Shown: positions 1 to 64,000 of the stretch, piece after piece
Position numbering within the stretch: position 1 is the stretch's first letter
Layout of the letters: every line of letters begins with the position of its first letter
Origin: Anaerolineaceae bacterium
Lineage (GTDB): Bacteria > Chloroflexota > Anaerolineae > Promineifilales > Promineifilaceae
DNA length: 64,000 nucleotides
Reading direction: 5' to 3'
NCBI GenBank assembly: GCA_002699125.1
Contig: PABI01000136.1
Coordinates: 1 to 64,000, forward strand
Translations under genes and position numbers: made by a program
Notes under the pieces: generated by a model
Seen by the model: the letters and a program-made list of their open reading frames with translations, nothing else
What the model was told of the DNA's origin: nothing
Database searches by the model: none

Positions 1-45
1 ATTTCAACTTGCCCTTCCCTTTGATTGGGACTCGCAAAGGGTGTT

Positions 46-86
46 ACGACTTTTTAAGATTGTTAGGGGTACGACTTAATAAGATT
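46..86 (+). repeat. Pair of 16-bp direct repeats (ACGACTTnnTAAGATT)
   Basis: Two near-identical 16-mers, ACGACTTTTTAAGATT at 46-61 and ACGACTTAATAAGATT at 71-86, start 25 bp apart. The shape resembles the repeated recombinase-binding sites at transposon or integron-like ends. No transposase is visible because the window begins here, so the role is unknown. A short inverted repeat (CGACA at 87-91, TGTCG at 104-108) follows. Confidence 0.45.
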
Positions 87-221
87 CGACATCGCTAAAT
101 CCTTGTCGTCTATCGTAGGTTCTTCCCCACCACAGTAATTACCAGTGGAATATACCTTTTTGGCGGGATATGCAAAAATACCCAAATTGCATTTTACTTT
201 GGGGATAGAAGCGGCGTTTCC

Positions 222-274
222 TTGACAATAGAAGAGTTCATCGTTACAATGCTACAAACATATGAAAATATGTT
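222..274 (+). promoter_or_regulatory. Sigma70-type promoter with ArsR-like operator
   Basis: TTGACA (222-227), a 17-nt spacer and TACAAT (245-250) make a near-consensus promoter. Just downstream lies a perfect inverted repeat, AACATAT-gaaa-ATATGTT (257-274), placed where a repressor would block transcription. The same half-site ATATGTT occurs in the operators before both arsR genes in this window (937-943 and 35981-35987). The site probably belonged to the arsR copy whose remains now start the next gene. Confidence 0.65.
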
Positions 275-277
275 CAT

Positions 278-886
278 GTGTTTAACGGTTTTGCCAGTAA
301 AAGCCCTACTGTTGATGCAGAGTTCGCTGGTCAAAAGGCGAAACCATTCAGATCACTGGGAGATACAAACGTATTTCCACATAGGAAGAGTATTATCTTT
401 GACTTTACAGAATCAATTTTGATCGACTCACCACCCAATGCCGCCTGGGAACACTTAGCGAATATTGAACAGTGGTGGCTTCCTTCGAATCCGGAACACA
501 TACGAATCGAAGTGCGATCCTCAGATGAGCCAATTGGTGTCGGAACAGAGGTCGTTTTTGAGGAACGAGTCGCCGGTATCGAGGGTCAGGCTAAAGGGAT
601 TATCACGCGGTGGATCCCCAGGATAGAGGTAACGTGGGAAGGTACGGCAGTGTACCGGTATATAGGATTTGGTTTCCGAGTTCGAGAGGGTGTCTCATGG
701 CGGATTGAGAGTCTGGGCGAGACATCAAAGCGGACGGCACAGGTTTGGTCGGAGTTTCCGCCAAGTGTAATCAGACGGTGCCTAGAATGGTATTTGACAA
801 CTTTTCTGAATGTTGTCGAACGTGATCGGGAACATGCCCCTTACGAGTTGGCGTATCTAAAGAGCACGATCGAAGACAATGACTAA
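278..886 (+). CDS. SRPBCC/polyketide-cyclase-like protein with fused ArsR N-terminal remnant
   Basis: This 202-residue protein has an SRPBCC (START/Bet v1-like) domain from about residue 38, beginning FDFTESILIDSPPNAAWEH, a usual opening for ligand-binding or cyclase-like members. Substrate and reaction are unknown. Residues 8-32 (SKSPTVDAEFAGQKAKPF, then RSLGDTN) match residues 3-27 of the ArsR protein encoded at 987, also at DNA level. The leader is therefore an arsR 5' end joined to an unrelated gene. The GTG at 278 has no clear Shine-Dalgarno sequence, so translation may start further in. The promoter and operator at 222-274 would serve it. The fold assignment is fairly safe; the start is not. 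Confidence 0.6.
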   Translation: MFNGFASKSPTVDAEFAGQKAKPFRSLGDTNVFPHRKSIIFDFTESILIDSPPNAAWEHLANIEQWWLPSNPEHIRIEVRSSDEPIGVGTEVVFEERVAGIEGQAKGIITRWIPRIEVTWEGTAVYRYIGFGFRVREGVSWRIESLGETSKRTAQVWSEFPPSVIRRCLEWYLTTFLNVVERDREHAPYELAYLKSTIEDND

Positions 887-915
887 AACGGGGCTGCACC
901 GAACCACTACGGAGT

Positions 916-945
916 GCAACAGAATCGCCACTGGCGATATGTTGC
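916..945 (+). promoter_or_regulatory. Two-part inverted repeat, probable ArsR operator
   Basis: The site reads GCAACA-ga-ATCGCC-act-GGCGAT-a-TGTTGC: two nested perfect 6-bp arms around a 3-bp centre. It lies about 40 bp before the arsR start and contains ATATGTTGC, the half-site shared with the operators at 257 and 35962. A direct repeat ATGTTGCAG/ATGTTGCAT follows (939-956). There is no T-run, so an operator is more likely than a terminator for the preceding gene. Confidence 0.6.
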
Positions 946-986
946 AGATGTTGCATTAGTTGGTAGCCTAGAAAGGCATATTGTAT

Positions 987-1295
987 ATGGCTGATAAAAG
1001 AAACCCTACCGTTGATGAAGAATTAGCCGGGCAAATCGCGGAGCTGTTTAGAGCACTCGGCGATACCAGCCGTATCCAGATTATCGCGGCGCTAACCACA
1101 AACGATATGAACGTGGGTGAATTGGCAGACCTGGTTGACATCAGCCATTCGGCCGTTTCCCACCATCTGCGCCACTTACGGCAAATGAAATTGGTACGCA
1201 CGCACAAAGACGGCCGTCACGTTTACTACAGCCTGGATGATGATCACGTGCGTGATTTATTCCGCTGCGGTCTGGAGCACGCTCAGCATGGCTAA
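987..1295 (+). CDS. ArsR/SmtB-family metal-sensing repressor (alpha5-site type)
   Basis: A 102-residue winged-helix repressor that leaves DNA when it binds a metal ion. The recognition region reads DISHSAVSHHLRHLRQM. The C-terminal helix has D, H, H and H spaced exactly as the alpha5 site of CzrA/SmtB (DDHV, then LEHAQH eleven residues on), which senses Zn(II) or Co(II). No alpha3 CxC site is present. ATG 987 is preferred; TTG 981 is closer to the GAAAGG at 971-976 and is possible. The gene overlaps the next one by 8 nt and leads an operon with a metal ATPase and a ZIP transporter, so zinc or cobalt control of that operon is likely. Confidence 0.88.
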   Translation: MADKRNPTVDEELAGQIAELFRALGDTSRIQIIAALTTNDMNVGELADLVDISHSAVSHHLRHLRQMKLVRTHKDGRHVYYSLDDDHVRDLFRCGLEHAQHG

Positions 1296-1605
1296 CGGCC
1301 GTTTATTCCACCTCCTCGCTGCTTTCTGGCTGGGCATGGCCGCGATTTGCCTGTTGGGACACTACGTAGCCGATGCTGCTGCTTTGGGCCAAGCGAATAC
1401 CACCTCTATCTGCCAGGCAGAAGAAAACGTCACTTCTGGAGCGCCCGGCGAAAGTTCGCCCAATATGGTGACGCTTCATACCGGCTTCAGTTTACCGCCG
1501 GTCCTTTCTGTTGCCGCAGGTCCGGCGCTGTCCCTGGCCACGATTGTCCTGATTCTGCCTCCCATTACCTTGAAGCCCCCCGTCCTTTCTCCCCCACCCC
1601 GGTAA
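1288..1605 (+). CDS. Small PPPR-tail membrane protein, copy A
   Basis: A 105-residue protein of no recognised family. It has a hydrophobic N-terminus (FHLLAAFWLGMAAICLLG) acting as signal or membrane helix, a polar middle with one Cys, a second hydrophobic stretch (LSLATIVLILPP) and a proline-rich end, KPPVLSPPPR. Three other small proteins here (23601, 35871 and 45934) share this layout and the PPPR ending. It overlaps arsR by 8 nt and precedes the metal ATPase, so it is co-expressed with metal efflux. A role in envelope metal handling is only inferred. DUF2946 and the HYC_CC_PP family have a comparable shape, but homology is unproven. Confidence 0.7.
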   Translation: MANGRLFHLLAAFWLGMAAICLLGHYVADAAALGQANTTSICQAEENVTSGAPGESSPNMVTLHTGFSLPPVLSVAAGPALSLATIVLILPPITLKPPVLSPPPR

Positions 1606-1694
1606 CCCTTCAACATAGTTTTTGACGAAGAAAAATCAATGCGTAAGCAGGTTGCAGTTGTCGCCTGCTAGTTGACGACCATGAAGGAGTTACG

Positions 1695-4130
1695 ATGAAC
1701 GAACAGACCATCCAACTGGATATTCCCTTAATACTACCGGACATTGCAGATGCCCGCGATGAGTGCGTTGCTCAACTGGAGTTGGCGCTGGAAAACCACC
1801 GGGGCATCCAGCGCGTCCACGTTAATGAATCCGATCCCCCCCAACTCTGCCTGCACTTCGATCCCAACCTGATCTCGCTAGCGGCTGTGGAGCGTATTGC
1901 GCGTGATGCTGGCAGCAGTTTCACCCAACGCTACCGGCATGAGGCGATACCCTTTACCGGCATGACCAGCGCCGATGCGGCCGATTCACTGGCGGACATC
2001 TTGCGCGACCTGCCCGGCATGTTGCACGCCAACGTCAACTATGCCGCTGGTCTAGCCTTTGTCGCTTATGACATTACCGCGTTGCAACGGCCGTCTATCC
2101 AAAAAACGCTGCGGCGCATGGGCTACAAACCGCTTCAGCCCACAGTTCAGCCGGAAACTGAGCCTGACGAACAAGAGGAAAAGGAAGAACACGCAGGACA
2201 CGATCATGGCAGTGCCCCCGCCTTCTTGCCCCACTGGGTACAAGAGCGATGGACGCTGATTTTGGTGGCGCTGGCCGGCATCTTTTTCCTCGTTGGCTGG
2301 GTAGGTGAAACATTTTTCAACTTACCGGAAACGATTGCTCTGGTCTTTTTTGTCCTCGCCTACGTTGCCGGTGGCTACGACATCGCCACCCACGCCATTC
2401 CGGGGCTGCTCAAAGGTAAATTTGACACCGACGTGCTCATGCTGGCGGCGGCGGCCGGGGCTGCCCTGTTGGGGGAATGGGCCGAAGGCGCTTTTCTGCT
2501 GTTCCTCTTCAGCCTGGGGCACGCCGGTGAACATTATGCGCTGGATCGCGCCCGCAATGCCATCAATGCCCTGGGCGAACTGATGCCTAAGACAGCGCGG
2601 GTCAAAGTGGGAGATGACATCCAGGAACGGCCGGTAGAGCAGGTCAGGGTAAACGATGTCGTGGTCGTCCGCCCTGGCGACCGCATCCCGGTAGACGGCG
2701 AAATTGTGCGCGGCAGTAGCGCCATCGATCAAAGCGCCATTACCGGGGAAAGCGCGCCGGTGAACAAGGCGGAAGGGGATGAGGTTTTTGCCGGAACCAT
2801 TAATCAGGAAAATTCTCTAGATATAAAAGTATCCAAACTGGCACAGGACAATACCCTCAGCCGCGTCATGCAAATGGTGGCCGAAGCCCAGGAACAACAA
2901 AGCCCGACGCAGCAGCTCACCCAGCGCTTCACGGCTAAATTTGTACCTGCTGTGCTCATCTTTGTAGCCCTGGTTATTGTGGTGCCGCCGTTGGTTGGCT
3001 GGATGTCGTGGCAGGACAGCTTCTACCGGGCTATGCTCCTGCTCGTGGCTGCCTCACCATGCGCCCTGGCAATTGGCACACCCGCTTCGGTATTGGCCGG
3101 GATTGCCCAGGCGGCGCGCAACGGTGTCCTGATTAAGGGTGGCGTTCACCTGGAGAATCTGGGCGGTTTGAGCGTGATGGCATTTGACAAGACAGGCACG
3201 CTCACCGAAGGCAAATTCAAAGTGACAGATATGGTGTCGTTGAACGGGACGGATACGGACGATTTGCTGCGTATTGCCGCCGCGGTGGAGCAGCAGTCTA
3301 ATCATCCGCTGGCGCTGGCTGTGGTGCGGGCGGCGCAGGAGAAAGGATTGGATTTGCCCCCGGCCAATGGGCTGGAGAACGTAACCGGGCGCGGCGTGAA
3401 GAGTGAAGTGGGCGGTAAACCGGTGCTCATTGGCTCACTCAAACTCTTCCGCGAAACCAACGGACATACCCTGGAAAACGACGTGGTGCAAACGGTTGAG
3501 CGGCTTGAAAATGAGGGCAAGACAACGATGGCGGTGAGTGAAGACGGCCGTTTCCTCGGCGTCCTGGCCCTGGCCGACACCCCGCGTCCCAACGTAAAGG
3601 AAACATTGCAAGCCCTGCTCGATTTGGGCGTGAAGAAGCTGGTGATGCTCACCGGCGACAATGACGATGTGGCCCGGCAAATTGGCCGGGAAGTAGGTGT
3701 TACCGACGTGCGCGCCGAGCTGCTACCGGAACAAAAGTTGACCGCCATTAAAGAATTACAGCAGGAGCACGGCGATATTGCCATGGCTGGTGATGGCGTC
3801 AACGATGCCCCGGCCCTGGCCACGGCGACGGTGGGCATTGCCATGGGCGGCGCGGGCACGGCCGTTGCTCTGGAAACGGCTGATGTCGCCCTGATGGCTG
3901 ATGATTTGAGCAAACTCCCTTTTGCCGTTGGGCTCAGCCGCGCCACCCGCTCAGTTATTCGTCAAAACCTGATCATATCTCTTGGAATCATCGGCTTGCT
4001 CATTGTCACGTCCGTTTTGGGCGTAGTTGACCTCAGCGGTGCCGTCGTCCTGCATGAAGGCAGCACCATCATCGTCGTCCTCAACGCACTGCGCCTGCTG
4101 CGCTATCGTGATAAGTCCGTAAGGAGGTAG
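1695..4130 (+). CDS. P1B-type heavy-metal-exporting ATPase (P1B-4-like)
   Basis: An 811-residue membrane pump that uses ATP to export a divalent metal. Visible in order: two N-terminal HMA-like domains that lost their CxxC motifs (first RDEC, second GMTSADA); an acidic His-rich linker (EEKEEHAGHDHG, about residue 157); TGES; the TM4 metal motif SPC (AASPCALAIGTP); the phosphorylation motif DKTGTLTEG; the HP motif SNHPLA; MLTGD and GDGVNDAP; and HEGST in the last membrane segment. SPC with HEG(G/S)T is typical of P1B-4 (CoaT/CtpD-type; Co, Zn, Cd or Fe) rather than copper ATPases. AAGGAG at 1684 precedes ATG 1695. It sits in the arsR operon. Confidence 0.92.
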   Translation: MNEQTIQLDIPLILPDIADARDECVAQLELALENHRGIQRVHVNESDPPQLCLHFDPNLISLAAVERIARDAGSSFTQRYRHEAIPFTGMTSADAADSLADILRDLPGMLHANVNYAAGLAFVAYDITALQRPSIQKTLRRMGYKPLQPTVQPETEPDEQEEKEEHAGHDHGSAPAFLPHWVQERWTLILVALAGIFFLVGWVGETFFNLPETIALVFFVLAYVAGGYDIATHAIPGLLKGKFDTDVLMLAAAAGAALLGEWAEGAFLLFLFSLGHAGEHYALDRARNAINALGELMPKTARVKVGDDIQERPVEQVRVNDVVVVRPGDRIPVDGEIVRGSSAIDQSAITGESAPVNKAEGDEVFAGTINQENSLDIKVSKLAQDNTLSRVMQMVAEAQEQQSPTQQLTQRFTAKFVPAVLIFVALVIVVPPLVGWMSWQDSFYRAMLLLVAASPCALAIGTPASVLAGIAQAARNGVLIKGGVHLENLGGLSVMAFDKTGTLTEGKFKVTDMVSLNGTDTDDLLRIAAAVEQQSNHPLALAVVRAAQEKGLDLPPANGLENVTGRGVKSEVGGKPVLIGSLKLFRETNGHTLENDVVQTVERLENEGKTTMAVSEDGRFLGVLALADTPRPNVKETLQALLDLGVKKLVMLTGDNDDVARQIGREVGVTDVRAELLPEQKLTAIKELQQEHGDIAMAGDGVNDAPALATATVGIAMGGAGTAVALETADVALMADDLSKLPFAVGLSRATRSVIRQNLIISLGIIGLLIVTSVLGVVDLSGAVVLHEGSTIIVVLNALRLLRYRDKSVRR

Positions 4131-4131
4131 G

Positions 4132-4881
4132 ATGCAAGGATTCGTTACCGCTTTAATGCTCACCCTTCTGCCCGCCTTGGGCAACTTTGGTGGCGGTTTG
4201 TTAGCAGAGTTCTTACCCGTTTCACAGCGGGCGCTTAATCTGGCCCTGCATGCGGCTGCGGGCATCATTTTAGCCGTCGTGGGGGTAGAACTTATGCCCC
4301 AGGCGTTACAGGTCGAACCCGCTTGGATTATTGTCCTTTTCTTCGTGGTCGGCGGAGTTTTCTCAATTGGTCTCGACAAAGTCGTTCATTTCGTGCAGAG
4401 AGCGCCAGGCCAAACAGATGGGCAAAGTCAGCCGTGGATGATTTACCTGGGCACCGCCATCGACCTCTTTAGCGATGGAATTATCATCGGTACAGGTTCA
4501 ACGATCGACTTAAATCTTGGCATTCTCCTTGCCCTTGGACAAGTGCCAGCCGATATCCCAGAAGGTTTTGCCACGGTTGCCAGTTTCAAAGAGAGTGCCT
4601 TGTCCCGCCAACAGCGGGTGCTGATGTCAGCCTCCTTCATCCTGCCTATTCTGCTGGGCAGTACGATTGGTTATTGGGCGGTGAGCGGCCGTTCCGACCT
4701 GCTTAAATTTGGGCTGCTAGCCTTTACCGCCGGTATTCTGGTAACCATCGCCGTAGAAGAGTTGCTCGTTTCTGCCCACGATTCAATTGAAAAGGCAGGG
4801 ATGGAAGAAGGACGTCTGGCAACACTTATGCTCGTAGGTGGATTTGCCTTGTTTGTCCTGTTAGGCGCTTACTTTGAATAA
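4132..4881 (+). CDS. ZIP-family metal transporter (GufA/ZupT-like)
   Basis: A 249-residue protein with about eight membrane helices, normally importing divalent metals into the cytoplasm. The two ZIP metal-binding helices are recognisable: one around TAIDLFSDGIIIGTG, where the usual HN is replaced by ID, and one around QVPADIPEGFATVASFK with an IPEG core. The gene starts 1 nt after the ATPase stop behind a strong AGGAGG, so both are translated together. Pairing a ZIP with an efflux pump is unusual: it may import a competing metal, or the altered first motif may have changed its specificity or direction. Confidence 0.8.
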   Translation: MQGFVTALMLTLLPALGNFGGGLLAEFLPVSQRALNLALHAAAGIILAVVGVELMPQALQVEPAWIIVLFFVVGGVFSIGLDKVVHFVQRAPGQTDGQSQPWMIYLGTAIDLFSDGIIIGTGSTIDLNLGILLALGQVPADIPEGFATVASFKESALSRQQRVLMSASFILPILLGSTIGYWAVSGRSDLLKFGLLAFTAGILVTIAVEELLVSAHDSIEKAGMEEGRLATLMLVGGFALFVLLGAYFE

Positions 4882-4920
4882 GGCTGAAAGGCAGCCAGAA
4901 GCAGCGTGACGGAAGATTGA

Positions 4921-5976
4921 ATGATGAGTAGTTGGCTTTGGTTCGGTGTTTTGATTGTCGCTGTAGTCGCCATCCACTGGGGCTCAGAGCGGCTGGCAAA
5001 ACCGCTGGAGAAGCTGCGGCGGCAGTGGGGCATAACGGCTGCTGCCGGTGGCGCTGTGGTGGCGTTAGCCACCGCCAGCCCGGAATTGGGAGTGAATATC
5101 ACCAGCGCCGTGCGCGGCGTTTCAGGTATTGGCCTGGGCCAAGCGCTGGGTTCCAACGTCATTGCCATTCCGCTGACGGTGACGGTTGGTTATCTGGCGA
5201 CGCGACGACGGCGGCTAGGCGACAAGGAAAACGGTGAGAGCGACAGCGAGGCAGTTGATGAGGCGGAAAAACCGGCCGAACACGAGCAGCATGTTGAGCA
5301 GAACTTGCTGCGTGTGCAAAAAGAGGCCACTACCGTGTTAGCGCTACCTTATCTTGCGGTATTGGCGCTGGTGGCCTTGCTAACGCTGCCCCCTGGCTGG
5401 CGCGGCTTACAGCCGGTGGACGCGCTCATCTTGCTGGCGGCCTTTGTCCTGTTTCTGGCGCAGGCAGTTTATCGGGGCCGGGAGCAAAGTGAGGATGAAG
5501 AATGGCAGCGGCAAGAGGTGCTTTTCGCTGTAGGCGGGGTCGTGGTCATCGCCCTTGGCGCTTATTTTACCGTACAGGCGACAGAAAACATCGTTTCTGC
5601 CCTGGGCATCTCGCAAATTGTGGGTGGACTGTACATTACGGCCGTGATGAGCGCCCTGCCAGAAATCTTCGGCACCTGGAATGTGGCTCGCAGCGGTCAG
5701 GTCACTTCGGCCGTCACCAGCGTTGTTGCCGACCATGCCTACACCCTCACGCTGGCTTTTGTGCCGCTGGCGTTGGTGGCCGCACCGGTGGAGAATTTTC
5801 AGCTCTACTGGGTCAACCTCGTATTCGTCACATTAATGCCCGTGCTTTATGCAGGGTTTATTCACTTCGGCTCCGATGAGCACGGCTTTAGCTTATGGCA
5901 GGTCCTGGCGCTGGACGGCGTATACCTGCTGTATCTGGGCGTCACGCTTTTTGGTGTGTTGAATATCTTTTCCTGA
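4921..5976 (+). CDS. Sodium/calcium exchanger family (CaCA) membrane protein
   Basis: A 351-residue protein with about ten membrane helices in two inverted halves. The alpha-1 repeat is visible as ATASPELGVNITSAVRG followed by GQALGSN; the alpha-2 repeat as VMSALPEIFGTW, then TSVVADHAYTL. A charged cytoplasmic loop (residues about 105-140, rich in Glu, Asp and His) joins the halves. The family exchanges Ca2+ or other cations for Na+, H+ or K+. In alpha-2 the usual GTSxPE is SALPE. The gene lies 39 nt after the ZIP gene on the same strand and probably belongs to the cation operon. Confidence 0.8.
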   Translation: MMSSWLWFGVLIVAVVAIHWGSERLAKPLEKLRRQWGITAAAGGAVVALATASPELGVNITSAVRGVSGIGLGQALGSNVIAIPLTVTVGYLATRRRRLGDKENGESDSEAVDEAEKPAEHEQHVEQNLLRVQKEATTVLALPYLAVLALVALLTLPPGWRGLQPVDALILLAAFVLFLAQAVYRGREQSEDEEWQRQEVLFAVGGVVVIALGAYFTVQATENIVSALGISQIVGGLYITAVMSALPEIFGTWNVARSGQVTSAVTSVVADHAYTLTLAFVPLALVAAPVENFQLYWVNLVFVTLMPVLYAGFIHFGSDEHGFSLWQVLALDGVYLLYLGVTLFGVLNIFS

Positions 5977-6012
5977 AGGGGTGTTCATGGGTCGCCCCAG
6001 GAGTAAAAACGA

Positions 6013-6654
6013 ATGAAGTTGTTTATCTTGATTTATCTCATCTTGTTTTATGGCCTGGCCTTTTTCTGGCGCAGCTATGTGACCTGGCGGGCAACAGGGG
6101 TTAACCCTTACCGACTCACCCAGACGGATGGTTTGATGAGCTTTCTTGGCCGACTGTACCGGCTGGTGTCACTTGGCAGCGTGGCTGCTGTGCTTCTCTA
6201 CATCCTGGCGCCGACCCGCTGGTATGCTTATTTGGGACCGTTGACGTGGCTGGAAGGGGCTGCGGTAACGGCCGTTGGCGTCACGCTGCTCGTGCTGGCC
6301 TTCATCTGGGTGCTGGTGGCGCAGGTGCACATGGGCAATTCCTGGCGCATCGGCATTGATGAAGAAAATGAAACGACACTTGTAACTGGCGGACTATTCC
6401 GCTTTTCCCGCAACCCCATTTTCCTGGGCATGCGCCTTAATTTGCTGGGGCTGTTTCTGGTCATGCCCAACGCCCTGACGCTGGCGCTGTGGCTGCTGGG
6501 CGATGTCGCCATCCAGATGCAGGTGTTTCTGGAAGAAGCGTATCTGCAGCGGCAGCACGGCGACGCGTACCGGCAGTACCAGGCTGTGACGCCCCGGTAC
6601 CTGGGCTTACCAGGCAGACGCACCCAACCACAGCCGGACCAATCCCGTGGATAA
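6013..6654 (+). CDS. Isoprenylcysteine carboxyl methyltransferase-like membrane protein
   Basis: A 213-residue protein with five or so membrane segments. The C-terminal half carries the ICMT/phospholipid-methyltransferase signature: GGLFRFSRNPIFLGM, then a conserved EEAYLQRQHGDAYRQYQ. Members methylate lipids or small amphipathic substrates with S-adenosylmethionine at the membrane face. Several bacterial relatives sit in metal-resistance clusters with unknown substrates, as here. It overlaps the next gene by 8 nt, so the two are translationally coupled. Confidence 0.78.
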   Translation: MKLFILIYLILFYGLAFFWRSYVTWRATGVNPYRLTQTDGLMSFLGRLYRLVSLGSVAAVLLYILAPTRWYAYLGPLTWLEGAAVTAVGVTLLVLAFIWVLVAQVHMGNSWRIGIDEENETTLVTGGLFRFSRNPIFLGMRLNLLGLFLVMPNALTLALWLLGDVAIQMQVFLEEAYLQRQHGDAYRQYQAVTPRYLGLPGRRTQPQPDQSRG

Positions 6655-7756
6655 AGCCGCCATTCTGGTTCTGGGCGGCTACGGCAGCGCCGGCAGCGTG
6701 ATTACCCGGCTGCTGCTGGCAAAGACGGCTGTAAAACACGTCATCATCGCCGGGCGGCGAGCACAGAAGGCGCAAGAACTTAGCCAGTCGTTAGCCGCTG
6801 AATTTGGTGAGGAGCGTGTCTCACCGCTGGGAGTGGATGCCGACGACGAAGCCGGACTGCGGCAGGCATTGGCGCAGGTAGACCTGGTGATCGTGTGCTT
6901 GGCATACCGGGACGATCAGGCGGAAATCATGCTGCGGGCTGTACTCGATAGCGGCATTCACTACATTGACCTCACCCCAGACGCCCAGAAGCAGCAGTTG
7001 TTCACGTCACGCGCCGATGAACTTGCCGCGCGCAGTTGCATCGTGCTGACTGAAGCGGGAATTATTCCCGGCTGTCCCTCGGTGTTAATCCGTCTGGCAG
7101 CCAGAGAATTCGATAGAGTGACCGTTGTAACGCTGGCCTCCCTCTATCGCGATCGCGATATGGCCATGGATGGCGCGCGTGACCTCATTACGCATGCACG
7201 GCAGCAGCCGGCCGCTGTGTATGAGCAGGGTCGCTGGCAGCAGACGTCGCTGCGCGCTCTGCGCCGCATTGATTTTGGCGATCGATTTGGACGACAGTTG
7301 GGGGCACCGGTTTTCCTGGATGAACTCCACGCTTTGCCGGAGCGATACCAAATAGAAAGCCTGTATCTCTACCAGGGGAGTTTAAACCCTGTTGCTGATG
7401 GCGTACTGCTGCTGTGGCGGCTTCTGGCATTTCTACCTACGGACCAACTGGTCAGCCCGATGGCGCGCCTTTTGGCCTGGAGCATCCGGCGCTTCACGCG
7501 GCCCCCGTTCGGAATAATGCAGCGGATTACGGCCCAGGGAATAAAAAACGGCCGTTCTCAACAAGTCACTATCACGCTGATGCAGGCAGATATGTACCGG
7601 GCAACAGCCATTCCTGTTGTTGTCGCCGCCCGTCAGATTTTAGACGGGGTGATTACCGAACCTGGTCCGCAGTTTATGGGGCACGCGGTTCAGCCGCAAC
7701 CATTCATCACGGAAATGGAACGGTTGGGGATCAAGGTGAAAGTAAATCATGAATGA
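6647..7756 (+). CDS. Saccharopine dehydrogenase-like NAD(P)-binding protein
   Basis: A 369-residue protein starting at GTG 6647 and overlapping the preceding gene by 8 nt. The N-terminus forms a Rossmann fold (ILVLGGYGSAGSVITRLLL, then GRRAQKAQEL and a conserved Asp-rich strand end). The rest follows the saccharopine-dehydrogenase/trans-acting enoyl-reductase superfamily. Substrate unknown. With a membrane methyltransferase before it and a SAM methyltransferase after it, it probably belongs to a small lipid- or quinone-modifying set; that is inference. Confidence 0.75.
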   Translation: MDKAAILVLGGYGSAGSVITRLLLAKTAVKHVIIAGRRAQKAQELSQSLAAEFGEERVSPLGVDADDEAGLRQALAQVDLVIVCLAYRDDQAEIMLRAVLDSGIHYIDLTPDAQKQQLFTSRADELAARSCIVLTEAGIIPGCPSVLIRLAAREFDRVTVVTLASLYRDRDMAMDGARDLITHARQQPAAVYEQGRWQQTSLRALRRIDFGDRFGRQLGAPVFLDELHALPERYQIESLYLYQGSLNPVADGVLLLWRLLAFLPTDQLVSPMARLLAWSIRRFTRPPFGIMQRITAQGIKNGRSQQVTITLMQADMYRATAIPVVVAARQILDGVITEPGPQFMGHAVQPQPFITEMERLGIKVKVNHE

Positions 7757-8426
7757 ACTAACCAACAACAAACCCGGCTGGTGGAAACGAATGACCGTCC
7801 GCCTGGCCCAAATAGACCAGCATATCCGGGGTGACTGCTGGCGTTGGCTGGTGCGCTGGCTCTATAAGATCATGGCGCCCTTCTATGATTGGGGCGCTGA
7901 CCGTCTTATGCCTGATTACCGGCAGGCCATTGCGCACCTGGTAGATGAACTGGCGGTATCAGCCAGTGACGTGGTGCTGGACCTGGGCTGCGGCACAGGC
8001 ATGGTGACTTTACCGGCGAGCAAGCGAGCGCAGTTTGCTGTGGGGATTGATATGACGCCGGCCATGCTGCACCAGTTACAAAAGAAGCAAGCTAACGGCC
8101 GTCCCGGCCTCGTTCGTGGTGATGTGCGTTGCCTGCCCTTCTCCAATAACTCCTTTTCCGCTGTCACCACCAGCTTCATGCTGCTGCGCCTGACCACGGC
8201 GGAAAAGCAGCAGGTTTTCCGGGAAGTGTGGCGGGTGTTGAAAAAGAACGGCCGTTTCGGTTGTCTCACCGGTCGTCATGAAACAGGCAATGCCTACCCG
8301 ACAGCCGCCGAATGGCAGTCCTGGCTGGAGCAAAGCGGCTTTCGCAACGTTGCCGTCGCAGCGTATCGCGACGTCTATTACCTGGTCAAGGCAAATCGCG
8401 TCTTGAGCCAGCATGAGAAAAATTGA
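7749..8426 (+). CDS. Class I SAM-dependent methyltransferase
   Basis: A 225-residue protein of the UbiE/Methyltransf_11 type. Motif I is VLDLGCGTGMVTLP, followed by an acidic residue at the end of beta2 (VGIDMTPAML), GDVRCLPFSNNSFSAV (motifs II/III) and a conserved VLKKNGRFG strand. It overlaps the preceding gene by 8 nt, the third such overlap in a row, so the three form one transcriptional unit. Substrate is not evident; the amphipathic N-terminus and context suggest a lipid or quinone. Confidence 0.85.
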   Translation: MNELTNNKPGWWKRMTVRLAQIDQHIRGDCWRWLVRWLYKIMAPFYDWGADRLMPDYRQAIAHLVDELAVSASDVVLDLGCGTGMVTLPASKRAQFAVGIDMTPAMLHQLQKKQANGRPGLVRGDVRCLPFSNNSFSAVTTSFMLLRLTTAEKQQVFREVWRVLKKNGRFGCLTGRHETGNAYPTAAEWQSWLEQSGFRNVAVAAYRDVYYLVKANRVLSQHEKN

Positions 8427-8486
8427 ACCGGGCCTACGTTTTGCTAAAGTAGTGCCTGGTAACACGATAAAAGGACGATAAATTTG

Positions 8487-9176
8487 ATGACAGAGTTAAC
8501 CCAAGAAAAAATCAGTTCTTCGACGACACATACAGATCAATCGGAAACGGCCGTTTCCTGGCGGCATCCATCTGTATTGGCCGTGATACTGCTGCTGGTG
8601 CTCATTGCCGGTGGCGTTGGCTTCTGGCTGAAAGCGGCGCAAATTCCCGACCCTGATTCGGCCGATGTTGGCTTTGCCCGCGACATGAGTGAGCATCACC
8701 GGCAGGCCGTTGAAATGTCAGCCTTGCTCTACGACCGGACTGAAGACGAAACGATGCGTATCTTAGCTTACGACATTTTGACCACACAGCAGGCACAAAT
8801 TGGCATTATGAGCGGCTGGCTGGATGCCTGGGGCTACCGTTGGAGCAGCATTGGTCCCAAAATGGAATGGATGGGCATGTCGGTTGAGGGTTTGATGCCC
8901 GGCATGGCCACCCGCGCGGAGTTGAATCAGTTAACGGCGGCTCAAGGTACAGAAGCCGATGCCATCTTCATGCAGCTCATGATTCCTCACCATCGCGCCG
9001 GTGTTGTCATGGCCGAAGCGGCCGCGGCGCAGGCAAAAACAGAGATCGTACGCAACCTGGCGCAGGGTATGGCTGAGGCGCAGCAAACTGAAATTGAATA
9101 CATGCAGCAGTTGTTGCAGGAGAAAGGGTATGAGCCGGTGCCGGATGAATCGCCGATGGAGATGGATCACCAGTAA
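8487..9176 (+). CDS. DUF305-domain membrane-anchored protein
   Basis: A 229-residue protein with one N-terminal membrane helix (VLAVILLLVLIAGGVGFWL) and an external ferritin-like DUF305 domain. The family's paired His motifs are present: MSEHHRQAVEMS and MIPHHRAGVVMAE. DUF305 proteins are commonly found in copper and metal-resistance loci, where the HH motifs probably bind metal. ATG 8487 follows GGACGATAAATTTG; an in-frame TTG lies directly before it. An extended -10-like element TTTTGCTAAAGT sits upstream (8440-8451), so a new transcript probably begins here. Confidence 0.85.
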   Translation: MTELTQEKISSSTTHTDQSETAVSWRHPSVLAVILLLVLIAGGVGFWLKAAQIPDPDSADVGFARDMSEHHRQAVEMSALLYDRTEDETMRILAYDILTTQQAQIGIMSGWLDAWGYRWSSIGPKMEWMGMSVEGLMPGMATRAELNQLTAAQGTEADAIFMQLMIPHHRAGVVMAEAAAAQAKTEIVRNLAQGMAEAQQTEIEYMQQLLQEKGYEPVPDESPMEMDHQ

Positions 9177-9188
9177 TAGGAGTGAATG

Positions 9189-10046
9189 ATGGATAAGCAG
9201 TTAAGTTGCTTGGTGCTATTTTTCTGTCTTGCGCTGACCGCCTGCACCAGCCAGCCAGATACGGTACCGGCAACAGCCGTGACAACATCGACCCTACAGG
9301 TAGCAATTGCTACCGACGATTTTGTGGTCGGCACACCACGCATCCCCTTTATCCTATTTGATGGCCCCCAGCAAGTTAGCACAGCTCAGACAGTGACGCT
9401 AACCGCCTTTGATTTGTCACAAGACCCGCCTACACCAGGCTGGACAGGCCCGGCAACAGGTTACAACGATTACGAAGTACCTTATTGGGTAGCTTACCCG
9501 GAAGTGCCACAGGCCGGTGTCTGGGGGCTGGCGGCCGCTATTACCTTGGCCGATGGCACAACAACGCAGGCGCAATTTACAATTGAGGTGAAGGAGGAAT
9601 CCCCATCGCCAGTGGTTGGTGATATGGCGCTGCCGAGTGAAAATCGCACCCTGGCGACTGAGCCGGATATTAGCAAGTTGTCATCAGGCAATGCACCTAA
9701 TCCCGCTTTTTACCAGATGACAGTTAAAGAAGCGCTAAACAGTAAACGGCCGTCTGTCATTGTCTTTTCTACACCCGCTTTTTGCCAGACAGCCATCTGT
9801 GCGCCGGTACTCAACAGCGCTGAAGCGGTTTATGAGTCGCGGGGTGACGAGGTGAACTTTATTCACCTGGAGGTTTATAAGCAATTCAATCCAGAGCTTA
9901 TCCTGGCTGATGAAATGACTGAATGGCAATTAGCGACCGAGCCATGGACATATGTGTTAGACGATACAGGGCGCGTAGCTGCACGCTTAGGTGGGCCTGT
10001 TTCAGCCCTTGAATTAACGGCCGTTTTAGAACCATTGCTGCCATGA
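9189..10046 (+). CDS. Lipoprotein with C-terminal thioredoxin-like domain
   Basis: A 285-residue secreted lipoprotein (lipobox LTACTS). The N-terminal half is beta-rich and unassigned. The C-terminal half (from about residue 185) is thioredoxin-like, with a Cys pair in STPAFCQTAICAPV (CxxxxC rather than CxxC) and the usual cis-Pro-region strand TEPWTYVLDD. Such domains act in extracytoplasmic thiol or copper redox chemistry. AGGAG at 9178 favours the second of two adjacent ATGs (9186 and 9189). It precedes the CopC-cytochrome gene by 4 nt. Confidence 0.72.
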   Translation: MDKQLSCLVLFFCLALTACTSQPDTVPATAVTTSTLQVAIATDDFVVGTPRIPFILFDGPQQVSTAQTVTLTAFDLSQDPPTPGWTGPATGYNDYEVPYWVAYPEVPQAGVWGLAAAITLADGTTTQAQFTIEVKEESPSPVVGDMALPSENRTLATEPDISKLSSGNAPNPAFYQMTVKEALNSKRPSVIVFSTPAFCQTAICAPVLNSAEAVYESRGDEVNFIHLEVYKQFNPELILADEMTEWQLATEPWTYVLDDTGRVAARLGGPVSALELTAVLEPLLP

Positions 10047-10050
10047 GACT

Positions 10051-11040
10051 ATGAGCGTCAGTAGAGGGCTTTTCATACAACGATCTCGGCTGCTAATCTT
10101 GTTAGTGGGCAGTTTCTTGATAGTCATCAGGGTGATGCCTATCTTTGCCCATGCCGAACTGGTTATGGCAGAACCAGCTCCTGGAACAAGGCTCTATCGT
10201 TCACCCGTGCAGATACGGTTGACCTTTGGTGAACCAGTTGCCCCCAATAGTACGATTGTGGTGTTTGGCAATAATTTTCGAGCGATAAACGGCCTTCAGG
10301 TGCTTTATAATGCGGCAACACCAGCACAACTTGTGGCCACCCTTCCCTCTTTATCCCCAGGTCAATACACCGTGCAGTGGAAAGCTGTTTCGGTTGACGG
10401 GGATATTGTCAGCGGCAGTTACGCCTTCAGTGTCACTGGCTCATTGATAGATGCCATCAACAGAAAAGAGTGGCTGCGGGGAGGTATACTGGCTATCTTG
10501 GGGTTAACCCTAGTGGCTGGGATAATCCGCTGGCACAAGAGAAGTAAGCGAACGATTCAACCTCAACGCAGGCAGCGCACCTTGTGGCAAAAAACAGTTC
10601 CGTTACAAATATTCTTCTCCATGCTGACACTAGCTGCGTGCCGCACTACGAACATAACATCCACACCCTTACCCACAGCGATGCCGACAGCCACGCCTGA
10701 CCCTGTAATTTTGGGTCGGCAGGTGTTTGTTCGGGTCTGCTCTGTCTGTCATGGTGAAAATGCAGAAGGGTATGCCAATGCGCTCAATGCGCCCGCCCTG
10801 GATGAAACTGAACATGCCTATGAACATCCTGACCCTGTGATTCACGATTGGATTGTCAATGGCAAGCTAGGTTTAGGGCGACAGATGCCGGCTTTGGGTG
10901 AGCAGCTTACTGATGAAGAGGTTCATGCCGTCATCGCTTACCTGCATACGCTTTGGACGGACGAACAGTTAACCATTCAGCAAGATATTACATCGCGCTA
11001 CCCGGCAACACCCGAACCAACGTGGACACCAGGGTCATAA
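10051..11040 (+). CDS. CopC domain fused to lipoprotein-type cytochrome c
   Basis: A 329-residue fusion. After the signal segment the mature CopC domain starts AHAELVMAEPAPG, giving the N-terminal His ligand, and ends with SVDGDIVSGSYAF. The usual DGH copper ligand motif is DGD here, so copper binding may be altered. One membrane helix (GILAILGLTLVAG) and a second hydrophobic stretch ending in a lipobox-like LTLAAC follow, then a class I cytochrome c with haem motif CSVCH and Met ligand in GRQMPALG. The internal lipobox suggests that two genes, a CopC and a lipoprotein cytochrome, merged. It precedes the response regulator by 2 nt. Confidence 0.83.
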   Translation: MSVSRGLFIQRSRLLILLVGSFLIVIRVMPIFAHAELVMAEPAPGTRLYRSPVQIRLTFGEPVAPNSTIVVFGNNFRAINGLQVLYNAATPAQLVATLPSLSPGQYTVQWKAVSVDGDIVSGSYAFSVTGSLIDAINRKEWLRGGILAILGLTLVAGIIRWHKRSKRTIQPQRRQRTLWQKTVPLQIFFSMLTLAACRTTNITSTPLPTAMPTATPDPVILGRQVFVRVCSVCHGENAEGYANALNAPALDETEHAYEHPDPVIHDWIVNGKLGLGRQMPALGEQLTDEEVHAVIAYLHTLWTDEQLTIQQDITSRYPATPEPTWTPGS

Positions 11041-11042
11041 TT

Positions 11043-11714
11043 ATGAATCCTCGTCTGCTTATTATCGAAGATGATTCTGAATTTGCCGATTATCTAAAAC
11101 GCGGTCTGACTTATGAAGGGTATCAGGTGCAAGTGGCTAACAGCGCCGAAACGGGAATGTCCCTGCTAAAGGCCAGCCAGCCTGATTTAATCATTTTAGA
11201 TGTCATGCTGCCTGGCATAGATGGGATGGCTGCCTGTCGTGTTATTCGCCAGACGGGTTACAGTGGCCCAATCCTTATGCTCACCGCTCGCAATGCGATT
11301 GATGACCGTGTAACCGGTTTGGATGCTGGCGCAGACGATTACTTAGGCAAGCCGTTCGGTTTTGATGAATTGTTGGCCCGATTGCGGGCATTGCTGCGTC
11401 GCCAGGGAACAATCGGCAACATTATCACATTTGCCGATCTGGAATTAGACACCAGTCTCTATTGTGCCTATCGTCACGGACGAGAAATCACCTTTAGCCA
11501 GACTGAATTTGAACTATTGCGCCTGTTTTTATCCCATCCACAACAGCTACTTACTCGTGAGATCATTCTTGAACATATTTGGCCTGGCACACAAGAAAAT
11601 CGGGGCGATGTACTGGATGTTTATGTTTTGCGCCTGCGCCGGAAATTAGGGAACCCCTCTTTAATTCATACAGTGTATGGTATGGGTTATATTCTCAAGG
11701 AGGACAAAACATGA
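11043..11714 (+). CDS. OmpR-family response regulator
   Basis: A 223-residue two-component regulator. The receiver domain has acidic residues IIEDD, the phospho-acceptor Asp in LIILDVMLPGIDG, and Lys in LGKPFGFDEL. A winged-helix DNA-binding domain follows (TFSQTEFELLRLF to VYGMGYIL). It starts 2 nt after the CopC-cytochrome gene and overlaps the kinase start (ATGA). CopC and thioredoxin neighbours suggest copper response, as with CopR/CusR, but no ligand evidence exists in the regulator itself. Confidence 0.92.
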   Translation: MNPRLLIIEDDSEFADYLKRGLTYEGYQVQVANSAETGMSLLKASQPDLIILDVMLPGIDGMAACRVIRQTGYSGPILMLTARNAIDDRVTGLDAGADDYLGKPFGFDELLARLRALLRRQGTIGNIITFADLELDTSLYCAYRHGREITFSQTEFELLRLFLSHPQQLLTREIILEHIWPGTQENRGDVLDVYVLRLRRKLGNPSLIHTVYGMGYILKEDKT

Positions 11715-13090
11715 TTTCGCTGCGGTGGCGTTTAACGCTGTGGTATGTGCTGTTAACGGCCGTTGCCCTGGGTGGCTTCATCCTCATCTCCTACCGAGCC
11801 TTTTCCGACTCTCTGCTGCGAGAAATTGACAACACCCTGGTCGAACGCGCCAATCACGTAACCGACGCGCTCTCAGTCATCCCCAACCGCCCGATTGAAG
11901 GAGTATCGCCGGAAATAACAGATGAATTCCGTTCGCCAGGCGTTTATGTGCAGATACTGAACGCGGAAGGCACTGTCGTCGCTCGCTCCTTTAACCTGGG
12001 CGCACAACAGTTGCCGATCACGGCCGTTGACCTAGAACAGGCGCTGTCCGGCGACGGTTTCTATACCACTGCCCCCATAAGCGAGCAGCCCGTGCGCCTT
12101 TACCATCGCCCATTACGGCGTGACGGCGTGACGGTGGGCGCTATCCAGGTGGGCCAATCCCTGGTAGGTTTAGAAACAACACTGCAACGGCTGCGGCTCA
12201 TCTACACAGTGGGACTGAGCAGCGTTTTGCTGTTTGGTCTGGCCGGAAGCTGGTGGATCGCCCGGCGGGGCTTGTGGCCGGTAAGCCATATCGCCCAAAC
12301 CGCCCGCGAGATTATCCAGGCCGAAGACCTGGTCCGCCGGGTAGCTTACAATGGCCCGGCTGACGAAATCGGAACCCTGGCTGCTACCTTCAACAAGATG
12401 CTGGACCGGCTGCAAACGCTTTTTGAAAACCAGCGCCGTTTTCTGGCTGAGACTGCTCATGAACTACGCACACCGCTGGCCTCTATTCTGGGCAACATAG
12501 ATTTATTGGCGCGATACGAAACAGACGGTGACCGCCAGCAGGAGGCACTGACGGCTATCCGGCGTACGGGCAAACATACCGCCCGGTTACTGGATGATCT
12601 GCTGTTGTCAGCCCAGGCCGAGGCTGGCTGGCACTTGCAGCTTTGTCCAGTAGCTGTAGATGACGTCTTTATTGATGCCTATGAAGCGATGCTGCCGACG
12701 GCAAACGGCCACACCCTCCAATTAAAACGATGTGAAGCAGCCCAAGTATTGGGCGATGCCGACCGGCTGCGCCAAGTCTTTACCAATTTGATAGACAATG
12801 CTTGCAAACAGATCACGCCGGATGGGTTGGTGTCGATGGCCTTGTGGCCGGAAAACGGCCGTGTCTGGGTCAGCATCCAGGATAATGGCACCGGCATCCC
12901 CACAGAAACCCAAGACCATATCTACCATCCCTTTTTTCGCGCCTCAAACCAGGCGCAACGCCCCGGCGTGGGGCTTGGCCTGGGCATCGTCCGCTGGATC
13001 GTACAAGAGCATCATGGCGATATACAGATAGACGGCACGCCTGGCCAGGGCACGCACATCACGCTCAGCTTTCCTGAACTTCCCGCCTGA
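11711..13090 (+). CDS. Sensor histidine kinase, partner of the preceding regulator
   Basis: A 459-residue kinase with two membrane helices (about residues 10-30 and 160-185) bracketing an extracytoplasmic sensor of roughly 130 residues. Then come a HAMP linker, a HisKA domain with H-box FLAETAHELRTPLAS, and a HATPase domain with N-box FTNLIDNACKQ, DNGTGIP (G1) and GVGLGLGIV (G2). Start fixed by AGGAGG at 11699-11704. The sensor loop lacks the Met-rich clusters of the second kinase (40483), so the two systems probably sense different things. Confidence 0.92.
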   Translation: MISLRWRLTLWYVLLTAVALGGFILISYRAFSDSLLREIDNTLVERANHVTDALSVIPNRPIEGVSPEITDEFRSPGVYVQILNAEGTVVARSFNLGAQQLPITAVDLEQALSGDGFYTTAPISEQPVRLYHRPLRRDGVTVGAIQVGQSLVGLETTLQRLRLIYTVGLSSVLLFGLAGSWWIARRGLWPVSHIAQTAREIIQAEDLVRRVAYNGPADEIGTLAATFNKMLDRLQTLFENQRRFLAETAHELRTPLASILGNIDLLARYETDGDRQQEALTAIRRTGKHTARLLDDLLLSAQAEAGWHLQLCPVAVDDVFIDAYEAMLPTANGHTLQLKRCEAAQVLGDADRLRQVFTNLIDNACKQITPDGLVSMALWPENGRVWVSIQDNGTGIPTETQDHIYHPFFRASNQAQRPGVGLGLGIVRWIVQEHHGDIQIDGTPGQGTHITLSFPELPA

Positions 13091-13250
13091 TTTCCCTTTT
13101 CTCATTAAACTGCAAGATTTTGTTTGGATTTTTCTCATTCGAGGAAGATATATTCCGGCGCTGCCGGTTCGTCTGGCGATCCGGCCTTATCCTCCGGCCT
13201 CTGCCGTGCATTGCAGGGAGCAGAAGCCGGATAGTCAGCGGAAGGGATCT

Positions 13251-14807
13251 ATGGATCGGAAAGAACGGACTATCTTCGTCACCATCATCATCAATTTGCT
13301 GTTAATCGGCTTCAAATTCTGGCTGGCCAATGCCTCCGGCAGTCTGTCCCTGCGCGCCAGCGCCGTCCATTCCTTCACCGATGTCCTGATGGGTGTCCTG
13401 GTTCTGGCGGGTTTGCTCATTGGCCGCTGGGATGCCGCTCGCCGGCAAACGCAGGAACGCGCCAACAGAATCGAAAATTGGATTGCGCTCACTGTGGGCC
13501 TGGCCATCTTCTATGTGGGTTTGGACATCATCCGCGAAGTATTGTTAGGTGACGCGCCAGAGCTGAGAAACCTGGTTCCCATCACGTTTGCCTCTCTCAT
13601 TACCGTAGCGGTTGCCTATTTTATTGCCCGTTACAAGCTCTTTGTTGGCCGCCAGACAGAATCGCCAGCGCTTATCGCCAGCGGCTACCATTCTCAGATG
13701 GATATTTACGCCGCCATTGTGGTGGTGGTTGGTCTGGCAGGGGCAGCTCTCGGCCTACCCAATCTGGATCGCGTCGCAGCGGTCATTGTTGTCATTTTCA
13801 TATTTCTGGCTGGCTACGAGATCACTTTGGCGGCCATCACGGCGCTGCGAACCCACCGGGCGCTTGAGATTGATGAGGAACATGGACACGCCCATCTGCC
13901 AACCGGGCAGAGACGCTGGCGACGTATTGTGCCGGTTACGGCCGTTATTTTACTGGCCGCCGTTTTACTCTCCGGTTTCTACCGGGTAGAGCCAGGCGAA
14001 GCGGCCGTTGTGCGGCGTTACGGCCGTGTTATTGCCAACAACGTTGGCCCTGGCCTGCATTATCGCCTGCCCTGGCCTATTGACCAGGTAGACATCGTGG
14101 CTGTGGACAACGTGCGCCGTACCGACAACCCGGCCAGCCTCATGCTCACCGGCGACGAAAACCTGATTTCAATACGCTTGAGCCTGCATTACAACGTCAC
14201 CGACGCTGCCGCCTTTCTGTTGAATACGGCCGATCCGGAAACCCTGGTCGCCCAGGCAGGCGAAGCCGCCATGCGCCAGGTGGTGGCCCAAGAAAACGTG
14301 GACGCGCTCCTGACCGTTGACAAGGCCATCATTGAACGGCGAGCGGCCGAACTGGCCCAGAATACGCTGGATAACTACAACGCCGGGCTGCGTGTGGTCA
14401 GCGTGCAGTTGCTGGAAAGCAGTCCGCCGCCGGAAGTAGCCGATGCCTTCCGCGACGTGGCCAGCGCCCGCGAAGACCGTAACACCTTCATCAACGAGGC
14501 CCTGGCTTACCAAAACGAAGTGATCCCGCTGGCGCGCGGCGATGCCGCCAGGGTCATCCAAGAAGCGAACGCCTATTATGCCGAAAAGACAGGGTTAGCA
14601 TTGGCCGACGCCGCGCTGTTCACCAACCGGCAGGGGGCTTATGCCGATGCCCCAGAGGCTACCCGGCTGCGCCTTTATCTGGAAGCGGTGGAAAACGTCT
14701 TGCCCGGCACGCGCAAATTCCTGATTGACCAGTCGGTGCAGCTAGACACCACCGACCTCTGGATACCGGGCAACAGCGGGGTGCAGACATTCCCGCCCGC
14801 GCCGTAG
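13251..14807 (+). CDS. CDF metal transporter fused to HflK-like SPFH domain
   Basis: A 518-residue continuous fusion. Residues about 1-205 form the six-helix membrane domain of a cation diffusion facilitator, with both metal-site pairs: HSFTD in TM2 and HSQMD in TM5. A His-rich segment (EEHGHAH) follows. Where a CDF normally has its cytoplasmic C-terminal domain there is another membrane helix and a complete HflK-like SPFH domain (RVEPGEAAVVRRYG, GPGLHYRLPWPIDQVD, then a coiled coil). The SPFH part is very close to the HflK-like protein at 15764. It probably exports Zn, Mn or Fe while held in an SPFH ring or microdomain; this is inference. ATG 13251 follows GGAAGGGA. Confidence 0.85.
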   Translation: MDRKERTIFVTIIINLLLIGFKFWLANASGSLSLRASAVHSFTDVLMGVLVLAGLLIGRWDAARRQTQERANRIENWIALTVGLAIFYVGLDIIREVLLGDAPELRNLVPITFASLITVAVAYFIARYKLFVGRQTESPALIASGYHSQMDIYAAIVVVVGLAGAALGLPNLDRVAAVIVVIFIFLAGYEITLAAITALRTHRALEIDEEHGHAHLPTGQRRWRRIVPVTAVILLAAVLLSGFYRVEPGEAAVVRRYGRVIANNVGPGLHYRLPWPIDQVDIVAVDNVRRTDNPASLMLTGDENLISIRLSLHYNVTDAAAFLLNTADPETLVAQAGEAAMRQVVAQENVDALLTVDKAIIERRAAELAQNTLDNYNAGLRVVSVQLLESSPPPEVADAFRDVASAREDRNTFINEALAYQNEVIPLARGDAARVIQEANAYYAEKTGLALADAALFTNRQGAYADAPEATRLRLYLEAVENVLPGTRKFLIDQSVQLDTTDLWIPGNSGVQTFPPAP

Positions 14808-14843
14808 GCAAGGTTAAAAAACAGGGAAGATGGAGAATATGCT

Positions 14844-15767
14844 ATGAAACTTATCCGCAACGTTATCATTGCGCTTATTATCGCCGGTTTTCTGGCCACA
14901 ACGCTGATTTTCTTCCAGGTTGATGCCACCGAAGCGGCCATTGTGACGCAGTTTGGCGAACCGGTGCGTGTAATTACGGAACCGGGCCTGTATACCAAGC
15001 TGCCCGATCCACTGCAAAGTGTGGTGCGCATCAATAAGCAGCTTCAAGTTTACAACTTGCCCCAAACGGAGTTCCTGACGGCCGACAAAAAGAATATTGT
15101 GGTTGAGGCTTATGCCACCTGGCAGGTCACCGACCCGCTGGCGTTTCTGGAGACGGTGCGGGATCCCATCGGCGCCGAAACCCGGCTGGCCGACATTGTT
15201 GCTTCGGAGTTGGGCGCTGCCTTAGGCCAGATAGAGTTGGCCCAACTGGTTACGGTGGAGGCGGAACAAATGGGGCTGCCGGATATGTTAACGGCCGTTA
15301 GCGAAGGGGCGGCAAAGCGTACAGACGGTTTCGGCTTTGCCGTCAGCGACGTACGTTTGAAACAGTTGACCTTTCCCCAGGCCAACCTGACCAGCGTCTT
15401 CCAGCGGATGCGGGCCGAACGCGAAGCCATCGCTCGCCAGTTTCGCTCTGAAGGCACGGAACAGGCGGCCGGTATCCGGGCCGCAGCGGATGCGGAAAAA
15501 GCGCAGATTCTGGCCGATGCCAACCAGGAAGCGGCCAATATTCGCGGTGAGGCAGATGCGGAAGCGATTGCCATCTATGCCGAGGCTTTTGGCCAGGACC
15601 TGGAATTTTACCAGTTCTTACGCACGTTGGAATCGTATCAAACCTTTATTGACGAGAACACAACCCTGATTCTGCCCTCTGATTCAGAATTGTTGCGTTA
15701 TCTCAACCCGGCCATCGGCAGCAGCACAGCCCCGCCCATCGCCACAACCCAGGAGGAGCAGCCATGA
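14844..15767 (+). CDS. HflC-like SPFH membrane protein
   Basis: A 307-residue protein: one N-terminal membrane helix, then an SPFH domain (ATEAAIVTQFGEPVRV, EPGLYTKLP) and a long coiled coil rich in Ala and Glu (AAGIRAAADAEKAQIL), as in HflC. HflC pairs with HflK to form a large cage that modulates the FtsH protease. It overlaps the next gene by 4 nt and follows the CDF-SPFH fusion by 36 nt. Three SPFH proteins in one operon suggest a three-component assembly. Confidence 0.85.
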   Translation: MKLIRNVIIALIIAGFLATTLIFFQVDATEAAIVTQFGEPVRVITEPGLYTKLPDPLQSVVRINKQLQVYNLPQTEFLTADKKNIVVEAYATWQVTDPLAFLETVRDPIGAETRLADIVASELGAALGQIELAQLVTVEAEQMGLPDMLTAVSEGAAKRTDGFGFAVSDVRLKQLTFPQANLTSVFQRMRAEREAIARQFRSEGTEQAAGIRAAADAEKAQILADANQEAANIRGEADAEAIAIYAEAFGQDLEFYQFLRTLESYQTFIDENTTLILPSDSELLRYLNPAIGSSTAPPIATTQEEQP

Positions 15768-16930
15768 CAGAACTACCTCCTTCCCCCACACCGCCCGAAC
15801 CGGAAGAAGAACGGCCGTCCGCAGAACAGGAAACAACGGATGGGAGACGGCCGTCCATCAACTGGCGCGCGCTTGCCGGGCGCATCAGCCGGGCGCTCCG
15901 CCACTTCATCCATATTCTCATTGGCGACGGCGAATCGCCTCTGGACGACCTGAAAAGCGCGTTTGGTCATTTGCAGCCGCGTCGTTTGCTCTGGGGTCTT
16001 GCCGGCTTGTTCATCCTTGCCTATCTACTGACCGGCATCTATGTGGTGGACCCAGGCGAGGCCGGTGTCGTGCGCCGTTTTGGGGCCGTGGTTGTCCCCC
16101 GCGCCGAACCTGGCCTTCATTACCGCCTGCCCTGGCCCGTGGATCAAGTGGACATCATCAACGTCAATGATGTGCGGCGCGAAAGCGTGGGCATTCTGGA
16201 GCCGGAAGCAGGGCACGAGCACCCGGAGCCGCCATCCAAGCTGCAAGTGCTGTCCGGCGACACCAATGTCATTGACATTGAACTCATCGTGCAATACCAG
16301 GTGCGCGATCCGGCCGATTTTCTCATCAACGTGGAGTATGCCCCGTATCTTCTCATTCGAGACGTCGCCCGGCAGGCCGTCACCGTCTTGTTCAGCCGCC
16401 AGCCGGTTGACGCCATTCTCACCACCGAGCGCCAATCGTTGCAGCAGAACATTCAATCTGAAATGCAGCGAAAATTGGACGCCTACGGCAGCGGTCTGGT
16501 TGTGGTCGGCATTAACTTGCAGAAAGCCTTCCCGCCTGACGAAGTGGCCGACGCTTTTACGGATGTGAACAGCGCCCGTGAGGATAAGGCGCGGGCCATC
16601 AATGAGGCCAATGGCTATGCCAACAGCACCATTCCCGAAGCGCGGGGACAGGCGCAACAAGTTCTGGCCGACGCGCAGTCTTACCGATCGGATGCCCTGG
16701 CGCAGGCCAACGGTGCCGCCCAGGCATTTGCCTCAGTGCTGGCAGAGTATGGGACGAATTCACAAATTTATGGCGAGGAAGTGACGCGCTATCGCCTCTA
16801 CCTGGAAACGTTGGAGAAGGTTTTGCCTCGCGTGCAGGTATATGTGGTGGATAGTGAAAATGGCGGCTCGGTGAATTTACGGCTGTTTGGCAATGCCACC
16901 GGTAGTGAATCGGGAAACAGTAACCAATGA
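15764..16930 (+). CDS. HflK-like SPFH membrane protein
   Basis: A 388-residue protein with a Pro/Glu-rich cytoplasmic N-terminus, an amphipathic stretch, one membrane helix (LLWGLAGLFILAYLLTGIY) and an SPFH domain (VDPGEAGVVRRFG, PGLHYRLPWPVDQVDI), then a coiled coil and a C-terminal tail. The SPFH start is nearly identical to that of the CDF fusion, so the two are recent paralogues. It overlaps hflC-like by ATGA. No FtsH gene is visible nearby. Confidence 0.85.
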   Translation: MTELPPSPTPPEPEEERPSAEQETTDGRRPSINWRALAGRISRALRHFIHILIGDGESPLDDLKSAFGHLQPRRLLWGLAGLFILAYLLTGIYVVDPGEAGVVRRFGAVVVPRAEPGLHYRLPWPVDQVDIINVNDVRRESVGILEPEAGHEHPEPPSKLQVLSGDTNVIDIELIVQYQVRDPADFLINVEYAPYLLIRDVARQAVTVLFSRQPVDAILTTERQSLQQNIQSEMQRKLDAYGSGLVVVGINLQKAFPPDEVADAFTDVNSAREDKARAINEANGYANSTIPEARGQAQQVLADAQSYRSDALAQANGAAQAFASVLAEYGTNSQIYGEEVTRYRLYLETLEKVLPRVQVYVVDSENGGSVNLRLFGNATGSESGNSNQ

Positions 16931-16936
16931 ATCCAC

Positions 16937-17013
16937 TGAAAAAAGGTAACGCAGCGGCGCTGAACTGCCAGAAAGAAAACCCCCCTGCGTGTCCGCGTCT
17001 CTGCGTTTTTTCA
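16937..17013 (+). terminator. Long hairpin with T-run after the SPFH operon
   Basis: TGAAAAAAggtAACGCAG (16937-16954) pairs with CTGCGTTTTTTCA (17001-17013) except for a 3-nt bulge. The loop holds CTGCGTGTCCGCGTCTCTGCG, a CTCTGCG-type short repeat. It could terminate the SPFH transcript, or be a relative of the low-complexity inverted repeats at 56853, 57300 and 59566. Confidence 0.5.
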
Positions 17014-17026
17014 GGAAGCACACAAT

Positions 17027-19303
17027 ATGGCTGAAGGATGGAAGCAAGTTCTGGAAGATATGCGGGCGGCCCTGCTGGGAAAAACGCAGGAAACGAAGCC
17101 GCCGGCCGAGATCTCTCCAGAAGACGCTGGTGAAACGTCTGAGGGGGAAGCCAGCCCGTCCGGCGCGGCTACCGTGCCGGAAACGGAAGTGGTATCTCCT
17201 GAAACTATTGAGGCACAGCCAGGTTTTGCGGCAGACGCTCTGGCTGAAACAGGAACCGACCAGACGGCCGTCACCTCCCCGCTCGATCATGATCTGGCAA
17301 ACACCAATTCTATCTTGGAGGCGCAGCCGGCAGCGCCGGGTGAAGCTGTCGTCACAGGCCATAAGACAACACCAACGCTGGCGCCAGAACGGACACAGCA
17401 GCGCAGGTGGAGGAGTATTTTCGGACCTATCATCCTATTTATCGCCGGTGCCTGGTTTGTCTACAGCAGTGGCCTGTGGGCGCGCTGGACGGCCCCTAAA
17501 GCGCCTGCGCCAGACGTCGTGGCTACCTTTGACGGCGGCCAGATTACCCTGGCCGGCCTGGAAGCGCACCTGGCGCAACTGGAAGGGAGCGAAGTTGGCG
17601 ACCATAGCCCTTTGCCCGAGGAAATCTTGCTGGTGCTGGAAGACATGGTCATGGATGAACTGGTTTCCCGGTGGGCAGCCGGGCGCCAGCCGGAGAGCGA
17701 GGAGACGTTCAGCCACACCATGCAACACATCAATGAGGAACTTAACCTGCAAGCGTTGGAAGGCCAGTTGCATGAAGGGGATATCCCCGTATTGGAGAGT
17801 GAAATCCAGGCGTACTACAATGAGAATCGAGCGTTGTTTGGCGACCAACCACTAACGGCCGTGCGCGAGCAGATTCGGCAAACACTGGTAGCGGAAAAGG
17901 AACAAGATTACGTCACCAACTACATTGAACAACTCAAGGATAACGCCTCGGTCACCCGCTTCTTTGAACTGTTGGACGTGCCGTCGCCAACCGAAGACGA
18001 TCTGCGTCGCTATTATGAGGAAAACCGTGACCAGTTTGCCCTGCCGCGCCAGGTAACGGTGGACGAACTCCAGTTTCGCATTGGCGAGGATGAAACGGCC
18101 GCGCGGCAGGCAGCCGACGATGCGCTATTGCAACTGCGCTCCGGGGCCAACTTTGCCGACATTCCGAGCGACATTCCGGCGGCGGTGGTCACTTCTGGGG
18201 CGACGCTGTTTGCAGGCACACGTGGTGATGAATGGGATACGGCCGTATTTGCCCTGACGGAGGGGGAGTTGAGTGACGTGTTCCGCGCTGGGGATGCTTT
18301 CTACATCGTGCGGCTGCAGGAGAAGCAGAATGCCCGCACGCAGACCTTTGCAGAGGTGCGCGGCCTGGTGGAAACGGCAGTGGCCCCCAAGGTCATGGAT
18401 GATTGGCTCGCCGCCAACGCTAACAAGACCCTCTTCACGATCAAAAGCAACCGCTATATCGTCGGCGAGTTTTACCAGGAATATCAGGAGCTGCCCTTCA
18501 CGGTGCAGGCCCAATTTGCCGGGCCGGAAGGGATGAAAGACCTGGCCGAGCGCCTCATCGAGCGGCTGCTGCTGGTGGCCGATGCCAACGAAAGGCTGCT
18601 GGACGTGGAAAACCAGGAACTGGCCGATGAGGCCCGGCTGCAAATTTTGAAGCAGATGCTGCACCAGGAAGAGGTGGATGATAAGATTGAGATAACTGAT
18701 GAGGAAATTCAGCAGTATTACCAGGAAAACCAGGAACTGATGGCTTTCCCGCCCCAGGCGCGAATTCGCTATATCCGTATTGGGCTGGGCAATAGCGAGG
18801 ATGAGGCCGCCTCAGCTCGGCAGCGGGCTGACGAAGCATATGAAAAATTGGCCCCCGGCCTGTTCCAAGATGGAGAGGATTTTTCCGCGGTGGCTCAAGA
18901 ATACTCGGAAGACCCGGAAACAGCCGCCAATGGTGGTGAAATGCCTGGCTGGATAGGCGAAAGCGGCGACATCCTGGCCGAATTTGAAATGCATCCCTTC
19001 CATGAAGCGGTCGCGGGGTTGCAGGTAGATGAAATCAGTCCGCCGTTTGAGTTTGGCGGCAGCCTGTACATCGTGCAGGTGATTGAGCGCACAGAGCCGG
19101 AAACGGTGGATATGGAAGAAGCACGGCCGTTTATTGAGGAAATACTTACCCAGCAAAAACACGAAGATTTAGAAATTGCGTTACAAGATCAGCTTCTGGA
19201 ACAAGCCAATTTTGAGATCTACTGGCCGGTGTTAGAAACCTATTTACAACAATTGCCCACGCCGGAACCCTTCTTTTTGCCTTTTGCCACACCTTCATCA
19301 TAA
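17027..19303 (+). CDS. Membrane-anchored parvulin-type peptidyl-prolyl isomerase (SurA/PrsA-like)
   Basis: A 758-residue protein with an acidic cytoplasmic N-terminus of about 125 residues, one membrane helix (IFGPIILFIAGAWFVYSSG) and a large outer part. A SurA_N-like helical segment is followed by two parvulin domains, one beginning near PRQVTVDELQFRIG, the other near PPQARIRYIRIGLG with the conserved ATAANGGEMPGWIG loop. It should assist folding of exported proteins. The neighbours (SPFH proteins, LytM peptidase) fit an envelope-maintenance operon. Confidence 0.82.
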   Translation: MAEGWKQVLEDMRAALLGKTQETKPPAEISPEDAGETSEGEASPSGAATVPETEVVSPETIEAQPGFAADALAETGTDQTAVTSPLDHDLANTNSILEAQPAAPGEAVVTGHKTTPTLAPERTQQRRWRSIFGPIILFIAGAWFVYSSGLWARWTAPKAPAPDVVATFDGGQITLAGLEAHLAQLEGSEVGDHSPLPEEILLVLEDMVMDELVSRWAAGRQPESEETFSHTMQHINEELNLQALEGQLHEGDIPVLESEIQAYYNENRALFGDQPLTAVREQIRQTLVAEKEQDYVTNYIEQLKDNASVTRFFELLDVPSPTEDDLRRYYEENRDQFALPRQVTVDELQFRIGEDETAARQAADDALLQLRSGANFADIPSDIPAAVVTSGATLFAGTRGDEWDTAVFALTEGELSDVFRAGDAFYIVRLQEKQNARTQTFAEVRGLVETAVAPKVMDDWLAANANKTLFTIKSNRYIVGEFYQEYQELPFTVQAQFAGPEGMKDLAERLIERLLLVADANERLLDVENQELADEARLQILKQMLHQEEVDDKIEITDEEIQQYYQENQELMAFPPQARIRYIRIGLGNSEDEAASARQRADEAYEKLAPGLFQDGEDFSAVAQEYSEDPETAANGGEMPGWIGESGDILAEFEMHPFHEAVAGLQVDEISPPFEFGGSLYIVQVIERTEPETVDMEEARPFIEEILTQQKHEDLEIALQDQLLEQANFEIYWPVLETYLQQLPTPEPFFLPFATPSS

Positions 19304-19328
19304 TTCCTCAAAAAAGGAAAGCAACCTG

Positions 19329-20513
19329 TTGACCTCTACATCCAGCAAGAAGCGTTTTTGGATTCCAGTTTATGGTACGGCCGTTGTGGGCATTGCCGTC
19401 ATATGGGGCTTGTTTTGGTGGCCGGGAAATCGTCCTGCAGAGGTAAGTGATATGACGACCGTTCCCCCGTCTGCCTCCCCGGCCGTTTCGCCCACGCCCG
19501 CCTCATCTCCACCGGCCACTGTGACGGCGACTGATACGTCTGAACCGGCTACCCCGACGGCCGTTCCTACCGGCGCTGCCACCCCAACGCCTTTCCCCAC
19601 GAACACGCAACATCCCCCAACGGAAACGGCAACTGTCACACCCATTCCCAGTCAGCCGCCGGCGGCCACGGTAGACCCAGAGCAAACGGCCTGGCCTACA
19701 CCCACCCGCGAACCCTGGCCCACTACAAATCCCACGCTGCTGTTAAAACCGCCCATTGAAATAGACGGCAGCCAATCTCATTTGTGGTTTAGTCGCCCGG
19801 TAGATGGCAACAATATTCCCTCCGCTCCCTACCGGTTTGGCATGACTTACAACCAGCGGCTTGTCCCTCATCGGGCTGTAGACATTGCCAACGACCCCGG
19901 TACGCCAGTCGTCGCCGTTGGCCCTGGCACTGTGCTTTACGCTGGGGAAGATATGGAAACGCTCTTTGGCCCAAAGGCAGATTTTTACGGCCGTGTCGTC
20001 GTCGTTGAAATGGATTGGCATTGGGAGGGGCACACTATCTACACGCTGTACGGCCACCTGGAATCCGTCGCCATCACCACCGGACAAGTCGTGAACCCCG
20101 GCGATGTGTTAGGCGGTGTTGGCAGCGCAGGCGTGGCGCTTGGTCCTCATCTGCATTTTGAGGTACGGCAGGATGATCCCTATGATTACGGCAGTGTACG
20201 CAATCCAGAATTATGGTATTGGCCGTTTAACGGGCGCGGCGTCTTGGCCGGACGGGTGGTTGACGCCAACGGCTATTTGATGCCCGGCACGACCGTTAAT
20301 CTGGAATGTAGTGATGGCACGCCGCGCACCGTGGCAACTTACTGGGATCAATATACCCCACCGGATGATGCGCTGGTAGAAAATTTTGCTATCAGCGACT
20401 TACCCGCAGGCACATGCCGCGTTTGGGCCGATTTATTTGGCGAAGTCGTGGAACAATTTGTCGAAATTCGACCGACGGAGTTGAGCGTGGTGGTATTGCA
20501 GGCACGGCCGTAA
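19329..20513 (+). CDS. M23/LytM-type peptidase, membrane-anchored
   Basis: A 394-residue protein with one N-terminal helix, a Thr/Pro/Ala-rich linker of about 100 residues, and a LytM domain with Zn-ligand motifs HRAVDIAND (HxxxD) and PHLHFEVR (HxH). All expected ligands are present, so it should cut peptidoglycan cross-bridges. A small beta domain of carboxypeptidase-regulatory type (about residues 310-390) ends the protein. TTG 19329 is the likely start, after AAAGGAAA; an in-frame ATG at 19284 lies inside the preceding gene. Confidence 0.82.
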   Translation: MTSTSSKKRFWIPVYGTAVVGIAVIWGLFWWPGNRPAEVSDMTTVPPSASPAVSPTPASSPPATVTATDTSEPATPTAVPTGAATPTPFPTNTQHPPTETATVTPIPSQPPAATVDPEQTAWPTPTREPWPTTNPTLLLKPPIEIDGSQSHLWFSRPVDGNNIPSAPYRFGMTYNQRLVPHRAVDIANDPGTPVVAVGPGTVLYAGEDMETLFGPKADFYGRVVVVEMDWHWEGHTIYTLYGHLESVAITTGQVVNPGDVLGGVGSAGVALGPHLHFEVRQDDPYDYGSVRNPELWYWPFNGRGVLAGRVVDANGYLMPGTTVNLECSDGTPRTVATYWDQYTPPDDALVENFAISDLPAGTCRVWADLFGEVVEQFVEIRPTELSVVVLQARP

Positions 20514-20516
20514 CGG

Positions 20517-22856
20517 ATGGAAAAGAAGTGGCTGCGTTTAATTTTACTTCTCTACGGCATAATCGGGTTGACCTATGCCCTGGTCACGCCCGTGTTCGAA
20601 GCTTCGGATGAATTGTGGCATTATCCCATGATTCGGCATCTCGCCGACGGCAATCGGCTACCTGTGCAGGTGTTTGACCCGGCACTGGCCGGTCCATGGA
20701 AGCAGCAGGCCAGCCAGCCTCCTCTTTACTATTATTTGGGCGCGGCGCTCACTTTTTGGATAGATGCCAGTGATATGGAACAGGTTCGTTGGGAAAACCC
20801 TCACGTAGACAATGGATTGATCACCGTTGACGGTAACATCAATTTGACCGTCCATGATCCCGATTGGAGCCCGTGGCAAGGGACGCTGCTGGCTGTGCGC
20901 CTGGTTCGTGTTTTTTCCCTGTTTCTCGGCCTGGCTACAGTTTACATGACTAACTTGATTGCCCGCGAAGTGGTTCCAGACCGTCCCGAAATCGCCTTGG
21001 GTGCAACCGCCGCTACTGCTTTCCTGCCCATGTTCCTGTTCATCAGCGGCGCGGTCAATAACGACAATTTGATTATCCCCCTGGCAGCTCTAACGCTGTT
21101 TTTGTTGATTCGCGTGGTAGGCGGCGGCCAACCGATGGCGGCTGCCTGGCAATGGATTGAGGATAACCGGCAAACCTGGCTGTTGATTGGTGTGGTTGTT
21201 GGGCTGGCAGCATTGACCAAGATTAGCGGGGTGGGGCTGCTGCCGCTGGTGTGGAGCACGGCCGTTATGGCAGCCTGGCGGGAATCGGACCGGCAGGTCA
21301 CGCTCTCCAATTGTCTGCGCTGGCTGGCTGCCGGAACCGGGCGCTGGTTATTAGCGCTGCTGCCGGTACTGCTCATTGCCGGCTGGTGGTATGGGCGCAA
21401 CATGATCCTTTACGACGATTGGCGTGGCTGGAGTGCTTTTATCTCTGTGCTAGGTCAACGAGCGCAGCCTGCCACGTTGGCCCAGCTGTGGGGAGAACGG
21501 CGCGGTTTCATGATGTCTTTCTGGGGGCTTTTTGGCGGCGTCAACGTGCCGATGGCTATGTGGGTTTATGCAGCGCTGAACACGGCCGTCATCATTGCCG
21601 CCGGCGGTTTTGTCATCCACGTGGCCACATCGGTTCGGGAATGGTACGCTACGGGTGAGTGGCGTTTCATGCGCCGCGCCCCCATCACGGCCCTCCTTGA
21701 TATTATCCAGCGGCATTTCCCCCTCATCGTTTGCCTGCTGTGGGTAAGCGCCGTGATTTATGGCCTGATAGATTGGACGACAACAACGTGGTCATCGCAG
21801 GGGCGGCTCGTTTTTTCGGCGTTGCCTGCTCTGCAAATACTTTTTGTTATGGGGCTGGCCAGATGGCTGCCACTGCGGTTTAGTCGCCTGTTGGTTGGGC
21901 TGCTGGCCGGTTTTTTGGCCATCATCGCTTTTTTAGCCCCCTGGGTGTGGATTCGCCCGGCATACCAGCCGGAACGGTATGCGCCGCCACAAACGGCTGC
22001 CACAACTCCTACACATGCAGATTTTGGCAATGGCTTGCGTTTAACAGGGTATGCCGCAACAGGGCCACAAACGGACAATACGGCCGTCATGCCGGGCGAC
22101 TTTGTAGATGTGATTTTGACCTGGGAACTGCTGGCGCCCATTGCCCATAATTGGAGCGTTTTTGTCCATCTGAATGACCCGGTGATCGGCGTTCCCATTG
22201 CGCAGCGCGATATGTATCATGGCCAGGGATTGCAACCTACATCGTTGCTGAAACCGGGTCAGGAGCTAACCACTTTTTACCGGCTGCAAGTGCCGGAAAC
22301 GGCCGTTTCACCCACCGAACTTAAGTTAACCGTCGGTCTATATGATTTTGGCACCGGGGAGCGAATAGCTTTAGACAATGGTCAAGACACTTTTATGCTG
22401 GCGCAACTGCCGCTGGCAGCCGACCCCGGCCAGTACCCGAATGCCCTATCCATTAATTTTCACAATGAATTCGAACTGGTAGGTTATAGCCCGTCATCGC
22501 GGCAGATCCAACCGGGAGAAGCGATTGACTTGACGCTTTATGTACGGCCGTTACGGTCGTTAACCACCGATTACACCTTTTTCGCCCAAATTTTGGGCGA
22601 CGATGCCACACGATGGGCTGGCGTAGACCTACCGCTGCCCACGTCCCAATGGGCTGAAGGTGAAATACAAGCCATCACGCTGCCGCTACTGCTGGCAGAT
22701 GAAACACCGGGCGGCATCTATCCACTCATCCTGGGGATGTACACCCGCCCCCATGACAATGGGTTTCAGCGGTTGCATCTGGTGGCTAAAGACGGCCGTA
22801 TTACTCAAGACGATTTTCTGCCGTTGACATTGGTTGGTGTGAGCCAGTCACCGTGA
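20517..22856 (+). CDS. Large DUF2142/PMT-like glycosyltransferase-type membrane protein
   Basis: A 779-residue protein with about 11 membrane helices in the first 480 residues and a C-terminal outer beta-rich region. Near the N-terminus, VTPVFEASDELWHYPMI carries the acidic D-E-x-x-H pattern of DUF2142 and C-superfamily glycosyltransferases, which use lipid-linked sugars outside the membrane. The C-terminal part holds two similar beta modules (each with a PGxxxDxxLxW or L-Y-type strand). It starts 3 nt after the LytM gene. Acceptor and donor are unknown. Confidence 0.7.
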   Translation: MEKKWLRLILLLYGIIGLTYALVTPVFEASDELWHYPMIRHLADGNRLPVQVFDPALAGPWKQQASQPPLYYYLGAALTFWIDASDMEQVRWENPHVDNGLITVDGNINLTVHDPDWSPWQGTLLAVRLVRVFSLFLGLATVYMTNLIAREVVPDRPEIALGATAATAFLPMFLFISGAVNNDNLIIPLAALTLFLLIRVVGGGQPMAAAWQWIEDNRQTWLLIGVVVGLAALTKISGVGLLPLVWSTAVMAAWRESDRQVTLSNCLRWLAAGTGRWLLALLPVLLIAGWWYGRNMILYDDWRGWSAFISVLGQRAQPATLAQLWGERRGFMMSFWGLFGGVNVPMAMWVYAALNTAVIIAAGGFVIHVATSVREWYATGEWRFMRRAPITALLDIIQRHFPLIVCLLWVSAVIYGLIDWTTTTWSSQGRLVFSALPALQILFVMGLARWLPLRFSRLLVGLLAGFLAIIAFLAPWVWIRPAYQPERYAPPQTAATTPTHADFGNGLRLTGYAATGPQTDNTAVMPGDFVDVILTWELLAPIAHNWSVFVHLNDPVIGVPIAQRDMYHGQGLQPTSLLKPGQELTTFYRLQVPETAVSPTELKLTVGLYDFGTGERIALDNGQDTFMLAQLPLAADPGQYPNALSINFHNEFELVGYSPSSRQIQPGEAIDLTLYVRPLRSLTTDYTFFAQILGDDATRWAGVDLPLPTSQWAEGEIQAITLPLLLADETPGGIYPLILGMYTRPHDNGFQRLHLVAKDGRITQDDFLPLTLVGVSQSP

Positions 22857-22892
22857 GATCCAATACCTTTTGCTAAAATTGGAGAGAACGCA

Positions 22893-23483
22893 ATGAATAC
22901 GCAGTTTTGTAGGCAGTGTGATTCACGCTTAGAATCAAACGCTCGTGTATGCTCGACCTGTGGCGCGGTCGTTTCCTCACAAAGTTCCCCTCCGCCTTCA
23001 CACGATGAAGGGCAGAGGCGACCGTTTCCCTGGCCGCTGCTACTAATTACTACAGGACCTCTCTTGTTAGCTGTGATAGTGGGTGTCTCGATGTATGTAG
23101 CAAACCCCCAGACCGTTAATGCACAAATCACCATAAAAAATGCCTGGGTACGCCCAGCAATCGTGGGGCAAAACAGCGCCGTCTATTTTCAGTTAGTTAA
23201 TGAAGGTCTAACAAGTGACGCTTTAGTTGGCGCAGCCAGTTTGATAGCAACAGCCGAATTGCACCAGACAATTGAAAAGGAAGATGGCGTTATGGGCATG
23301 ATACCTTTAAATAGGGTAGACATTCCAGCTCAGTCTGAAGTCGAACTCACGCCAGGGGGGAAGCATATCATGCTTATCAACCTGACCCAACCGTTAACGG
23401 TCGGTGAAAATGTGTCGTTGACTCTAAATTTTGAACACACTGGCAACATTGTCTTTGAAGCGGAAGTTCGTTCATTACCTTGA
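22893..23483 (+). CDS. Zinc-ribbon, membrane-anchored PCuAC copper chaperone
   Basis: A 196-residue protein. The cytoplasmic N-terminus is a zinc ribbon with two CxxC pairs (FCRQC and CSTC). One membrane helix and an external PCuAC domain follow, with the copper(I) site pattern: His in ATAELHQT, Met in DGVMGM, then HIM in GGKHIMLI. PCuAC delivers copper to cytochrome oxidase CuA with SCO proteins, and a SCO1 gene lies downstream (25740). The N-terminal ribbon-helix module is shared with the rhodanese at 26337. A second PCuAC without the ribbon is at 26968. An extended -10-like TTTTGCTAAAAT lies at 22868. Confidence 0.85.
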   Translation: MNTQFCRQCDSRLESNARVCSTCGAVVSSQSSPPPSHDEGQRRPFPWPLLLITTGPLLLAVIVGVSMYVANPQTVNAQITIKNAWVRPAIVGQNSAVYFQLVNEGLTSDALVGAASLIATAELHQTIEKEDGVMGMIPLNRVDIPAQSEVELTPGGKHIMLINLTQPLTVGENVSLTLNFEHTGNIVFEAEVRSLP

Positions 23484-23600
23484 AGCTGCTCATATTGTCT
23501 GGTGGACTCTGAGAATCAGCAATATTCGACGTTGGCACATCACAGGAAAATGAGTGTTGTTAAAGCTTCCTTGTGGCTGGCTGACGATAACTTTGATAAA

Positions 23601-23936
23601 ATGTTCACAATGTCCAAAATAGTATTTGTCTTGTTGGTCCTTACGTTGCTGCTAAGCCCGTTAATGGGTTTGGGCGGATCGTCGGCCTGCACTTTGAGAC
23701 GCTGGGGTGCAGAGCATCAGGCTGAACAGACAAACCCCGATCCTTGTTTAAGTAATATTTCGGCAGAAAGCCATCCGGCGATCCATTTACATGTTACTGG
23801 CTGTACCTGCGCTTTAATACCGGCATTGGCCAACGGAACGGCCGGTATCTCCCCAACAAAACTTCATTTTGATAGGCTGGATTGGCCGTCATCGGCTGTT
23901 GTTTTGCCCCTCACCCCCCCTCCTCGCCCTGTCTAA
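23601..23936 (+). CDS. Small PPPR-tail membrane protein, copy B
   Basis: A 111-residue protein with a signal or membrane helix (IVFVLLVLTLLLSPLMG), four Cys residues (one after the helix, one in NPDPCLS, and a CxC in TGCTCAL), several His residues and the end LPLTPPPRPV. The start is uncertain: ATG 23610 also fits, and ATG 23550 has a weak GGA. It lies between a copper chaperone and the DsbA-like selenoprotein candidate, so thiol or metal binding outside the membrane is plausible. It has the most Cys of the four PPPR proteins (1288, 35871 and 45934 are the others). Confidence 0.62.
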   Translation: MFTMSKIVFVLLVLTLLLSPLMGLGGSSACTLRRWGAEHQAEQTNPDPCLSNISAESHPAIHLHVTGCTCALIPALANGTAGISPTKLHFDRLDWPSSAVVLPLTPPPRPV

Positions 23937-24065
23937 ACACCATTTTTTTCACCCCTTTACCACACACTTCCCAGCATTGTTGTTCTGAATTGCTGGGCAA
24001 AAAACGATGGCGAACCTAATACCGGTTCACGTCGGTTACGTTTCTGTTCATTTTAGGAGTTTTCA

Positions 24066-24797
24066 ATGACAAAAAAATCAACTCGATCGGTGCGAGTGCG
24101 CCGGCAAGAAATGCAAGACAGAAAGAAAAGGCAACGTCTTGTGACGGCCCTGGTCGTCACCGGCAGCCTGATAGCCCTGGTGGCCATTGGGTTCCTGGCG
24201 CGGCAGATCACCCGCACCACCCCCGAAGATGTTACGCTACCGGAATCCCTCACGCCGCCGCCTGACGCCGACGGTATGGCCTGGGGGCCAGTCGATGCCC
24301 CGGTGGTTGTGGAAGAATTCAGCGACTTTCAATGACCGTTCTGCCGGCAATTTGCCACTGACGCGGGGCGTCAGCTAGAAGAAGTTTATGCAAGCAGCAG
24401 CCTGGTTCGTTTTGAATATAAAAACTTTGCCGTGATTGGTCCGGAATCTATCCGCGCCGCTGAAGCGGCCGCCTGCGCCAATGAACAAGGCCAGTTCTGG
24501 CCCTATCATGACACGCTCTTCGCCAATCAGCGCGGCGAAAACCAGGGCGCTTTTCGTGATGATACGCTCCAGGCGTTTGCCGCCGCCCTGGGCCTGGATG
24601 AGGCGGCGTTTAATGCCTGTCTGGATTCCGGTAGATACCGGGACGAGGTGCAGGCGGAAACGGCCGCCGGTCAGGAGCGGGGCGTGCGCTCGACGCCCAC
24701 CCTGTTTATCAACGGGGAAAAGGTTGAAGGTGCCATCCCCTTTGACCAACTGCAACCGATGATTGAGGCCGCATTAGCCAATGCGACTTCAGAATAA
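24066..24797 (+). CDS. DsbA-like thiol oxidoreductase, probable selenoprotein (UPFC)
   Basis: Read through the in-frame TGA at 24333-24335, this is one 243-residue membrane-anchored thioredoxin-fold protein (DSBA/BdbD type). It has a basic N-terminus, one helix (LVTALVVTGSLIALVAIGFL), EEFSDFQ, then U90-P-F-C93 and RQFATDAG. Family members read FSDFQCPFC, so TGA sits exactly on the first catalytic Cys. The later motif RGVRSTPTLFINGE (cis-Pro) is intact and the frame stays open on both sides. A 7-bp hairpin follows the TGA (24358-24374). AGGAG precedes ATG 24066. TGA serves as a normal stop elsewhere, for example at 5974 and 11712. A DsbB fusion partner is 11 nt downstream. Confidence 0.82.
24358..24374 (+). 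promoter_or_regulatory. Candidate bacterial SECIS hairpin
   Basis: CTGACGC-GGG-GCGTCAG is a perfect 7-bp stem with an all-G loop, starting 22 nt after the TGA at 24333-24335; the loop is about 30 nt downstream. Bacterial SECIS elements lie within the coding region just after UGA and carry a guanosine in the apical loop roughly 16-37 nt away, which this fits. SelB binding is inferred. Confidence 0.6.
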
Positions 24798-24808
24798 AGT
24801 AAACAACA

Positions 24809-25735
24809 ATGACCAAGACCAAAGTCTGGCTATTTCTACAGGATTATGGCGGCATTCTGGCGCTGGTTGTGGCTGTGACGGCCACATTGGGCAGCCTGTA
24901 CTTTAGCGAAGTTGCCGGGTTTGTCCCCTGCACCCTCTGTTGGTACCAGCGCATCCTCATGTATCCACTCACCTTCATCACGTTGGTAGGCATTATCAAA
25001 CAAGATGAGTTCCTTCCTGCCTACGTGCTGCCTTTTTCCTTGATCGGCGTGGGCGTGTCCGGTTATCATGTTCTTATTCAAAACGGCGTCTTCAGCCATC
25101 CGGCCACCTGTACGGTGGGTGTGCCGTGCAGCTTACGCTACATTAACTACCTGGGGTTTATCACCATTCCCCTGCTGGCTTTCACGGCGTTCACGCTCAT
25201 TACGGCCGTCATGCTGGCCACACGCCGGGCTTTTTCTCACGAATTCTGGGACGAGCATGACGATTTTGAGAACGACGCCTCAGAGCACGCTACTTCCCAG
25301 ACCCGGACGGTGCCATACAAATGGGGCGCGCCTCTGGGCGTCGTTTTGCTGCTCGTCATGCTGGTTACGCTGGCCGCATTTGGCGCCAGCGAAGCGCCGG
25401 AAAATCCACTTTCTGTCACGGCCTCGACCGGTTCCGTTTCTGGCGAAGCGCTGTTTCGGCAGATAACGCTGGGAGACGCACCCGGCTGCACTGCCTGCCA
25501 TTCCCTGGAACCAGGAACAGTGATCGTGGGGCCTTCTATGGCCGGTATTGCTGACCAGGCTACGGTGCGCGTTCCGGGCCAGTCGGCTGAAGCGTATCTG
25601 CAACAGGCTATCGTCAACCCCGATGCCCACGTGGTAGACGGCTTCACAGCAGGGGTCATGTATCAAAATTATGAGGAAGCGTTGACCAAAGAACAAATAG
25701 ATGCTCTGGTCGCTTTCTTGCTAACATTGGAGTAG
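24809..25735 (+). CDS. DsbB/BdbC-like disulfide oxidoreductase fused to cytochrome c
   Basis: A 308-residue fusion. Residues about 1-155 form the four-helix DsbB/BdbC domain with CTLC after the first helix and the second Cys pair in CTVGVPC. After an acidic loop and one more membrane helix comes a class I cytochrome c with haem motif CTACH and probable Met ligand in TAGVMYQNY. DsbB reoxidises DsbA and passes electrons to quinone; the fused haem could pass them directly to the respiratory chain. It follows the DsbA-like selenoprotein candidate by 11 nt, which makes them a natural pair. Confidence 0.87.
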
Positions 25736-25739
25736 AGAG

Positions 25740-26321
25740 ATGCCTGGGAAAATGCGTTTGCTCTTCTGGTTAGGACTGGCCCTGCTGTTGGCGGCCTGCC
25801 AACCTTATACGTTTAAGGGAACCGAATACCCGGAGGGCATATCAGCTGAGGACTTTACGCTAACGATGACGGAGGGACGGCCGTTTCGCCTCAGCGATCA
25901 ACGGGGCAAGATCGTGCTCATGTTTTTTGGCTTTACCTCCTGCCCGGATGTCTGCCCAACGACATTGGCCGAAGCGAAGCGAATTATGGAAGGATTAGGC
26001 GATGAGACCGAAAACGTGCGGTTTGTCTTTATTACCGTGGATCCGGAGCGGGATACGCCAGAGCAACTGGGCCAATATGTCTCCAACTTTCACTCGGAAA
26101 TTATCGGCCTGACCGGAACACCTGAGGAACTACAAACGGTATTTGACGCTTACGGCATCTATGCGGCCAAAGTGCCGCTGGAAGGTTCGGCCGCCGGGTA
26201 CACGATGGAACATACCGCCCGCGTCTTTCTGGTAGACCAGGACGGCCGTTTGCGCCTGAGTTATGCTTTTGGCACGCCTGATGAGGACATCTTGCAAGAT
26301 GTTCAATACCTTTTAAGATAA
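25740..26321 (+). CDS. SCO1/SenC-family copper metallochaperone lipoprotein
   Basis: A 193-residue lipoprotein (lipobox LLAACQ) with a thioredoxin fold. The copper-site Cys pair is in TSCPDVCPTT (CxxxC) and the third ligand His is in MEHTARVFLVD. SCO proteins mature the CuA site of cytochrome oxidase and handle thiol redox. It starts 4 nt after the DsbB fusion and is followed by the rhodanese gene, within a run that also encodes two PCuAC chaperones. Confidence 0.92.
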   Translation: MPGKMRLLFWLGLALLLAACQPYTFKGTEYPEGISAEDFTLTMTEGRPFRLSDQRGKIVLMFFGFTSCPDVCPTTLAEAKRIMEGLGDETENVRFVFITVDPERDTPEQLGQYVSNFHSEIIGLTGTPEELQTVFDAYGIYAAKVPLEGSAAGYTMEHTARVFLVDQDGRLRLSYAFGTPDEDILQDVQYLLR

Positions 26322-26336
26322 TTGGAGAGAAAATCT

Positions 26337-26927
26337 ATGTCTAACCAATTTTGCACCCAATGCGGTGAACGCCTGGAGCCCGCTGCCCGCTTCTGCACGG
26401 CCTGTGGCACGGCCGTTGCCAGGGCAACGGCCACAAAAGCGTCACGCCAACCTGCTAAAATGCGCCGACCAATTCCCTGGCTGCCACTCATTCTCGTTAT
26501 CGGCGGTGGGCTTATTACGCTGGGCTTACTGTTGTACCAGGCCAATCCGCCATCCGTAGTTGACGTACCCGATGAGCACAACGACTCCGGCCTGCCCTAC
26601 CCAGATGTGCCGCGTATCTCCGTGGCAGAAACCAGAGAACGGTTTGAGAATGGCACGGCCGTCATCGTAGATGTACGCAGCGCCCAGGAACACGCCGAGG
26701 CGCACATCCCCGATGCGCTTTCTATTCCTTTGAGTGAGCTTCAGGCCCGATACCAGGAGCTGCCGCGCGACGCGGAAATTATTACCTACTGCACCTGACC
26801 AAGCGAAGAATCCAGCGCCCGTGCGGCTGCTATCCTAATGGAACTCGGTTATACAAATGTGAAAGCCATTCGTGGGGGGTTAGCTGCCTGGGAAGAGGCA
26901 GGACACCCAATGGAAAGAGGCTCGTAA
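26337..26927 (+). CDS. Zinc-ribbon membrane rhodanese, probable selenoprotein (CTU)
   Basis: Read through the in-frame TGA at 26796-26798, this is a 196-residue protein. It has an N-terminal zinc ribbon (CTQC and CTAC), one membrane helix and an external rhodanese domain (VIVDVRSAQEHAEAHIPDA). The active-site loop is IITYC152-T-U154-PSEESSARAA, and the domain then ends normally (AIRGGLAAWEEAGHPM). Rhodaneses of this subtype read YCxCP, so TGA falls on the second Cys. Without readthrough the protein would lose its last helices. ATG 26337 follows GGAGAG. The ribbon-helix module matches that of the PCuAC at 22893. Confidence 0.78.
26813..26829 (+). promoter_or_regulatory. Candidate SECIS-like hairpin in rhodanese gene
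   Basis: CAGCGC-CCGT-GC(g)GCTG gives a 6-bp stem with one bulged G. The loop starts about 21 nt after the TGA (26796-26798) and contains one G. It fits the expected distance but is weaker than the hairpin in the DsbA-like gene. Confidence 0.4.
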
Positions 26928-26967
26928 TATCCCATGGGCGCGAACACCATTTTTAAGGATCAGGCAT

Positions 26968-27405
26968 ATGGCATATAAAAAATTGTTGGTCTATTTCGTT
27001 CTTCCAATGCTGCTGGCTGCTTGTACCAGCAGCCCGCCCCATACCCGAATCAGTGTCAATAACGCCTGGGTACGTCCAGCAGAAGCGGGACAAAACAGCG
27101 CCGTTTATTTTCAGATAGTAAATGAAGGTCGAATGGGCGATGTATTGGTGAGTGCATCCAGTTCGATTGCAACGGCTGAAATGCATGAGTCGGTAGAAAG
27201 AGAAAATGGCGTTATGGGCATGTCCCCATTAAGTAGCGTAGACGTTCCAGCTCAGTCTGAAGTTGAATTCAAGCCAGGCGGCATGCATATCATGCTCATT
27301 AACCTTACCCAACCATTGACTGCCGACGATAGCATACCCTTGACACTGCATTTTGAGCATGGCGGCAAAGCCGTCTTTGAAGCAGAAGTTCGCTCATTAC
27401 CCTAA
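26968..27405 (+). CDS. PCuAC-type copper chaperone lipoprotein
   Basis: A 145-residue lipoprotein (lipobox LLAACT). The domain repeats that of the protein at 22893, with long shared stretches (NAWVRPA, GQNSAVYFQ, FEAEVRSLP). The copper(I) site is complete: His in AEMHES, Met in NGVMGM, and HIM in GGMHIM. This copy is anchored by lipid rather than a ribbon-helix module. It lies between the rhodanese and YtkA genes and probably supplies Cu(I) with SCO1. Confidence 0.9.
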   Translation: MAYKKLLVYFVLPMLLAACTSSPPHTRISVNNAWVRPAEAGQNSAVYFQIVNEGRMGDVLVSASSSIATAEMHESVERENGVMGMSPLSSVDVPAQSEVEFKPGGMHIMLINLTQPLTADDSIPLTLHFEHGGKAVFEAEVRSLP

Positions 27406-27422
27406 ACTGTTTGGAATAAGGT

Positions 27423-27836
27423 ATGAAGCATATCATATTAGCAAGTTTAATTGTTCTCAGCTTCTTATTGGGAAGTTGTCGCCGCTCAACGCAGCAAAAC
27501 GATGAAGCGCCGGACGTGAACATGTCGCTGGCGGTCGAGCCAAAGGTGCCGGCCGTTGGCCCGGCTACGTTGCTCATTACCCTGACAGACGCCGACGGCA
27601 ACCCGATTAATGGAGCAGCGTTGGAAATTCGCGGCGACATGTCCCACGCCGGCATGGAGCCGGTGCTGGCCAGCGCCGAGGCCGGTCAAACCGGCATCTA
27701 CGAAGTCCCTTTTGAATGGACGATGGCCGGCGACTGGATTGTAACCGTGACGGCGACGCTGCCGGACGGCCGTACCGCTACCCGCGAATTTGACCTCACC
27801 GTGAGCGGCGAGATGAATATGGATATGGAGCCATAA
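27423..27836 (+). CDS. YtkA-like domain lipoprotein
   Basis: A 137-residue lipoprotein (lipobox LLGSCR) with a single YtkA/FixH-like beta domain: LTDADGNPINGAALEIRGDMSHAGM, shown here only in part, centres on the conserved G-D-M-x-H-x-G-M pattern (residues about 70-80), which could bind copper. The Met-rich end (EMNMDMEP) also suggests metal. It precedes the polyferredoxin gene by 6 nt. The same domain type seems to be embedded in the CopC-CopD fusion at 44331. Confidence 0.8.
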   Translation: MKHIILASLIVLSFLLGSCRRSTQQNDEAPDVNMSLAVEPKVPAVGPATLLITLTDADGNPINGAALEIRGDMSHAGMEPVLASAEAGQTGIYEVPFEWTMAGDWIVTVTATLPDGRTATREFDLTVSGEMNMDMEP

Positions 27837-27842
27837 CGGGCA

Positions 27843-29300
27843 ATGATACCGCTCCAGGATATTACCGTCGCCAAAGAAAACAGCAGCCCTATCTACCAGC
27901 CGCAGCCCCGCTTTGATCTGCTGCGCCTGCCCCTGCTGGGGCGCTGGCTGCGCTGGCGCTGGGGTCGGCTGCTGTTTCAAATTCCCCTGCTGCTGCTGGC
28001 GCTGCTGATGATCTACGATGGCTTTACCGGACCGAAAATTGCGGGGCAAAATGTGGCCACGGTCACAGCCTGGGTCCATTACCGCGGTCTGGTGATGCTG
28101 GCGCTGCTGTTAGTGGGCAATTTGTTTTGCATGAGCTGCCCCTTTACCCTGCCGCGCACTGTGGCGCATCGTCTCAGCGGCAACGGCCGTCGCTGGCCGC
28201 AGGCGCTGCGCAACAAATGGGTGGCCATAGCCGTCCTGGTTCTCTTCTTTTTTCTTTACGAATGGTTGGACCTGTGGGCCAGCCCCTGGCTCACCGCCTG
28301 GGTCATTGTGGGCTACTTCCTGGCCGCCTTTTTGTTAGAGGCGGTCTTTGCCGAATCCCCCTTTTGCAAATACGTCTGCCCGCTGGGTAGCTTCAATTTC
28401 GTTAGCAGCACTGTCTCGCCGTTTCAGATTACGACCCGCGATGCCGAAACGTGCCGCACCTGCCCCGGCAAAGAGTGCGTCAACGGCAGCCCGCAGGCGC
28501 TGGGCTGTGGCACGGAACTGTTCGTGCCGCAGATACAGAGTAATATGGATTGTGTTTTTTGTCTGGATTGCGCCCGCGCCTGTCCCTACGACAATGTGGC
28601 CCTGGCGGCCCGTCGGCCGGGAGAAGAATTGACCCAGGGCGCGTGGCCGCGCCGCTGGGATATGGCCTTCCTGGTACTGGTATTTGCTTTTGCCGGCGTG
28701 AGCAACGCCTTTGGCATGGTACCGCCCTTTTACGCGCTGGAGCAGTGGCTGGCCGCCCGCCTGCATATAACAAACGAAGGGGTTTTGCTCCTGATTATCT
28801 TTGGCGTGATAAATGTATTGTTGCCGGCAGGCGTTGGCCTGGGCACCGCCTGGCTCAGCCGTCGGTTGACTCGCAAGCGCGAACCATTGCGAGTGGCTTT
28901 GAGCCGCTACACGCCGACCGTTATGCCGCTGGCGTTTTCAATCTGGCTGGCCCATTATGGCTTTCATTTTGCTACCGGCGCTCTGGCAATTATTCCCGTT
29001 ACGCAAAATTTCTTGCTGGATCACGGCCTGAACTGGCTGGGAACTGCACCCACCTGGTCGCTGGCGGCGCTGCTGCCCGGCTCGTGGCTACTGCCGCTGC
29101 AAGTGCTTATTATGCTGGCCGGCTTTGGCGGCAGCCTGATGGTAGCCGATGAGATTAGCCGCCGCGATTTTGCAGATCGACGGACGGCGATGTTGTCCCT
29201 GCTGCCCTGGGTGTTGGTTTTACTTAGTTTAGCCGTTGCCGCGCTGGTAATGTTTAACCTGCCCATGGAGATGCGCGGCACGATTCAGTTGAATGGATAA
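27843..29300 (+). CDS. NapH/CcoG-like polyferredoxin membrane protein
   Basis: A 485-residue protein with about ten membrane helices. The first half carries the 4Fe-4S-binding loop of the NosR/NapH/CcoG group: CMSCP and CKYVCPLGSF, then CRTCPGKEC and CVFCLDCARACP, enough Cys for two clusters. Family members move electrons across the membrane or aid copper-oxidase assembly; CcoG reduces copper. With PCuAC, SCO and YtkA neighbours, a role in copper delivery or reduction is likely. It overlaps the next gene by 8 nt. Confidence 0.83.
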   Translation: MIPLQDITVAKENSSPIYQPQPRFDLLRLPLLGRWLRWRWGRLLFQIPLLLLALLMIYDGFTGPKIAGQNVATVTAWVHYRGLVMLALLLVGNLFCMSCPFTLPRTVAHRLSGNGRRWPQALRNKWVAIAVLVLFFFLYEWLDLWASPWLTAWVIVGYFLAAFLLEAVFAESPFCKYVCPLGSFNFVSSTVSPFQITTRDAETCRTCPGKECVNGSPQALGCGTELFVPQIQSNMDCVFCLDCARACPYDNVALAARRPGEELTQGAWPRRWDMAFLVLVFAFAGVSNAFGMVPPFYALEQWLAARLHITNEGVLLLIIFGVINVLLPAGVGLGTAWLSRRLTRKREPLRVALSRYTPTVMPLAFSIWLAHYGFHFATGALAIIPVTQNFLLDHGLNWLGTAPTWSLAALLPGSWLLPLQVLIMLAGFGGSLMVADEISRRDFADRRTAMLSLLPWVLVLLSLAVAALVMFNLPMEMRGTIQLNG

Positions 29301-29841
29301 AATGTTGGCAAATATGAAAAATAAGACGATCGCTCCGGCCATCATGATGGCACTGTTGATATTTTTCGGCGTCAGGCAGGTGTGGGCGCATGGCATTGGT
29401 ACGCCGGTTCAAATTAACGTCCCTTCCGGCCCTTATCTGTTGTCAATCTGGACGGATCCGGATCCGCTGCGGGTAGATGAAACGCACGTCACGGTGGCGG
29501 TGATGGAGCCGGAAACCCAGGCACCGATAGTTACTGGCGTGCAGGTACAGGTGCAGCTAACGGCAGTCGCCGATGAATCCCTCTCCTATACGGCTGCCGC
29601 CTCGGCTGACAATTCGGCCAACCGGCTCCTCTATGCAGCCGTATTCGAGAACCTACCCACGGCCGGCCGTTGGCGCGGCCTTATCTCTGTAGATGGCCCG
29701 GCCGGCGTCGGCCAGGATATGCCCTTTGAAGTAGAGGTGTTGCCGCCAGCGCCGTTTAACTGGCTTTGGCCGGGTATTGGTGGCCTGGTTGTGCTGCTAC
29801 TGGTGTGGTGGGTGCATTCCTGGCGGCGGCAAGCGCCATAA
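29293..29841 (+). CDS. Secreted beta-domain membrane protein in copper cluster
   Basis: A 182-residue protein of no firmly recognised family. It has an N-terminal signal (ending VWAHGIG, leaving an N-terminal-type His), a beta-sandwich of about 120 residues, and a C-terminal membrane helix (WPGIGGLVVLLLVWWVHSW). The shape is that of FixH/YtkA or CopC-like envelope proteins, and the protein at 45529 has a similar layout. It overlaps the polyferredoxin gene by 8 nt, so it belongs to that operon. Confidence 0.65.
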   Translation: MDKMLANMKNKTIAPAIMMALLIFFGVRQVWAHGIGTPVQINVPSGPYLLSIWTDPDPLRVDETHVTVAVMEPETQAPIVTGVQVQVQLTAVADESLSYTAAASADNSANRLLYAAVFENLPTAGRWRGLISVDGPAGVGQDMPFEVEVLPPAPFNWLWPGIGGLVVLLLVWWVHSWRRQAP

Positions 29842-29909
29842 CAGCCGTCAAAACGGTAGCCGTGTGAAAGCAAGCCGGCAGACGCCTACTTTGGAAGTTA
29901 ACTTACAGT

Positions 29910-29927
29910 TCCGCCGCATAAGGCGGA
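29910..29927 (+). terminator. Short hairpin between copper cluster and vanW
   Basis: TCCGCC-gcataa-GGCGGA forms a 6-bp stem. No T-run follows, so termination would be weak. It separates the copper operon from the promoter at 29951. Confidence 0.35.
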
Positions 29928-29950
29928 GGATACTCCTGGAAAGCGGCCGT

Positions 29951-29979
29951 TTGATATTTGCCCAAACCGCGAATATGCT
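29951..29979 (+). promoter_or_regulatory. Promoter for the VanW-family gene
   Basis: TTGATA (29951-29956), a 17-nt spacer and TATGCT (29974-29979) fit a sigma70-type promoter 24 nt before the start codon at 30003, with GGAGG at 29994. Confidence 0.55.
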
Positions 29980-30002
29980 AGACTATTAGATTTGGAGGAA
30001 AT

Positions 30003-31889
30003 ATGCAGGCAACGACAACTCCTGACGTTTTGAAGCTTTTTCGGCGGCGCAAGGTCGGCTACTTTATGATTCCCCCTGTGACCACCACCATTCTGTTCCT
30101 CCTGATACCGGTATTTGCCCTCGTCGTTTATCAAAGTCAATATCGTGGCCGCATCCCCATCGGGGTGAGTCTGTGGCGTGTTGATTTGAGTGGAATGACG
30201 CTCGATAAGGCAGAAGAGGCTCTGGCAGAGACCTTTCCCTATCAGCATGAAAAAGCTATCGTATTCACCGATCCCCAAACCGGACAGGCGTGGCAGATGA
30301 GCCCGGCCGAATTAGGATTGGCCTTCGACGCAGCGGCTACGGCCGCAGCGGCCTACCAGGTAGGGCGCTCCGGCCCGATTTATACCCAATTGTGGCAACT
30401 GTTTTCAAGCTGGTATTATGGCCGTTCCCTTAGCCCCGTTATCGTTCTGGACGAAGGCCAACTGAACGCTGCCCTGACAGAGTTGGCGGCCGAAATAAAC
30501 CGGCCGGCCGTTAATGCTAAAATTGAGTTCGCAGGGAGCGCGATCAGATACACACCGGCCCAGGTTGGACGCAGACTGGACGTGACCGACGCTCGCACCC
30601 GTTTACTCATGCCGCTTACCCGCTTCCGGCAGGCAGACGTTGAACTTCTCATCCAGGACGTCATGCCCACTATTTACGACCCGCCGGCCGTTACAGCCGG
30701 TGTCCAGCAAATGATAAGCAATGAGCCGGTCACTTTTTACGTCCCAGAACCGCTGGATGCTGAAGACCTGACGCGTGTCGAGCTCACGCCGGCAACGCTG
30801 AAAAGCTGGATAAGGGCAGAAGTCATTGAACAGGCGGATGGCAGCCGCCGCCATCGTGTCTTACTGGATGAAAACGCGGTCCGGCAGTGGTTATCGACGT
30901 ACGCGGAGATGCTTTACCGCGAACCGGTCAATGCCCGTTACTATTTTGATGACGTCACTAAAGAGCTGGTGCTGGTAACGCCCCACGTCAATGGGCGAGA
31001 ACTGGACGTGGAGGCAACCCTGGCCTTGCTGCAGGAGCAGATTGGCACGGCCAATCGCTCTATTCCGTTTGTGGTGAATCAAATTACGCCCGCGGCAAAC
31101 AGCAAGGCAACAGCCGCCGGCCTGGGCATCACCGAACTGATCAGCGAACGGACAACCTGGTTTTACGGTTCGTCTGACGCCCGCAAACGGAACATTGCCC
31201 AGGCAGCGGCCAACTTCTACGGGATTGTGATCGCCCCCGGCGAAGAATTTTCCTTTAACAAATACCTGGGCAGCATCAGCGAAGCTGACGGTTACGAAGA
31301 AGGCTTAATCATCGTTGGCGGTCAAACCATCAAGGGTATTGGCGGCGGCGTTTGCCAGGTGAGTACCACCGTCTTCCAGACCGTTTTTTACGCCGGGTTC
31401 CCGGTGACCGAACGATGGCAGCACGGTTACATGCTGGGCTATTATAACGATGGCGAAGGCCCCGGCATGGATGCCACCGTTTATGACCCTATTGTTGATT
31501 TTAAGTTTATCAATAACACCCCTTACTATCTGCTCATCGAAAATTATTACAACGAGATCGAAGAATCTCTCACCTTCAAGTTCTACAGCACCGGTATGGG
31601 ACGCCGCGTGGAGAAAAGTGGACCGGTCTTTGGGGATATTGTGCCTGCGCCGCCGCAATCAGAGGATGTGTGGCAGTTTGATCCGGACATGGAGTCCGGT
31701 ACGGTACGCCAGATCGATTGGGCCACGGAAGGGGCAACGGTGACGGTTGGCCGGACCGTCTACAATGCAGATGGCCAGATCATTCTACAAGAGGATTTTG
31801 TCAGCAATTACGTTCCCTGGCCTGGTGGCTACATGTACGGTCCCGGCGTCAATGCGCCTGACTACTCGCTTGTACCTGAAAACGATTAG
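30003..31889 (+). CDS. VanW-family protein with peptidoglycan-binding-like domains
   Basis: A 628-residue membrane-anchored protein: one N-terminal helix (TTTILFLLIPVFALVVYQS), two PG_binding_4-type domains (GVSLWRVDLSGMTLDKAEEA begins the first; a related segment lies near residue 245), then VanW (PGEEFSFNKYLG, GIGGGVCQVSTTVFQ) and a G5-like beta end. VanW proteins accompany vancomycin-resistance and cell-wall genes; their activity is unknown. The conserved VCQVSTT motif is intact. The downstream lipoprotein starts 3 nt later. Confidence 0.87.
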   Translation: MQATTTPDVLKLFRRRKVGYFMIPPVTTTILFLLIPVFALVVYQSQYRGRIPIGVSLWRVDLSGMTLDKAEEALAETFPYQHEKAIVFTDPQTGQAWQMSPAELGLAFDAAATAAAAYQVGRSGPIYTQLWQLFSSWYYGRSLSPVIVLDEGQLNAALTELAAEINRPAVNAKIEFAGSAIRYTPAQVGRRLDVTDARTRLLMPLTRFRQADVELLIQDVMPTIYDPPAVTAGVQQMISNEPVTFYVPEPLDAEDLTRVELTPATLKSWIRAEVIEQADGSRRHRVLLDENAVRQWLSTYAEMLYREPVNARYYFDDVTKELVLVTPHVNGRELDVEATLALLQEQIGTANRSIPFVVNQITPAANSKATAAGLGITELISERTTWFYGSSDARKRNIAQAAANFYGIVIAPGEEFSFNKYLGSISEADGYEEGLIIVGGQTIKGIGGGVCQVSTTVFQTVFYAGFPVTERWQHGYMLGYYNDGEGPGMDATVYDPIVDFKFINNTPYYLLIENYYNEIEESLTFKFYSTGMGRRVEKSGPVFGDIVPAPPQSEDVWQFDPDMESGTVRQIDWATEGATVTVGRTVYNADGQIILQEDFVSNYVPWPGGYMYGPGVNAPDYSLVPEND

Positions 31890-31892
31890 CTT

Positions 31893-32957
31893 ATGGGAAA
31901 ATGGCGAACTTTCATCTGGAGATCCACTCTCCTTTGGGCGCTTATTCTATTGGCAGCCTGTGAAACGAATGTGAATAAAACAGGGAGCGTTTCGGATGAA
32001 ACGGCCGCTTCCAACACAGATGGGAATGAATCTGAATCTGTTTCCCTTTCCGGTTCATTCATCTTTATCGAACAAACCACACGCGACCAAAACCTGCTCA
32101 AGTATGATCTGGCGACGGGCCAGACCCTTACGCTTTTTCAGGCCCCCACAAATGGCTGGATTTCCCGGGCCATTGCTTCACCGGACGGCCGGCAAATCGT
32201 TATGGCTTACGCGCCGCCGCCACCTGAAGGTGAGATACAGTTCGGGTATACCAATTTGTACCAGTTGAATACGGCCGGTGAAGTGGAACCACAACCAATA
32301 ATGGAACGCAGCCACCCGCAGGAAGTGCTCTTTAATCCCGTCTGGTCGCCCGACGGCCGTTACATCTACTTCTCTCACGTTGTTCCTGATGACATCGATT
32401 CGAACAGCTTTACAACCACCTTAAAACGCCTTGATACACTTGACGAGGACGTGGAAGCCATCGTAACCAATGGTGTATGGCCCCGCCTCTCAGCGGACGG
32501 CGAAAAGCTGGCTTATGCTTTGTTAGATCCGGGAACCCAAACCAGAGATTTGTACCTGGCGGATGCCGATGGAAAAAATGCCAGGCTCATCGCTTCCTCA
32601 GAAGATTTTATCGATCTTGATGCGCCGCTATTTTCGCCTGATGGAACCTGGTACTACTTCAGTGCAGTGACGCAGGATCAACCATCTCGGACGTCCTGGT
32701 GGGAGCGACTCTTGGGCGTCAAGGTAGCGGCCGCCCACAGCGTTCCCTCAGATTGGTGGCGCATCCCTGTAGACGGGGGGACGGCCGAAAGGCTCACCCA
32801 GATTAGCGCCATTGGGATGTACGGCGCTTTTTCGCCAGACGGTACTGTTTTAGCCTTTTCCAGCACGACGGGCATATACACGATGAATCCAGCCGGCACG
32901 GAATTATCAAAGCTGCTGGAAATTCCCGCCGCCGACAGCTTAACCTGGGTTCCTTAA
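31893..32957 (+). CDS. Lipoprotein with TolB/WD40-like beta-propeller
   Basis: A 354-residue lipoprotein (lipobox LLAACE). At least four propeller blades are visible from repeated SPDGR, SPDGT or SADGE turns followed by aromatic strands (FNPVWSPDGRYIYFSH, ISAIGMYGAFSPDGT). Such PD40/TolB-like propellers bind peptides or scaffold envelope complexes. It is coupled to vanW with a 3-nt gap and ends 11 nt before the convergent C39-like gene. Confidence 0.78.
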   Translation: MGKWRTFIWRSTLLWALILLAACETNVNKTGSVSDETAASNTDGNESESVSLSGSFIFIEQTTRDQNLLKYDLATGQTLTLFQAPTNGWISRAIASPDGRQIVMAYAPPPPEGEIQFGYTNLYQLNTAGEVEPQPIMERSHPQEVLFNPVWSPDGRYIYFSHVVPDDIDSNSFTTTLKRLDTLDEDVEAIVTNGVWPRLSADGEKLAYALLDPGTQTRDLYLADADGKNARLIASSEDFIDLDAPLFSPDGTWYYFSAVTQDQPSRTSWWERLLGVKVAAAHSVPSDWWRIPVDGGTAERLTQISAIGMYGAFSPDGTVLAFSSTTGIYTMNPAGTELSKLLEIPAADSLTWVP

Positions 32958-32968
32958 CGGCTCAGAAA

Positions 32969-34345
32969 TCAGTTGTTCTCGATGATAGAATCGAGCGCCC
33001 ATTGCGCTGGGTAGAAGTTTTCATTTAGACGTAAAGCTTGTTGATATGCAGCCACTGCGCCCGGCCCATCGCCGGTTAGCGCCAGGGCATGTCCTTGATA
33101 AAGGTAAGTTTCTTCTACATTGCGGCCGCCCTGTGTTTCTAACGTTACCTCGGCCAGATCGAGCATATCCTGGTAACGGCCAACTTTCATGTAGGCAATG
33201 TACGGCCGGAATTGGTACCAGACAATACGGGGCGGAATACCCAGCGTACGGGCCTGGTCAAAGGCGACCGCGCCATTTTCGTAAAAGGCGTTGTCGCCCG
33301 TTAATTCGCCCAAACGAGTCAGGCTGCTGCCCAGATTGAACCAGGCAAACGCATTTTCTGGATCGGCATCAATCTCTGCCTGCGCTTTTTGGGCCGCGTT
33401 TTGCCACATGGTCGCCGGTTCCAGCATCTCTGTCCCTAAGATAGCGTACAGCTGCTGTTCTTTCTCCGGCGGATAAACAACAAAGAAGGTGTAGTTGAAC
33501 TGCTGCCAGTAATGTTCTACTTCTTCATAGGTATCATAACGGCCGCTCCCGTCCCAGGGGCCGAGGTTGGTATCCATACTGACCATCTCCCCAGCTTCGT
33601 CGTCATAGCCAAAGATGGTTAGGTAATGCCCCAGCCAGCCCTCACGCGGCAATTCGTATCCCTTTTCGATGACAACAAGAAATCCGGCGGCGATCAGGCG
33701 TTTCAATAGCTCCAGGTTGCCACCGCTGGCGATAAAAGCGCGCATGTCTGTTTCTTCGTTTACGTAATCCACCATCTGCCAGGGACTGACGTTCCGATCT
33801 CCCCGGTTGGGCTTAAGAAAAGCGGCCGCTTCTGTCTGGGTCGTGGGATTGCCGTAAAAGTTGAGGTTGATGGCCAGGTTTGCCGGGCCACAATTATTAA
33901 AGCCCTGGGGGATGATAGTGACACCTTCGATGCGTGCTTGCGACGGCAATGGTTCAGATGTAGGCGTAGCAGCAGGTGAAGGCGCTGCGGTTGGGGTATT
34001 GGTGGGAACGAAGCTGGTCGTAGCGGCCGGTTCGGTGAATTCAGTTTGTGCGCTTGGTTCTGATTGAACGGCCGTAGCCCGTATTGTTGGCGTACCTGTC
34101 GGTACTGCCAATGTTGGAATGGTAATCCGGGCATTAGCAGATGCATTGGCAGGAGCGGGTAGCGCCATCGGCATCGGCGTTGTCCGCCAATCGAGCAGGG
34201 CTGCGCCAACTGGAATGCGAGCCAGGCGCACCCGCATTTCTCCCGGCAGTGCTCTTATCAGAGGCGGCAGCGCCAGCGCAGCCACGATAAGCGCAAGCTG
34301 TATGGCGACAACCAGCGCAATCCCGTATTTCACACGTTTGTTCAT
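32969..34345 (-). CDS. Membrane-anchored C39-like peptidase with TPR tail
   Basis: A 458-residue protein: one N-terminal helix, a Thr/Pro/Ala-rich linker, then a Peptidase_C39_2 domain with Cys in GFNNCGPANLAINL, His in GHYLTIFGYD and Asp in SMDTNLG, so the catalytic set is complete. The C-terminal 130 residues form TPR-like helical repeats (AWFNLGSSLTRLGE, GPGAVAAYQQALRL). It probably cuts a secreted peptide or wall substrate. ATG 34345 follows AAGGAGAG by about 11 nt. It is 8 nt downstream of the L,D-transpeptidase gene in the same operon. Confidence 0.8.
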   Translation of the reverse strand: MNKRVKYGIALVVAIQLALIVAALALPPLIRALPGEMRVRLARIPVGAALLDWRTTPMPMALPAPANASANARITIPTLAVPTGTPTIRATAVQSEPSAQTEFTEPAATTSFVPTNTPTAAPSPAATPTSEPLPSQARIEGVTIIPQGFNNCGPANLAINLNFYGNPTTQTEAAAFLKPNRGDRNVSPWQMVDYVNEETDMRAFIASGGNLELLKRLIAAGFLVVIEKGYELPREGWLGHYLTIFGYDDEAGEMVSMDTNLGPWDGSGRYDTYEEVEHYWQQFNYTFFVVYPPEKEQQLYAILGTEMLEPATMWQNAAQKAQAEIDADPENAFAWFNLGSSLTRLGELTGDNAFYENGAVAFDQARTLGIPPRIVWYQFRPYIAYMKVGRYQDMLDLAEVTLETQGGRNVEETYLYQGHALALTGDGPGAVAAYQQALRLNENFYPAQWALDSIIENN

Positions 34346-34353
34346 AAAAGGAC

Positions 34354-35442
34354 TTACTCTCCTTGCGATTGTGTCAGGTGATCGGCCGGGTCCGACGTGT
34401 GAACCCATACCCACAGGTCGTTGGGCGCGTCTTCCGACCAGTTAAACGTCCATTCAGCATCGAGAATGGGCATGTTGACACAGCCATGACTGTGCTTATA
34501 GCCAAACCGGTCGTGCCAATAGGTGCCATGCAGACCGGCGCCAATCAATTCGTCAAAGTACATAATGTAAGGCACGTCTTCCAGGAAATAATAATCCACC
34601 TGGCCTTCCGCGCCGGACATCTTGTACTCCCGAAAGCGTGACCAGACCTGAAAGAGGCCTTCGCGAGTAGGCCAGCGGTTAAGCCCGGAAGATAGAAGGG
34701 TAGCGTACACTATCTGATCCCCTTCATAGGCGGCAAAGGTTTGCTCGTACAAGTCTACTTCCACCCAGAATTCATCTTCTCCAACGTCTTCTGGCCGGGG
34801 GTCTACCTCTACGATGCTGAAGTAGGTTTGCCTGACCCAACGGCCGTCCCCAATGTCGTACCAGAGCCAATCTTCTTCACCTAAAACGGCAGCGTAAATC
34901 TCCACAAAGGTGTAGCGGGAAAGTTCAGCGAAACTCTCGTCCGGCTCGCCATCCGGTTCAAGGCTAGGGATGACATCTTGCACCACCCAACCAAACGGCC
35001 GTTCCGGCTGTTGTGTAATCTGCACCCCTTGAAAATCTGATGGCTCCACCAGGTTTATGTCATCTTCGTGGACATACTCGCCCTGGTTAATTTCGTACCA
35101 GGTTTCGCCGGCATCGTTATCAAACCAGCGATTAACGGTGGCAAAGAGGTAACCGTCGCCCACTTTGCGCACCACAGGTGCCGACCGGGTTGGTTCGGCG
35201 TATACATTGGCGTTATCGGCCAGACGACCGTACCAGCGCCGGCCAAACAGGGTGTCTTCAGGAATCTCCGGTGTTACAAATACCGGGTCTTCAATTAGAG
35301 CAGGCTGGTCAATATCGCAAAAATAAATATCTTCTAAAGGTAATAGATCGCATTCTGCGGCCCGGGTTGTGGGTACTATCAAAAAAAGTACGGCAAAAAT
35401 GATTCCAATCCAGGCAAAGTAGTTTTTAATCAATTTTGTCAT
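34354..35442 (-). CDS. L,D-transpeptidase (YkuD) with SH3-like domains
   Basis: A 362-residue exported protein (signal ending TTRAAECD). The middle holds two SH3-like segments (about residues 70-200). The YkuD domain ends with the catalytic motif YKHSHGCVNMPILDAEW, with His, Ser and Cys intact. It forms 3-3 cross-links or attaches proteins to peptidoglycan. ATG 35442 follows GGAGA. Together with VanW and the C39 protein it makes a wall-remodelling group. Confidence 0.88.
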   Translation of the reverse strand: MTKLIKNYFAWIGIIFAVLFLIVPTTRAAECDLLPLEDIYFCDIDQPALIEDPVFVTPEIPEDTLFGRRWYGRLADNANVYAEPTRSAPVVRKVGDGYLFATVNRWFDNDAGETWYEINQGEYVHEDDINLVEPSDFQGVQITQQPERPFGWVVQDVIPSLEPDGEPDESFAELSRYTFVEIYAAVLGEEDWLWYDIGDGRWVRQTYFSIVEVDPRPEDVGEDEFWVEVDLYEQTFAAYEGDQIVYATLLSSGLNRWPTREGLFQVWSRFREYKMSGAEGQVDYYFLEDVPYIMYFDELIGAGLHGTYWHDRFGYKHSHGCVNMPILDAEWTFNWSEDAPNDLWVWVHTSDPADHLTQSQGE

Positions 35443-35559
35443 TGGACTTCTCCAGGAAATGTAAATCAGGCGCAGCTTCTGGCGCTTTGTCTCTCTCTCT
35501 TCAGGCAAAGCGGTCAAAAACGAACGTAAATAATCTCTTACTTTGTGAAAGAGGTCGCG

Positions 35560-35871
35560 TCAGGCAGGCCGTGGCGGCGGTGTGGCCGGAGGCAAAGAAA
35601 GTTCAGGGAGAAAATATCGAGGAACCGTGACCAACAAAACAATGAACAGCACAATAAGGCCAACATTGTTTACCAACGCCGTCACAGTATAGTTTGTATG
35701 GCAGGAATCAACGTGCGGATGCGACATCGTGCCCGGCGCGGCTGATTGCTCCAGGCTGTTGGTGATCGGGCAGCCATCTTCCCAGGTGCCAGAACGGTCG
35801 TGCCAAAAGCCGGGGGTTATCTGTGAAACAATTAGCAGGATAAGTAAGCCTGCCAGCCAAATCCTGGTCAT
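35560..35871 (-). CDS. Small PPPR-tail membrane protein, copy C
   Basis: A 103-residue protein with an N-terminal helix (IWLAGLLILLIVSQITPGF), a polar loop holding two Cys and four His (DGCPITN, SHPHVDSCHTN), a second helix (VGLIVLFIVLLVTVP) and the end LPPATPPPRPA. It starts 134 nt from and divergent to the CmtR-like regulator, whose operator lies between them, so metal control in both directions is possible. It shares its tail and layout with 1288, 23601 and 45934. Function unknown; the loop could bind a soft metal. Confidence 0.7.
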   Translation of the reverse strand: MTRIWLAGLLILLIVSQITPGFWHDRSGTWEDGCPITNSLEQSAAPGTMSHPHVDSCHTNYTVTALVNNVGLIVLFIVLLVTVPRYFLPELSLPPATPPPRPA

Positions 35872-35938
35872 GAGCCTATTGTACAAAGATTGACTGTCCC
35901 GTCTACCCAAACTTCAGTTTTCTAATCAGGCCAAATTC

Positions 35939-35987
35939 TTGCATCTTAATCGGGAAGTGATAACATATCATCATTTGCTGATATGTT
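35939..35987 (+). promoter_or_regulatory. Promoter with 9-8-9 operator for CmtR-like gene
   Basis: A perfect inverted repeat AACATATCA-N8-TGATATGTT (35962-35987) overlaps the likely -10 (TAACAT, 35961-35966), with a possible -35 TTGCAT (35939-35944) 16 nt before. The position and symmetry fit an ArsR-family repressor site. The half-site ATATGTT also occurs at 257-274 and 937-943. Confidence 0.75.
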
Positions 35988-36005
35988 GATGTTTAGGAGA
36001 GACCT

Positions 36006-36359
36006 ATGCTGCTAACTGCTAACAAAACAGAACTTGCCCTTAGAAGTAAGCTATTCCGTGGATTTGGTGATTCTTCCCGGCTGAGCATACTGGATGTCTT
36101 GCGGGATAGGCCCCTCACCGTTGGTGAAATTGTTGAAGTAACGGGACTATCGCAATCTAACGCTTCTAATCATCTAGGGTGTCTACGGGACTGCGGGTTA
36201 GTTATGGCTGAACAAAACGGCCGTTACGTCACCTACCACTTAAGCGACGACCGCGTCGGCGATATATTGGCGCTGGCCGAGTCCCTCCTGGCCGATGTGG
36301 CTCGCGGCGTGTACGAATGCACTCGTTACAATACTCCCCGGCAGCAAGAGACAGACTGA
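36006..36359 (+). CDS. ArsR-family repressor, CmtR-like (Cd/Pb sensor)
   Basis: A 117-residue winged-helix repressor. The recognition helix reads SQSNASNHLGCLRDCGLV; the Cys-x3-Cys in it plus a single Cys in the C-terminal tail (YECTRYN) matches the Cys57/Cys61/Cys102 site of mycobacterial CmtR, which senses Cd(II) and Pb(II). It differs clearly from the alpha5-type sensor at 987. AGGAGA precedes ATG 36006. Its stop overlaps the lspA start (TGATG). The operon lspA plus metal ATPase recalls pbr/cad systems. Confidence 0.85.
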   Translation: MLLTANKTELALRSKLFRGFGDSSRLSILDVLRDRPLTVGEIVEVTGLSQSNASNHLGCLRDCGLVMAEQNGRYVTYHLSDDRVGDILALAESLLADVARGVYECTRYNTPRQQETD

Positions 36360-36862
36360 TGAGAAATATCAGCCGTCTGCTGCTGGCTTCCATCATGGCT
36401 CTGTCGTTGGACACCCTGACCAAAGCCTGGGCTGTACAAACATTGACGCTTTACCAGCCAGTGCCCGTCCTGGGAGAGCTGCTGCGCTTTACGCTTGGTT
36501 ACAATACCGGCGTTACATTTGGTCTTTTTGCCAACAGCGGTTCCGCTCCGCTAATTGTTACCGGCATCATCGTTCTGGGCATGCTCATCTGGAGTCTGTC
36601 GGCAGTCCGTCGCGGCGAATTTTCGGGAATGTCCGTCTGGCTTCTCGGCCTCATCTTAGGCGGCGCGGCCGGTAACGTTGTAGACCGCCTGCCGGATATG
36701 CGCGTCACCGATTTCCTGGATATGGGCATTGGCACGGTCAGATGGTACACGTTTAATCTGGCAGATGTTTTCATCGTGTTTGGGACTCTCCTTTTACTGC
36801 TGATCACGATGACCGAAAAACCGCAATTGGAGCGTGAAAACAATGAGCCCAAAACAACTTGA
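36359..36862 (+). CDS. lspA: Lipoprotein signal peptidase II
   Basis: A 167-residue protein with four membrane helices and all LspA motifs: DTLTKAW, YNTGVTFGLFANSG, GAAGNVVDRLP with the first catalytic Asp, VTDFLD, and FNLADVFIVFG with the second. It removes lipoprotein signal peptides. A second lspA inside a metal-efflux operon is known from lead-resistance pbr clusters (PbrC), where its purpose is debated. It overlaps arsR by 3 nt and the ATPase gene by 20 nt. Confidence 0.9.
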   Translation: MRNISRLLLASIMALSLDTLTKAWAVQTLTLYQPVPVLGELLRFTLGYNTGVTFGLFANSGSAPLIVTGIIVLGMLIWSLSAVRRGEFSGMSVWLLGLILGGAAGNVVDRLPDMRVTDFLDMGIGTVRWYTFNLADVFIVFGTLLLLLITMTEKPQLERENNEPKTT

Positions 36863-38957
36863 CATTCGCGTCGGCAATCTCGACTGCGAACATGACGCCG
36901 CCGCCATCGAGCGTGGTTTGACCAATTTCCCCGGATTAAACCAGCTCAAGGTTTACCCGAAAGCAGCCAAAGTGTCGCTGACCTTTGACCCGGAGGCAAC
37001 CACACCGGAATCGTTAAAAGAAAAACTGGACGCTCTCGGTTTCCCGCCGCAGGCCGGGCTGTCCATGCCGGAGCAGCCGAAGCCCTGGCGCAACCCTAAA
37101 GTGTTGACTGCGGCGGCGTCGGGTGTCCTGCTGTTGGTGGGCTGGCTGTTAAGCCTGGCCGGTTTACCGGAAACCATCTCATTGGTGGTCTACATCGTGG
37201 CCACCCTCGCCGGCGGCTACTATTTTGGCCGGGAAGCATTGGAGGAATTAATCTATGAGCGCGAAATCGGCATCGAGCTGCTGATGGCGATTGCCGCCAT
37301 CGTGGCAACGGCGATGGGCCAGGCGGCCGAAGGCGCGATGCTGGTCTTTTTGTACTCCATCAGCGAAGCGGCCGAAGGGTACACGGAAGAGAAAACCCGT
37401 TCGGCCGTGAAGGCGTTGATGGATTTAGCTCCCAAATTTGCCCTGGTGCGGCGCAATGGGACTGAGCAAGAAATTCCTGTTGAAGAAGTGGTTGTCGGCG
37501 ATGTGTTTATCCTCAAGCCCGGCCAATCCGTCCCCACCGACGGCGAGATCATCAGCGGCGAATCGAGCGTTAACCAGGCCCCCGTCACCGGCGAAAGCGT
37601 GCCGGTAGAAAAACAGCCGAGTGACCTGGTATTCGCCGGCAGTATCAACGGCGAAGGCGCGCTGGAGGTGACGGCCACCAAAGCGTTTGCCGACAATACG
37701 ATTTCGCGCATCATCCAAATGGTCGAGGAAGCGCAGGAGCGCAAGGGGCAGAGCCAGCGATTTATTGAGCGGTTTGGGGCGCGTTACAGCCCGATTGTGC
37801 TGCTGATCGGTATCCTGCTGGCCGTCGTGCCGCCGCTGCTGATTGGCGCGGATTGGACGATCTGGCTGACGCGGGCGACAGTGTTTATTGTCGCCGCCGC
37901 CCCCTGTGCTTTGGTTATCTCTATCCCCATCACGCTGGTAGCCTCATTAGGCACGGGCGCGCGCCAGGGCGTCTTAATTAAAGGCGGGATGTACGTCGAA
38001 GAATTAGCCAAGATTGAGGTGATCGCCCTGGATAAGACGGGGACGATTACGCGAGGCGAGCCACAAGTGACAGATTTCATCCCAGTGAACAATACAATCA
38101 TAGATGATGAACAAATGGCCGAATTAGCGGCGGGGATTGAGGGGCGCAGCGAACATCCGCTGGCGCGGGCGATTGTTCAGTATGCAGAGGAAAAAGGGGT
38201 TGCTCCGGCCGAAATCAATGATTTCCGCGCTTTGTCCGGCGCGGGGGCGCAGGCGGAATGGAACGGCAAACGGGTTTACATCGGCAGCCCAAGACTATTC
38301 CAGGAACAGTTGCGAGTCAACCTGGATGGACGGGCAGCAGACATTAGCCGGTTACAGGCGGAAGGGAAAACGGTGGTGCTGCTGGGGGATGAAACGGCCG
38401 TTTACAGCCTTATCGCCATCCGAGACAACATTCGAGAAAACGGCCGTCAAGCCATCGCCAAGCTACACAAAGCCGGCATCAAGAAAGTGGTCATGCTCAC
38501 CGGCGACAACGAACGCACAGCGCAGGCCATCGCTCAAGAAGCAGGTGTGGACGAATATTACGCCGACCTGAAACCAGAAGATAAGGTCACAAAAGTACGC
38601 GAACTCGCCGAGAGATATGGTCATGTCGCAATGGTCGGCGACGGCGTGAACGATGCCCCGGCCCTGGCTGAAGCCACCGTCGGCATTGCCATGGGCGCGG
38701 TCGGAACAGATGTCGCTCTGGAAACGGCCGATGTGGCGCTCATGGCCGACGACTTAGAGAAGCTGGTCTACGCTCTGAACCTAGCAAAGCGCAACCAATC
38801 GGTGGTAAAGCAAAATCTGGGGCTGTCGGCCATCGTCATCGGTGCGCTGGTTATTGGTGCCGTGGCCGGGGTGTTCACGCTGCCCATTGCCGTGCTGGGA
38901 CACGAAATCAGCGAGTTTATCGTAATTGGCAGCGGTCTACGCATGTTAAGAGCCTAA
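36843..38957 (+). CDS. P1B-type heavy-metal ATPase (CadA/ZntA-like, APC motif)
   Basis: A 704-residue efflux pump. It has one HMA domain where CxxC is reduced to CEHD (NLDCEHDAA), then membrane helices, TGES, DKTGTITRG, SEHPLA, MLTGD and GDGVNDAP. The TM4 ion-binding motif is APC (AAAPCALVISIP) rather than CPC, and the last membrane segment has GHEISEFIVIG, not the Lys or Asp of classical Cd/Zn pumps. Cd, Pb or Zn is suggested by the CmtR-like regulator, but the ligand set is unusual. ATG 36843 fits the GGAG at 36829 better than GTG 36834. Confidence 0.88.
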   Translation: MSPKQLDIRVGNLDCEHDAAAIERGLTNFPGLNQLKVYPKAAKVSLTFDPEATTPESLKEKLDALGFPPQAGLSMPEQPKPWRNPKVLTAAASGVLLLVGWLLSLAGLPETISLVVYIVATLAGGYYFGREALEELIYEREIGIELLMAIAAIVATAMGQAAEGAMLVFLYSISEAAEGYTEEKTRSAVKALMDLAPKFALVRRNGTEQEIPVEEVVVGDVFILKPGQSVPTDGEIISGESSVNQAPVTGESVPVEKQPSDLVFAGSINGEGALEVTATKAFADNTISRIIQMVEEAQERKGQSQRFIERFGARYSPIVLLIGILLAVVPPLLIGADWTIWLTRATVFIVAAAPCALVISIPITLVASLGTGARQGVLIKGGMYVEELAKIEVIALDKTGTITRGEPQVTDFIPVNNTIIDDEQMAELAAGIEGRSEHPLARAIVQYAEEKGVAPAEINDFRALSGAGAQAEWNGKRVYIGSPRLFQEQLRVNLDGRAADISRLQAEGKTVVLLGDETAVYSLIAIRDNIRENGRQAIAKLHKAGIKKVVMLTGDNERTAQAIAQEAGVDEYYADLKPEDKVTKVRELAERYGHVAMVGDGVNDAPALAEATVGIAMGAVGTDVALETADVALMADDLEKLVYALNLAKRNQSVVKQNLGLSAIVIGALVIGAVAGVFTLPIAVLGHEISEFIVIGSGLRMLRA

Positions 38958-39074
38958 ATCAACTGCATATGGATTGCATCTGCTCTCCATCAAATCTCCA
39001 TTACTCCTTGGTAAGCTTTTCGGCATAATCCAAAACTTAACGCCGTCAAAACCGGCTAAACCAGGAGTATAGAA

Positions 39075-39767
39075 ATGAAATTTAGAAGACAACTGATTAT
39101 CGGTTTTATCGTTACTCTGTTATTGATGACTGTCGGCTTGGTTGCGTGCAGCAGCAATAATGAACCAGGCGATAAGCTAACAACCGATAATTCTCCCACG
39201 TTATCAACAGCCCCCTCTGAAAACGCGACCAGCACGGATAATATAACGCAAATAAACACAACAGACCTCGATTCGTTGACACTATTTGCCCAAAATTGTG
39301 CTGCTTGCCACGGACCGACAGGAGTTGGCACAACCATTGCCCCGTCATTAAACAGTGCTGAATTGCGGACACGGCTGGATGACGATGCTTTGCGTGACAC
39401 TATCAGTAACGGCCGTCCTGGTACAGCCATGCCGGTTTGGGGAAACACCCTTTCTCCAGCACAAATTGACGCGTTGGTTGATTTGATCCAGCATTGGCCC
39501 GAACTGGACGATGAGGCCCTGGCACAGTTGCAAGAAGAAGCAGAAACGGCCGTAGGTTTCAATAGGGTAGGGTCGAGTATGATGGGAATAGGCATGATGG
39601 AGCCGGACATGATGAACGGTCATATGGATTGGCAAGATATGGTTCCGCCCGTTACACCATATCCTGGTCAGAACCCGGCCTGGGGGCATCATGGTATGAA
39701 TGGCAATAACGGTTCCTGGCAGGGAGACGGTTGTTGTGGTCAGGGGATGATAAGGCCGGGCAATTAA
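39075..39767 (+). CDS. Lipoprotein cytochrome c with Met/His-rich tail
   Basis: A 230-residue lipoprotein (lipobox LVACSS). A class I cytochrome c domain (haem motif CAACH, Met ligand in GTAMPVWG) is followed by a 70-residue tail with clustered Met (SSMMGIGMMEPDMM, then NGHMDW) and a His/Gly/Cys end (HHGMNG, GCCGQGM). Met clusters of this kind usually bind Cu(I). The next genes encode a regulator and a kinase whose sensor is also Met-rich, so this is probably a copper-responsive unit. Confidence 0.82.
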   Translation: MKFRRQLIIGFIVTLLLMTVGLVACSSNNEPGDKLTTDNSPTLSTAPSENATSTDNITQINTTDLDSLTLFAQNCAACHGPTGVGTTIAPSLNSAELRTRLDDDALRDTISNGRPGTAMPVWGNTLSPAQIDALVDLIQHWPELDDEALAQLQEEAETAVGFNRVGSSMMGIGMMEPDMMNGHMDWQDMVPPVTPYPGQNPAWGHHGMNGNNGSWQGDGCCGQGMIRPGN

Positions 39768-39782
39768 GGCATAATACGGGTC

Positions 39783-40496
39783 ATGATTACCATTCTCATT
39801 GTTGATGACGAACCAGAAATCATTCGCATCAGTCGCGGTTACCTGGAACAGGCTGGATACAAGGTATTGTCTGCTCAGGACGGTACAGCGGCATTGGTCA
39901 CGTTTCGCCAAGATCAGCCCGACTTGGTAGTGCTAGACTTGAACCTGCCCCCTTCTCCCGGTGGTCAGCCGCTGGATGGCCTGGATGTGGCTCGCGCTAT
40001 TCGCCAGACACCAGCTCCGGCCGGGCAAACGCCCATCATTATGCTAACCACCCGCGTGGAAGAAACAGATCGCATCATCGGTCTGGAATTAGGTGCTGAT
40101 GATTACGTGCCCAAGCCGTTTAGTCCCCGTGAACTGGTAGCACGCATACGTGCCGTACTGCGGCGGACACAGGCAGCTGCCACCGCGACTTCCAATCAAA
40201 TCAAGGTCGGGTCATTGACGATCGATTTAACTCGCCATGTTGTTAGCGTCGATAGCAGCGAAGTGAATCTGACACCCACTGAATTTGCCCTGCTCCAGAC
40301 GTTGGCAACTGCACCCGGCCGCGCTTTTACCCGCAGCCAACTGGTAGACTTGTTAGGGTCGGATTATGTTGGGCTGGAAAGAACCGTGGACAGCCATATC
40401 AAAAATCTGCGTGCCAAAATTGAACCTGACACAACCGAGCCGCTTTTCGTCCTGACCGTGTTTGGCGTGGGTTACAAATTCAATGATGCCATCTAG
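39783..40496 (+). CDS. OmpR-family response regulator
   Basis: A 237-residue regulator: receiver with VDDEPE, phospho-acceptor in LVVLDLNLPP, and Lys in VPKPFSPREL, then a winged-helix domain (VNLTPTEFALLQTLA to VFGVGYKF). It starts 15 nt after the Met-rich cytochrome gene and overlaps the kinase by 14 nt. Probable role: copper-responsive control of the convergent or neighbouring copper genes. Confidence 0.92.
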   Translation: MITILIVDDEPEIIRISRGYLEQAGYKVLSAQDGTAALVTFRQDQPDLVVLDLNLPPSPGGQPLDGLDVARAIRQTPAPAGQTPIIMLTTRVEETDRIIGLELGADDYVPKPFSPRELVARIRAVLRRTQAAATATSNQIKVGSLTIDLTRHVVSVDSSEVNLTPTEFALLQTLATAPGRAFTRSQLVDLLGSDYVGLERTVDSHIKNLRAKIEPDTTEPLFVLTVFGVGYKFNDAI

Positions 40497-41955
40497 TCGT
40501 TTGCGCCTGGGTCTGTTTGCCAAACTTATGTTGGCCTTTCTGATCGTCATTGTGGGCGGCGGCTTGCTGGCGATTGGCCTGGCTCGTCGCGCGACAGCTG
40601 GTGAAATTGCGGTCTACACCTCAGCTAACCAGGAGCGGCAAGCAATGGCGCTGGCACCGTTGTTAGGCAGCTATTTTGCCAGTCAGGGCAGTTGGGCTGG
40701 TGTGGATTCGCTGTTGGTGACACCAGCCAGTACTATGATGGACGATGGCATGATGTGGGATGAGTCCGGCAATATGATGGGCGAGATGACGGGTGGCAAA
40801 ACGCAGGGGCAAAGCGCGGCGGGATGGTGGTCAGGGATGTGGGGCATGACGGACAATCGGGTGCTGCTGGCGGATAACAACGGTCGTGTCGTGGCTGATA
40901 GCACGGCTGAACTGTCGGGGCAGCAGATTATGCCTGATGTGCTGCAAAGCAGCGGCACACCGGTTGTGGTAAATGGGCAGCAGGTGGGCACTGTGCTGGT
41001 CATTGCCGGGGTCCAATCGGCTGAACAAAACAGCCACTTACTGCAAGAGGTGAATCAGGCTATTTTCCTATCAGTGCTGGCGGCTGGCAGCGTGGCGCTG
41101 CTGTTTGGTGGACTGATCCTGTGGCGAGTGGTACGGCCGTTGCGCCAACTAACGACGGCGACGCAGAACGTGGCGGCTAACGACCTGAAGCAGCGTGTAG
41201 ACATACCGTCCGGCGACGAAATCGGCGACTTGGCCGCTGCTTTCAACGAGATGACTGCACGTCTGGCACAGGCCGAAACACTGCGCCGTCAGATGACGGC
41301 CGACATTGCCCACGAACTACGAACACCACTAACTGTCATTCAGGGAAATGTGGAAGCGCTGCAAGATGGCATTTTCCCCTTATCAGTCGAGGCACTCGAT
41401 CCAATTTTAGATAAAACACAACTGTTGCGGCGGCTAGTAGAAGACCTGCGCCAGCTATCCCTGGCCGAGGCAAATCAACTGCCACTGGAGCGTAATCCCG
41501 CCTATTTGCACGAACTGATCGCCCAAGCGGTTGAAGCATTCCAATCCGCTGCGGCCGAGCGATCCATCGCCATAAATCTGGAAAACCGGGCTAGTACGCC
41601 GCTGTTAAATATTGATCGGCAGCGTATCCAGCAGGTACTTATCAACCTGCTTTCCAACGCGCTGCGCCACACGCCAGATGGTGGTGTAGTGAATGTGTCG
41701 CTGACGCATGAGGACAATAGGGTGCGTGTATCTGTGCGAGATAGCGGCACCGGCATTCCGGCTGCGGCGTTGCCCTATGTGTTTGATCGCTTCTATCGCG
41801 TAGACCAGGGGCGCGCTCGCGCCGCTGATGGCAGTGGCAGCGGTTTGGGGCTGGCTGTAGCCCGGGCGATTGTCCAGGCGCACGGCGGCGATATTGGCAT
41901 CAGCAGTCCAGTTGGGCAAGGAGCCACGATTTGGTTCACGCTTCCTAGTACGTAA
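40483..41955 (+). CDS. Sensor histidine kinase with Met-rich sensor loop
   Basis: A 490-residue kinase. Between its two membrane helices the extracytoplasmic sensor contains a methionine cluster (STMMDDGMMWDESGNMMGEM, about residues 84-103) and WWSGMWGM, a pattern suited to Cu(I) or Ag(I). HAMP, HisKA (H-box MTADIAHELRTPLTV) and HATPase (LINLLSNALRH, DSGTGIP, GSGLGLAVA) follow. It begins inside the regulator gene at ATG 40483 or 40486 and ends 9 nt from the convergent CopC-CopD fusion. Copper sensing is inferred from the Met cluster. Confidence 0.9.
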   Translation: MMPSSRLRLGLFAKLMLAFLIVIVGGGLLAIGLARRATAGEIAVYTSANQERQAMALAPLLGSYFASQGSWAGVDSLLVTPASTMMDDGMMWDESGNMMGEMTGGKTQGQSAAGWWSGMWGMTDNRVLLADNNGRVVADSTAELSGQQIMPDVLQSSGTPVVVNGQQVGTVLVIAGVQSAEQNSHLLQEVNQAIFLSVLAAGSVALLFGGLILWRVVRPLRQLTTATQNVAANDLKQRVDIPSGDEIGDLAAAFNEMTARLAQAETLRRQMTADIAHELRTPLTVIQGNVEALQDGIFPLSVEALDPILDKTQLLRRLVEDLRQLSLAEANQLPLERNPAYLHELIAQAVEAFQSAAAERSIAINLENRASTPLLNIDRQRIQQVLINLLSNALRHTPDGGVVNVSLTHEDNRVRVSVRDSGTGIPAAALPYVFDRFYRVDQGRARAADGSGSGLGLAVARAIVQAHGGDIGISSPVGQGATIWFTLPST

Positions 41956-41964
41956 ACTGGGGTG

Positions 41965-44331
41965 TTACTGACTCTGATTAGTCTGTTCTGCTTGCTCCTG
42001 TGCCGCCAAAGCACTTAAACGACGCACATAGTTAACCAGGTGCCAGGTTTCCTCTGTCGTGAGCATATCGCCAAAGGCGGGCATGGCTGTTTGTTCAAGA
42101 CCTTCGCGAATCCAGTAATAAATATCGCCATCGGGATGGGTATCGGTGTGACCAGCACCATAATCGGCTGGCGGCGGGTTCAAAGTGGGGGCAATCGGCC
42201 CATCCCCCCGCCCCATCGGGCCATGACAAGGAACACAATTTTCTTGAAACAATCCTTCACCAATGGCAATAGATTCAGCATCGGGCAATTCAGGGTTGTT
42301 TAGGAATTTGGCTGGAGTAAATTCGACGGTAAAGAAATCAATCAGCTGAGAAGCGCCTAGCCATAGCCCGACCAGGCTAATCGCTAATAAACTTACTAAG
42401 TGCCATTCAGTTTTCGCAGCCTTCACAGCCAGAAATCCCCAACCAATGGCGAATAAGACCAGAAATGCACCAGTGGCCAAGCTTCCGGCCAGAGTCATGA
42501 AGTTAGCGAATCTTTCTAACGGCCGTCCCCCACTGTCTAACGGCCGTATATTGCCCCCAATACCTGCTTCCACTCGGAATGGGGCGAAGGTATCAAAAGC
42601 GCCCGGCCGGCGAACGGCCACTTCCGCCTGCCAGGGGCCAATCAGGCTGATGTAGCTGCCCTCCAGCACATAATGGCCGTCACCTTGAGATATGGCTTCG
42701 TCCATCGCTGCGCCAATGGATTGCCCCAGAAAGGTATAACGAATTGATACTTGAGAGGCCTCCGTGACTGGATTGCCTTCATCATCGGTCACGTAAACAT
42801 CAAAAGTGTTCTGGCCCACCAACGCCGGTTCAATCGTCATCTCAATATTCAGGTCTTCTACAGGTTGTGTAACAACCGTTTTGCCAGGCGCATCAGCCAG
42901 CAGAGGCGCATCTTCACCACGCTGCAAATCCGTCAGAATACCGGCCGCCAGCAAAATCAGTAGTGCTAGAGCTGCTTCCGCCCCCACCAGGCGGCGAAAA
43001 CGACGCAGAACAGGTGATACGGTTGTTGGTTCGTCTCCTTCGGCATCAAAGAGGGCGTAGGCAGCGTCGAGGCGTGGCTTCATATATAGCAAATTAATGG
43101 CAGCAACAGCAAAAGCGACCAGTGCCAGACTCAATTTTATAAGCAATGCCCGCCCATACGCTGTGCCTACCAATGCTGTCCAGTTCCCTATATGCTGCCA
43201 GGCCAGGTAAGTGCCGCTGGCGATTAAAATGCCAACAGACAGAGCTGCCAGGGCAGAAAAATTAAGGATCAAACTCAGATTTAACCAGGTGCGAGCTTCA
43301 GCAGGTAGGTGACGTGATTGGCGCAGGGCAATGGCGAGAAAGAGTAACCCACCCGCCCACAATCCGGCTGCCAGGATATGACCCAGATCAACAGCCGTTG
43401 CCAGCAATGTATCTTCGGTCAGAGCCGCGCTGTGGCTGATAAGGGAACTGGTTAACCCTAGCCCAACGGCTAACAACAGCCCAAACCACCACTCCCAGCC
43501 CCGCAGTTCATCGCGGCCGTTTTCTTTTAAGCCTGTCCGCAAATCGGCGAGGATAAATGCAATTCCGGCAGTCAGGAACAGCCGCAGCAGCCACATGGTG
43601 CCAAAGCGGGTGCCTATCCAGGTTTGCACATTACCAGGCTGGAACAAATTATAGGCACTGGATTGGTCAATAAAAATCAATACCAGACTGACGACGAGTA
43701 AGCCCAACGCCCCCCAACCGACGATGAGACCGGTACGAGCCAGGTTGAAATCAAGCTGTTCCTCCGCCGGTTCCAATTCAACGTTGCGGACAATGGGATT
43801 CCATACCATAAGGCGGAAGGCAAAGAGGCCGATGAGTAGGGCGACGGCCGTCAACGTCAGCCAACGAGCGGCCGCGCTCATGGGTGAAAGCTGGGCAATG
43901 ACGGTTACATCTTCTGAGACGGCCGTCAGTTCAGTCACGCCTACACCAAATGAATACGTGCCGCTGGTTGTGTGTCCATCCACCGTAGAAAGCACCTGCC
44001 AGCTTACCAGGTAGGCGCCATCATTGAGCGGCGGCAGGTCAACGGCCAGGGTAATGTCGGTTTCATCAACTGACCGCAATGGGCCGACTGCTACTTCTTC
44101 ACCGGCCTGGGTCAGAACTCTAATCTGACTTAGACTTGGCACCACCGGTTCGTTGAACGTGATTGAAAGTTCGGCTGGTGATTCCTCTAATATTTCGTTG
44201 GCCCGGGGGGCCAGGCGTTCCGGTACGGCATGAGCCAAGACAGCCGTGACAGTGACACTCAGCAGTAGAAATATGCCAAGCAGAACGGCTGTTGTTTTCT
44301 TGTTACCAATTTGTATAACTGTTTTCTTCAT
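41965..44331 (-). CDS. CopC-CopD-YtkA-cytochrome c multidomain copper protein
   Basis: A 788-residue four-part fusion. After the signal, mature CopC begins AHAVPERLAP and keeps the DGHTTSG motif, so both copper ligands are present. A CopD-type region of about eight membrane helices follows (residues about 150-460), then an external YtkA-like beta domain (TIEPALVGQNTFDVYVTD), two more helices, and a cytochrome c (CVPCH, Met ligand in TAMPAFG). CopC binds copper outside and CopD passes it inward; the haem adds a redox step, perhaps Cu(II) reduction. It is convergent with the Met-rich kinase. Confidence 0.9.
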   Translation of the reverse strand: MKKTVIQIGNKKTTAVLLGIFLLLSVTVTAVLAHAVPERLAPRANEILEESPAELSITFNEPVVPSLSQIRVLTQAGEEVAVGPLRSVDETDITLAVDLPPLNDGAYLVSWQVLSTVDGHTTSGTYSFGVGVTELTAVSEDVTVIAQLSPMSAAARWLTLTAVALLIGLFAFRLMVWNPIVRNVELEPAEEQLDFNLARTGLIVGWGALGLLVVSLVLIFIDQSSAYNLFQPGNVQTWIGTRFGTMWLLRLFLTAGIAFILADLRTGLKENGRDELRGWEWWFGLLLAVGLGLTSSLISHSAALTEDTLLATAVDLGHILAAGLWAGGLLFLAIALRQSRHLPAEARTWLNLSLILNFSALAALSVGILIASGTYLAWQHIGNWTALVGTAYGRALLIKLSLALVAFAVAAINLLYMKPRLDAAYALFDAEGDEPTTVSPVLRRFRRLVGAEAALALLILLAAGILTDLQRGEDAPLLADAPGKTVVTQPVEDLNIEMTIEPALVGQNTFDVYVTDDEGNPVTEASQVSIRYTFLGQSIGAAMDEAISQGDGHYVLEGSYISLIGPWQAEVAVRRPGAFDTFAPFRVEAGIGGNIRPLDSGGRPLERFANFMTLAGSLATGAFLVLFAIGWGFLAVKAAKTEWHLVSLLAISLVGLWLGASQLIDFFTVEFTPAKFLNNPELPDAESIAIGEGLFQENCVPCHGPMGRGDGPIAPTLNPPPADYGAGHTDTHPDGDIYYWIREGLEQTAMPAFGDMLTTEETWHLVNYVRRLSALAAQEQAEQTNQSQ

Positions 44332-44382
44332 ACCAGCACTCTCTTACTGCCCCAAGAGGTCTGTGACCAGTCTATGTGATCT

Positions 44383-44421
44383 CCTCGGAAGCTGTCGGTT
44401 TTGTTCGAGCAGCTTCCGAGG
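44383..44421 (-). promoter_or_regulatory. Perfect 12-bp hairpin upstream of copper fusion gene
   Basis: CCTCGGAAGCTG (44383-44394) and CAGCTTCCGAGG (44410-44421) are perfectly complementary with a 15-nt loop. It lies in the 118-nt gap between two minus-strand genes. No T-run follows on the minus strand, so it may be an attenuator, processing site or mRNA-stabilising hairpin rather than a full terminator. Confidence 0.5.
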
Positions 44422-44449
44422 CTAAGAACAGGGCTGCTACGCCACTAAT

Positions 44450-44929
44450 TTATTCTTCCACAGTGATGGCGATGCTGTCGCCATCTTCCAACTGCTCATG
44501 AGTATCTTTAGACATGTACACCGCAATTTCATGTTCGCCCGGTTCTAGGCCACGCAGGACTTCATCATTACCGCCCTCAATCGAGCCCCAGGACGAATCA
44601 TCTACATAAATTTCCCAATGATTACCATCTTCACCCAGAGCAAAATTCTCTGTTTCAATCTCAACTATGATTTCTTGATCTGTCTGAAAGATCGCTCCAT
44701 CAGCTGGTGCGAGGATGCGAATCACGGCCCCTTCGTTTGGAATACGTTCCTCAGAGTGTTCTTCGTCCTCATCATGGCTGCCTTCGGCATCGTGTTCCTC
44801 TTCTTGTTCGCTGGCTGGTTCAACCGTAGGCTCAGAGGAAGCATTTGTACAGGCAACGATCAGAAGTAGCCCCCATACCAACAAGATGGTTAATATGAAG
44901 ATACGCTTAAAATTGGTTTTAATTTGCAT
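44450..44929 (-). CDS. Lipoprotein with acidic His-rich linker (DUF4399-like)
   Basis: A 159-residue lipoprotein (lipobox LIVACT). After a Glu/His/Asp-rich linker (EEEHDAEGSHDEDEEHSEE) comes a small beta domain (IRILAPADGAIF, then GNHWEIYVDD) resembling DUF4399 or related domains that hold a conserved His-Trp pair. The acidic-His stretch could bind metal. It starts 9 nt after the preceding gene and shares its transcript. Confidence 0.6.
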   Translation of the reverse strand: MQIKTNFKRIFILTILLVWGLLLIVACTNASSEPTVEPASEQEEEHDAEGSHDEDEEHSEERIPNEGAVIRILAPADGAIFQTDQEIIVEIETENFALGEDGNHWEIYVDDSSWGSIEGGNDEVLRGLEPGEHEIAVYMSKDTHEQLEDGDSIAITVEE

Positions 44930-44938
44930 AATTATCTC

Positions 44939-45529
44939 CTAATTGCTTGTTTTCTGTTTACGGCGCAGGCTCCAAATAGCCAGGGCAATGCCCACAAGAC
45001 CGACACCTACACCTATATAAGCCACCAATTGGGCTGTTTGCAGCCTGGCTTCCAGTTCATCTATTTGCTGCTGCGTCTCTCTTTGTAATTCGCGCACGGA
45101 TGGTTCCGGTTCCGGGAATTGGATCCTATCTGCGGAAAACACTTCTTCCGGTGCAACAACTTCATCCAAATCTGTATCCTCAATTGAACCGAATAAACGG
45201 ACATCGTACTGACCGCGGACTGTAGGAATAAATTCTACTGTATACTGTCCAGGCGTTAATGAGGGGGTTAGATTTGAGCGAAAGGTGCGCCCACCATACA
45301 AAAGTTCGGCATCCAGCGTTGCTTCTACGCCGGTAACGGGCTCATCGTTTTCAGTTATTTCTAAAAAGAGGGCATTGCGTTCCCCAACAATAGCCGGTTC
45401 GTTGACCCAACCAACCACAATCACGTAAGGGCCAATTTCGACCCGCTCATGGGCTAAGGCCATCTTCCGGCCAAAAACGACGATGGTCAAGGCCAACAGC
45501 AAGGCTAATATGCGTTGATAACTTCTCAT
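44939..45529 (-). CDS. Exported beta-domain protein with C-terminal helix
   Basis: A 196-residue protein: signal ending ALAHERVEIGPY (giving a His near the mature N-terminus), a beta domain of about 100 residues, a coiled coil (LQRETQQQIDELEARLQ), and a C-terminal helix (YIGVGVGLVGIALAIWSL) with a basic end. The layout recalls the protein at 29293 and YtkA/CopC-type envelope proteins. Not recognised with certainty. It lies among copper genes and is likely part of the same transcript as the cupredoxin. Confidence 0.6.
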   Translation of the reverse strand: MRSYQRILALLLALTIVVFGRKMALAHERVEIGPYVIVVGWVNEPAIVGERNALFLEITENDEPVTGVEATLDAELLYGGRTFRSNLTPSLTPGQYTVEFIPTVRGQYDVRLFGSIEDTDLDEVVAPEEVFSADRIQFPEPEPSVRELQRETQQQIDELEARLQTAQLVAYIGVGVGLVGIALAIWSLRRKQKTSN

Positions 45530-45634
45530 TCTTCATCTCCTTCAAACGGGAAATAGATCACACGCAGAAACATGTGGGCAGTCATCTACAAGTTTCATGC
45601 TGTGTTTTGTGATTATTGATTAGCTGATATGGGA

Positions 45635-45934
45635 TTAAGCGTAACGGGGGGGCGGCGTTAAGGGCTGGACGGTGATGCTTTTAATCGTGTAAATTAAGGC
45701 AAAACCTGCCGCGCCCAGCAAAGAGGTGGCTGAGTAGATGCCAGGGTATGTTGTATCCACAACGGGTGAAGGGGTTGTATGGCTACTATGCGTACCTGGC
45801 GCATGTACCGACCCGTCGTATAGGCATGGATCTGTGACATGATCTTCTTGGACCAGTAAGCGGCAGCGCAAAACGGCCGTTGGCGATTCAATAGCCACAA
45901 AAAGTACCAGCAGCACTAAAACGATTCTAGCCAT
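45635..45934 (-). CDS. Small PPPR-tail membrane protein, copy D
   Basis: A 99-residue protein with a signal or membrane helix (IVLVLLVLFVAIESP), a loop with two Cys and several His (VLRCRLL, TDPCLYDG, GTHSSHTT), a second helix (LLGAAGFALIYTI) and the end VQPLTPPPRYA. ATG 45934 is chosen; a GTG precedes it. It lies between the cupredoxin gene and copper-cluster membrane proteins. The tail TPPPRxA matches copy C (TPPPRPA) and, more loosely, copies A and B. Function unknown. Confidence 0.68.
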   Translation of the reverse strand: MARIVLVLLVLFVAIESPTAVLRCRLLVQEDHVTDPCLYDGSVHAPGTHSSHTTPSPVVDTTYPGIYSATSLLGAAGFALIYTIKSITVQPLTPPPRYA

Positions 45935-46006
45935 CACCTGGATTTTACCACAATGTACCTGCCTTTCTGCTTTGACAAAGCATCCTCTCCCACTGTTGTT
46001 GGTACT

Positions 46007-46432
46007 TTACGGTTCAGCAACGGTTAATGTCCCCACCATACCGGCCGCAGCATGGCCGGGAACCACACAAACAAACGTATAAGTACCAGCCGCTGGCGCC
46101 TTAAAGGATAATGTTGTTTTTTCGCCGCCAGGCACAATGCCCGTATTGATGCCTGCCAACGCATCTGCTTCGTTGAGGTTAAAAGGGTCAATATCGCCTG
46201 CTGCTATGATGAAATTATGGTCCAGATTGCCTGCATTCTTAAATGTCAACTCAACCTCAGATTCAGCGGGAACGGAAGCGCTGTTTGGGGTAAACTGAAG
46301 CGTGTCCAAACCTTCAACTTCTAATTGAACGGAGGCGGCGTTTTTAGCTTCGGCACTGTTGCCGCTGCAAGCAGCCAGGAAAGCGGCGCAGGATAGGAGA
46401 AAAAAAAGTGTCAAATCTTGTTTGATATTCAT
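46007..46432 (-). CDS. Cupredoxin (plastocyanin/azurin-like) lipoprotein
   Basis: A 141-residue lipoprotein (lipobox FLAACS) with one type I copper domain. Ligands are visible: His in NLDHNFIIA, then Cys, His and Met in FVCVVPGHAAAGM with the canonical spacing. It should carry single electrons at the cell surface, perhaps between the nearby cytochrome domains and multicopper oxidase. ATG 46432 gives the best signal peptide; ATG 46459 would lie closer to the preceding gene. Neither has a good Shine-Dalgarno. Confidence 0.88.
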   Translation of the reverse strand: MNIKQDLTLFFLLSCAAFLAACSGNSAEAKNAASVQLEVEGLDTLQFTPNSASVPAESEVELTFKNAGNLDHNFIIAAGDIDPFNLNEADALAGINTGIVPGGEKTTLSFKAPAAGTYTFVCVVPGHAAAGMVGTLTVAEP

Positions 46433-46468
46433 GTTGCTGATCGTCTTTTCAAGTATCATTTGCAATGA

Positions 46469-47656
46469 TTAAAATTTCACCAGGAATGCCGTCAAATACA
46501 TCACCAGAATACCGGCCATTAACCCGGCAAAATTAAGCCAGGAAACGGCCGTTTCATTCCGTTCTTGGGCATCGTTTATAAGCAACTTACCCACTTCCCA
46601 AATGACTTGCAAAATCGCTCCTGCGCCCAGACTGAGGAACAAGGTGGCCAGGAAGGGGTTAAAAGCGAAGCCGCCGATCCAGGTACCGAGCATGGCGGGT
46701 GCGCCGGCCAACAAAGCGAGTAAGATGAACGTGCGCATAGGCGGCCGCTCTGTCCGAGTCAGCGGCGCGGCAATGCCAATCCCTTCGGTAATGTTATGCA
46801 GCGTAAAGCCAACCACCAGAAATGAGCCAAGCGCAGCTGCACCGGTGGCAAAAGCGGCACCGATAGCCAGCCCTTCACCCAAATTATGCAGACCAATGCC
46901 CAAAGCGATAAAGGTGGCAATGGCTAGGGGCGATCCGCCACCCTGTCGTCGGCTGACGGCTAGTAAAACACCCAGGGCCAACAGAGTACCAAAAACGACA
47001 ACCGGAACACCCTGAAAAACGCCCGGCATCTCTGCGGCAATCTCCAATGCTTCTAACACTGTGTCCACAAATAGAAATACAAGCAGACCAATGGTCAGCG
47101 CCAAAAATGCGTTGACCCACTTACGGTCTATCCGCCGCAAGAAAGGATACCAGAGCATTCCCAGAGCCACGGGGATGACGCCCACGTAAATGCCAAGCAA
47201 CCCATAGGCGATAAATGTCGCCGCGCTGGTCTCTGGCGATTGGACGGCCACATCTACTTCAGCTTCAAAGGTGACGCCGGTGGCCGTAACCAGGACAATG
47301 GGTAAGGGTTCACCATCCACCCAGGGATAGTTCAAGTCAATCGTGGCTTGCTGCAAGCGTTCAAGCGTATTGTCCGGCGTAATCTCGTAGTTCCAGTAAG
47401 CGTCGTCTACCAGCACCTGGGCAATCGTCACTGGGTCAGGGCCGCCATTTATGACCGATAATTGGATTCGGCCGTTTTCGGGAAATAACACACGCTGCAC
47501 CGTCAGATCTTCCAAAGGGGGAAACGCCCCGGTAAAAAAAGCGAGCGGGTTCAGGAGAAAAAATAAACCAATGAGGGCAATGAGTAGTGCGAGGGGGAAA
47601 ATGGCTAAAGCCCACTTAGGCAATCTACTGGTTAAAGGGGATGCTGTTTGTTCCAT
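46469..47656 (-). CDS. ZIP-family metal transporter with extracytoplasmic insert
   Basis: A 395-residue protein. An N-terminal helix and a beta domain of about 110 residues outside the membrane precede an eight-helix ZIP domain with both canonical metal motifs, HNLGEGLAIG and HNITEGIGIA. It should import Mn, Fe or Zn. The external domain (FPENGRIQLSVINGGPDPV) is unusual for ZIPs and may collect or regulate metal. It is 12 nt downstream of the multicopper oxidase gene and under the same DtxR/MntR-type operator. Confidence 0.87.
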   Translation of the reverse strand: MEQTASPLTSRLPKWALAIFPLALLIALIGLFFLLNPLAFFTGAFPPLEDLTVQRVLFPENGRIQLSVINGGPDPVTIAQVLVDDAYWNYEITPDNTLERLQQATIDLNYPWVDGEPLPIVLVTATGVTFEAEVDVAVQSPETSAATFIAYGLLGIYVGVIPVALGMLWYPFLRRIDRKWVNAFLALTIGLLVFLFVDTVLEALEIAAEMPGVFQGVPVVVFGTLLALGVLLAVSRRQGGGSPLAIATFIALGIGLHNLGEGLAIGAAFATGAAALGSFLVVGFTLHNITEGIGIAAPLTRTERPPMRTFILLALLAGAPAMLGTWIGGFAFNPFLATLFLSLGAGAILQVIWEVGKLLINDAQERNETAVSWLNFAGLMAGILVMYLTAFLVKF

Positions 47657-47668
47657 AATTATCGTCTC

Positions 47669-48823
47669 CTAGGCCCTTACATCAAAAAAGCTCATCCAGC
47701 CCAACTCGGCAAACTCGCTTTGATGGGCGTGAAACATGTAAAGTCCCGGTTCAAAATCGGCGAATGAAAATTCCAGAATGCCGCGTTGTGCCTGGCACTG
47801 CATGATAGTGTCCACTGTCGTCAATGTTGGTTTAAGCGTCGTGCCGTGATCGTAATAATCAAAGAAGTTGGCATGGATATGAATTGAATTTATGGGATCA
47901 AATTCAGTTGCATTTATCAGGTATAAACGCTGCCGCTGATCCCTTTGAATGGGAATAGGGGAAGCCATGCCGTAACCAAAAGCGATGGAGTTGGCTGCAT
48001 ACACTTCATTATCACCATCAAAGTTGGTATCAAACCCATTCATGACGATAACCATCTCATGAATAGACTCATTTTCAGGATATTGATGGTTGCGCGTCTT
48101 GGCGATCTCTTGTTCCTCGCCACTATATTTTTCGGGGTCAGGATCAACAATAAACGCCCCATATAAACCCTTGTGTATATGGCGTTTGAGAGGAACGGCG
48201 TGGCAATGGTACAAATGGCAACCAAAAGGTCTGGCTTCAAATTCATAGGTGAAACTTTCACCGGTTTTAATCACGCCACGCCCGACGCCGGGGATACCAT
48301 CCATAAAAGCGGAATGAATTCCATGAAAATGAATGGTATGGGGGTGTGCTCCGGCATTGGTAAAGTTCAAGCGGAGTAGTTCACCTTCCACACAGCGGAT
48401 CGTTGGACCTGGGCATTGCCCGACAACACGGCCAGCCCGTTGAGAGGCAGCACTTGTTTCACTGCCATAAACCCAACCTGGAAAGTAGATGCCGGGTGCG
48501 ATCTCGAACTCCTTATCTATGGCTACGAAGTTCCACTCACGCACGATACGGCCGTTTTCCTCTTTCACCTCACCATAATCAAAATCCGTCAAAATCTCAT
48601 GCGGATGAAAGCCATTGGCTTCATGGTTAACTTGCCCAACGACACCTGCGCCTCCATGATCATGTACATCGCCCCCTTCACCCTCTTGAAAAGGAGGAAG
48701 GGCATTGGCTGTGGCTGGCTGTGTTAAAGCTCGCAACCCTGTTATCCCGGCCAGCCCGGCCATACCGATGCTACCGGCCCGCAAAAAGTCGCGCCGTGAA
48801 AAACCTTTCTTGTCTTCATCCAT
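47669..48823 (-). CDS. Tat-exported two-domain multicopper oxidase
   Basis: A 384-residue protein with a twin-arginine signal (SRRDFLRAGS) and two cupredoxin domains. Copper ligands: HPHTIHFHG, FGCHLYHCHAVPLKRHIH in the first domain, and HIHANFFDYYDHG plus MFHAHQSEFAELGWM in the second. The T1 Cys-His pair in HLYHCH lies in domain 1, as in two-domain laccases and nitrite reductases. Possible substrates are Cu(I), Mn(II) or phenols. The regulator 11 nt upstream is MntR/DtxR-like, so metal oxidation is attractive but unproven. Confidence 0.87.
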   Translation of the reverse strand: MDEDKKGFSRRDFLRAGSIGMAGLAGITGLRALTQPATANALPPFQEGEGGDVHDHGGAGVVGQVNHEANGFHPHEILTDFDYGEVKEENGRIVREWNFVAIDKEFEIAPGIYFPGWVYGSETSAASQRAGRVVGQCPGPTIRCVEGELLRLNFTNAGAHPHTIHFHGIHSAFMDGIPGVGRGVIKTGESFTYEFEARPFGCHLYHCHAVPLKRHIHKGLYGAFIVDPDPEKYSGEEQEIAKTRNHQYPENESIHEMVIVMNGFDTNFDGDNEVYAANSIAFGYGMASPIPIQRDQRQRLYLINATEFDPINSIHIHANFFDYYDHGTTLKPTLTTVDTIMQCQAQRGILEFSFADFEPGLYMFHAHQSEFAELGWMSFFDVRA

Positions 48824-48834
48824 CGTCTAATCTC

Positions 48835-49491
48835 CTAATTCTTTTTGATATACACAGTGGCGGCCGCTTTATTGCCAATGACAATTAGCTCATTGGCAAC
48901 TTGTGCTGAGATAGGACCGTCAAATGGCTCTACCTTTGTTACCCGAATATCCACGCCGGGTACCAGTCCTAGTTGAGCCAGGTAGCTCAGTAATTCACTA
49001 TCGGTATCATCAGCAACGCATGACACAACCCCACCATCCCCCTCAGCCAGTTGCGTCAGAGGTTGGCAAACTACCCTGCTCAGCGTACCGTCTTTAGTTG
49101 GAATTGGTTGGCCATGTGGGTCGAACCGAGGATGGTCCAAGAGAGCCGCTATCCGCTCTGCAAATTTTCCACTAATCACATGTTCTAGAGCATCTGCCTC
49201 TTCATGGACCTCATCCCAACCAAAGCCTAGTTCTTGAGTAAGATATAGCTCAATCAGTCGGTGATGGCGCAGCATTTCCAGGGCAATAACCCGGCCTTCA
49301 TCTGTTAAAGTAACGCCATAATGTTTGCGATAATAAACCAGATCGCGGTCATATAGGCGTTTTACCATATTGGTTACGGATGCGGGCTGCACCTGGCGCG
49401 CTTCGGCGATGCGTGATGTACTTACTGGGCTTTCAATTTGCTCCAGTAAGAATATCGTTTTTAGGTAGTCTTCTACCGCTTGTTGATTCAC
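48835..49491 (-). CDS. DtxR/MntR-family metal-dependent repressor
   Basis: A 218-residue regulator: winged helix (TSRIAEARQVQPASVTNMVK), metal-binding dimerisation domain (VHEEADALEHVISG, with Asp where DtxR has Cys102, arguing against a strict Fe-type site), and a C-terminal SH3/FeoA-like domain (LAQLGLVPGVDIRV). GTG 49491 is chosen because GGGAG lies 7 nt before it; TTG 49524 would add eleven residues. It is transcribed away from the palindrome at 49550 and heads an operon with the multicopper oxidase, ZIP transporter and cupredoxin. Confidence 0.9.
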   Translation of the reverse strand: MNQQAVEDYLKTIFLLEQIESPVSTSRIAEARQVQPASVTNMVKRLYDRDLVYYRKHYGVTLTDEGRVIALEMLRHHRLIELYLTQELGFGWDEVHEEADALEHVISGKFAERIAALLDHPRFDPHGQPIPTKDGTLSRVVCQPLTQLAEGDGGVVSCVADDTDSELLSYLAQLGLVPGVDIRVTKVEPFDGPISAQVANELIVIGNKAAATVYIKKN

Positions 49492-49549
49492 ACTATTGCT
49501 CCCGAACACCAATTTGCTTCTCAAAAAAGATAAATGTCCCGCTATAAAA

Positions 49550-49577
49550 CTATAATTTAGACGAATCTAAATTATAG
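49550..49577. promoter_or_regulatory. Perfect 12-4-12 palindrome, DtxR/MntR operator
   Basis: CTATAATTTAGA-cgaa-TCTAAATTATAG has fully complementary 12-bp arms, and its AT-rich TTTAGR core is typical of DtxR/MntR boxes. It sits between the repressor gene (minus strand) and a short plus-strand start at 49593, so it could control both directions, including autoregulation. Confidence 0.85.
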
Positions 49578-49592
49578 CCTCAAGGAAGAATA

Positions 49593-49649
49593 ATGCAAAC
49601 ATTTTTCTGTAAAAAATGGTATCCTCTGCCCTCTCAGGCGGGTTCGTGA
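49593..49649 (+). pseudogene. Truncated 18-codon ORF divergent from the repressor
   Basis: ATG 49593 is preceded by AAGGA at good spacing and lies just past the palindromic operator, as expected for a metal-regulated gene. The frame stops after 18 codons (MQTFFCKKWYPLPSQAGS). The downstream sequence is unlike the upstream copper genes. This may be the stump of a gene cut by insertion of the conjugative element, or a small peptide gene. Identity unknown. Confidence 0.4.
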
Positions 49650-49873
49650 GACCTCTCAGGTCCAGCCTGTATCCCACCCTTTTGCTGATCTCCATGAGGG
49701 CAACCGTGGCTAAGCACGAGCAGGACGTTCCGTTGGAAAAGAGCACCGCGACTTCGCATATCCATCAAAGGATCACATCCCCATATACAACCAAAATCAG
49801 AGAATTAAATATTTATCCCTAAAATGGGCACAACTTTTTTCCATCTAATCACACAAAAAAACAGCCTCCAACA
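49650..49873. other. Gene-free junction between metal cluster and conjugative element
   Basis: These 224 bp hold no convincing gene. A plus-strand frame of 68 codons crosses the region but shows no recognisable domain or ribosome-binding site. The left boundary of the element probably lies here or slightly to the left. Confidence 0.5.
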
Positions 49874-51184
49874 TCATCCACTTCCCATTTGTTGCCACAA
49901 ATCAAAACGGCCATTCCTTACCCTATGTCTCTTCCAATACAATTCTCGTTCGGGATCACGGCCGTATGCTCTCGCCGCCAGTTTACCATCTGGAAAATAA
50001 ATCTTCTCTGGCTGACGCGTCTCACTCGTTCCCCCAACGTTCCCCGGCATCCCTTTCATAACCAGGTCTTTGAGTTCGCGATTGATCCGCTTTTGCCGGC
50101 CCCGCGGACGGTGCCGGTGCTGCCCATGGTATGTGTTGGGCAGCTGCCAGGCCAGATAAGTTTTACCCTTCTTGCCTTGCTGACCGCGATAATCCTTTAG
50201 TTCAAATAACGCCTGCCCTTTTGCCCAGGCCCGTTTTTCCAGATCCTCCTTTGTCGATTTTTCCCCAACAGCAAAGTTGGCCTGCACGGCGATGCCAACC
50301 CGCTCCTCATAGGATCGCTGGCTGGATCGCCCCACCCCACTCAACTGCTCCAAGGTCTCGCGCGCAATAGGCTTGACCTGGTCGCCGTGAGGTGTGTTTT
50401 TCATGCGGCCGCTGTGGAAGGCTGCATATAAGTGGGCGCGAAACGCCCCAATATCATCAACCAGTGCCGCTACCGGCAACGCCACAGGCTGGCCGGTCAG
50501 CCGGGTGACATCGAGGGCATAGGCCACCTTTGCCGCTGAATACAGCCAGACATACTCTTTATCTCGGCTCCAAAATACCCCTTCACCATCATTGAGCAAA
50601 TTTCGCAGCTGCCGTTGGCCACATAAGCGCAGTTTTGAAGATTCTTTGGTTAATGTTTTTGTTATAATGTCTATGCGAATAGCGCCACGCCCTTCCTGAT
50701 CCAAATAACGCAGCATCAGCCACAAACGGCCCGGCGCCGTCATTTCTTGACGCAGCATTCCTAGTCCAATATCAGGGTACAGCTTAACCGCATCACTGGA
50801 TGGGAAGTTTTGAGTTGGAGGTGATTTGGTCCGATCATAAGCAGGCTTACTCTCGGCAGAGGCTGACTTAAACTCTCGTGGCAAAGAATTTATCCACGCC
50901 TGGCCATCATCATTAGCGTTAATAGCCCGCTGCCGGCGACGCAAAACGGCCGTTAACGCAGCACTCCCCCACCCTAGATGGTCGGGCAAAGCAGCAGGCG
51001 GCTCCATAGACGCGCCATTTCTTACAGAGCCGCCAGCATTCCAGGGCAAGCCGTTAGAATGCCGCTCTTGTAAATCGGCAGATTCGATCAGTTGACGTTG
51101 ACCCTTAATCTGCTCGCGCAAGGCGTGAAGCTTCTGGTTGGCCTCAAGAAGACGCGCCGAAGGTGTGGCGAGAGAGCCGTCCAT
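49874..51184 (-). CDS. Uncharacterised DNA-binding-like protein of the conjugative element
   Basis: A 436-residue protein that I do not recognise. An N-terminal coiled coil (ARLLEANQKLHALREQIK) is followed by a winged-helix-like stretch (LWLMLRYLDQEGRGAIRIDI, about residues 180-245) and a basic C-terminus with many Arg/Lys/His (HGQHRHRPRGRQKR). Size and composition resemble plasmid replication or accessory DNA-processing proteins, but no catalytic motif is visible. ATG 51184 is chosen since earlier starts would overlap the promoter of the small RNA at 51235. It reads away from that promoter. Confidence 0.45.
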   Translation of the reverse strand: MDGSLATPSARLLEANQKLHALREQIKGQRQLIESADLQERHSNGLPWNAGGSVRNGASMEPPAALPDHLGWGSAALTAVLRRRQRAINANDDGQAWINSLPREFKSASAESKPAYDRTKSPPTQNFPSSDAVKLYPDIGLGMLRQEMTAPGRLWLMLRYLDQEGRGAIRIDIITKTLTKESSKLRLCGQRQLRNLLNDGEGVFWSRDKEYVWLYSAAKVAYALDVTRLTGQPVALPVAALVDDIGAFRAHLYAAFHSGRMKNTPHGDQVKPIARETLEQLSGVGRSSQRSYEERVGIAVQANFAVGEKSTKEDLEKRAWAKGQALFELKDYRGQQGKKGKTYLAWQLPNTYHGQHRHRPRGRQKRINRELKDLVMKGMPGNVGGTSETRQPEKIYFPDGKLAARAYGRDPERELYWKRHRVRNGRFDLWQQMGSG

Positions 51185-51234
51185 GCCGGTTACACGCTGC
51201 ACCCAGCACCAATTAATTATGCAGACGCATAACA

Positions 51235-51263
51235 TTGACACAGAGATCAGCCTGTGCTATTCT
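51235..51263 (+). promoter_or_regulatory. Consensus promoter of small RNA 1
   Basis: TTGACA (51235-51240), 17 nt, TATTCT (51258-51263). The last 7 nt of the spacer plus the -10 (CTGTGCTATTCT) are repeated exactly at 51585-51596, the promoter of the second RNA. Confidence 0.8.
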
Positions 51264-51269
51264 CCTTAG

Positions 51270-51434
51270 TGATATATGTTGCATAGGAGATGAATAAACA
51301 CACCTCCCCCCTCCCCAGTGAAGGGGCTTCATAAAAAGGTCAGGGTGCTTCCAACACCCAAAACCTCAAAAGTATGCAATTAACGAATAGAGATATTTCT
51401 GCAAAAGCCTGTGTTGCCGCACCGGCTTTTTTGC
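51270..51434 (+). ncRNA. Structured small RNA 1 of a homologous pair
   Basis: About 165 nt from a strong promoter to an intrinsic terminator, without a credible ORF. Predicted elements are a CCCC-agtgaa-GGGG hairpin followed by CTTC (51313-51330), a GGTG-CTTCCAA-CACC hairpin (51344-51358), a conserved TATGCAATTA (51373-51382), then the terminator AAAAGCC...GGCTTTTTT (51403-51432). RNA 2 at 51603 has the same elements in the same order, and the second stem differs by a T-A to C-G pair change, which supports real structure. Function unknown: possible replication or transfer control, or trans-acting regulation. Not a recognised class. Confidence 0.7.
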
Positions 51435-51567
51435 ATTCTGGGGCCTGGGCCACCAGCCAGTAGCGATCAAATTAGTTGACCAACTTCAGTTGCTCGCCAC
51501 TGGTTGATTTCCCAAACCCACGCCTGTTGTTAACTCATCCTACCACCACATCAACTTCAACTGCTCT

Positions 51568-51596
51568 TTGACATACAACCTTGTCTGTGCTATTCT
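51568..51596 (+). promoter_or_regulatory. Consensus promoter of small RNA 2
   Basis: TTGACA (51568-51573), 17 nt, TATTCT (51591-51596). It has the same hexamers, spacing and CTGTGC before the -10 as the promoter at 51235. Confidence 0.8.
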
Positions 51597-51602
51597 TTCT
51601 CC

Positions 51603-51748
51603 AGACAAAACTGCGGTGGATACAAAATCCCCCTCCCCAATAAAGGGGCTTCGCACTGAAGGCGCTGCCAACGCCTGAAGCTCAGCGAATATGCAGTTAG
51701 ATAGCGAAATTATCGAAAGCCAGGTACTGCCAATACTTGGCTTTCTTC
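51603..51748 (+). ncRNA. Structured small RNA 2 of a homologous pair
   Basis: About 146 nt. Elements are CCCC-aataaa-GGGG then CTTC (51635-51652), GGCG-CTGCCAA-CGCC (51661-51675), ATATGCAGTTA (51690-51700), and a terminator stem GAAAGCCA...TGGCTTTC (51715-51745) with an inner GTA/TAC and a short T-rich end. Compared with RNA 1 the first loop varies while both stems hold, and the second stem has a compensatory change. No ribosome-binding site or ORF stands out. It lies in the 890-bp gene-free stretch 51242-52130. Confidence 0.7.
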
Positions 51749-51990
51749 ATTTCTGTTACAACGGGTCACAAAACCCGTGAGCAACCAAACGGCTTGCCGA
51801 ATTTGGACAGTCCAAGAGACAACCACACAGCTGCTGTGTCCATGAATTTGCGATATACAGTTGTAGATTGTGGTGGGCCTGCTGAGAAGCCATCGCCTAT
51901 CTCCGTCCTGTTTTTTGCTGGCGATGGAATAATTACTGAGGATTACTTGACCAATATATAGAAATTGGACATAATTATACTCACATCGCC

Positions 51991-52043
51991 AGCCCCATGT
52001 GTAACTTGACCTCGGCAAAAGTTCAGTTACCAGGGGCTTTTTT
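51991..52043 (+). terminator. Strong terminator-like hairpin, possible third small transcript
   Basis: AGCCCC (51991-51996) pairs with GGGGCT (52033-52038) around an inner imperfect 10-bp stem (GTAACTTGAC with GTTCAGTTAC), followed by TTTTTT. It ends some plus-strand transcript. A weak promoter may lie at TTGACC (51947), but spacing to the nearest -10-like TAATTA is 19 nt. A second stem TTTATTGC...GCAATAAA follows (52041-52069). Confidence 0.55.
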
Positions 52044-52130
52044 ATTGCCTGTTGCACAAGTGCAATAAAACCTGTCCGATTATACATAATCCCTCATTTG
52101 CTGCAAAGCTCAATTACCCCATTATTGCCT

Positions 52131-53642
52131 TCAGTGCCCATTGCTGGGTGCACCAAATGACGTCATTTTCTCTGATTCGACACGGCCGTTCCAGGTGGTA
52201 AAAAATGCGCCGTCATCAACAATTACAATCCCTTCGCCACGACTTAGCAGCTCCAAATTTTCGCCCAAACGGGCATCATTTGCCAGAAAGCGGCTTGTCA
52301 ATGCGGCTATACCATGCGCGTGACACTCCGTCAGGATAATAGCGCTGCCCGGTAGCCGTGGCCCGTTGCTCACAACAATGCGCTCCTGGCTACCCACATG
52401 AGCCATAGGCACAGCTTTCCCGCGCAGTCCATGCACGACGAGGCGCACGTCGGCCACCTGCATAGCGCCCAGCAACACAGCCTGCAAAAGCTGCTCCCGA
52501 TCCCAGCCGCTACCTTTGCAGGCAAAGAAAAGCGCCCCTTCCGGCAAGATGTCAAAGCGGTTGGCCGGCCATTCCAGCCACTCACGCAGAACACGGCTGG
52601 CAGTTAAACGGTTCAGAGCCATCCCCAGGCTGGAAACGGCCGTATAATGCCCCTGCCGTTCTATCTGTTTCAGCCATTTCCGTAGCGAGGGAATGTCACC
52701 GACTCCCTCTTGTTGCGCCCGGGCCAGCAGCTGGATGCCTTGCGGATGCACGTTCATCCCCTGAAACCAACGCTGCCAGCGTTGCACCATAGCCGCTTCC
52801 GGCTCGCCTGGCGCGGCCGCCAACGGGTTGAATCCGTTAGCCAGCGAGGCCCCATCAATATCCACATAAGCCAACTGCTCACCCAACAGCCGGGTCACGG
52901 CCGCTTTCCGCTTCAACCGGGGCACCAGGTCACCGGCGCCATCAATGACGACCAGATTGGTATGGTCGAGTGTGACCATCTGCGTGATCTGATGCACCAG
53001 CCAATCGGCTACCGCTTCCTGACGGCCATAAATGTTGACCCGGCCGGAAACATGCAAGGGGGTGCCTGACTGCGACCGCCCCAGCAGCCAGCGCCCGGGA
53101 TCCGGTTCGGTGGCTACCAGGTGCGCCGGCGGCTGCTGGCCATTCCAGGAGGGCCTTAGCGTCAATCCGGGTAACAGGTCGTCCGGTAAGCGCCAAGTGG
53201 CTGGATCGCGTCCAGGCTTACCCGAAACTGGTTCTGGTAGATAAAAACCACCCTTGTTTTCACCTTCAACCAGGCTCACATAAGCAAACTCGTCGGCAAT
53301 GTGGGCCATAAAGGCGCTGTCCCAGGGCAGGTCAGTCACGGCCGTCATCCGCCCGGCCACTGGGATGGCGACTTCTGGCGGCTTGGGCTTGAGAGAAAAG
53401 CCAAAATCGGCCACCATGCGCTGCAGCAGGCGCACGTGGGTCTCTGGAATACCCATATACAATTGAGAAACAGCTTCTCCCGGCCGGTAATAGAGGGCGA
53501 CGCGGCCACACGCCTGCGAACGTGACAGCAGGTTAATGCACCGGGTTGGCCCTTCCAGCTCCAGATAGCGCAGCCGGAACCAGACCAATCCAGCATCCCA
53601 TTTCTCCCGCGCGACGCGTTTACCGAACAGCTTCTTGAACAT
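52131..53642 (-). CDS. Conjugation protein, degenerate coupling-ATPase-like
   Basis: A 503-residue protein at the end of the transfer operon. The region around residues 190-300 looks like a VirD4/TraG or VirB4-type ATPase core: a strand leading to VSGRVNIYGRQEAVADWL where the Walker A Gly-Lys-Thr should be, LVVIDGAGDLVP as a Walker B-like strand, then GFNPLAAAPGEPEAAMVQRW, which coupling proteins often show. The P-loop is lost, so it may be a structural relative rather than an active motor. It overlaps the preceding gene by 23 nt. Moderate certainty. Confidence 0.5.
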   Translation of the reverse strand: MFKKLFGKRVAREKWDAGLVWFRLRYLELEGPTRCINLLSRSQACGRVALYYRPGEAVSQLYMGIPETHVRLLQRMVADFGFSLKPKPPEVAIPVAGRMTAVTDLPWDSAFMAHIADEFAYVSLVEGENKGGFYLPEPVSGKPGRDPATWRLPDDLLPGLTLRPSWNGQQPPAHLVATEPDPGRWLLGRSQSGTPLHVSGRVNIYGRQEAVADWLVHQITQMVTLDHTNLVVIDGAGDLVPRLKRKAAVTRLLGEQLAYVDIDGASLANGFNPLAAAPGEPEAAMVQRWQRWFQGMNVHPQGIQLLARAQQEGVGDIPSLRKWLKQIERQGHYTAVSSLGMALNRLTASRVLREWLEWPANRFDILPEGALFFACKGSGWDREQLLQAVLLGAMQVADVRLVVHGLRGKAVPMAHVGSQERIVVSNGPRLPGSAIILTECHAHGIAALTSRFLANDARLGENLELLSRGEGIVIVDDGAFFTTWNGRVESEKMTSFGAPSNGH

Positions 53643-54405
53643 GCGTGCCTCTCATCGTTACTCCGGTGGTGATTGCTGCTCGCCAGGCCAGGAAGTGACC
53701 GGCTACAGCTGCCAGCAGCCCCCACAGCCAGGCGCCCACGCTTATCACCACGCCCACGTCGAAGAAAAAGCGTTCCGGGTACAGGCGCATGAGGCTGTCG
53801 GTGGCGGCAAAAGTCCATGTACCGGAAGGAAAGAGCAGGCCGTGAAACTGGTAGAAGAAGAAACTCCAGCCAAAGAGAATCAGGCCGGCGATGCCACTCA
53901 AGAGAATCACGGTAACCACCCCACCCTGCCCTAAGGCTAAATAGCCAGCCTGTCTGGTTTGCGGCCGTCTAAACAGAAATAACAGCCCGCCAATAACAGG
54001 CACGGCCGTGGCCAGGGCCAGCCAGCGAATGGTGTCAGTAATGCGCTTCACGTCTACCATGTGATTTAACTCGCGCCGGTTATAGAGCGGCACGTCGGTA
54101 TGGAGCAGTTGTTGTTCGGCCAGCATGACGATGGCAGTTTCGGCCGGCTGCCAGCTTTCCAGATAGGCTACAGCAACCAGCGCCACTTCCAGCCGTTCGG
54201 CTTGTGTCAAAGGCACCAATCCCAGGCTGACGGCCGTAGCCGGAGGTATCCCTTCCAGATCAAGAGGAAAATCCAACTGGGCATACTCGTACCGCGGATA
54301 CGCCGGGCCAATCACCAGCGTCAGCCAGCTAAAGCCAATGAACAGGGGCATAGCCATGACCACAACCCGGCGTACCCACCGGGCGGCTTTCAGATTCTCG
54401 AACAT
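53620..54405 (-). CDS. Conjugation-operon membrane protein
   Basis: A 261-residue protein with four membrane helices: one at the N-terminus (VVVMAMPLFIGFSWLTLVIG), two near the middle (LATAVPVIGGLLFLF and GGVVTVILLSGIAGLILFG) and one near the C-terminus (VGVVISVGAWLWGLLAAVAG). The outer loop of about 90 residues after the first helix is polar. Family not recognised. ATG 54405 follows GGGAG. Its position between the VirB4 and coupling-like genes suggests a channel or anchoring subunit. Confidence 0.6.
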   Translation of the reverse strand: MFENLKAARWVRRVVVMAMPLFIGFSWLTLVIGPAYPRYEYAQLDFPLDLEGIPPATAVSLGLVPLTQAERLEVALVAVAYLESWQPAETAIVMLAEQQLLHTDVPLYNRRELNHMVDVKRITDTIRWLALATAVPVIGGLLFLFRRPQTRQAGYLALGQGGVVTVILLSGIAGLILFGWSFFFYQFHGLLFPSGTWTFAATDSLMRLYPERFFFDVGVVISVGAWLWGLLAAVAGHFLAWRAAITTGVTMRGTHVQEAVR

Positions 54406-54420
54406 ATTACACGCTCCCAA

Positions 54421-54612
54421 TCAGGCGATCTCTTCCCAGAAATTATCCTGCTCGCCATCACCATCTACCGGTAAGTCACTGGCCACCAGCTTCTGCTCCT
54501 GTTCTCGTATCATCACCTCAGCCATCACCAGTGACCAGCGGTTGAACTTCACCGAGAGGGCAATGTTGTCAGCTTCTTGTTGGCGAAATTGATCCAGTAG
54601 TTTGTTACTCAT
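54421..54612 (-). CDS. Small acidic protein of the transfer operon
   Basis: A 63-residue, mostly helical protein (NKLLDQFRQQEADNIALS, then EVMIREQEQKLVAS) with an acidic end (DGDGEQDNFWEEIA). No domain is recognised. ATG 54612 has AAGGA at proper spacing, and the gene sits 10 nt after virB4 and 15 nt before the membrane protein gene, so it is likely real and co-translated. Confidence 0.55.
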   Translation of the reverse strand: MSNKLLDQFRQQEADNIALSVKFNRWSLVMAEVMIREQEQKLVASDLPVDGDGEQDNFWEEIA

Positions 54613-54622
54613 TTCTTTTCCT

Positions 54623-56836
54623 TTAGCTCCCCAAGAGATATTCAGCTTCAATCGGCCGCAGTTGGAAGTACACCATATCCGCTTTGCCGTTGGCGCGGAC
54701 GACGGCCATCCCCTTGCCATGACGGTCATCGCTGCCCATACGGGCCAAAAACTCAGCGTGAGAAGGCAGGATCTCGTCCTTATAGTGCTGGGCCAGCCGG
54801 TAAGCGGCGTCCCGTTTCATACCAAAGGCAATGGTCCAGGAAACGTTGTTGATGATGAACTGCCCGGCCGTGACGTTGGTGCCGGTGGCCATGGATTCGG
54901 CCTGGGCGCCTTCGACACCAATGAAGGCTTCCAGGTCCTGGTCAATCATGATCACCGCTGCGCCAAAGGTGCGCACCGTCTTGACCATGTTGGCCAGGAA
55001 GGTCATCAGGCTGGCCTCCTGGTTCATGTAATGGACTTCATCGACGATGATGGCCCGCTTGCGTGGCTTGCGCCGCACCTGGTGGTTGATGCCCGCCAAT
55101 GTGGCGTAGTAGAACAACGGCCGTCGCCGCTCCGGCACCTGGCTGAAATCAAACAACACGATGCGTTCCTTCAAAGTCAGATCCAGGTTCGTGGGCACGT
55201 TGAAAGTATCGGCGTAATCGCCATAGACGTAGAGACTCTCAATTTCCTCGGCCAGGTCGAGCGCGGCATCCGCTACGTGACCACTCAATCCCGGCAGCGG
55301 CTGCCCGTTGCCAAGCTGCTTCACCAAAGTCAGCTTGGCCAACGACTCCAGGCCGGCGGGTGACGCCTGCTCAGCCACCTGGTACAGTTTGTGGCAAAAC
55401 GTCTCCAGCGTGGGCGTCAACCCATGGTCGGCCATCAGCTCCCCTTCCCAATCATAGCGGGCGTAGGTGAGCTGCAGGGCGCGGCGGATGGCGGCTACTT
55501 CGGCATTGCTAAAGCGGCGCGGGTTGTTGCCCAGCGGGTCCAGCAGCAGGGCCAGCAGGGTAATGACGTGGTCATATTGGTCAGTGGGGTTCTCATACAC
55601 CACATCGAGGATGTTGAGCTTCGTCGTGCCATAGGACAGCTGGTTGTAGGAGACGTTCTTGCCCCCGCCCAGCTGGAGCAGGCGGCGGCTGTGCCCCTGC
55701 GGTTCCAGCAGCACCACCTGCGCCCCCTGCTCGGCCATACGCCAGGCCAGGGCCTGGGCGCCCACCGTCTTGCCCTTGCCGGTACGGCCCAAAATGATGC
55801 CGTGAAACGGATCGTTGCCTTGCCAATCCAGGTAGGAGACGTGAGGTGCTACCTCATCAACCGAGATACCAACATAGTAACCGTTGGCGTTTTGCTCCCG
55901 GCCGACGCCCCACATCCCGGCAAAAACAGCCGGGGCGCGGCTGAGGGTATTGAAATGGCCCGCCGGCATCCCTGACGGTTTGGCTGCCGGGCCAAACATG
56001 CGCGCCGCAGCCGCCTGGTAGCCCAGCATCCGGTCTACCTTCATGTATTGGGTACTCGTCTTGCGCAGACTCTCCATCCGTTCCCGTAAACTGGCCGCGC
56101 TCTTGTCCAGGAGCATGAAGAGAACCCGGACCTGATGCACCGCTTCATCCCGCACCGTCAGGGCCGCTTCCGCTTCTTCGCTGGCAATGATGGCGTTCCG
56201 GTCCTGACCGTTGAGAATCATCCCTTGCCAGAATTCGGCCGAGGCGGTGACACGCTCCGGGTGGACTTTACGCACATCGATGCAGATGATCATCGGGCCG
56301 TCGGCGGCGGTAATGGTCTGGGCCAGCGGGTGGCGCCAATCCCAGGTGCGGGTGAGCTGGTACGAGGCCAGGACGGCATAGCGGTAGCGGCTGTTGTCTA
56401 CCTGCAAACGGCCGTCCTTCTTCTTGATCACTGGGGCCATATGATCGTGATACTCGGCGTAGTCGCCGGGAATGGGCAGCTGCGGATACCCTTCCTCACC
56501 CACCACGCGCCAGTGAGCCAGGTCGTTGCTGGTGAGGGCATCATTGAAATCCACCAGAAAATGGCGCGTGCGCCGCATTTCGCCCCGGCTGGCCCAGTCG
56601 CCAATCATGCGCACCTCCTCCATCAGGCCGCGCCGCGCCCAGTCGTCGCTGATGCTCATGGCCAGGCGACGGCGTTCCCGCTCAAGCCGCTCCAGGCTGG
56701 CGGGCATGATAAAGGTCAGAAAGCGGCAGTGCTGCACCGGTCCGGCAAACAGGGAGACCATTTGGCCAATAACGGCCGACTGGTCGTGGCTGTCGATCTG
56801 GTAGAAATGGGGCAATGTCACTTGAAAAACACGCAT
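54623..56836 (-). CDS. virB4: VirB4/TraE-family conjugation ATPase
   Basis: A 737-residue ATPase that powers type IV secretion. The N-terminal 320 residues form the CagE/TrbE/VirB4 domain. The motor domain has Walker A in ILGRTGKGKTVGAQA (about residue 350), a Walker B in AIIVDEVHYMNQE (about residue 600), and a RecA-like strand QVVLLEPQG after the P-loop. All catalytic residues are present. ATG 56836 follows GGAG; earlier in-frame starts lie in the repeat hairpin upstream. It marks the operon as a conjugation system. Confidence 0.9.
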   Translation of the reverse strand: MRVFQVTLPHFYQIDSHDQSAVIGQMVSLFAGPVQHCRFLTFIMPASLERLERERRRLAMSISDDWARRGLMEEVRMIGDWASRGEMRRTRHFLVDFNDALTSNDLAHWRVVGEEGYPQLPIPGDYAEYHDHMAPVIKKKDGRLQVDNSRYRYAVLASYQLTRTWDWRHPLAQTITAADGPMIICIDVRKVHPERVTASAEFWQGMILNGQDRNAIIASEEAEAALTVRDEAVHQVRVLFMLLDKSAASLRERMESLRKTSTQYMKVDRMLGYQAAAARMFGPAAKPSGMPAGHFNTLSRAPAVFAGMWGVGREQNANGYYVGISVDEVAPHVSYLDWQGNDPFHGIILGRTGKGKTVGAQALAWRMAEQGAQVVLLEPQGHSRRLLQLGGGKNVSYNQLSYGTTKLNILDVVYENPTDQYDHVITLLALLLDPLGNNPRRFSNAEVAAIRRALQLTYARYDWEGELMADHGLTPTLETFCHKLYQVAEQASPAGLESLAKLTLVKQLGNGQPLPGLSGHVADAALDLAEEIESLYVYGDYADTFNVPTNLDLTLKERIVLFDFSQVPERRRPLFYYATLAGINHQVRRKPRKRAIIVDEVHYMNQEASLMTFLANMVKTVRTFGAAVIMIDQDLEAFIGVEGAQAESMATGTNVTAGQFIINNVSWTIAFGMKRDAAYRLAQHYKDEILPSHAEFLARMGSDDRHGKGMAVVRANGKADMVYFQLRPIEAEYLLGS

Positions 56837-56852
56837 GGGTCGCTCCTTTTTC

Positions 56853-56912
56853 AGAAGGCAGAGGGCAGAAGGAAGAAAATTTCTGCCTTCTTCCTTCTGT
56901 TTTCTGCCTTCT
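56853..56912. repeat. Inverted-repeat hairpin of AGAAGG-type short repeats
   Basis: Arms AGAAGGCAGA-ggg-CAGAAGGAAGAA (56853-56877) and TTCTTCCTTCTG-ttt-TCTGCCTTCT (56888-56912) are complementary apart from the central three bases, which can pair as G-U in the plus-strand RNA. The arms are built from near-tandem AGAAGG units. It fills the gap before virB4. Confidence 0.75.
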
Positions 56913-56916
56913 ATCT

Positions 56917-57279
56917 TCATCCTTCTACAATGACGGTGGCCGCAAACGCGCCGCTGATTTGCAGCCGCTCGGCGCGAACCCGCACGCTGTCCCACTCGGC
57001 CTGGACATTGACGATTTGCGGCGCACCAACCAGGTGGCGCAGCCAGACCAGGAGGTAGGCTGCCAGCCGCTTCAAGAGAATCTCGCCGTTGTGGGTATAG
57101 CCCGCCACGTAACCGGCCACGATAAAGAGGGGTGCCAGCCAGAATGGGGCATTAAACAGACCAACACCAATGGCGGTGAGGATGATCATCAGCATGAACT
57201 GTGTCATCGTCACCTTCCTGATGATGGCCGCCTGTCCGTGCTGGATAAATTCTGAACGGAAATGTGTCACACTAAACAT
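56917..57279 (-). CDS. PrgI-like inner-membrane conjugation protein
   Basis: A 120-residue protein with two adjacent membrane helices (FMLMIILTAIGVGLF and FWLAPLFIVAGYVAGY) and a cytoplasmic C-terminal domain. Size, helices and position just before virB4 match the PrgI/VirB3 class in Gram-positive-type systems. ATG 57279 is likely; TTG 57285 is closer to GGAG. No motif allows a closer call. Confidence 0.6.
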   Translation of the reverse strand: MFSVTHFRSEFIQHGQAAIIRKVTMTQFMLMIILTAIGVGLFNAPFWLAPLFIVAGYVAGYTHNGEILLKRLAAYLLVWLRHLVGAPQIVNVQAEWDSVRVRAERLQISGAFAATVIVEG

Positions 57280-57299
57280 ATGCAAGCGTCTCCTTTTTT

Positions 57300-57382
57300 A
57301 AGTGACAAGGTGAAGGGGTGACAAGGTGACAAGGTGAAGGTTCAATCACCCTGTCACCCTGTCACCGTGCCACCCGGTCACT
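57300..57382. repeat. Inverted-repeat hairpin of GTGACAAG-type short repeats
   Basis: A left arm of about 37 nt made of AGTGACAAGGTGA-like units (57301-57337) is largely complementary to a right arm of TCACCCTGTCACC-like units (57346-57382), loop about 8 nt. The right arm overlaps the stop codon of the VirB2-like gene. Same design as the repeats at 56853 and 59566 but unrelated sequence. Confidence 0.75.
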
Positions 57383-57800
57383 ATCCAAGCCCGCAGAGGG
57401 TATACAAACTTTCGATACCGAAACCGGTCAAAATCTGGTTGCCGATGTCGGTCGAAAAAGCCAGTAAGATAAGGCCCAGGAACACCGAGCCGGCCACCGC
57501 GCCAATCTGCGCACCCTGCGAAGGCAGAATCGCCGACAGGTTCTTGCGGAACCCCAGGACGGCCAGGCCCAGCAGCACAGCCGCGCCGCCCATGAGCTGC
57601 GTGGTGAACAACGCCCGGTCATAGGTGTCGCAAATGGCCGCCGGCGGCGCTTCTCCAGGCGCGCAGGCGGAAAGCAGAACCAGCAGCAGGGCAAACGGCA
57701 GAAAACGGGAAATGCGAGGCCAGCGGCGGCCGGCGAGGCCGCCGCCGGTTCTCAGTTTTTTGGGAATATGTTTTTTTAGTTTTGGTTGCATATGCAACAT
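57381..57800 (-). CDS. VirB2/TrbC-like lipoprotein-type membrane protein
   Basis: A 139-residue protein with a signal ending in a lipobox (LVLLSACAPG), then two Cys (ICDTYD and near the end YTLCGLG) and two or three hydrophobic helices (LMGGAAVLLGLAVLG, IGAVAGSVFLGLILLAF). Size and helices resemble pilin-like VirB2/TrbC subunits. The lipobox is unusual for a pilin and may be functional. ATG 57800 has AGGAG nearby. Confidence 0.55.
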   Translation of the reverse strand: MLHMQPKLKKHIPKKLRTGGGLAGRRWPRISRFLPFALLLVLLSACAPGEAPPAAICDTYDRALFTTQLMGGAAVLLGLAVLGFRKNLSAILPSQGAQIGAVAGSVFLGLILLAFSTDIGNQILTGFGIESLYTLCGLG

Positions 57801-57828
57801 TGTGTTAATCTCCTTATTGTGTTGAATT

Positions 57829-57868
57829 GAATGGCGGTGTCAGACAGCACATCCAGGCACCGCCATTC
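57829..57868. repeat. 11-bp inverted repeat between transfer genes
   Basis: GAATGGCGGTG (57829-57839) and CACCGCCATTC (57858-57868) are perfectly complementary with an 18-nt loop, in the 133-nt gap before the VirB2-like gene. There is no T-run. It may modulate downstream expression on the minus strand. Confidence 0.6.
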
Positions 57869-57933
57869 ACAGGCTTTCGTCGTGAGCGTCAGCCAAACGA
57901 TGACTGGCCTGTAGCAGGGCGTTATTCCAATCG

Positions 57934-59541
57934 CTACTGCGTCGGAATACCCGCCACTTGCCACAGGTCAGCATCAATTTGCAATTGCACAGGTGCATCT
58001 TGAGGGAGAAACGACATTGTTATCCCCGCCGTTTCTCCCGGATTAATCAAGGTTGGCAGACGGGGAGCAATCTGCCCGGTTAGTTCATCAGCATCACCTC
58101 CTTCGGTTTTTAGTTGGATAAATTCGGGACCCAGGTACACAGCCCCTTTCCCAGGGTTGTGGACAGAAACAGCAATCACAGCCTGGTCTTGAGCTACATC
58201 CCACCAGGCCCCGGTTATCTCAACCTCTAATTGCTCGATTAAGTTTGGCGTTACCCCCAGTTGAACAACGGCCAGGTTGCCACCGGGTAAAATCCGGAAT
58301 TCGGCAAACAAGGGTGAGCTGGTTATGCTCTCTGGCATGGTAAAACTTACCTGCCAGCTGCCGCTGTCATCTGGTGCCAGCTGTACGGCCGTTGTCTGCT
58401 CGTTGCTAGAAGCCAGAGAGAGCATAACGGTCTGGGTATCACTTGAACCGTTTGTGCTCCCTTCGATTGCTATGCGGACTCCCCCATCTGCTGTATGGCT
58501 GAACCGGACGGTCGTTACTGCCAGGCTAACGTCATCGTCTAACAAGAACTGCTCCCCCACTTCATAAACCACCTGCCCCTGCTCTTCCTCGCTCGTGATG
58601 TCGTAGTTGGCCAGTGCAAATGAAACGTCATCTTCCGCGACCGATGGCAACGCAAAGAGCGTCAGGCCCAGGCGGCTTTGGGAGAGCAGCCGGCCGGCTT
58701 CGTAATTGGCCCCCTGGCCGGTCTCGGCCACGACAAAGTTCAGCGAGGCACCGGTGTCGGTGCTGAGGGTGATACGGTCACCCGGTTCCAGGTTGCGTAC
58801 CATGCTGTCGGGGATGCCGATGGCGTAGTTCAAAACTGTGCCAAAGAGCCAGACGGCGACGGGGTTATCTGAGAGCATGGTCGTCTCGTTGTAACGCAGT
58901 TCCCCTTTGGGCGTCGGCTTGCTGGGGTCAATCGCCAGGGCGATGGTCTCCTCGGTACGGCCGTAAGTGATTTCGATGGCGCTGGGACGGCCGATGGTGA
59001 GCGCGCCACCCAGGCTGCCGATGGTTTGCAGGGAGTCATCCACGCCGCTGATTTCCGGCAGCGGGGGTGTAGGGGCGGCTGTGCCAGCCGTTGCTGTGCC
59101 GGCATCCGATGCCTCAGCTACGGGCGTGCCTTCTACGACGACTTCTGACTCGCCCGCCCGCTGCGCCCGGCCGCGAAAGGCGAAGATGAGGAGCAGCAAG
59201 GCCACCCCCACAAAGACCGTGAGTTTAACCAGGGTGCGCCGTCGTTCGGCCGTATTGTCCGGTTCCCCCAAACTGCTCTGAGCCAGCTGCGGCAGCGCCT
59301 GCTCGTACATCGTTTCCGGATTGAGGGTCACCATACCGGGACGGCCGTCGGGCCGGATGAAGCCGCCGCGCTTGAAATCATCGCGCCGGCTGCGCAGATA
59401 GTTGAGAATGTCGGTGTCGGTCCGGTTTTGTTCCGTCTCCGCCAGTTCACGCTCGATGGCCTGGCGAAACGCGTCCTGGTATTCAGGGGGAATCTCGGAC
59501 AGTTCCTGTTCAATGTTGAGTTCTAAATCGGTGTCAAACAT
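57934..59541 (-). CDS. Membrane-anchored protein with sortase-like, inactive domain
   Basis: A 535-residue protein: a cytoplasmic N-terminus of about 105 residues, one helix (LVKLTVFVGVALLLLIFAF), a Thr/Ala/Pro linker, then a domain (about residues 205-310) that resembles a sortase barrel (VAVWLFGTVLNYAIG, LEPGDRITLSTDTGASLNF, LGLTLFALPSV). The sortase His, the TLxTC Cys and the Arg are not evident, so it would be inactive. Two beta-rich regions follow. The role is probably structural in the secretion apparatus. The sortase likeness is an inference from pattern only. Confidence 0.5.
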   Translation of the reverse strand: MFDTDLELNIEQELSEIPPEYQDAFRQAIERELAETEQNRTDTDILNYLRSRRDDFKRGGFIRPDGRPGMVTLNPETMYEQALPQLAQSSLGEPDNTAERRRTLVKLTVFVGVALLLLIFAFRGRAQRAGESEVVVEGTPVAEASDAGTATAGTAAPTPPLPEISGVDDSLQTIGSLGGALTIGRPSAIEITYGRTEETIALAIDPSKPTPKGELRYNETTMLSDNPVAVWLFGTVLNYAIGIPDSMVRNLEPGDRITLSTDTGASLNFVVAETGQGANYEAGRLLSQSRLGLTLFALPSVAEDDVSFALANYDITSEEEQGQVVYEVGEQFLLDDDVSLAVTTVRFSHTADGGVRIAIEGSTNGSSDTQTVMLSLASSNEQTTAVQLAPDDSGSWQVSFTMPESITSSPLFAEFRILPGGNLAVVQLGVTPNLIEQLEVEITGAWWDVAQDQAVIAVSVHNPGKGAVYLGPEFIQLKTEGGDADELTGQIAPRLPTLINPGETAGITMSFLPQDAPVQLQIDADLWQVAGIPTQ

Positions 59542-59565
59542 AAGCTCGTTCCTCGTTGATAGCGG

Positions 59566-59615
59566 GTTGCAAGTGGCAGGTTGCAGGTTGCAAGTTCTTA
59601 CCTGCCACTTGCAAC
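59566..59615. repeat. Perfect 15-bp inverted repeat with GTTGCAAG-type units
   Basis: GTTGCAAGTGGCAGG (59566-59580) and CCTGCCACTTGCAAC (59601-59615) are perfectly complementary. Loop and flank contain further partial copies (GTTGCAGGTTGCAAG, ACTTGCTACTTGCTACT). It is the third low-complexity hairpin in the transfer operon. Confidence 0.75.
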
Positions 59616-59625
59616 TTGCTACTTG

Positions 59626-61038
59626 CTACTCCTCACTGCTAACCTGATTTTGGACCGGTAAGAAGACAGGCAGGCGCACGGCCGGCAGTCCCAACACGAT
59701 GTCGTTATTTATCTCCCCTACCCGCACGCGAGCCGACCAGCCGGGCACAAAGGGAACAATGACGCGGGTAATCGCTTCGCTGGCCAGGTTGAAGATGGCT
59801 TCGCCCTGGGCGTTGGTAAAAATCTGGGCAATGCGCTGCCCCTGACCATCCACGGCCAGGACGCTGACGTTGGCAATGCCTTCGCCCGGTCCGGGCTGCC
59901 GGTCGTTGTTGGCGTCGTAATAGACCAGCAGACGGATGTGGGTTGTGGGTATCGTTGTTTGCGGTTGCACGCGGCCGATGTGCTGTACGGTTAAAGAAAT
60001 TCGTTCTGTGGCAGTAAGACTAACGGTGGCGGTTGGTGCCTCGTTTGCCGTTGGTGTAATTGTGACGGGCACCGGCGACATGGGTGGTGCAGAAGGCGGC
60101 ACCACATTCTGGCAAACCAACTCATACTGGCCAAAGCTGCCGCCACGGGCTTCGACCTTGACGATAACCGGTTGTTCCTCAGTGGCATGCCATGCCAGAT
60201 AGGAATCTACGCGCCCTACACTGCGATCATCATTCACACCGATAATTGATGAGACGCCAACAACAGTCAGCAGCGTGTCGACCTGGTCCGTCACCGTTTC
60301 ACAGGCGTAGCGGTTGCCTGATTTGGCGATGAAGGTGAAATAGTCCACGTCACCCGCGCCAACGGTATAGGTACTGCGCAAGCCAGGGGTTACCGGCCGG
60401 GCCGTTTCCGGGCTGTTATTAGGTTCGGCCAGGTCGGGCTGCATGATAGGTGTCGGTGTCAGGGTGGGTGTTGGCGTTAAAGTAGGCGCGGCTGTCGGCG
60501 TGGCCGTTGGTTCAGCCAAAGCCGGTTCCAGGTCATAGACGCCGTCATAAACGGTCGCTTTCTCCACCAGGGCCACATACCAGCCATCGGCCGGGGCGGT
60601 AAACGTTACCGTCGAACCCACATCAGACGGGGAGCGATCATCGTTTTCAGCCACAAGTTGCCCGTCCCAATAAATCTTGAGCCGGGTATCCAGCCCTTCA
60701 TAAACAGTGGTGCTCACGCGCACCATCTGGCCTGCCTTGAGGTAGCCGGTGAAATAGTCCATATCGTCGCCGGTGAGGGTCAGGCCGGACTCGGTTTGCA
60801 GGCCTATTTCCGTAGCTGCGCTTGCGTCGTTGTTCGGTTCAAAACGGTCGGGCTGCACTGAACCTTCACCGGTCGGGCTGAGCACGGCCGTTGATTGACC
60901 AGCCGGCGTAAGCGTAATGACAATGGGAGTAGGATTTTGTCCCCCATCCTGGGCTTGTGTTGTGCCCGTCACAGCTGAGACAGCCGGTAGCAAGACAAAA
61001 CTGAAGAGGGCTATGAATAGCCAGCGTTTCTTGAACAT
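59626..61038 (-). CDS. Secreted protein with PPC and SdrD-B-like domains
   Basis: A 470-residue exported protein (signal ending SAVTGTTQAQDG). Two bacterial pre-peptidase C-terminal (PPC) domains are marked by DRFEPNNDASAATEIG and DLAEPNNSPETARP, separated by a Thr/Pro linker. The C-terminal part has an SdrD B-like fold (GEGIANVSVLAVDGQGQR, then AQGEAIFNL). No protease is attached. In a transfer operon such proteins could act as adhesins that hold the mating pair. ATG 61038 follows AGGAG; earlier in-frame starts overlap the next gene. Confidence 0.68.
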   Translation of the reverse strand: MFKKRWLFIALFSFVLLPAVSAVTGTTQAQDGGQNPTPIVITLTPAGQSTAVLSPTGEGSVQPDRFEPNNDASAATEIGLQTESGLTLTGDDMDYFTGYLKAGQMVRVSTTVYEGLDTRLKIYWDGQLVAENDDRSPSDVGSTVTFTAPADGWYVALVEKATVYDGVYDLEPALAEPTATPTAAPTLTPTPTLTPTPIMQPDLAEPNNSPETARPVTPGLRSTYTVGAGDVDYFTFIAKSGNRYACETVTDQVDTLLTVVGVSSIIGVNDDRSVGRVDSYLAWHATEEQPVIVKVEARGGSFGQYELVCQNVVPPSAPPMSPVPVTITPTANEAPTATVSLTATERISLTVQHIGRVQPQTTIPTTHIRLLVYYDANNDRQPGPGEGIANVSVLAVDGQGQRIAQIFTNAQGEAIFNLASEAITRVIVPFVPGWSARVRVGEINNDIVLGLPAVRLPVFLPVQNQVSSEE

Positions 61039-61048
61039 GTTCTTCTCC

Positions 61049-63982
61049 TTATTCTTCCTGAGTCTGTTGGGGATTAACGGTCGTTGGACCAGCAGCGGTT
61101 GGTTTAATCGCCGCTGACTGTGGCACAACCATCGTTCCCGGCAACGCGGCCATGTCGTTAACAAAATTGCGCACCTCTTCCGGCCGGTAGCCACGATCGG
61201 CCAGTTCCGCCTGCGCGACATCGCGCAGGCCGTCCTGTATCATTTCAGACAGGCGGGTCAGGTCAGCCGGGGATAGGTTCATCGCTCGCGCTCCGGCCAG
61301 CACGCCGCGCACGTTGCCGGTTTGTCCGCCAAAGCCAACAGGCATGCCGATAGCCTGAATGACAGGCTGCTCATCTGCAGCGCCTGCAGCGGCTTCTCGG
61401 CCAATGACACCGACCAATTCGGTACGCGTCAAACGACGCTGCGGCAGCAAAACCATGTCGGCCACGGCTGAAAGCTGCTCCTCAGATAAGGGCGTATTTG
61501 TGGCCTCGCGAATGGCGGCAGCTGCTTCACCGCTCTGGAAAGCAGCCAGAACAGCAGCGTCGCCCATCCCCTGATCGCGGTATTGGGCCACCAGATCGGT
61601 CGTTGCTGTGGTGGCTCCTTGCACGGCCGTTGCCGTATGCTGGTTAACTGCGGCTTGAATCAAACCGGCATTATGTTCGCCGGTGTAAACAACCAGCGTT
61701 TTGTGGGCGGCCTGACCGGCCAGCGAATGGGGGTCTTCCAGCCGTGACAGGGTGTCGTGAATTACCTGCCCCCGTGACTCCTGATACGGTTCCAGGTGAA
61801 CAGCGCCGGTTGAGGGCGTAGCTGTTTCGTATTTATCCTCACGGCCGTCGCGGTCTAAATCTGGAGCGGCGCTGATGACATTAACGTTCTGTATTTCGTC
61901 CTCATCAGCGTTGCGGGCAACGCCAAATCCCATATCGTTATCTGCATCCGGACCTATACTTATGATCCGTATATCCTGATCGCCATCACTGCCCGATTCG
62001 TCCCCTTCCCGCAGCCAATCTGGGATGAGGCCATTGACAGACTCATCGGGTTGTTCTTCGGCCCGCCCGTTGGTGGTTATACGGCCGCTTCCATCCGGGT
62101 TGGTCAAGGCTTCAGTCAGGGTGCCCAGTGCTTGCTCCAGACCGGCAAAGCGATTGAGTAAATCCTGGTTGACCGGCTGGGACTGCCCATTAGCCGCGCC
62201 GTTACCGGCCGTGTCTGTCTGGGAGCGTTGGGATTGCCGGATCTGGTTAATAAGGTCGCTGGCGTGGCCACGGGTTAGCGCTTCAGGCTCGACGCCTAGC
62301 TGTCGCAAGTAGGCCAGTTGTCGCGGCGTGGCCGGTTCTGCTTGCCAGGCGTCGTTCATATCATCGTTTGGAGGAATACCCATACGGTGGCTTGGGGAGG
62401 AACGGCCGTTCTCCAATGCAACGCCCGGCAGGATAACCGGCTCCCCGTCGCCGTCAAATGCAGCATCTCGCGCGCCGCTACCGTAGCGCCGGCCGCCAAT
62501 TTCATCGTAGGCGGCGCGCAGCGAAGGGGAGAAACGCATTGCCAGCCAGGGGCTGGAGCCAAAGCCGGACATGGAAGAACCGGCGCGGAGGTAATCCAGC
62601 ATGTCCGGGTCATGTGGCTGCACCTCACCGTCGCGGAAGTTACGTACCAGGGTGCGGGCTTCGTGGGTGCCTTCGATCAGGCTGCGTGCCGTCGCGGATT
62701 TGCCCAGGGCATAGCCGGCAATGGTCTTAAGCTGCCGCACCCGGCCATCGGTCTTGTCTGGGTCTGTCCCCAGATAGGCACCATCGTTACGGCCGTCGGC
62801 CTGCAGCGCTGCCGCCGTAGCCAGGACAGCGCCACCGGCAGCAATAGTGGCTCCACCTGTTAAAGCGGCACCGGCCAGCATCGCTGTGCCGGTAACGGTC
62901 TGGCGTCCCATCCGGGCCACCTCCATGCCGCCAACGCCGCCGGTAATGATGCTGCCGCCAAAGAGGTCGAAGGCAGCGGTCGCCAGCTTCAGCGCGCTCT
63001 TGATACGCCACAGCAGCACAATGAGGGTGATGATGCTGGCTCCAATGTAAAGGCCTATCCCCTGCTGCGCGGCTGCGGCCAGCAGGCCAATCATGATGGC
63101 CACGATGATGACGCTCATCAGCGTCTCGATAAGCAGATTAATAAACTGCCGCAGATACGCACCCAGAAACGCCTGGGTGTAGATGAAAAAGGCAAACAGC
63201 ATGGCAAACGGCACGCCGGCATAGAGGAACATGGCCACACCGGTTAGAGAGAGGTGCAGGAAATGTTCGGCAATGGCCGTGGGAATAGCGACCAAAGCAA
63301 AGAACAGTCGTTCAATACCGTCACTGGCCAGCGCTTTGGCCAGCTCCTGGTCAGCCTCATCGCTCAAATTAATGCCGGACGGGTCGCCAAAGGGGAAATA
63401 GGCCGCTTCAAAATCGACGGGAAATTCGCTGCTGTCCAGTTCATCAATGTTGGCCACCAGCATGAAGGCCGAAACGAGATCAAAGCTGCCCACCACCCCA
63501 TCACTGTTCACGTCGGGGATCGCGCCGGGCAAGCCGGTATCCGTCCCATCCATACTGGTATCGAAGATGTCGCCGGCGGCCCCGTCGATGAGGGCTGTGT
63601 CAATACCGGCGTTCAGCGAGGTCCGCAAATCTTCCATCATGTCGATGACGACAATGGGCGAAGAAAAGAAAAAGAAGGCAATGAGACCGTAGGTGAACAG
63701 CTTGCTGGGATCGACCCAGCGGCTGGTGGGCACAATGTTGTTCAGGGTATACCAGAAGCCCAGGGCGGTCAGAGCCAGGATAAACATGCCGCCCAGCGGT
63801 GCGGACAAGGCGTTAACCAGCAGCTCCACGAAGTAGCCAACGTTATCTGTCACCCAGGTGTTGATGCTTTCGGCAATGACGGCAATGGAGAGCGTCGCCC
63901 GGTTGATGGCCCATAAAATCTGGGCCAAGGTGTATTGCAGGAAGTAAATCGCTTCGGCGAGATAATGGCCGGGATCAAGCAT
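61049..63982 (-). CDS. TrbL/VirB6-like conjugation channel protein with large cytoplasmic tail
   Basis: A 977-residue protein. The first 380 residues hold about seven membrane helices as in TrbL/VirB6 (GMFILALTALGFWYTLNN, FMLVANI, and a Gly/Ala-rich helical pair). Inside is a Ca-binding-like loop, DVNSDGVVGSFDL (about residue 155), similar to dockerin or EF-hand loops, on the outer side. The tail (about residues 400-977) contains ATPRQLAYLRQLGVE with TRGHASDLIN, a DUF3072-like motif, and another acidic loop DLDRDGREDKYE. AGGAG precedes ATG 63982. It is the first gene of the operon in this window. Confidence 0.72.
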   Translation of the reverse strand: MLDPGHYLAEAIYFLQYTLAQILWAINRATLSIAVIAESINTWVTDNVGYFVELLVNALSAPLGGMFILALTALGFWYTLNNIVPTSRWVDPSKLFTYGLIAFFFFSSPIVVIDMMEDLRTSLNAGIDTALIDGAAGDIFDTSMDGTDTGLPGAIPDVNSDGVVGSFDLVSAFMLVANIDELDSSEFPVDFEAAYFPFGDPSGINLSDEADQELAKALASDGIERLFFALVAIPTAIAEHFLHLSLTGVAMFLYAGVPFAMLFAFFIYTQAFLGAYLRQFINLLIETLMSVIIVAIMIGLLAAAAQQGIGLYIGASIITLIVLLWRIKSALKLATAAFDLFGGSIITGGVGGMEVARMGRQTVTGTAMLAGAALTGGATIAAGGAVLATAAALQADGRNDGAYLGTDPDKTDGRVRQLKTIAGYALGKSATARSLIEGTHEARTLVRNFRDGEVQPHDPDMLDYLRAGSSMSGFGSSPWLAMRFSPSLRAAYDEIGGRRYGSGARDAAFDGDGEPVILPGVALENGRSSPSHRMGIPPNDDMNDAWQAEPATPRQLAYLRQLGVEPEALTRGHASDLINQIRQSQRSQTDTAGNGAANGQSQPVNQDLLNRFAGLEQALGTLTEALTNPDGSGRITTNGRAEEQPDESVNGLIPDWLREGDESGSDGDQDIRIISIGPDADNDMGFGVARNADEDEIQNVNVISAAPDLDRDGREDKYETATPSTGAVHLEPYQESRGQVIHDTLSRLEDPHSLAGQAAHKTLVVYTGEHNAGLIQAAVNQHTATAVQGATTATTDLVAQYRDQGMGDAAVLAAFQSGEAAAAIREATNTPLSEEQLSAVADMVLLPQRRLTRTELVGVIGREAAAGAADEQPVIQAIGMPVGFGGQTGNVRGVLAGARAMNLSPADLTRLSEMIQDGLRDVAQAELADRGYRPEEVRNFVNDMAALPGTMVVPQSAAIKPTAAGPTTVNPQQTQEE

Positions 63983-64000
63983 GGTTTGTCTCCTCGTCGT

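Follow-up and report, generated by a model that had tools for sequence, protein, structure and literature searches.

Selenoproteins with a UxxC active site that resemble DsbA or DsbG were found in the Sargasso Sea in 2005 (PMC1088965). The families were described in 2005-2006, the DsbG-like one from few sequences, and both are included in lists of 2022 and 2026 (PMC9312934, PMC13188914). Annotation software routinely truncates the genes of selenoproteins.

We analysed a stretch of 64,000 nucleotides from an Anaerolineaceae bacterium (the window), for which an earlier note had proposed a selenoprotein of the DsbA type; that note mentioned neither the second selenocysteine (Sec) gene about 2 kb downstream nor the prior descriptions of such families. 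The DsbA-like gene is, with high probability, a genuine selenoprotein gene in which the UGA at 24333 is read as selenocysteine, and its product (Sec-DsbA) is a well-supported further member of a selenoprotein type already known in other bacteria. Features of the locus are listed in Table 1.

Table 1. Features of the Sec-DsbA gene cluster (positions in the window)
Feature	Position	Strand	Remarks
Upstream PCu(A)C copper chaperone with zinc ribbon	22893..23483	+	PF04314, E 4e-32
Ribosome-binding-like AGGAG	24055..24059	+	6 nt 5' of the ATG, read from the sequence
Probable Sec-containing DsbA-like (Thioredoxin_4) protein gene	24066..24797	+	243 aa
Predicted bacterial SECIS hairpin	24358..24374	+	7-bp stem, GGG loop at 24365-24367, starts 22 nt past the UGA
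DsbB-like disulfide oxidoreductase with C-terminal cytochrome c domain (CTACH)	24809..25735	+	PF02600, PF00034
SCO1/SenC copper chaperone and thiol protein	25740..26321	+	PF02630, E 6e-49
Predicted zinc-ribbon/transmembrane/rhodanese selenoprotein gene, CxU	26322..26927	+	start TTG 26322 or ATG 26337
Predicted rhodanese selenocysteine UGA (YCTU)	26796..26798	+	from homologue alignment
Probable rhodanese SECIS	26814..26831	+	stem AGC-GCC with one bulged U; loop CGUGC
Second PCu(A)C copper chaperone	26968..27405	+	PF04314, E 5e-35

The DsbA-like gene and its homologues

Between 24066 and 24794 the reading frame has a single interruption, the TGA at 24333-24335: the gene consists of an ATG, 89 codons, the TGA as codon 90, 153 further codons and a TAA (24795-24797). 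The TGA lies between EEFSDFQ and PFCRQFA and replaces the first cysteine of the CPFC motif, precisely where the earlier note had placed it. With cysteine substituted for the UGA codon, the translation has a match to Thioredoxin_4 (PF13462, E 1e-34) and a weaker one to DSBA (PF01323, E 1e-20); both matches span the UGA, in agreement with the earlier description of a frame that is open on either side and has intact DsbA motifs. The predicted active site is U90-P-F-C93, with C137 and C185 as additional cysteines, and the TP motif (T210-P211) is invariant in an alignment of 25 rows. At the sequence level, the protein has the active site (CxxC or UxxC) and the proline motif of a DsbA thiol oxidase, as well as the combination of PF13462 or PF01323 with UxxC that is characteristic of the DsbA/DsbG-like UxxC family. 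About residues 24-44 are predicted to form an N-terminal transmembrane anchor, and the closest solved structures are of the DsbA/BdbD type.

DsbA homologues were collected by a class-wide search and from GTDB contigs, with distinct copies counted. At the column of the UGA, 43 have TGA, 114 have TGC or TGT and two have other codons; the UGA of the window is thus aligned with the cysteine of homologues, and there is conservation on both sides of it. The nearest homologue (L051) comes from a separate Chloroflexota MAG and also has TGA, with 97% protein identity and differences at 10 of 732 bases. The second nearest (L052, 75% identity) has TGA too and the third (L053, Ardenticatenaceae) has TGC. 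In the tree, a Cys-type pair (L053 and L023) is sister to the window gene and L051, and there were at least six switches between Sec and Cys as judged by well-supported branches, ten on the best tree. In the comparison with L052, dN/dS falls from 0.19 upstream of the UGA to 0.10 downstream of it, and in the comparison with L022 from 0.19 to 0.14; dS is high in both comparisons and the ratios are approximate. The values past the UGA indicate purifying selection, and therefore that the downstream part is translated and kept as a protein.

Several homologues have unusual arrangements. The DsbA gene of L052 contains, besides its Sec UGA, an in-frame TAA (3535-3537), caused by either mutation or an assembly error. 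One genome (G155; L049 / L165) has three tandem Sec-type DsbA genes, each with the UGA at the motif. In L136 and L137, a Sec-type DsbA domain is part of a long fusion protein, and a second DsbA-like match at this locus has serine codons in the column of the active site (TCC, TCG). Another genome (G034) has both Cys and Sec paralogues (L024 and L131), and its Cys copy retains five of the seven hairpin pairs described below, perhaps as a relic SECIS.

A SECIS-like hairpin that covaries in the TGA genes

The perfect 7-bp hairpin with GGG loop, reported in the earlier note at 22 nt past the UGA, is present (CTGACGC-GGG-GCGTCAG); it has a minimum free energy (MFE) of -9.2 kcal/mol and z = -3.7 against shuffles of itself. 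In a published model of bacterial SECIS elements (PMC13188914), an upper stem of 4-16 bp carries an apical loop of 3-9 nt with G in its first two positions, the distance from the UGA to this loop is 16-37 nt and the MFE is -7.5 kcal/mol or lower. With its 3-nt loop, 7-bp stem, GGG, distance of 29 nt and the MFE given above, the hairpin of the window agrees with this model in all these respects.

Across the 43 TGA genes, positions 26-32 past the UGA pair with positions 36-42 in 90.9% of cells, and all seven pairs have two-sided changes; examples of compensated stems are CTGACGC/GCGTCAG, CTGGCGC/GCGCCAG and CCGACTC/GGGTCGG. Covariation is 0.514, compared to 0.198 in shuffled alignments, and none of 500 shuffles was as high. 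When the partner was slid by 1-3 columns as a control, pairing in the TGA genes was at most 51%, and in the Cys genes 35% of cells of the same columns are paired. Because the sequences are related, we added a null that shuffles synonymous codons and keeps the protein: pairing exceeds it with z = 14.5 in the Sec genes, compared to z = -0.6 in the Cys genes, and conservation of the hairpin merely via the amino acid sequence is rejected by this null. For the window gene alone, 0.6% of such shuffles give an equally good hairpin; across the 43 homologues, a chance origin of the hairpin is excluded. An MFE of -7.5 kcal/mol or lower for nucleotides 24-45 was found in 35 of 43 Sec genes and in 1 of 114 Cys genes, and in all but one of the 43 Sec genes (42) the loop begins with G.

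The 60 nt from the UGA onwards fold no better than shuffles (z = 0.09), because a longer-range fold that uses UGA-proximal bases competes with the hairpin; when the first ~12 nt or more are omitted, as they would be under a ribosome, the pairs of the hairpin form with a probability of 0.84-1.0. Six Sec homologues (L025, L095, L102, L141, L149 and L156) have no good hairpin at exactly this place and may have the hairpin in another register or be doubtful copies. A search of positions 24000-27400 against Rfam gave no match.

Selenocysteine machinery

The assembly comprises 8.05 Mb in 188 contigs and has a completeness of 96.1 and a contamination of 8.39. It contains selA (579 bits), selB (337 bits), selD (375 bits, with its own canonical Sec UGA in 'SCAGU') and a tRNA-Sec with the anticodon UCA (71.8 bits). 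All four components, selA, selB, selC and selD, are therefore found in the same genome bin; with an estimated bin contamination of 8.39%, the contigs that carry these genes might, in principle, stem from another organism. Across the class, selA is present in 249 of 298 sampled genomes. Not counting the genome studied here, 30 of the 32 sampled class genomes with TGA at the DsbA column have SelA, and the two that lack it are only 70% and 81% complete. As selA is so common in the class, the association between TGA-DsbA and selA has little power and is consistent with Sec insertion rather than decisive. The assembly also has a second selB-like fragment (G000:C136:37-912; 175.7 bits, below the selB cut-off) with an open frame of 400 amino acids; it is close to a contig end and adjoins a tRNA-Trp.

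Alternative readings of the UGA

Under the standard code, UGA 24333 terminates the frame, which would make the DsbA gene a broken one, either by a nonsense mutation or by a sequencing error, and the later in-frame TAA of L052 shows that broken or misread copies do occur. However, TGA is at exactly the same column in 43 homologues, dN/dS is 0.10-0.14 past it and the hairpin covaries: a true stop is hardly credible, and both pseudogene and sequencing error are refuted by the conservation. Only marginally less improbable is that the UGA is read as cysteine or tryptophan, independent of selenium, by a suppressor tRNA or under an altered code. Cysteine would be tolerable at this position, being the residue of the homologues, but TGA serves as an ordinary stop in many genes of the window, as the earlier note had stated: it ends 17 of the 58 non-overlapping ORFs in a mechanically selected set, the second Sec site being among the 17. 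Moreover, of the candidate tRNAs examined, the single one with a UCA anticodon is a normal tRNA-Sec, and the SECIS-type hairpin is confined to genes with TGA; a changed genetic code is rejected. Selenocysteine is thus by far the preferred reading, and the earlier call of a probable selenoprotein is supported by checks that the note itself had named: the sel genes are in the same assembly, the homologues have TGA or TGC/TGT at the column (with the two exceptions mentioned) and the hairpin fits the SECIS model and covaries in TGA genes only.

The gene cluster contains a second predicted selenoprotein

All genes of the cluster are on the forward strand, in the order PCu(A)C, Sec-DsbA, DsbB-cytochrome c, SCO1, Sec-rhodanese, PCu(A)C. 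The ATG of the DsbB-cytochrome c fusion is 11 nt from the DsbA stop codon, and the fusion scores 135.7 bits with NF002849, above the cut-off of 124. The order of the whole cluster is retained in L051, and the part from DsbA to rhodanese in L052; in both, the fusion is full length and beside the DsbA gene, while only the DsbB part was found in L053 and L158. In the open-access literature, we found no paper on a DsbB-cytochrome c fusion in Chloroflexi. Further downstream (27843-29300) there is a predicted membrane protein with cysteine-rich, ferredoxin-like motifs, with no Pfam match at E 0.001.

The listed ORF 26322-26798 ends at a UGA that lies within a rhodanese domain, in the context YCT-U-PSEESS, a predicted CxU site. 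In-frame TGA is found in most rhodanese homologues of the class down to E 1e-18 and in nearly all of the better-scoring ones, and the aligned codon is TGA in 32 of 32 copies examined. Mostly, these homologues have a hairpin with a GCGCC/GGCGC stem and a CGTGC loop, and L182 and L189 have changes on both sides of the stem; the hairpin in the window is weaker (-6.5 kcal/mol) than that of most homologues. The cluster thus holds a second predicted selenoprotein gene, encoding a rhodanese of a family that is predominantly of the Sec type in the class. In L162 and L164, a rhodanese gene is found about 5 kb from the Sec-DsbA gene.

Proposed mechanism and role

DsbA-type proteins donate a disulfide to their substrates and are re-oxidised by DsbB. 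In the proposed mechanism, SelB would bind the hairpin at 24358-24374 and, with Sec-tRNA(UCA), cause UGA 24333 to be read as selenocysteine; for SelB, binding is inferred. The product would be a membrane-anchored, extracytoplasmic DsbA-like protein, in which Sec90 would provide the exposed attacking atom and the U90-C93 selenenyl-sulfide would be handed to substrate thiols. As the earlier note remarked, selenocysteine at this position may alter the redox potential and the speed of the enzyme, which is chemically plausible. Fold and gene order suggest that the DsbB-cytochrome c fusion would re-oxidise Sec-DsbA and pass the electrons to the respiratory chain, and that DsbB has its own cytochrome c suggests that this transfer is direct. 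The fusion is a testable partner for Sec-DsbA.

Sec-DsbA is most likely a thiol-disulfide exchange enzyme. For the direction of this exchange, judged by fold and gene order, oxidation of extracytoplasmic thiols is somewhat favoured. The protein could instead act mainly as a reductase in the manner of TlpA/ResA, its targets being copper-site thiols of SCO1 and of the CuA site of the oxidase, and the presence of SCO1 and two PCu(A)C genes in the same cluster would suit such a role. We nevertheless regard it as rather unlikely: the nearest solved structures are those of DsbA/BdbD-type proteins, the adjacent gene is DsbB-like and a DsbB normally oxidises its partner, and the closest Cys-type relatives also adjoin a DsbB gene. 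Copper-protein thiols may be among the substrates of Sec-DsbA, a weaker proposal made from the SCO1 and PCuAC neighbours. Tentatively, and with doubt, the cluster might be seen as a dedicated extracytoplasmic selenium redox module of Chloroflexota, in which Sec-DsbA, beside Sec-rhodanese, SCO1 and PCu(A)C, would send electrons via DsbB-cytochrome c and serve either oxidative folding or the maturation of copper sites, Sec and Cys having repeatedly replaced each other in DsbA.

Comparison with known selenoprotein families

A large collection of DsbA-like proteins in Sec and Cys form, in which the SECIS comes and goes with the UGA, is a clean natural experiment that addresses why bacteria employ selenium in extracytoplasmic thiol chemistry. 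Among open-access papers, we found no earlier description of the class-wide set, of the Sec/Cys switching or of the cluster with two selenoproteins.

The families themselves are known. The best NCBIfam match of the DsbA-like protein is NF041057, the Rcas_1661 family thioredoxin-like (seleno)lipoprotein, a model that by its name covers Sec and Cys forms and that matches 25 of 25 scanned members of the DsbA-like family. With 134.7 bits, the window protein falls short of the curated cut-off (190), and it differs from the lipoproteins by having a transmembrane anchor; a lipobox cysteine could not be made out close to its N-terminus. By description, it resembles the DsbG-like selenoprotein family (PF13462 / NF041057; PMC9312934, PMC13188914, PMC1088965), with which it shares PF13462 and UxxC, and DsbA-like selenoprotein form 1 (PF01323; PMC1088965, PMC5029168), with which it shares PF01323 and the position of the Sec, although PF13462 fits the window protein better than PF01323. 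For the rhodanese, the best NCBIfam match is NF041203 (rhodanese_LYCAU; 83 bits, short of the curated cut-off, 115), the Rhodanese-like selenoprotein form 3 (PMC13188914); the two have the CxU motif in common (YCTU in the window), but the window protein has an extra zinc ribbon and transmembrane segment. To these known families, the locus and its homologues add a class-wide set of Sec and Cys forms, the switching between both in DsbA, and a cluster of two predicted selenoproteins together with DsbB-cytochrome c, SCO1 and PCuAC.
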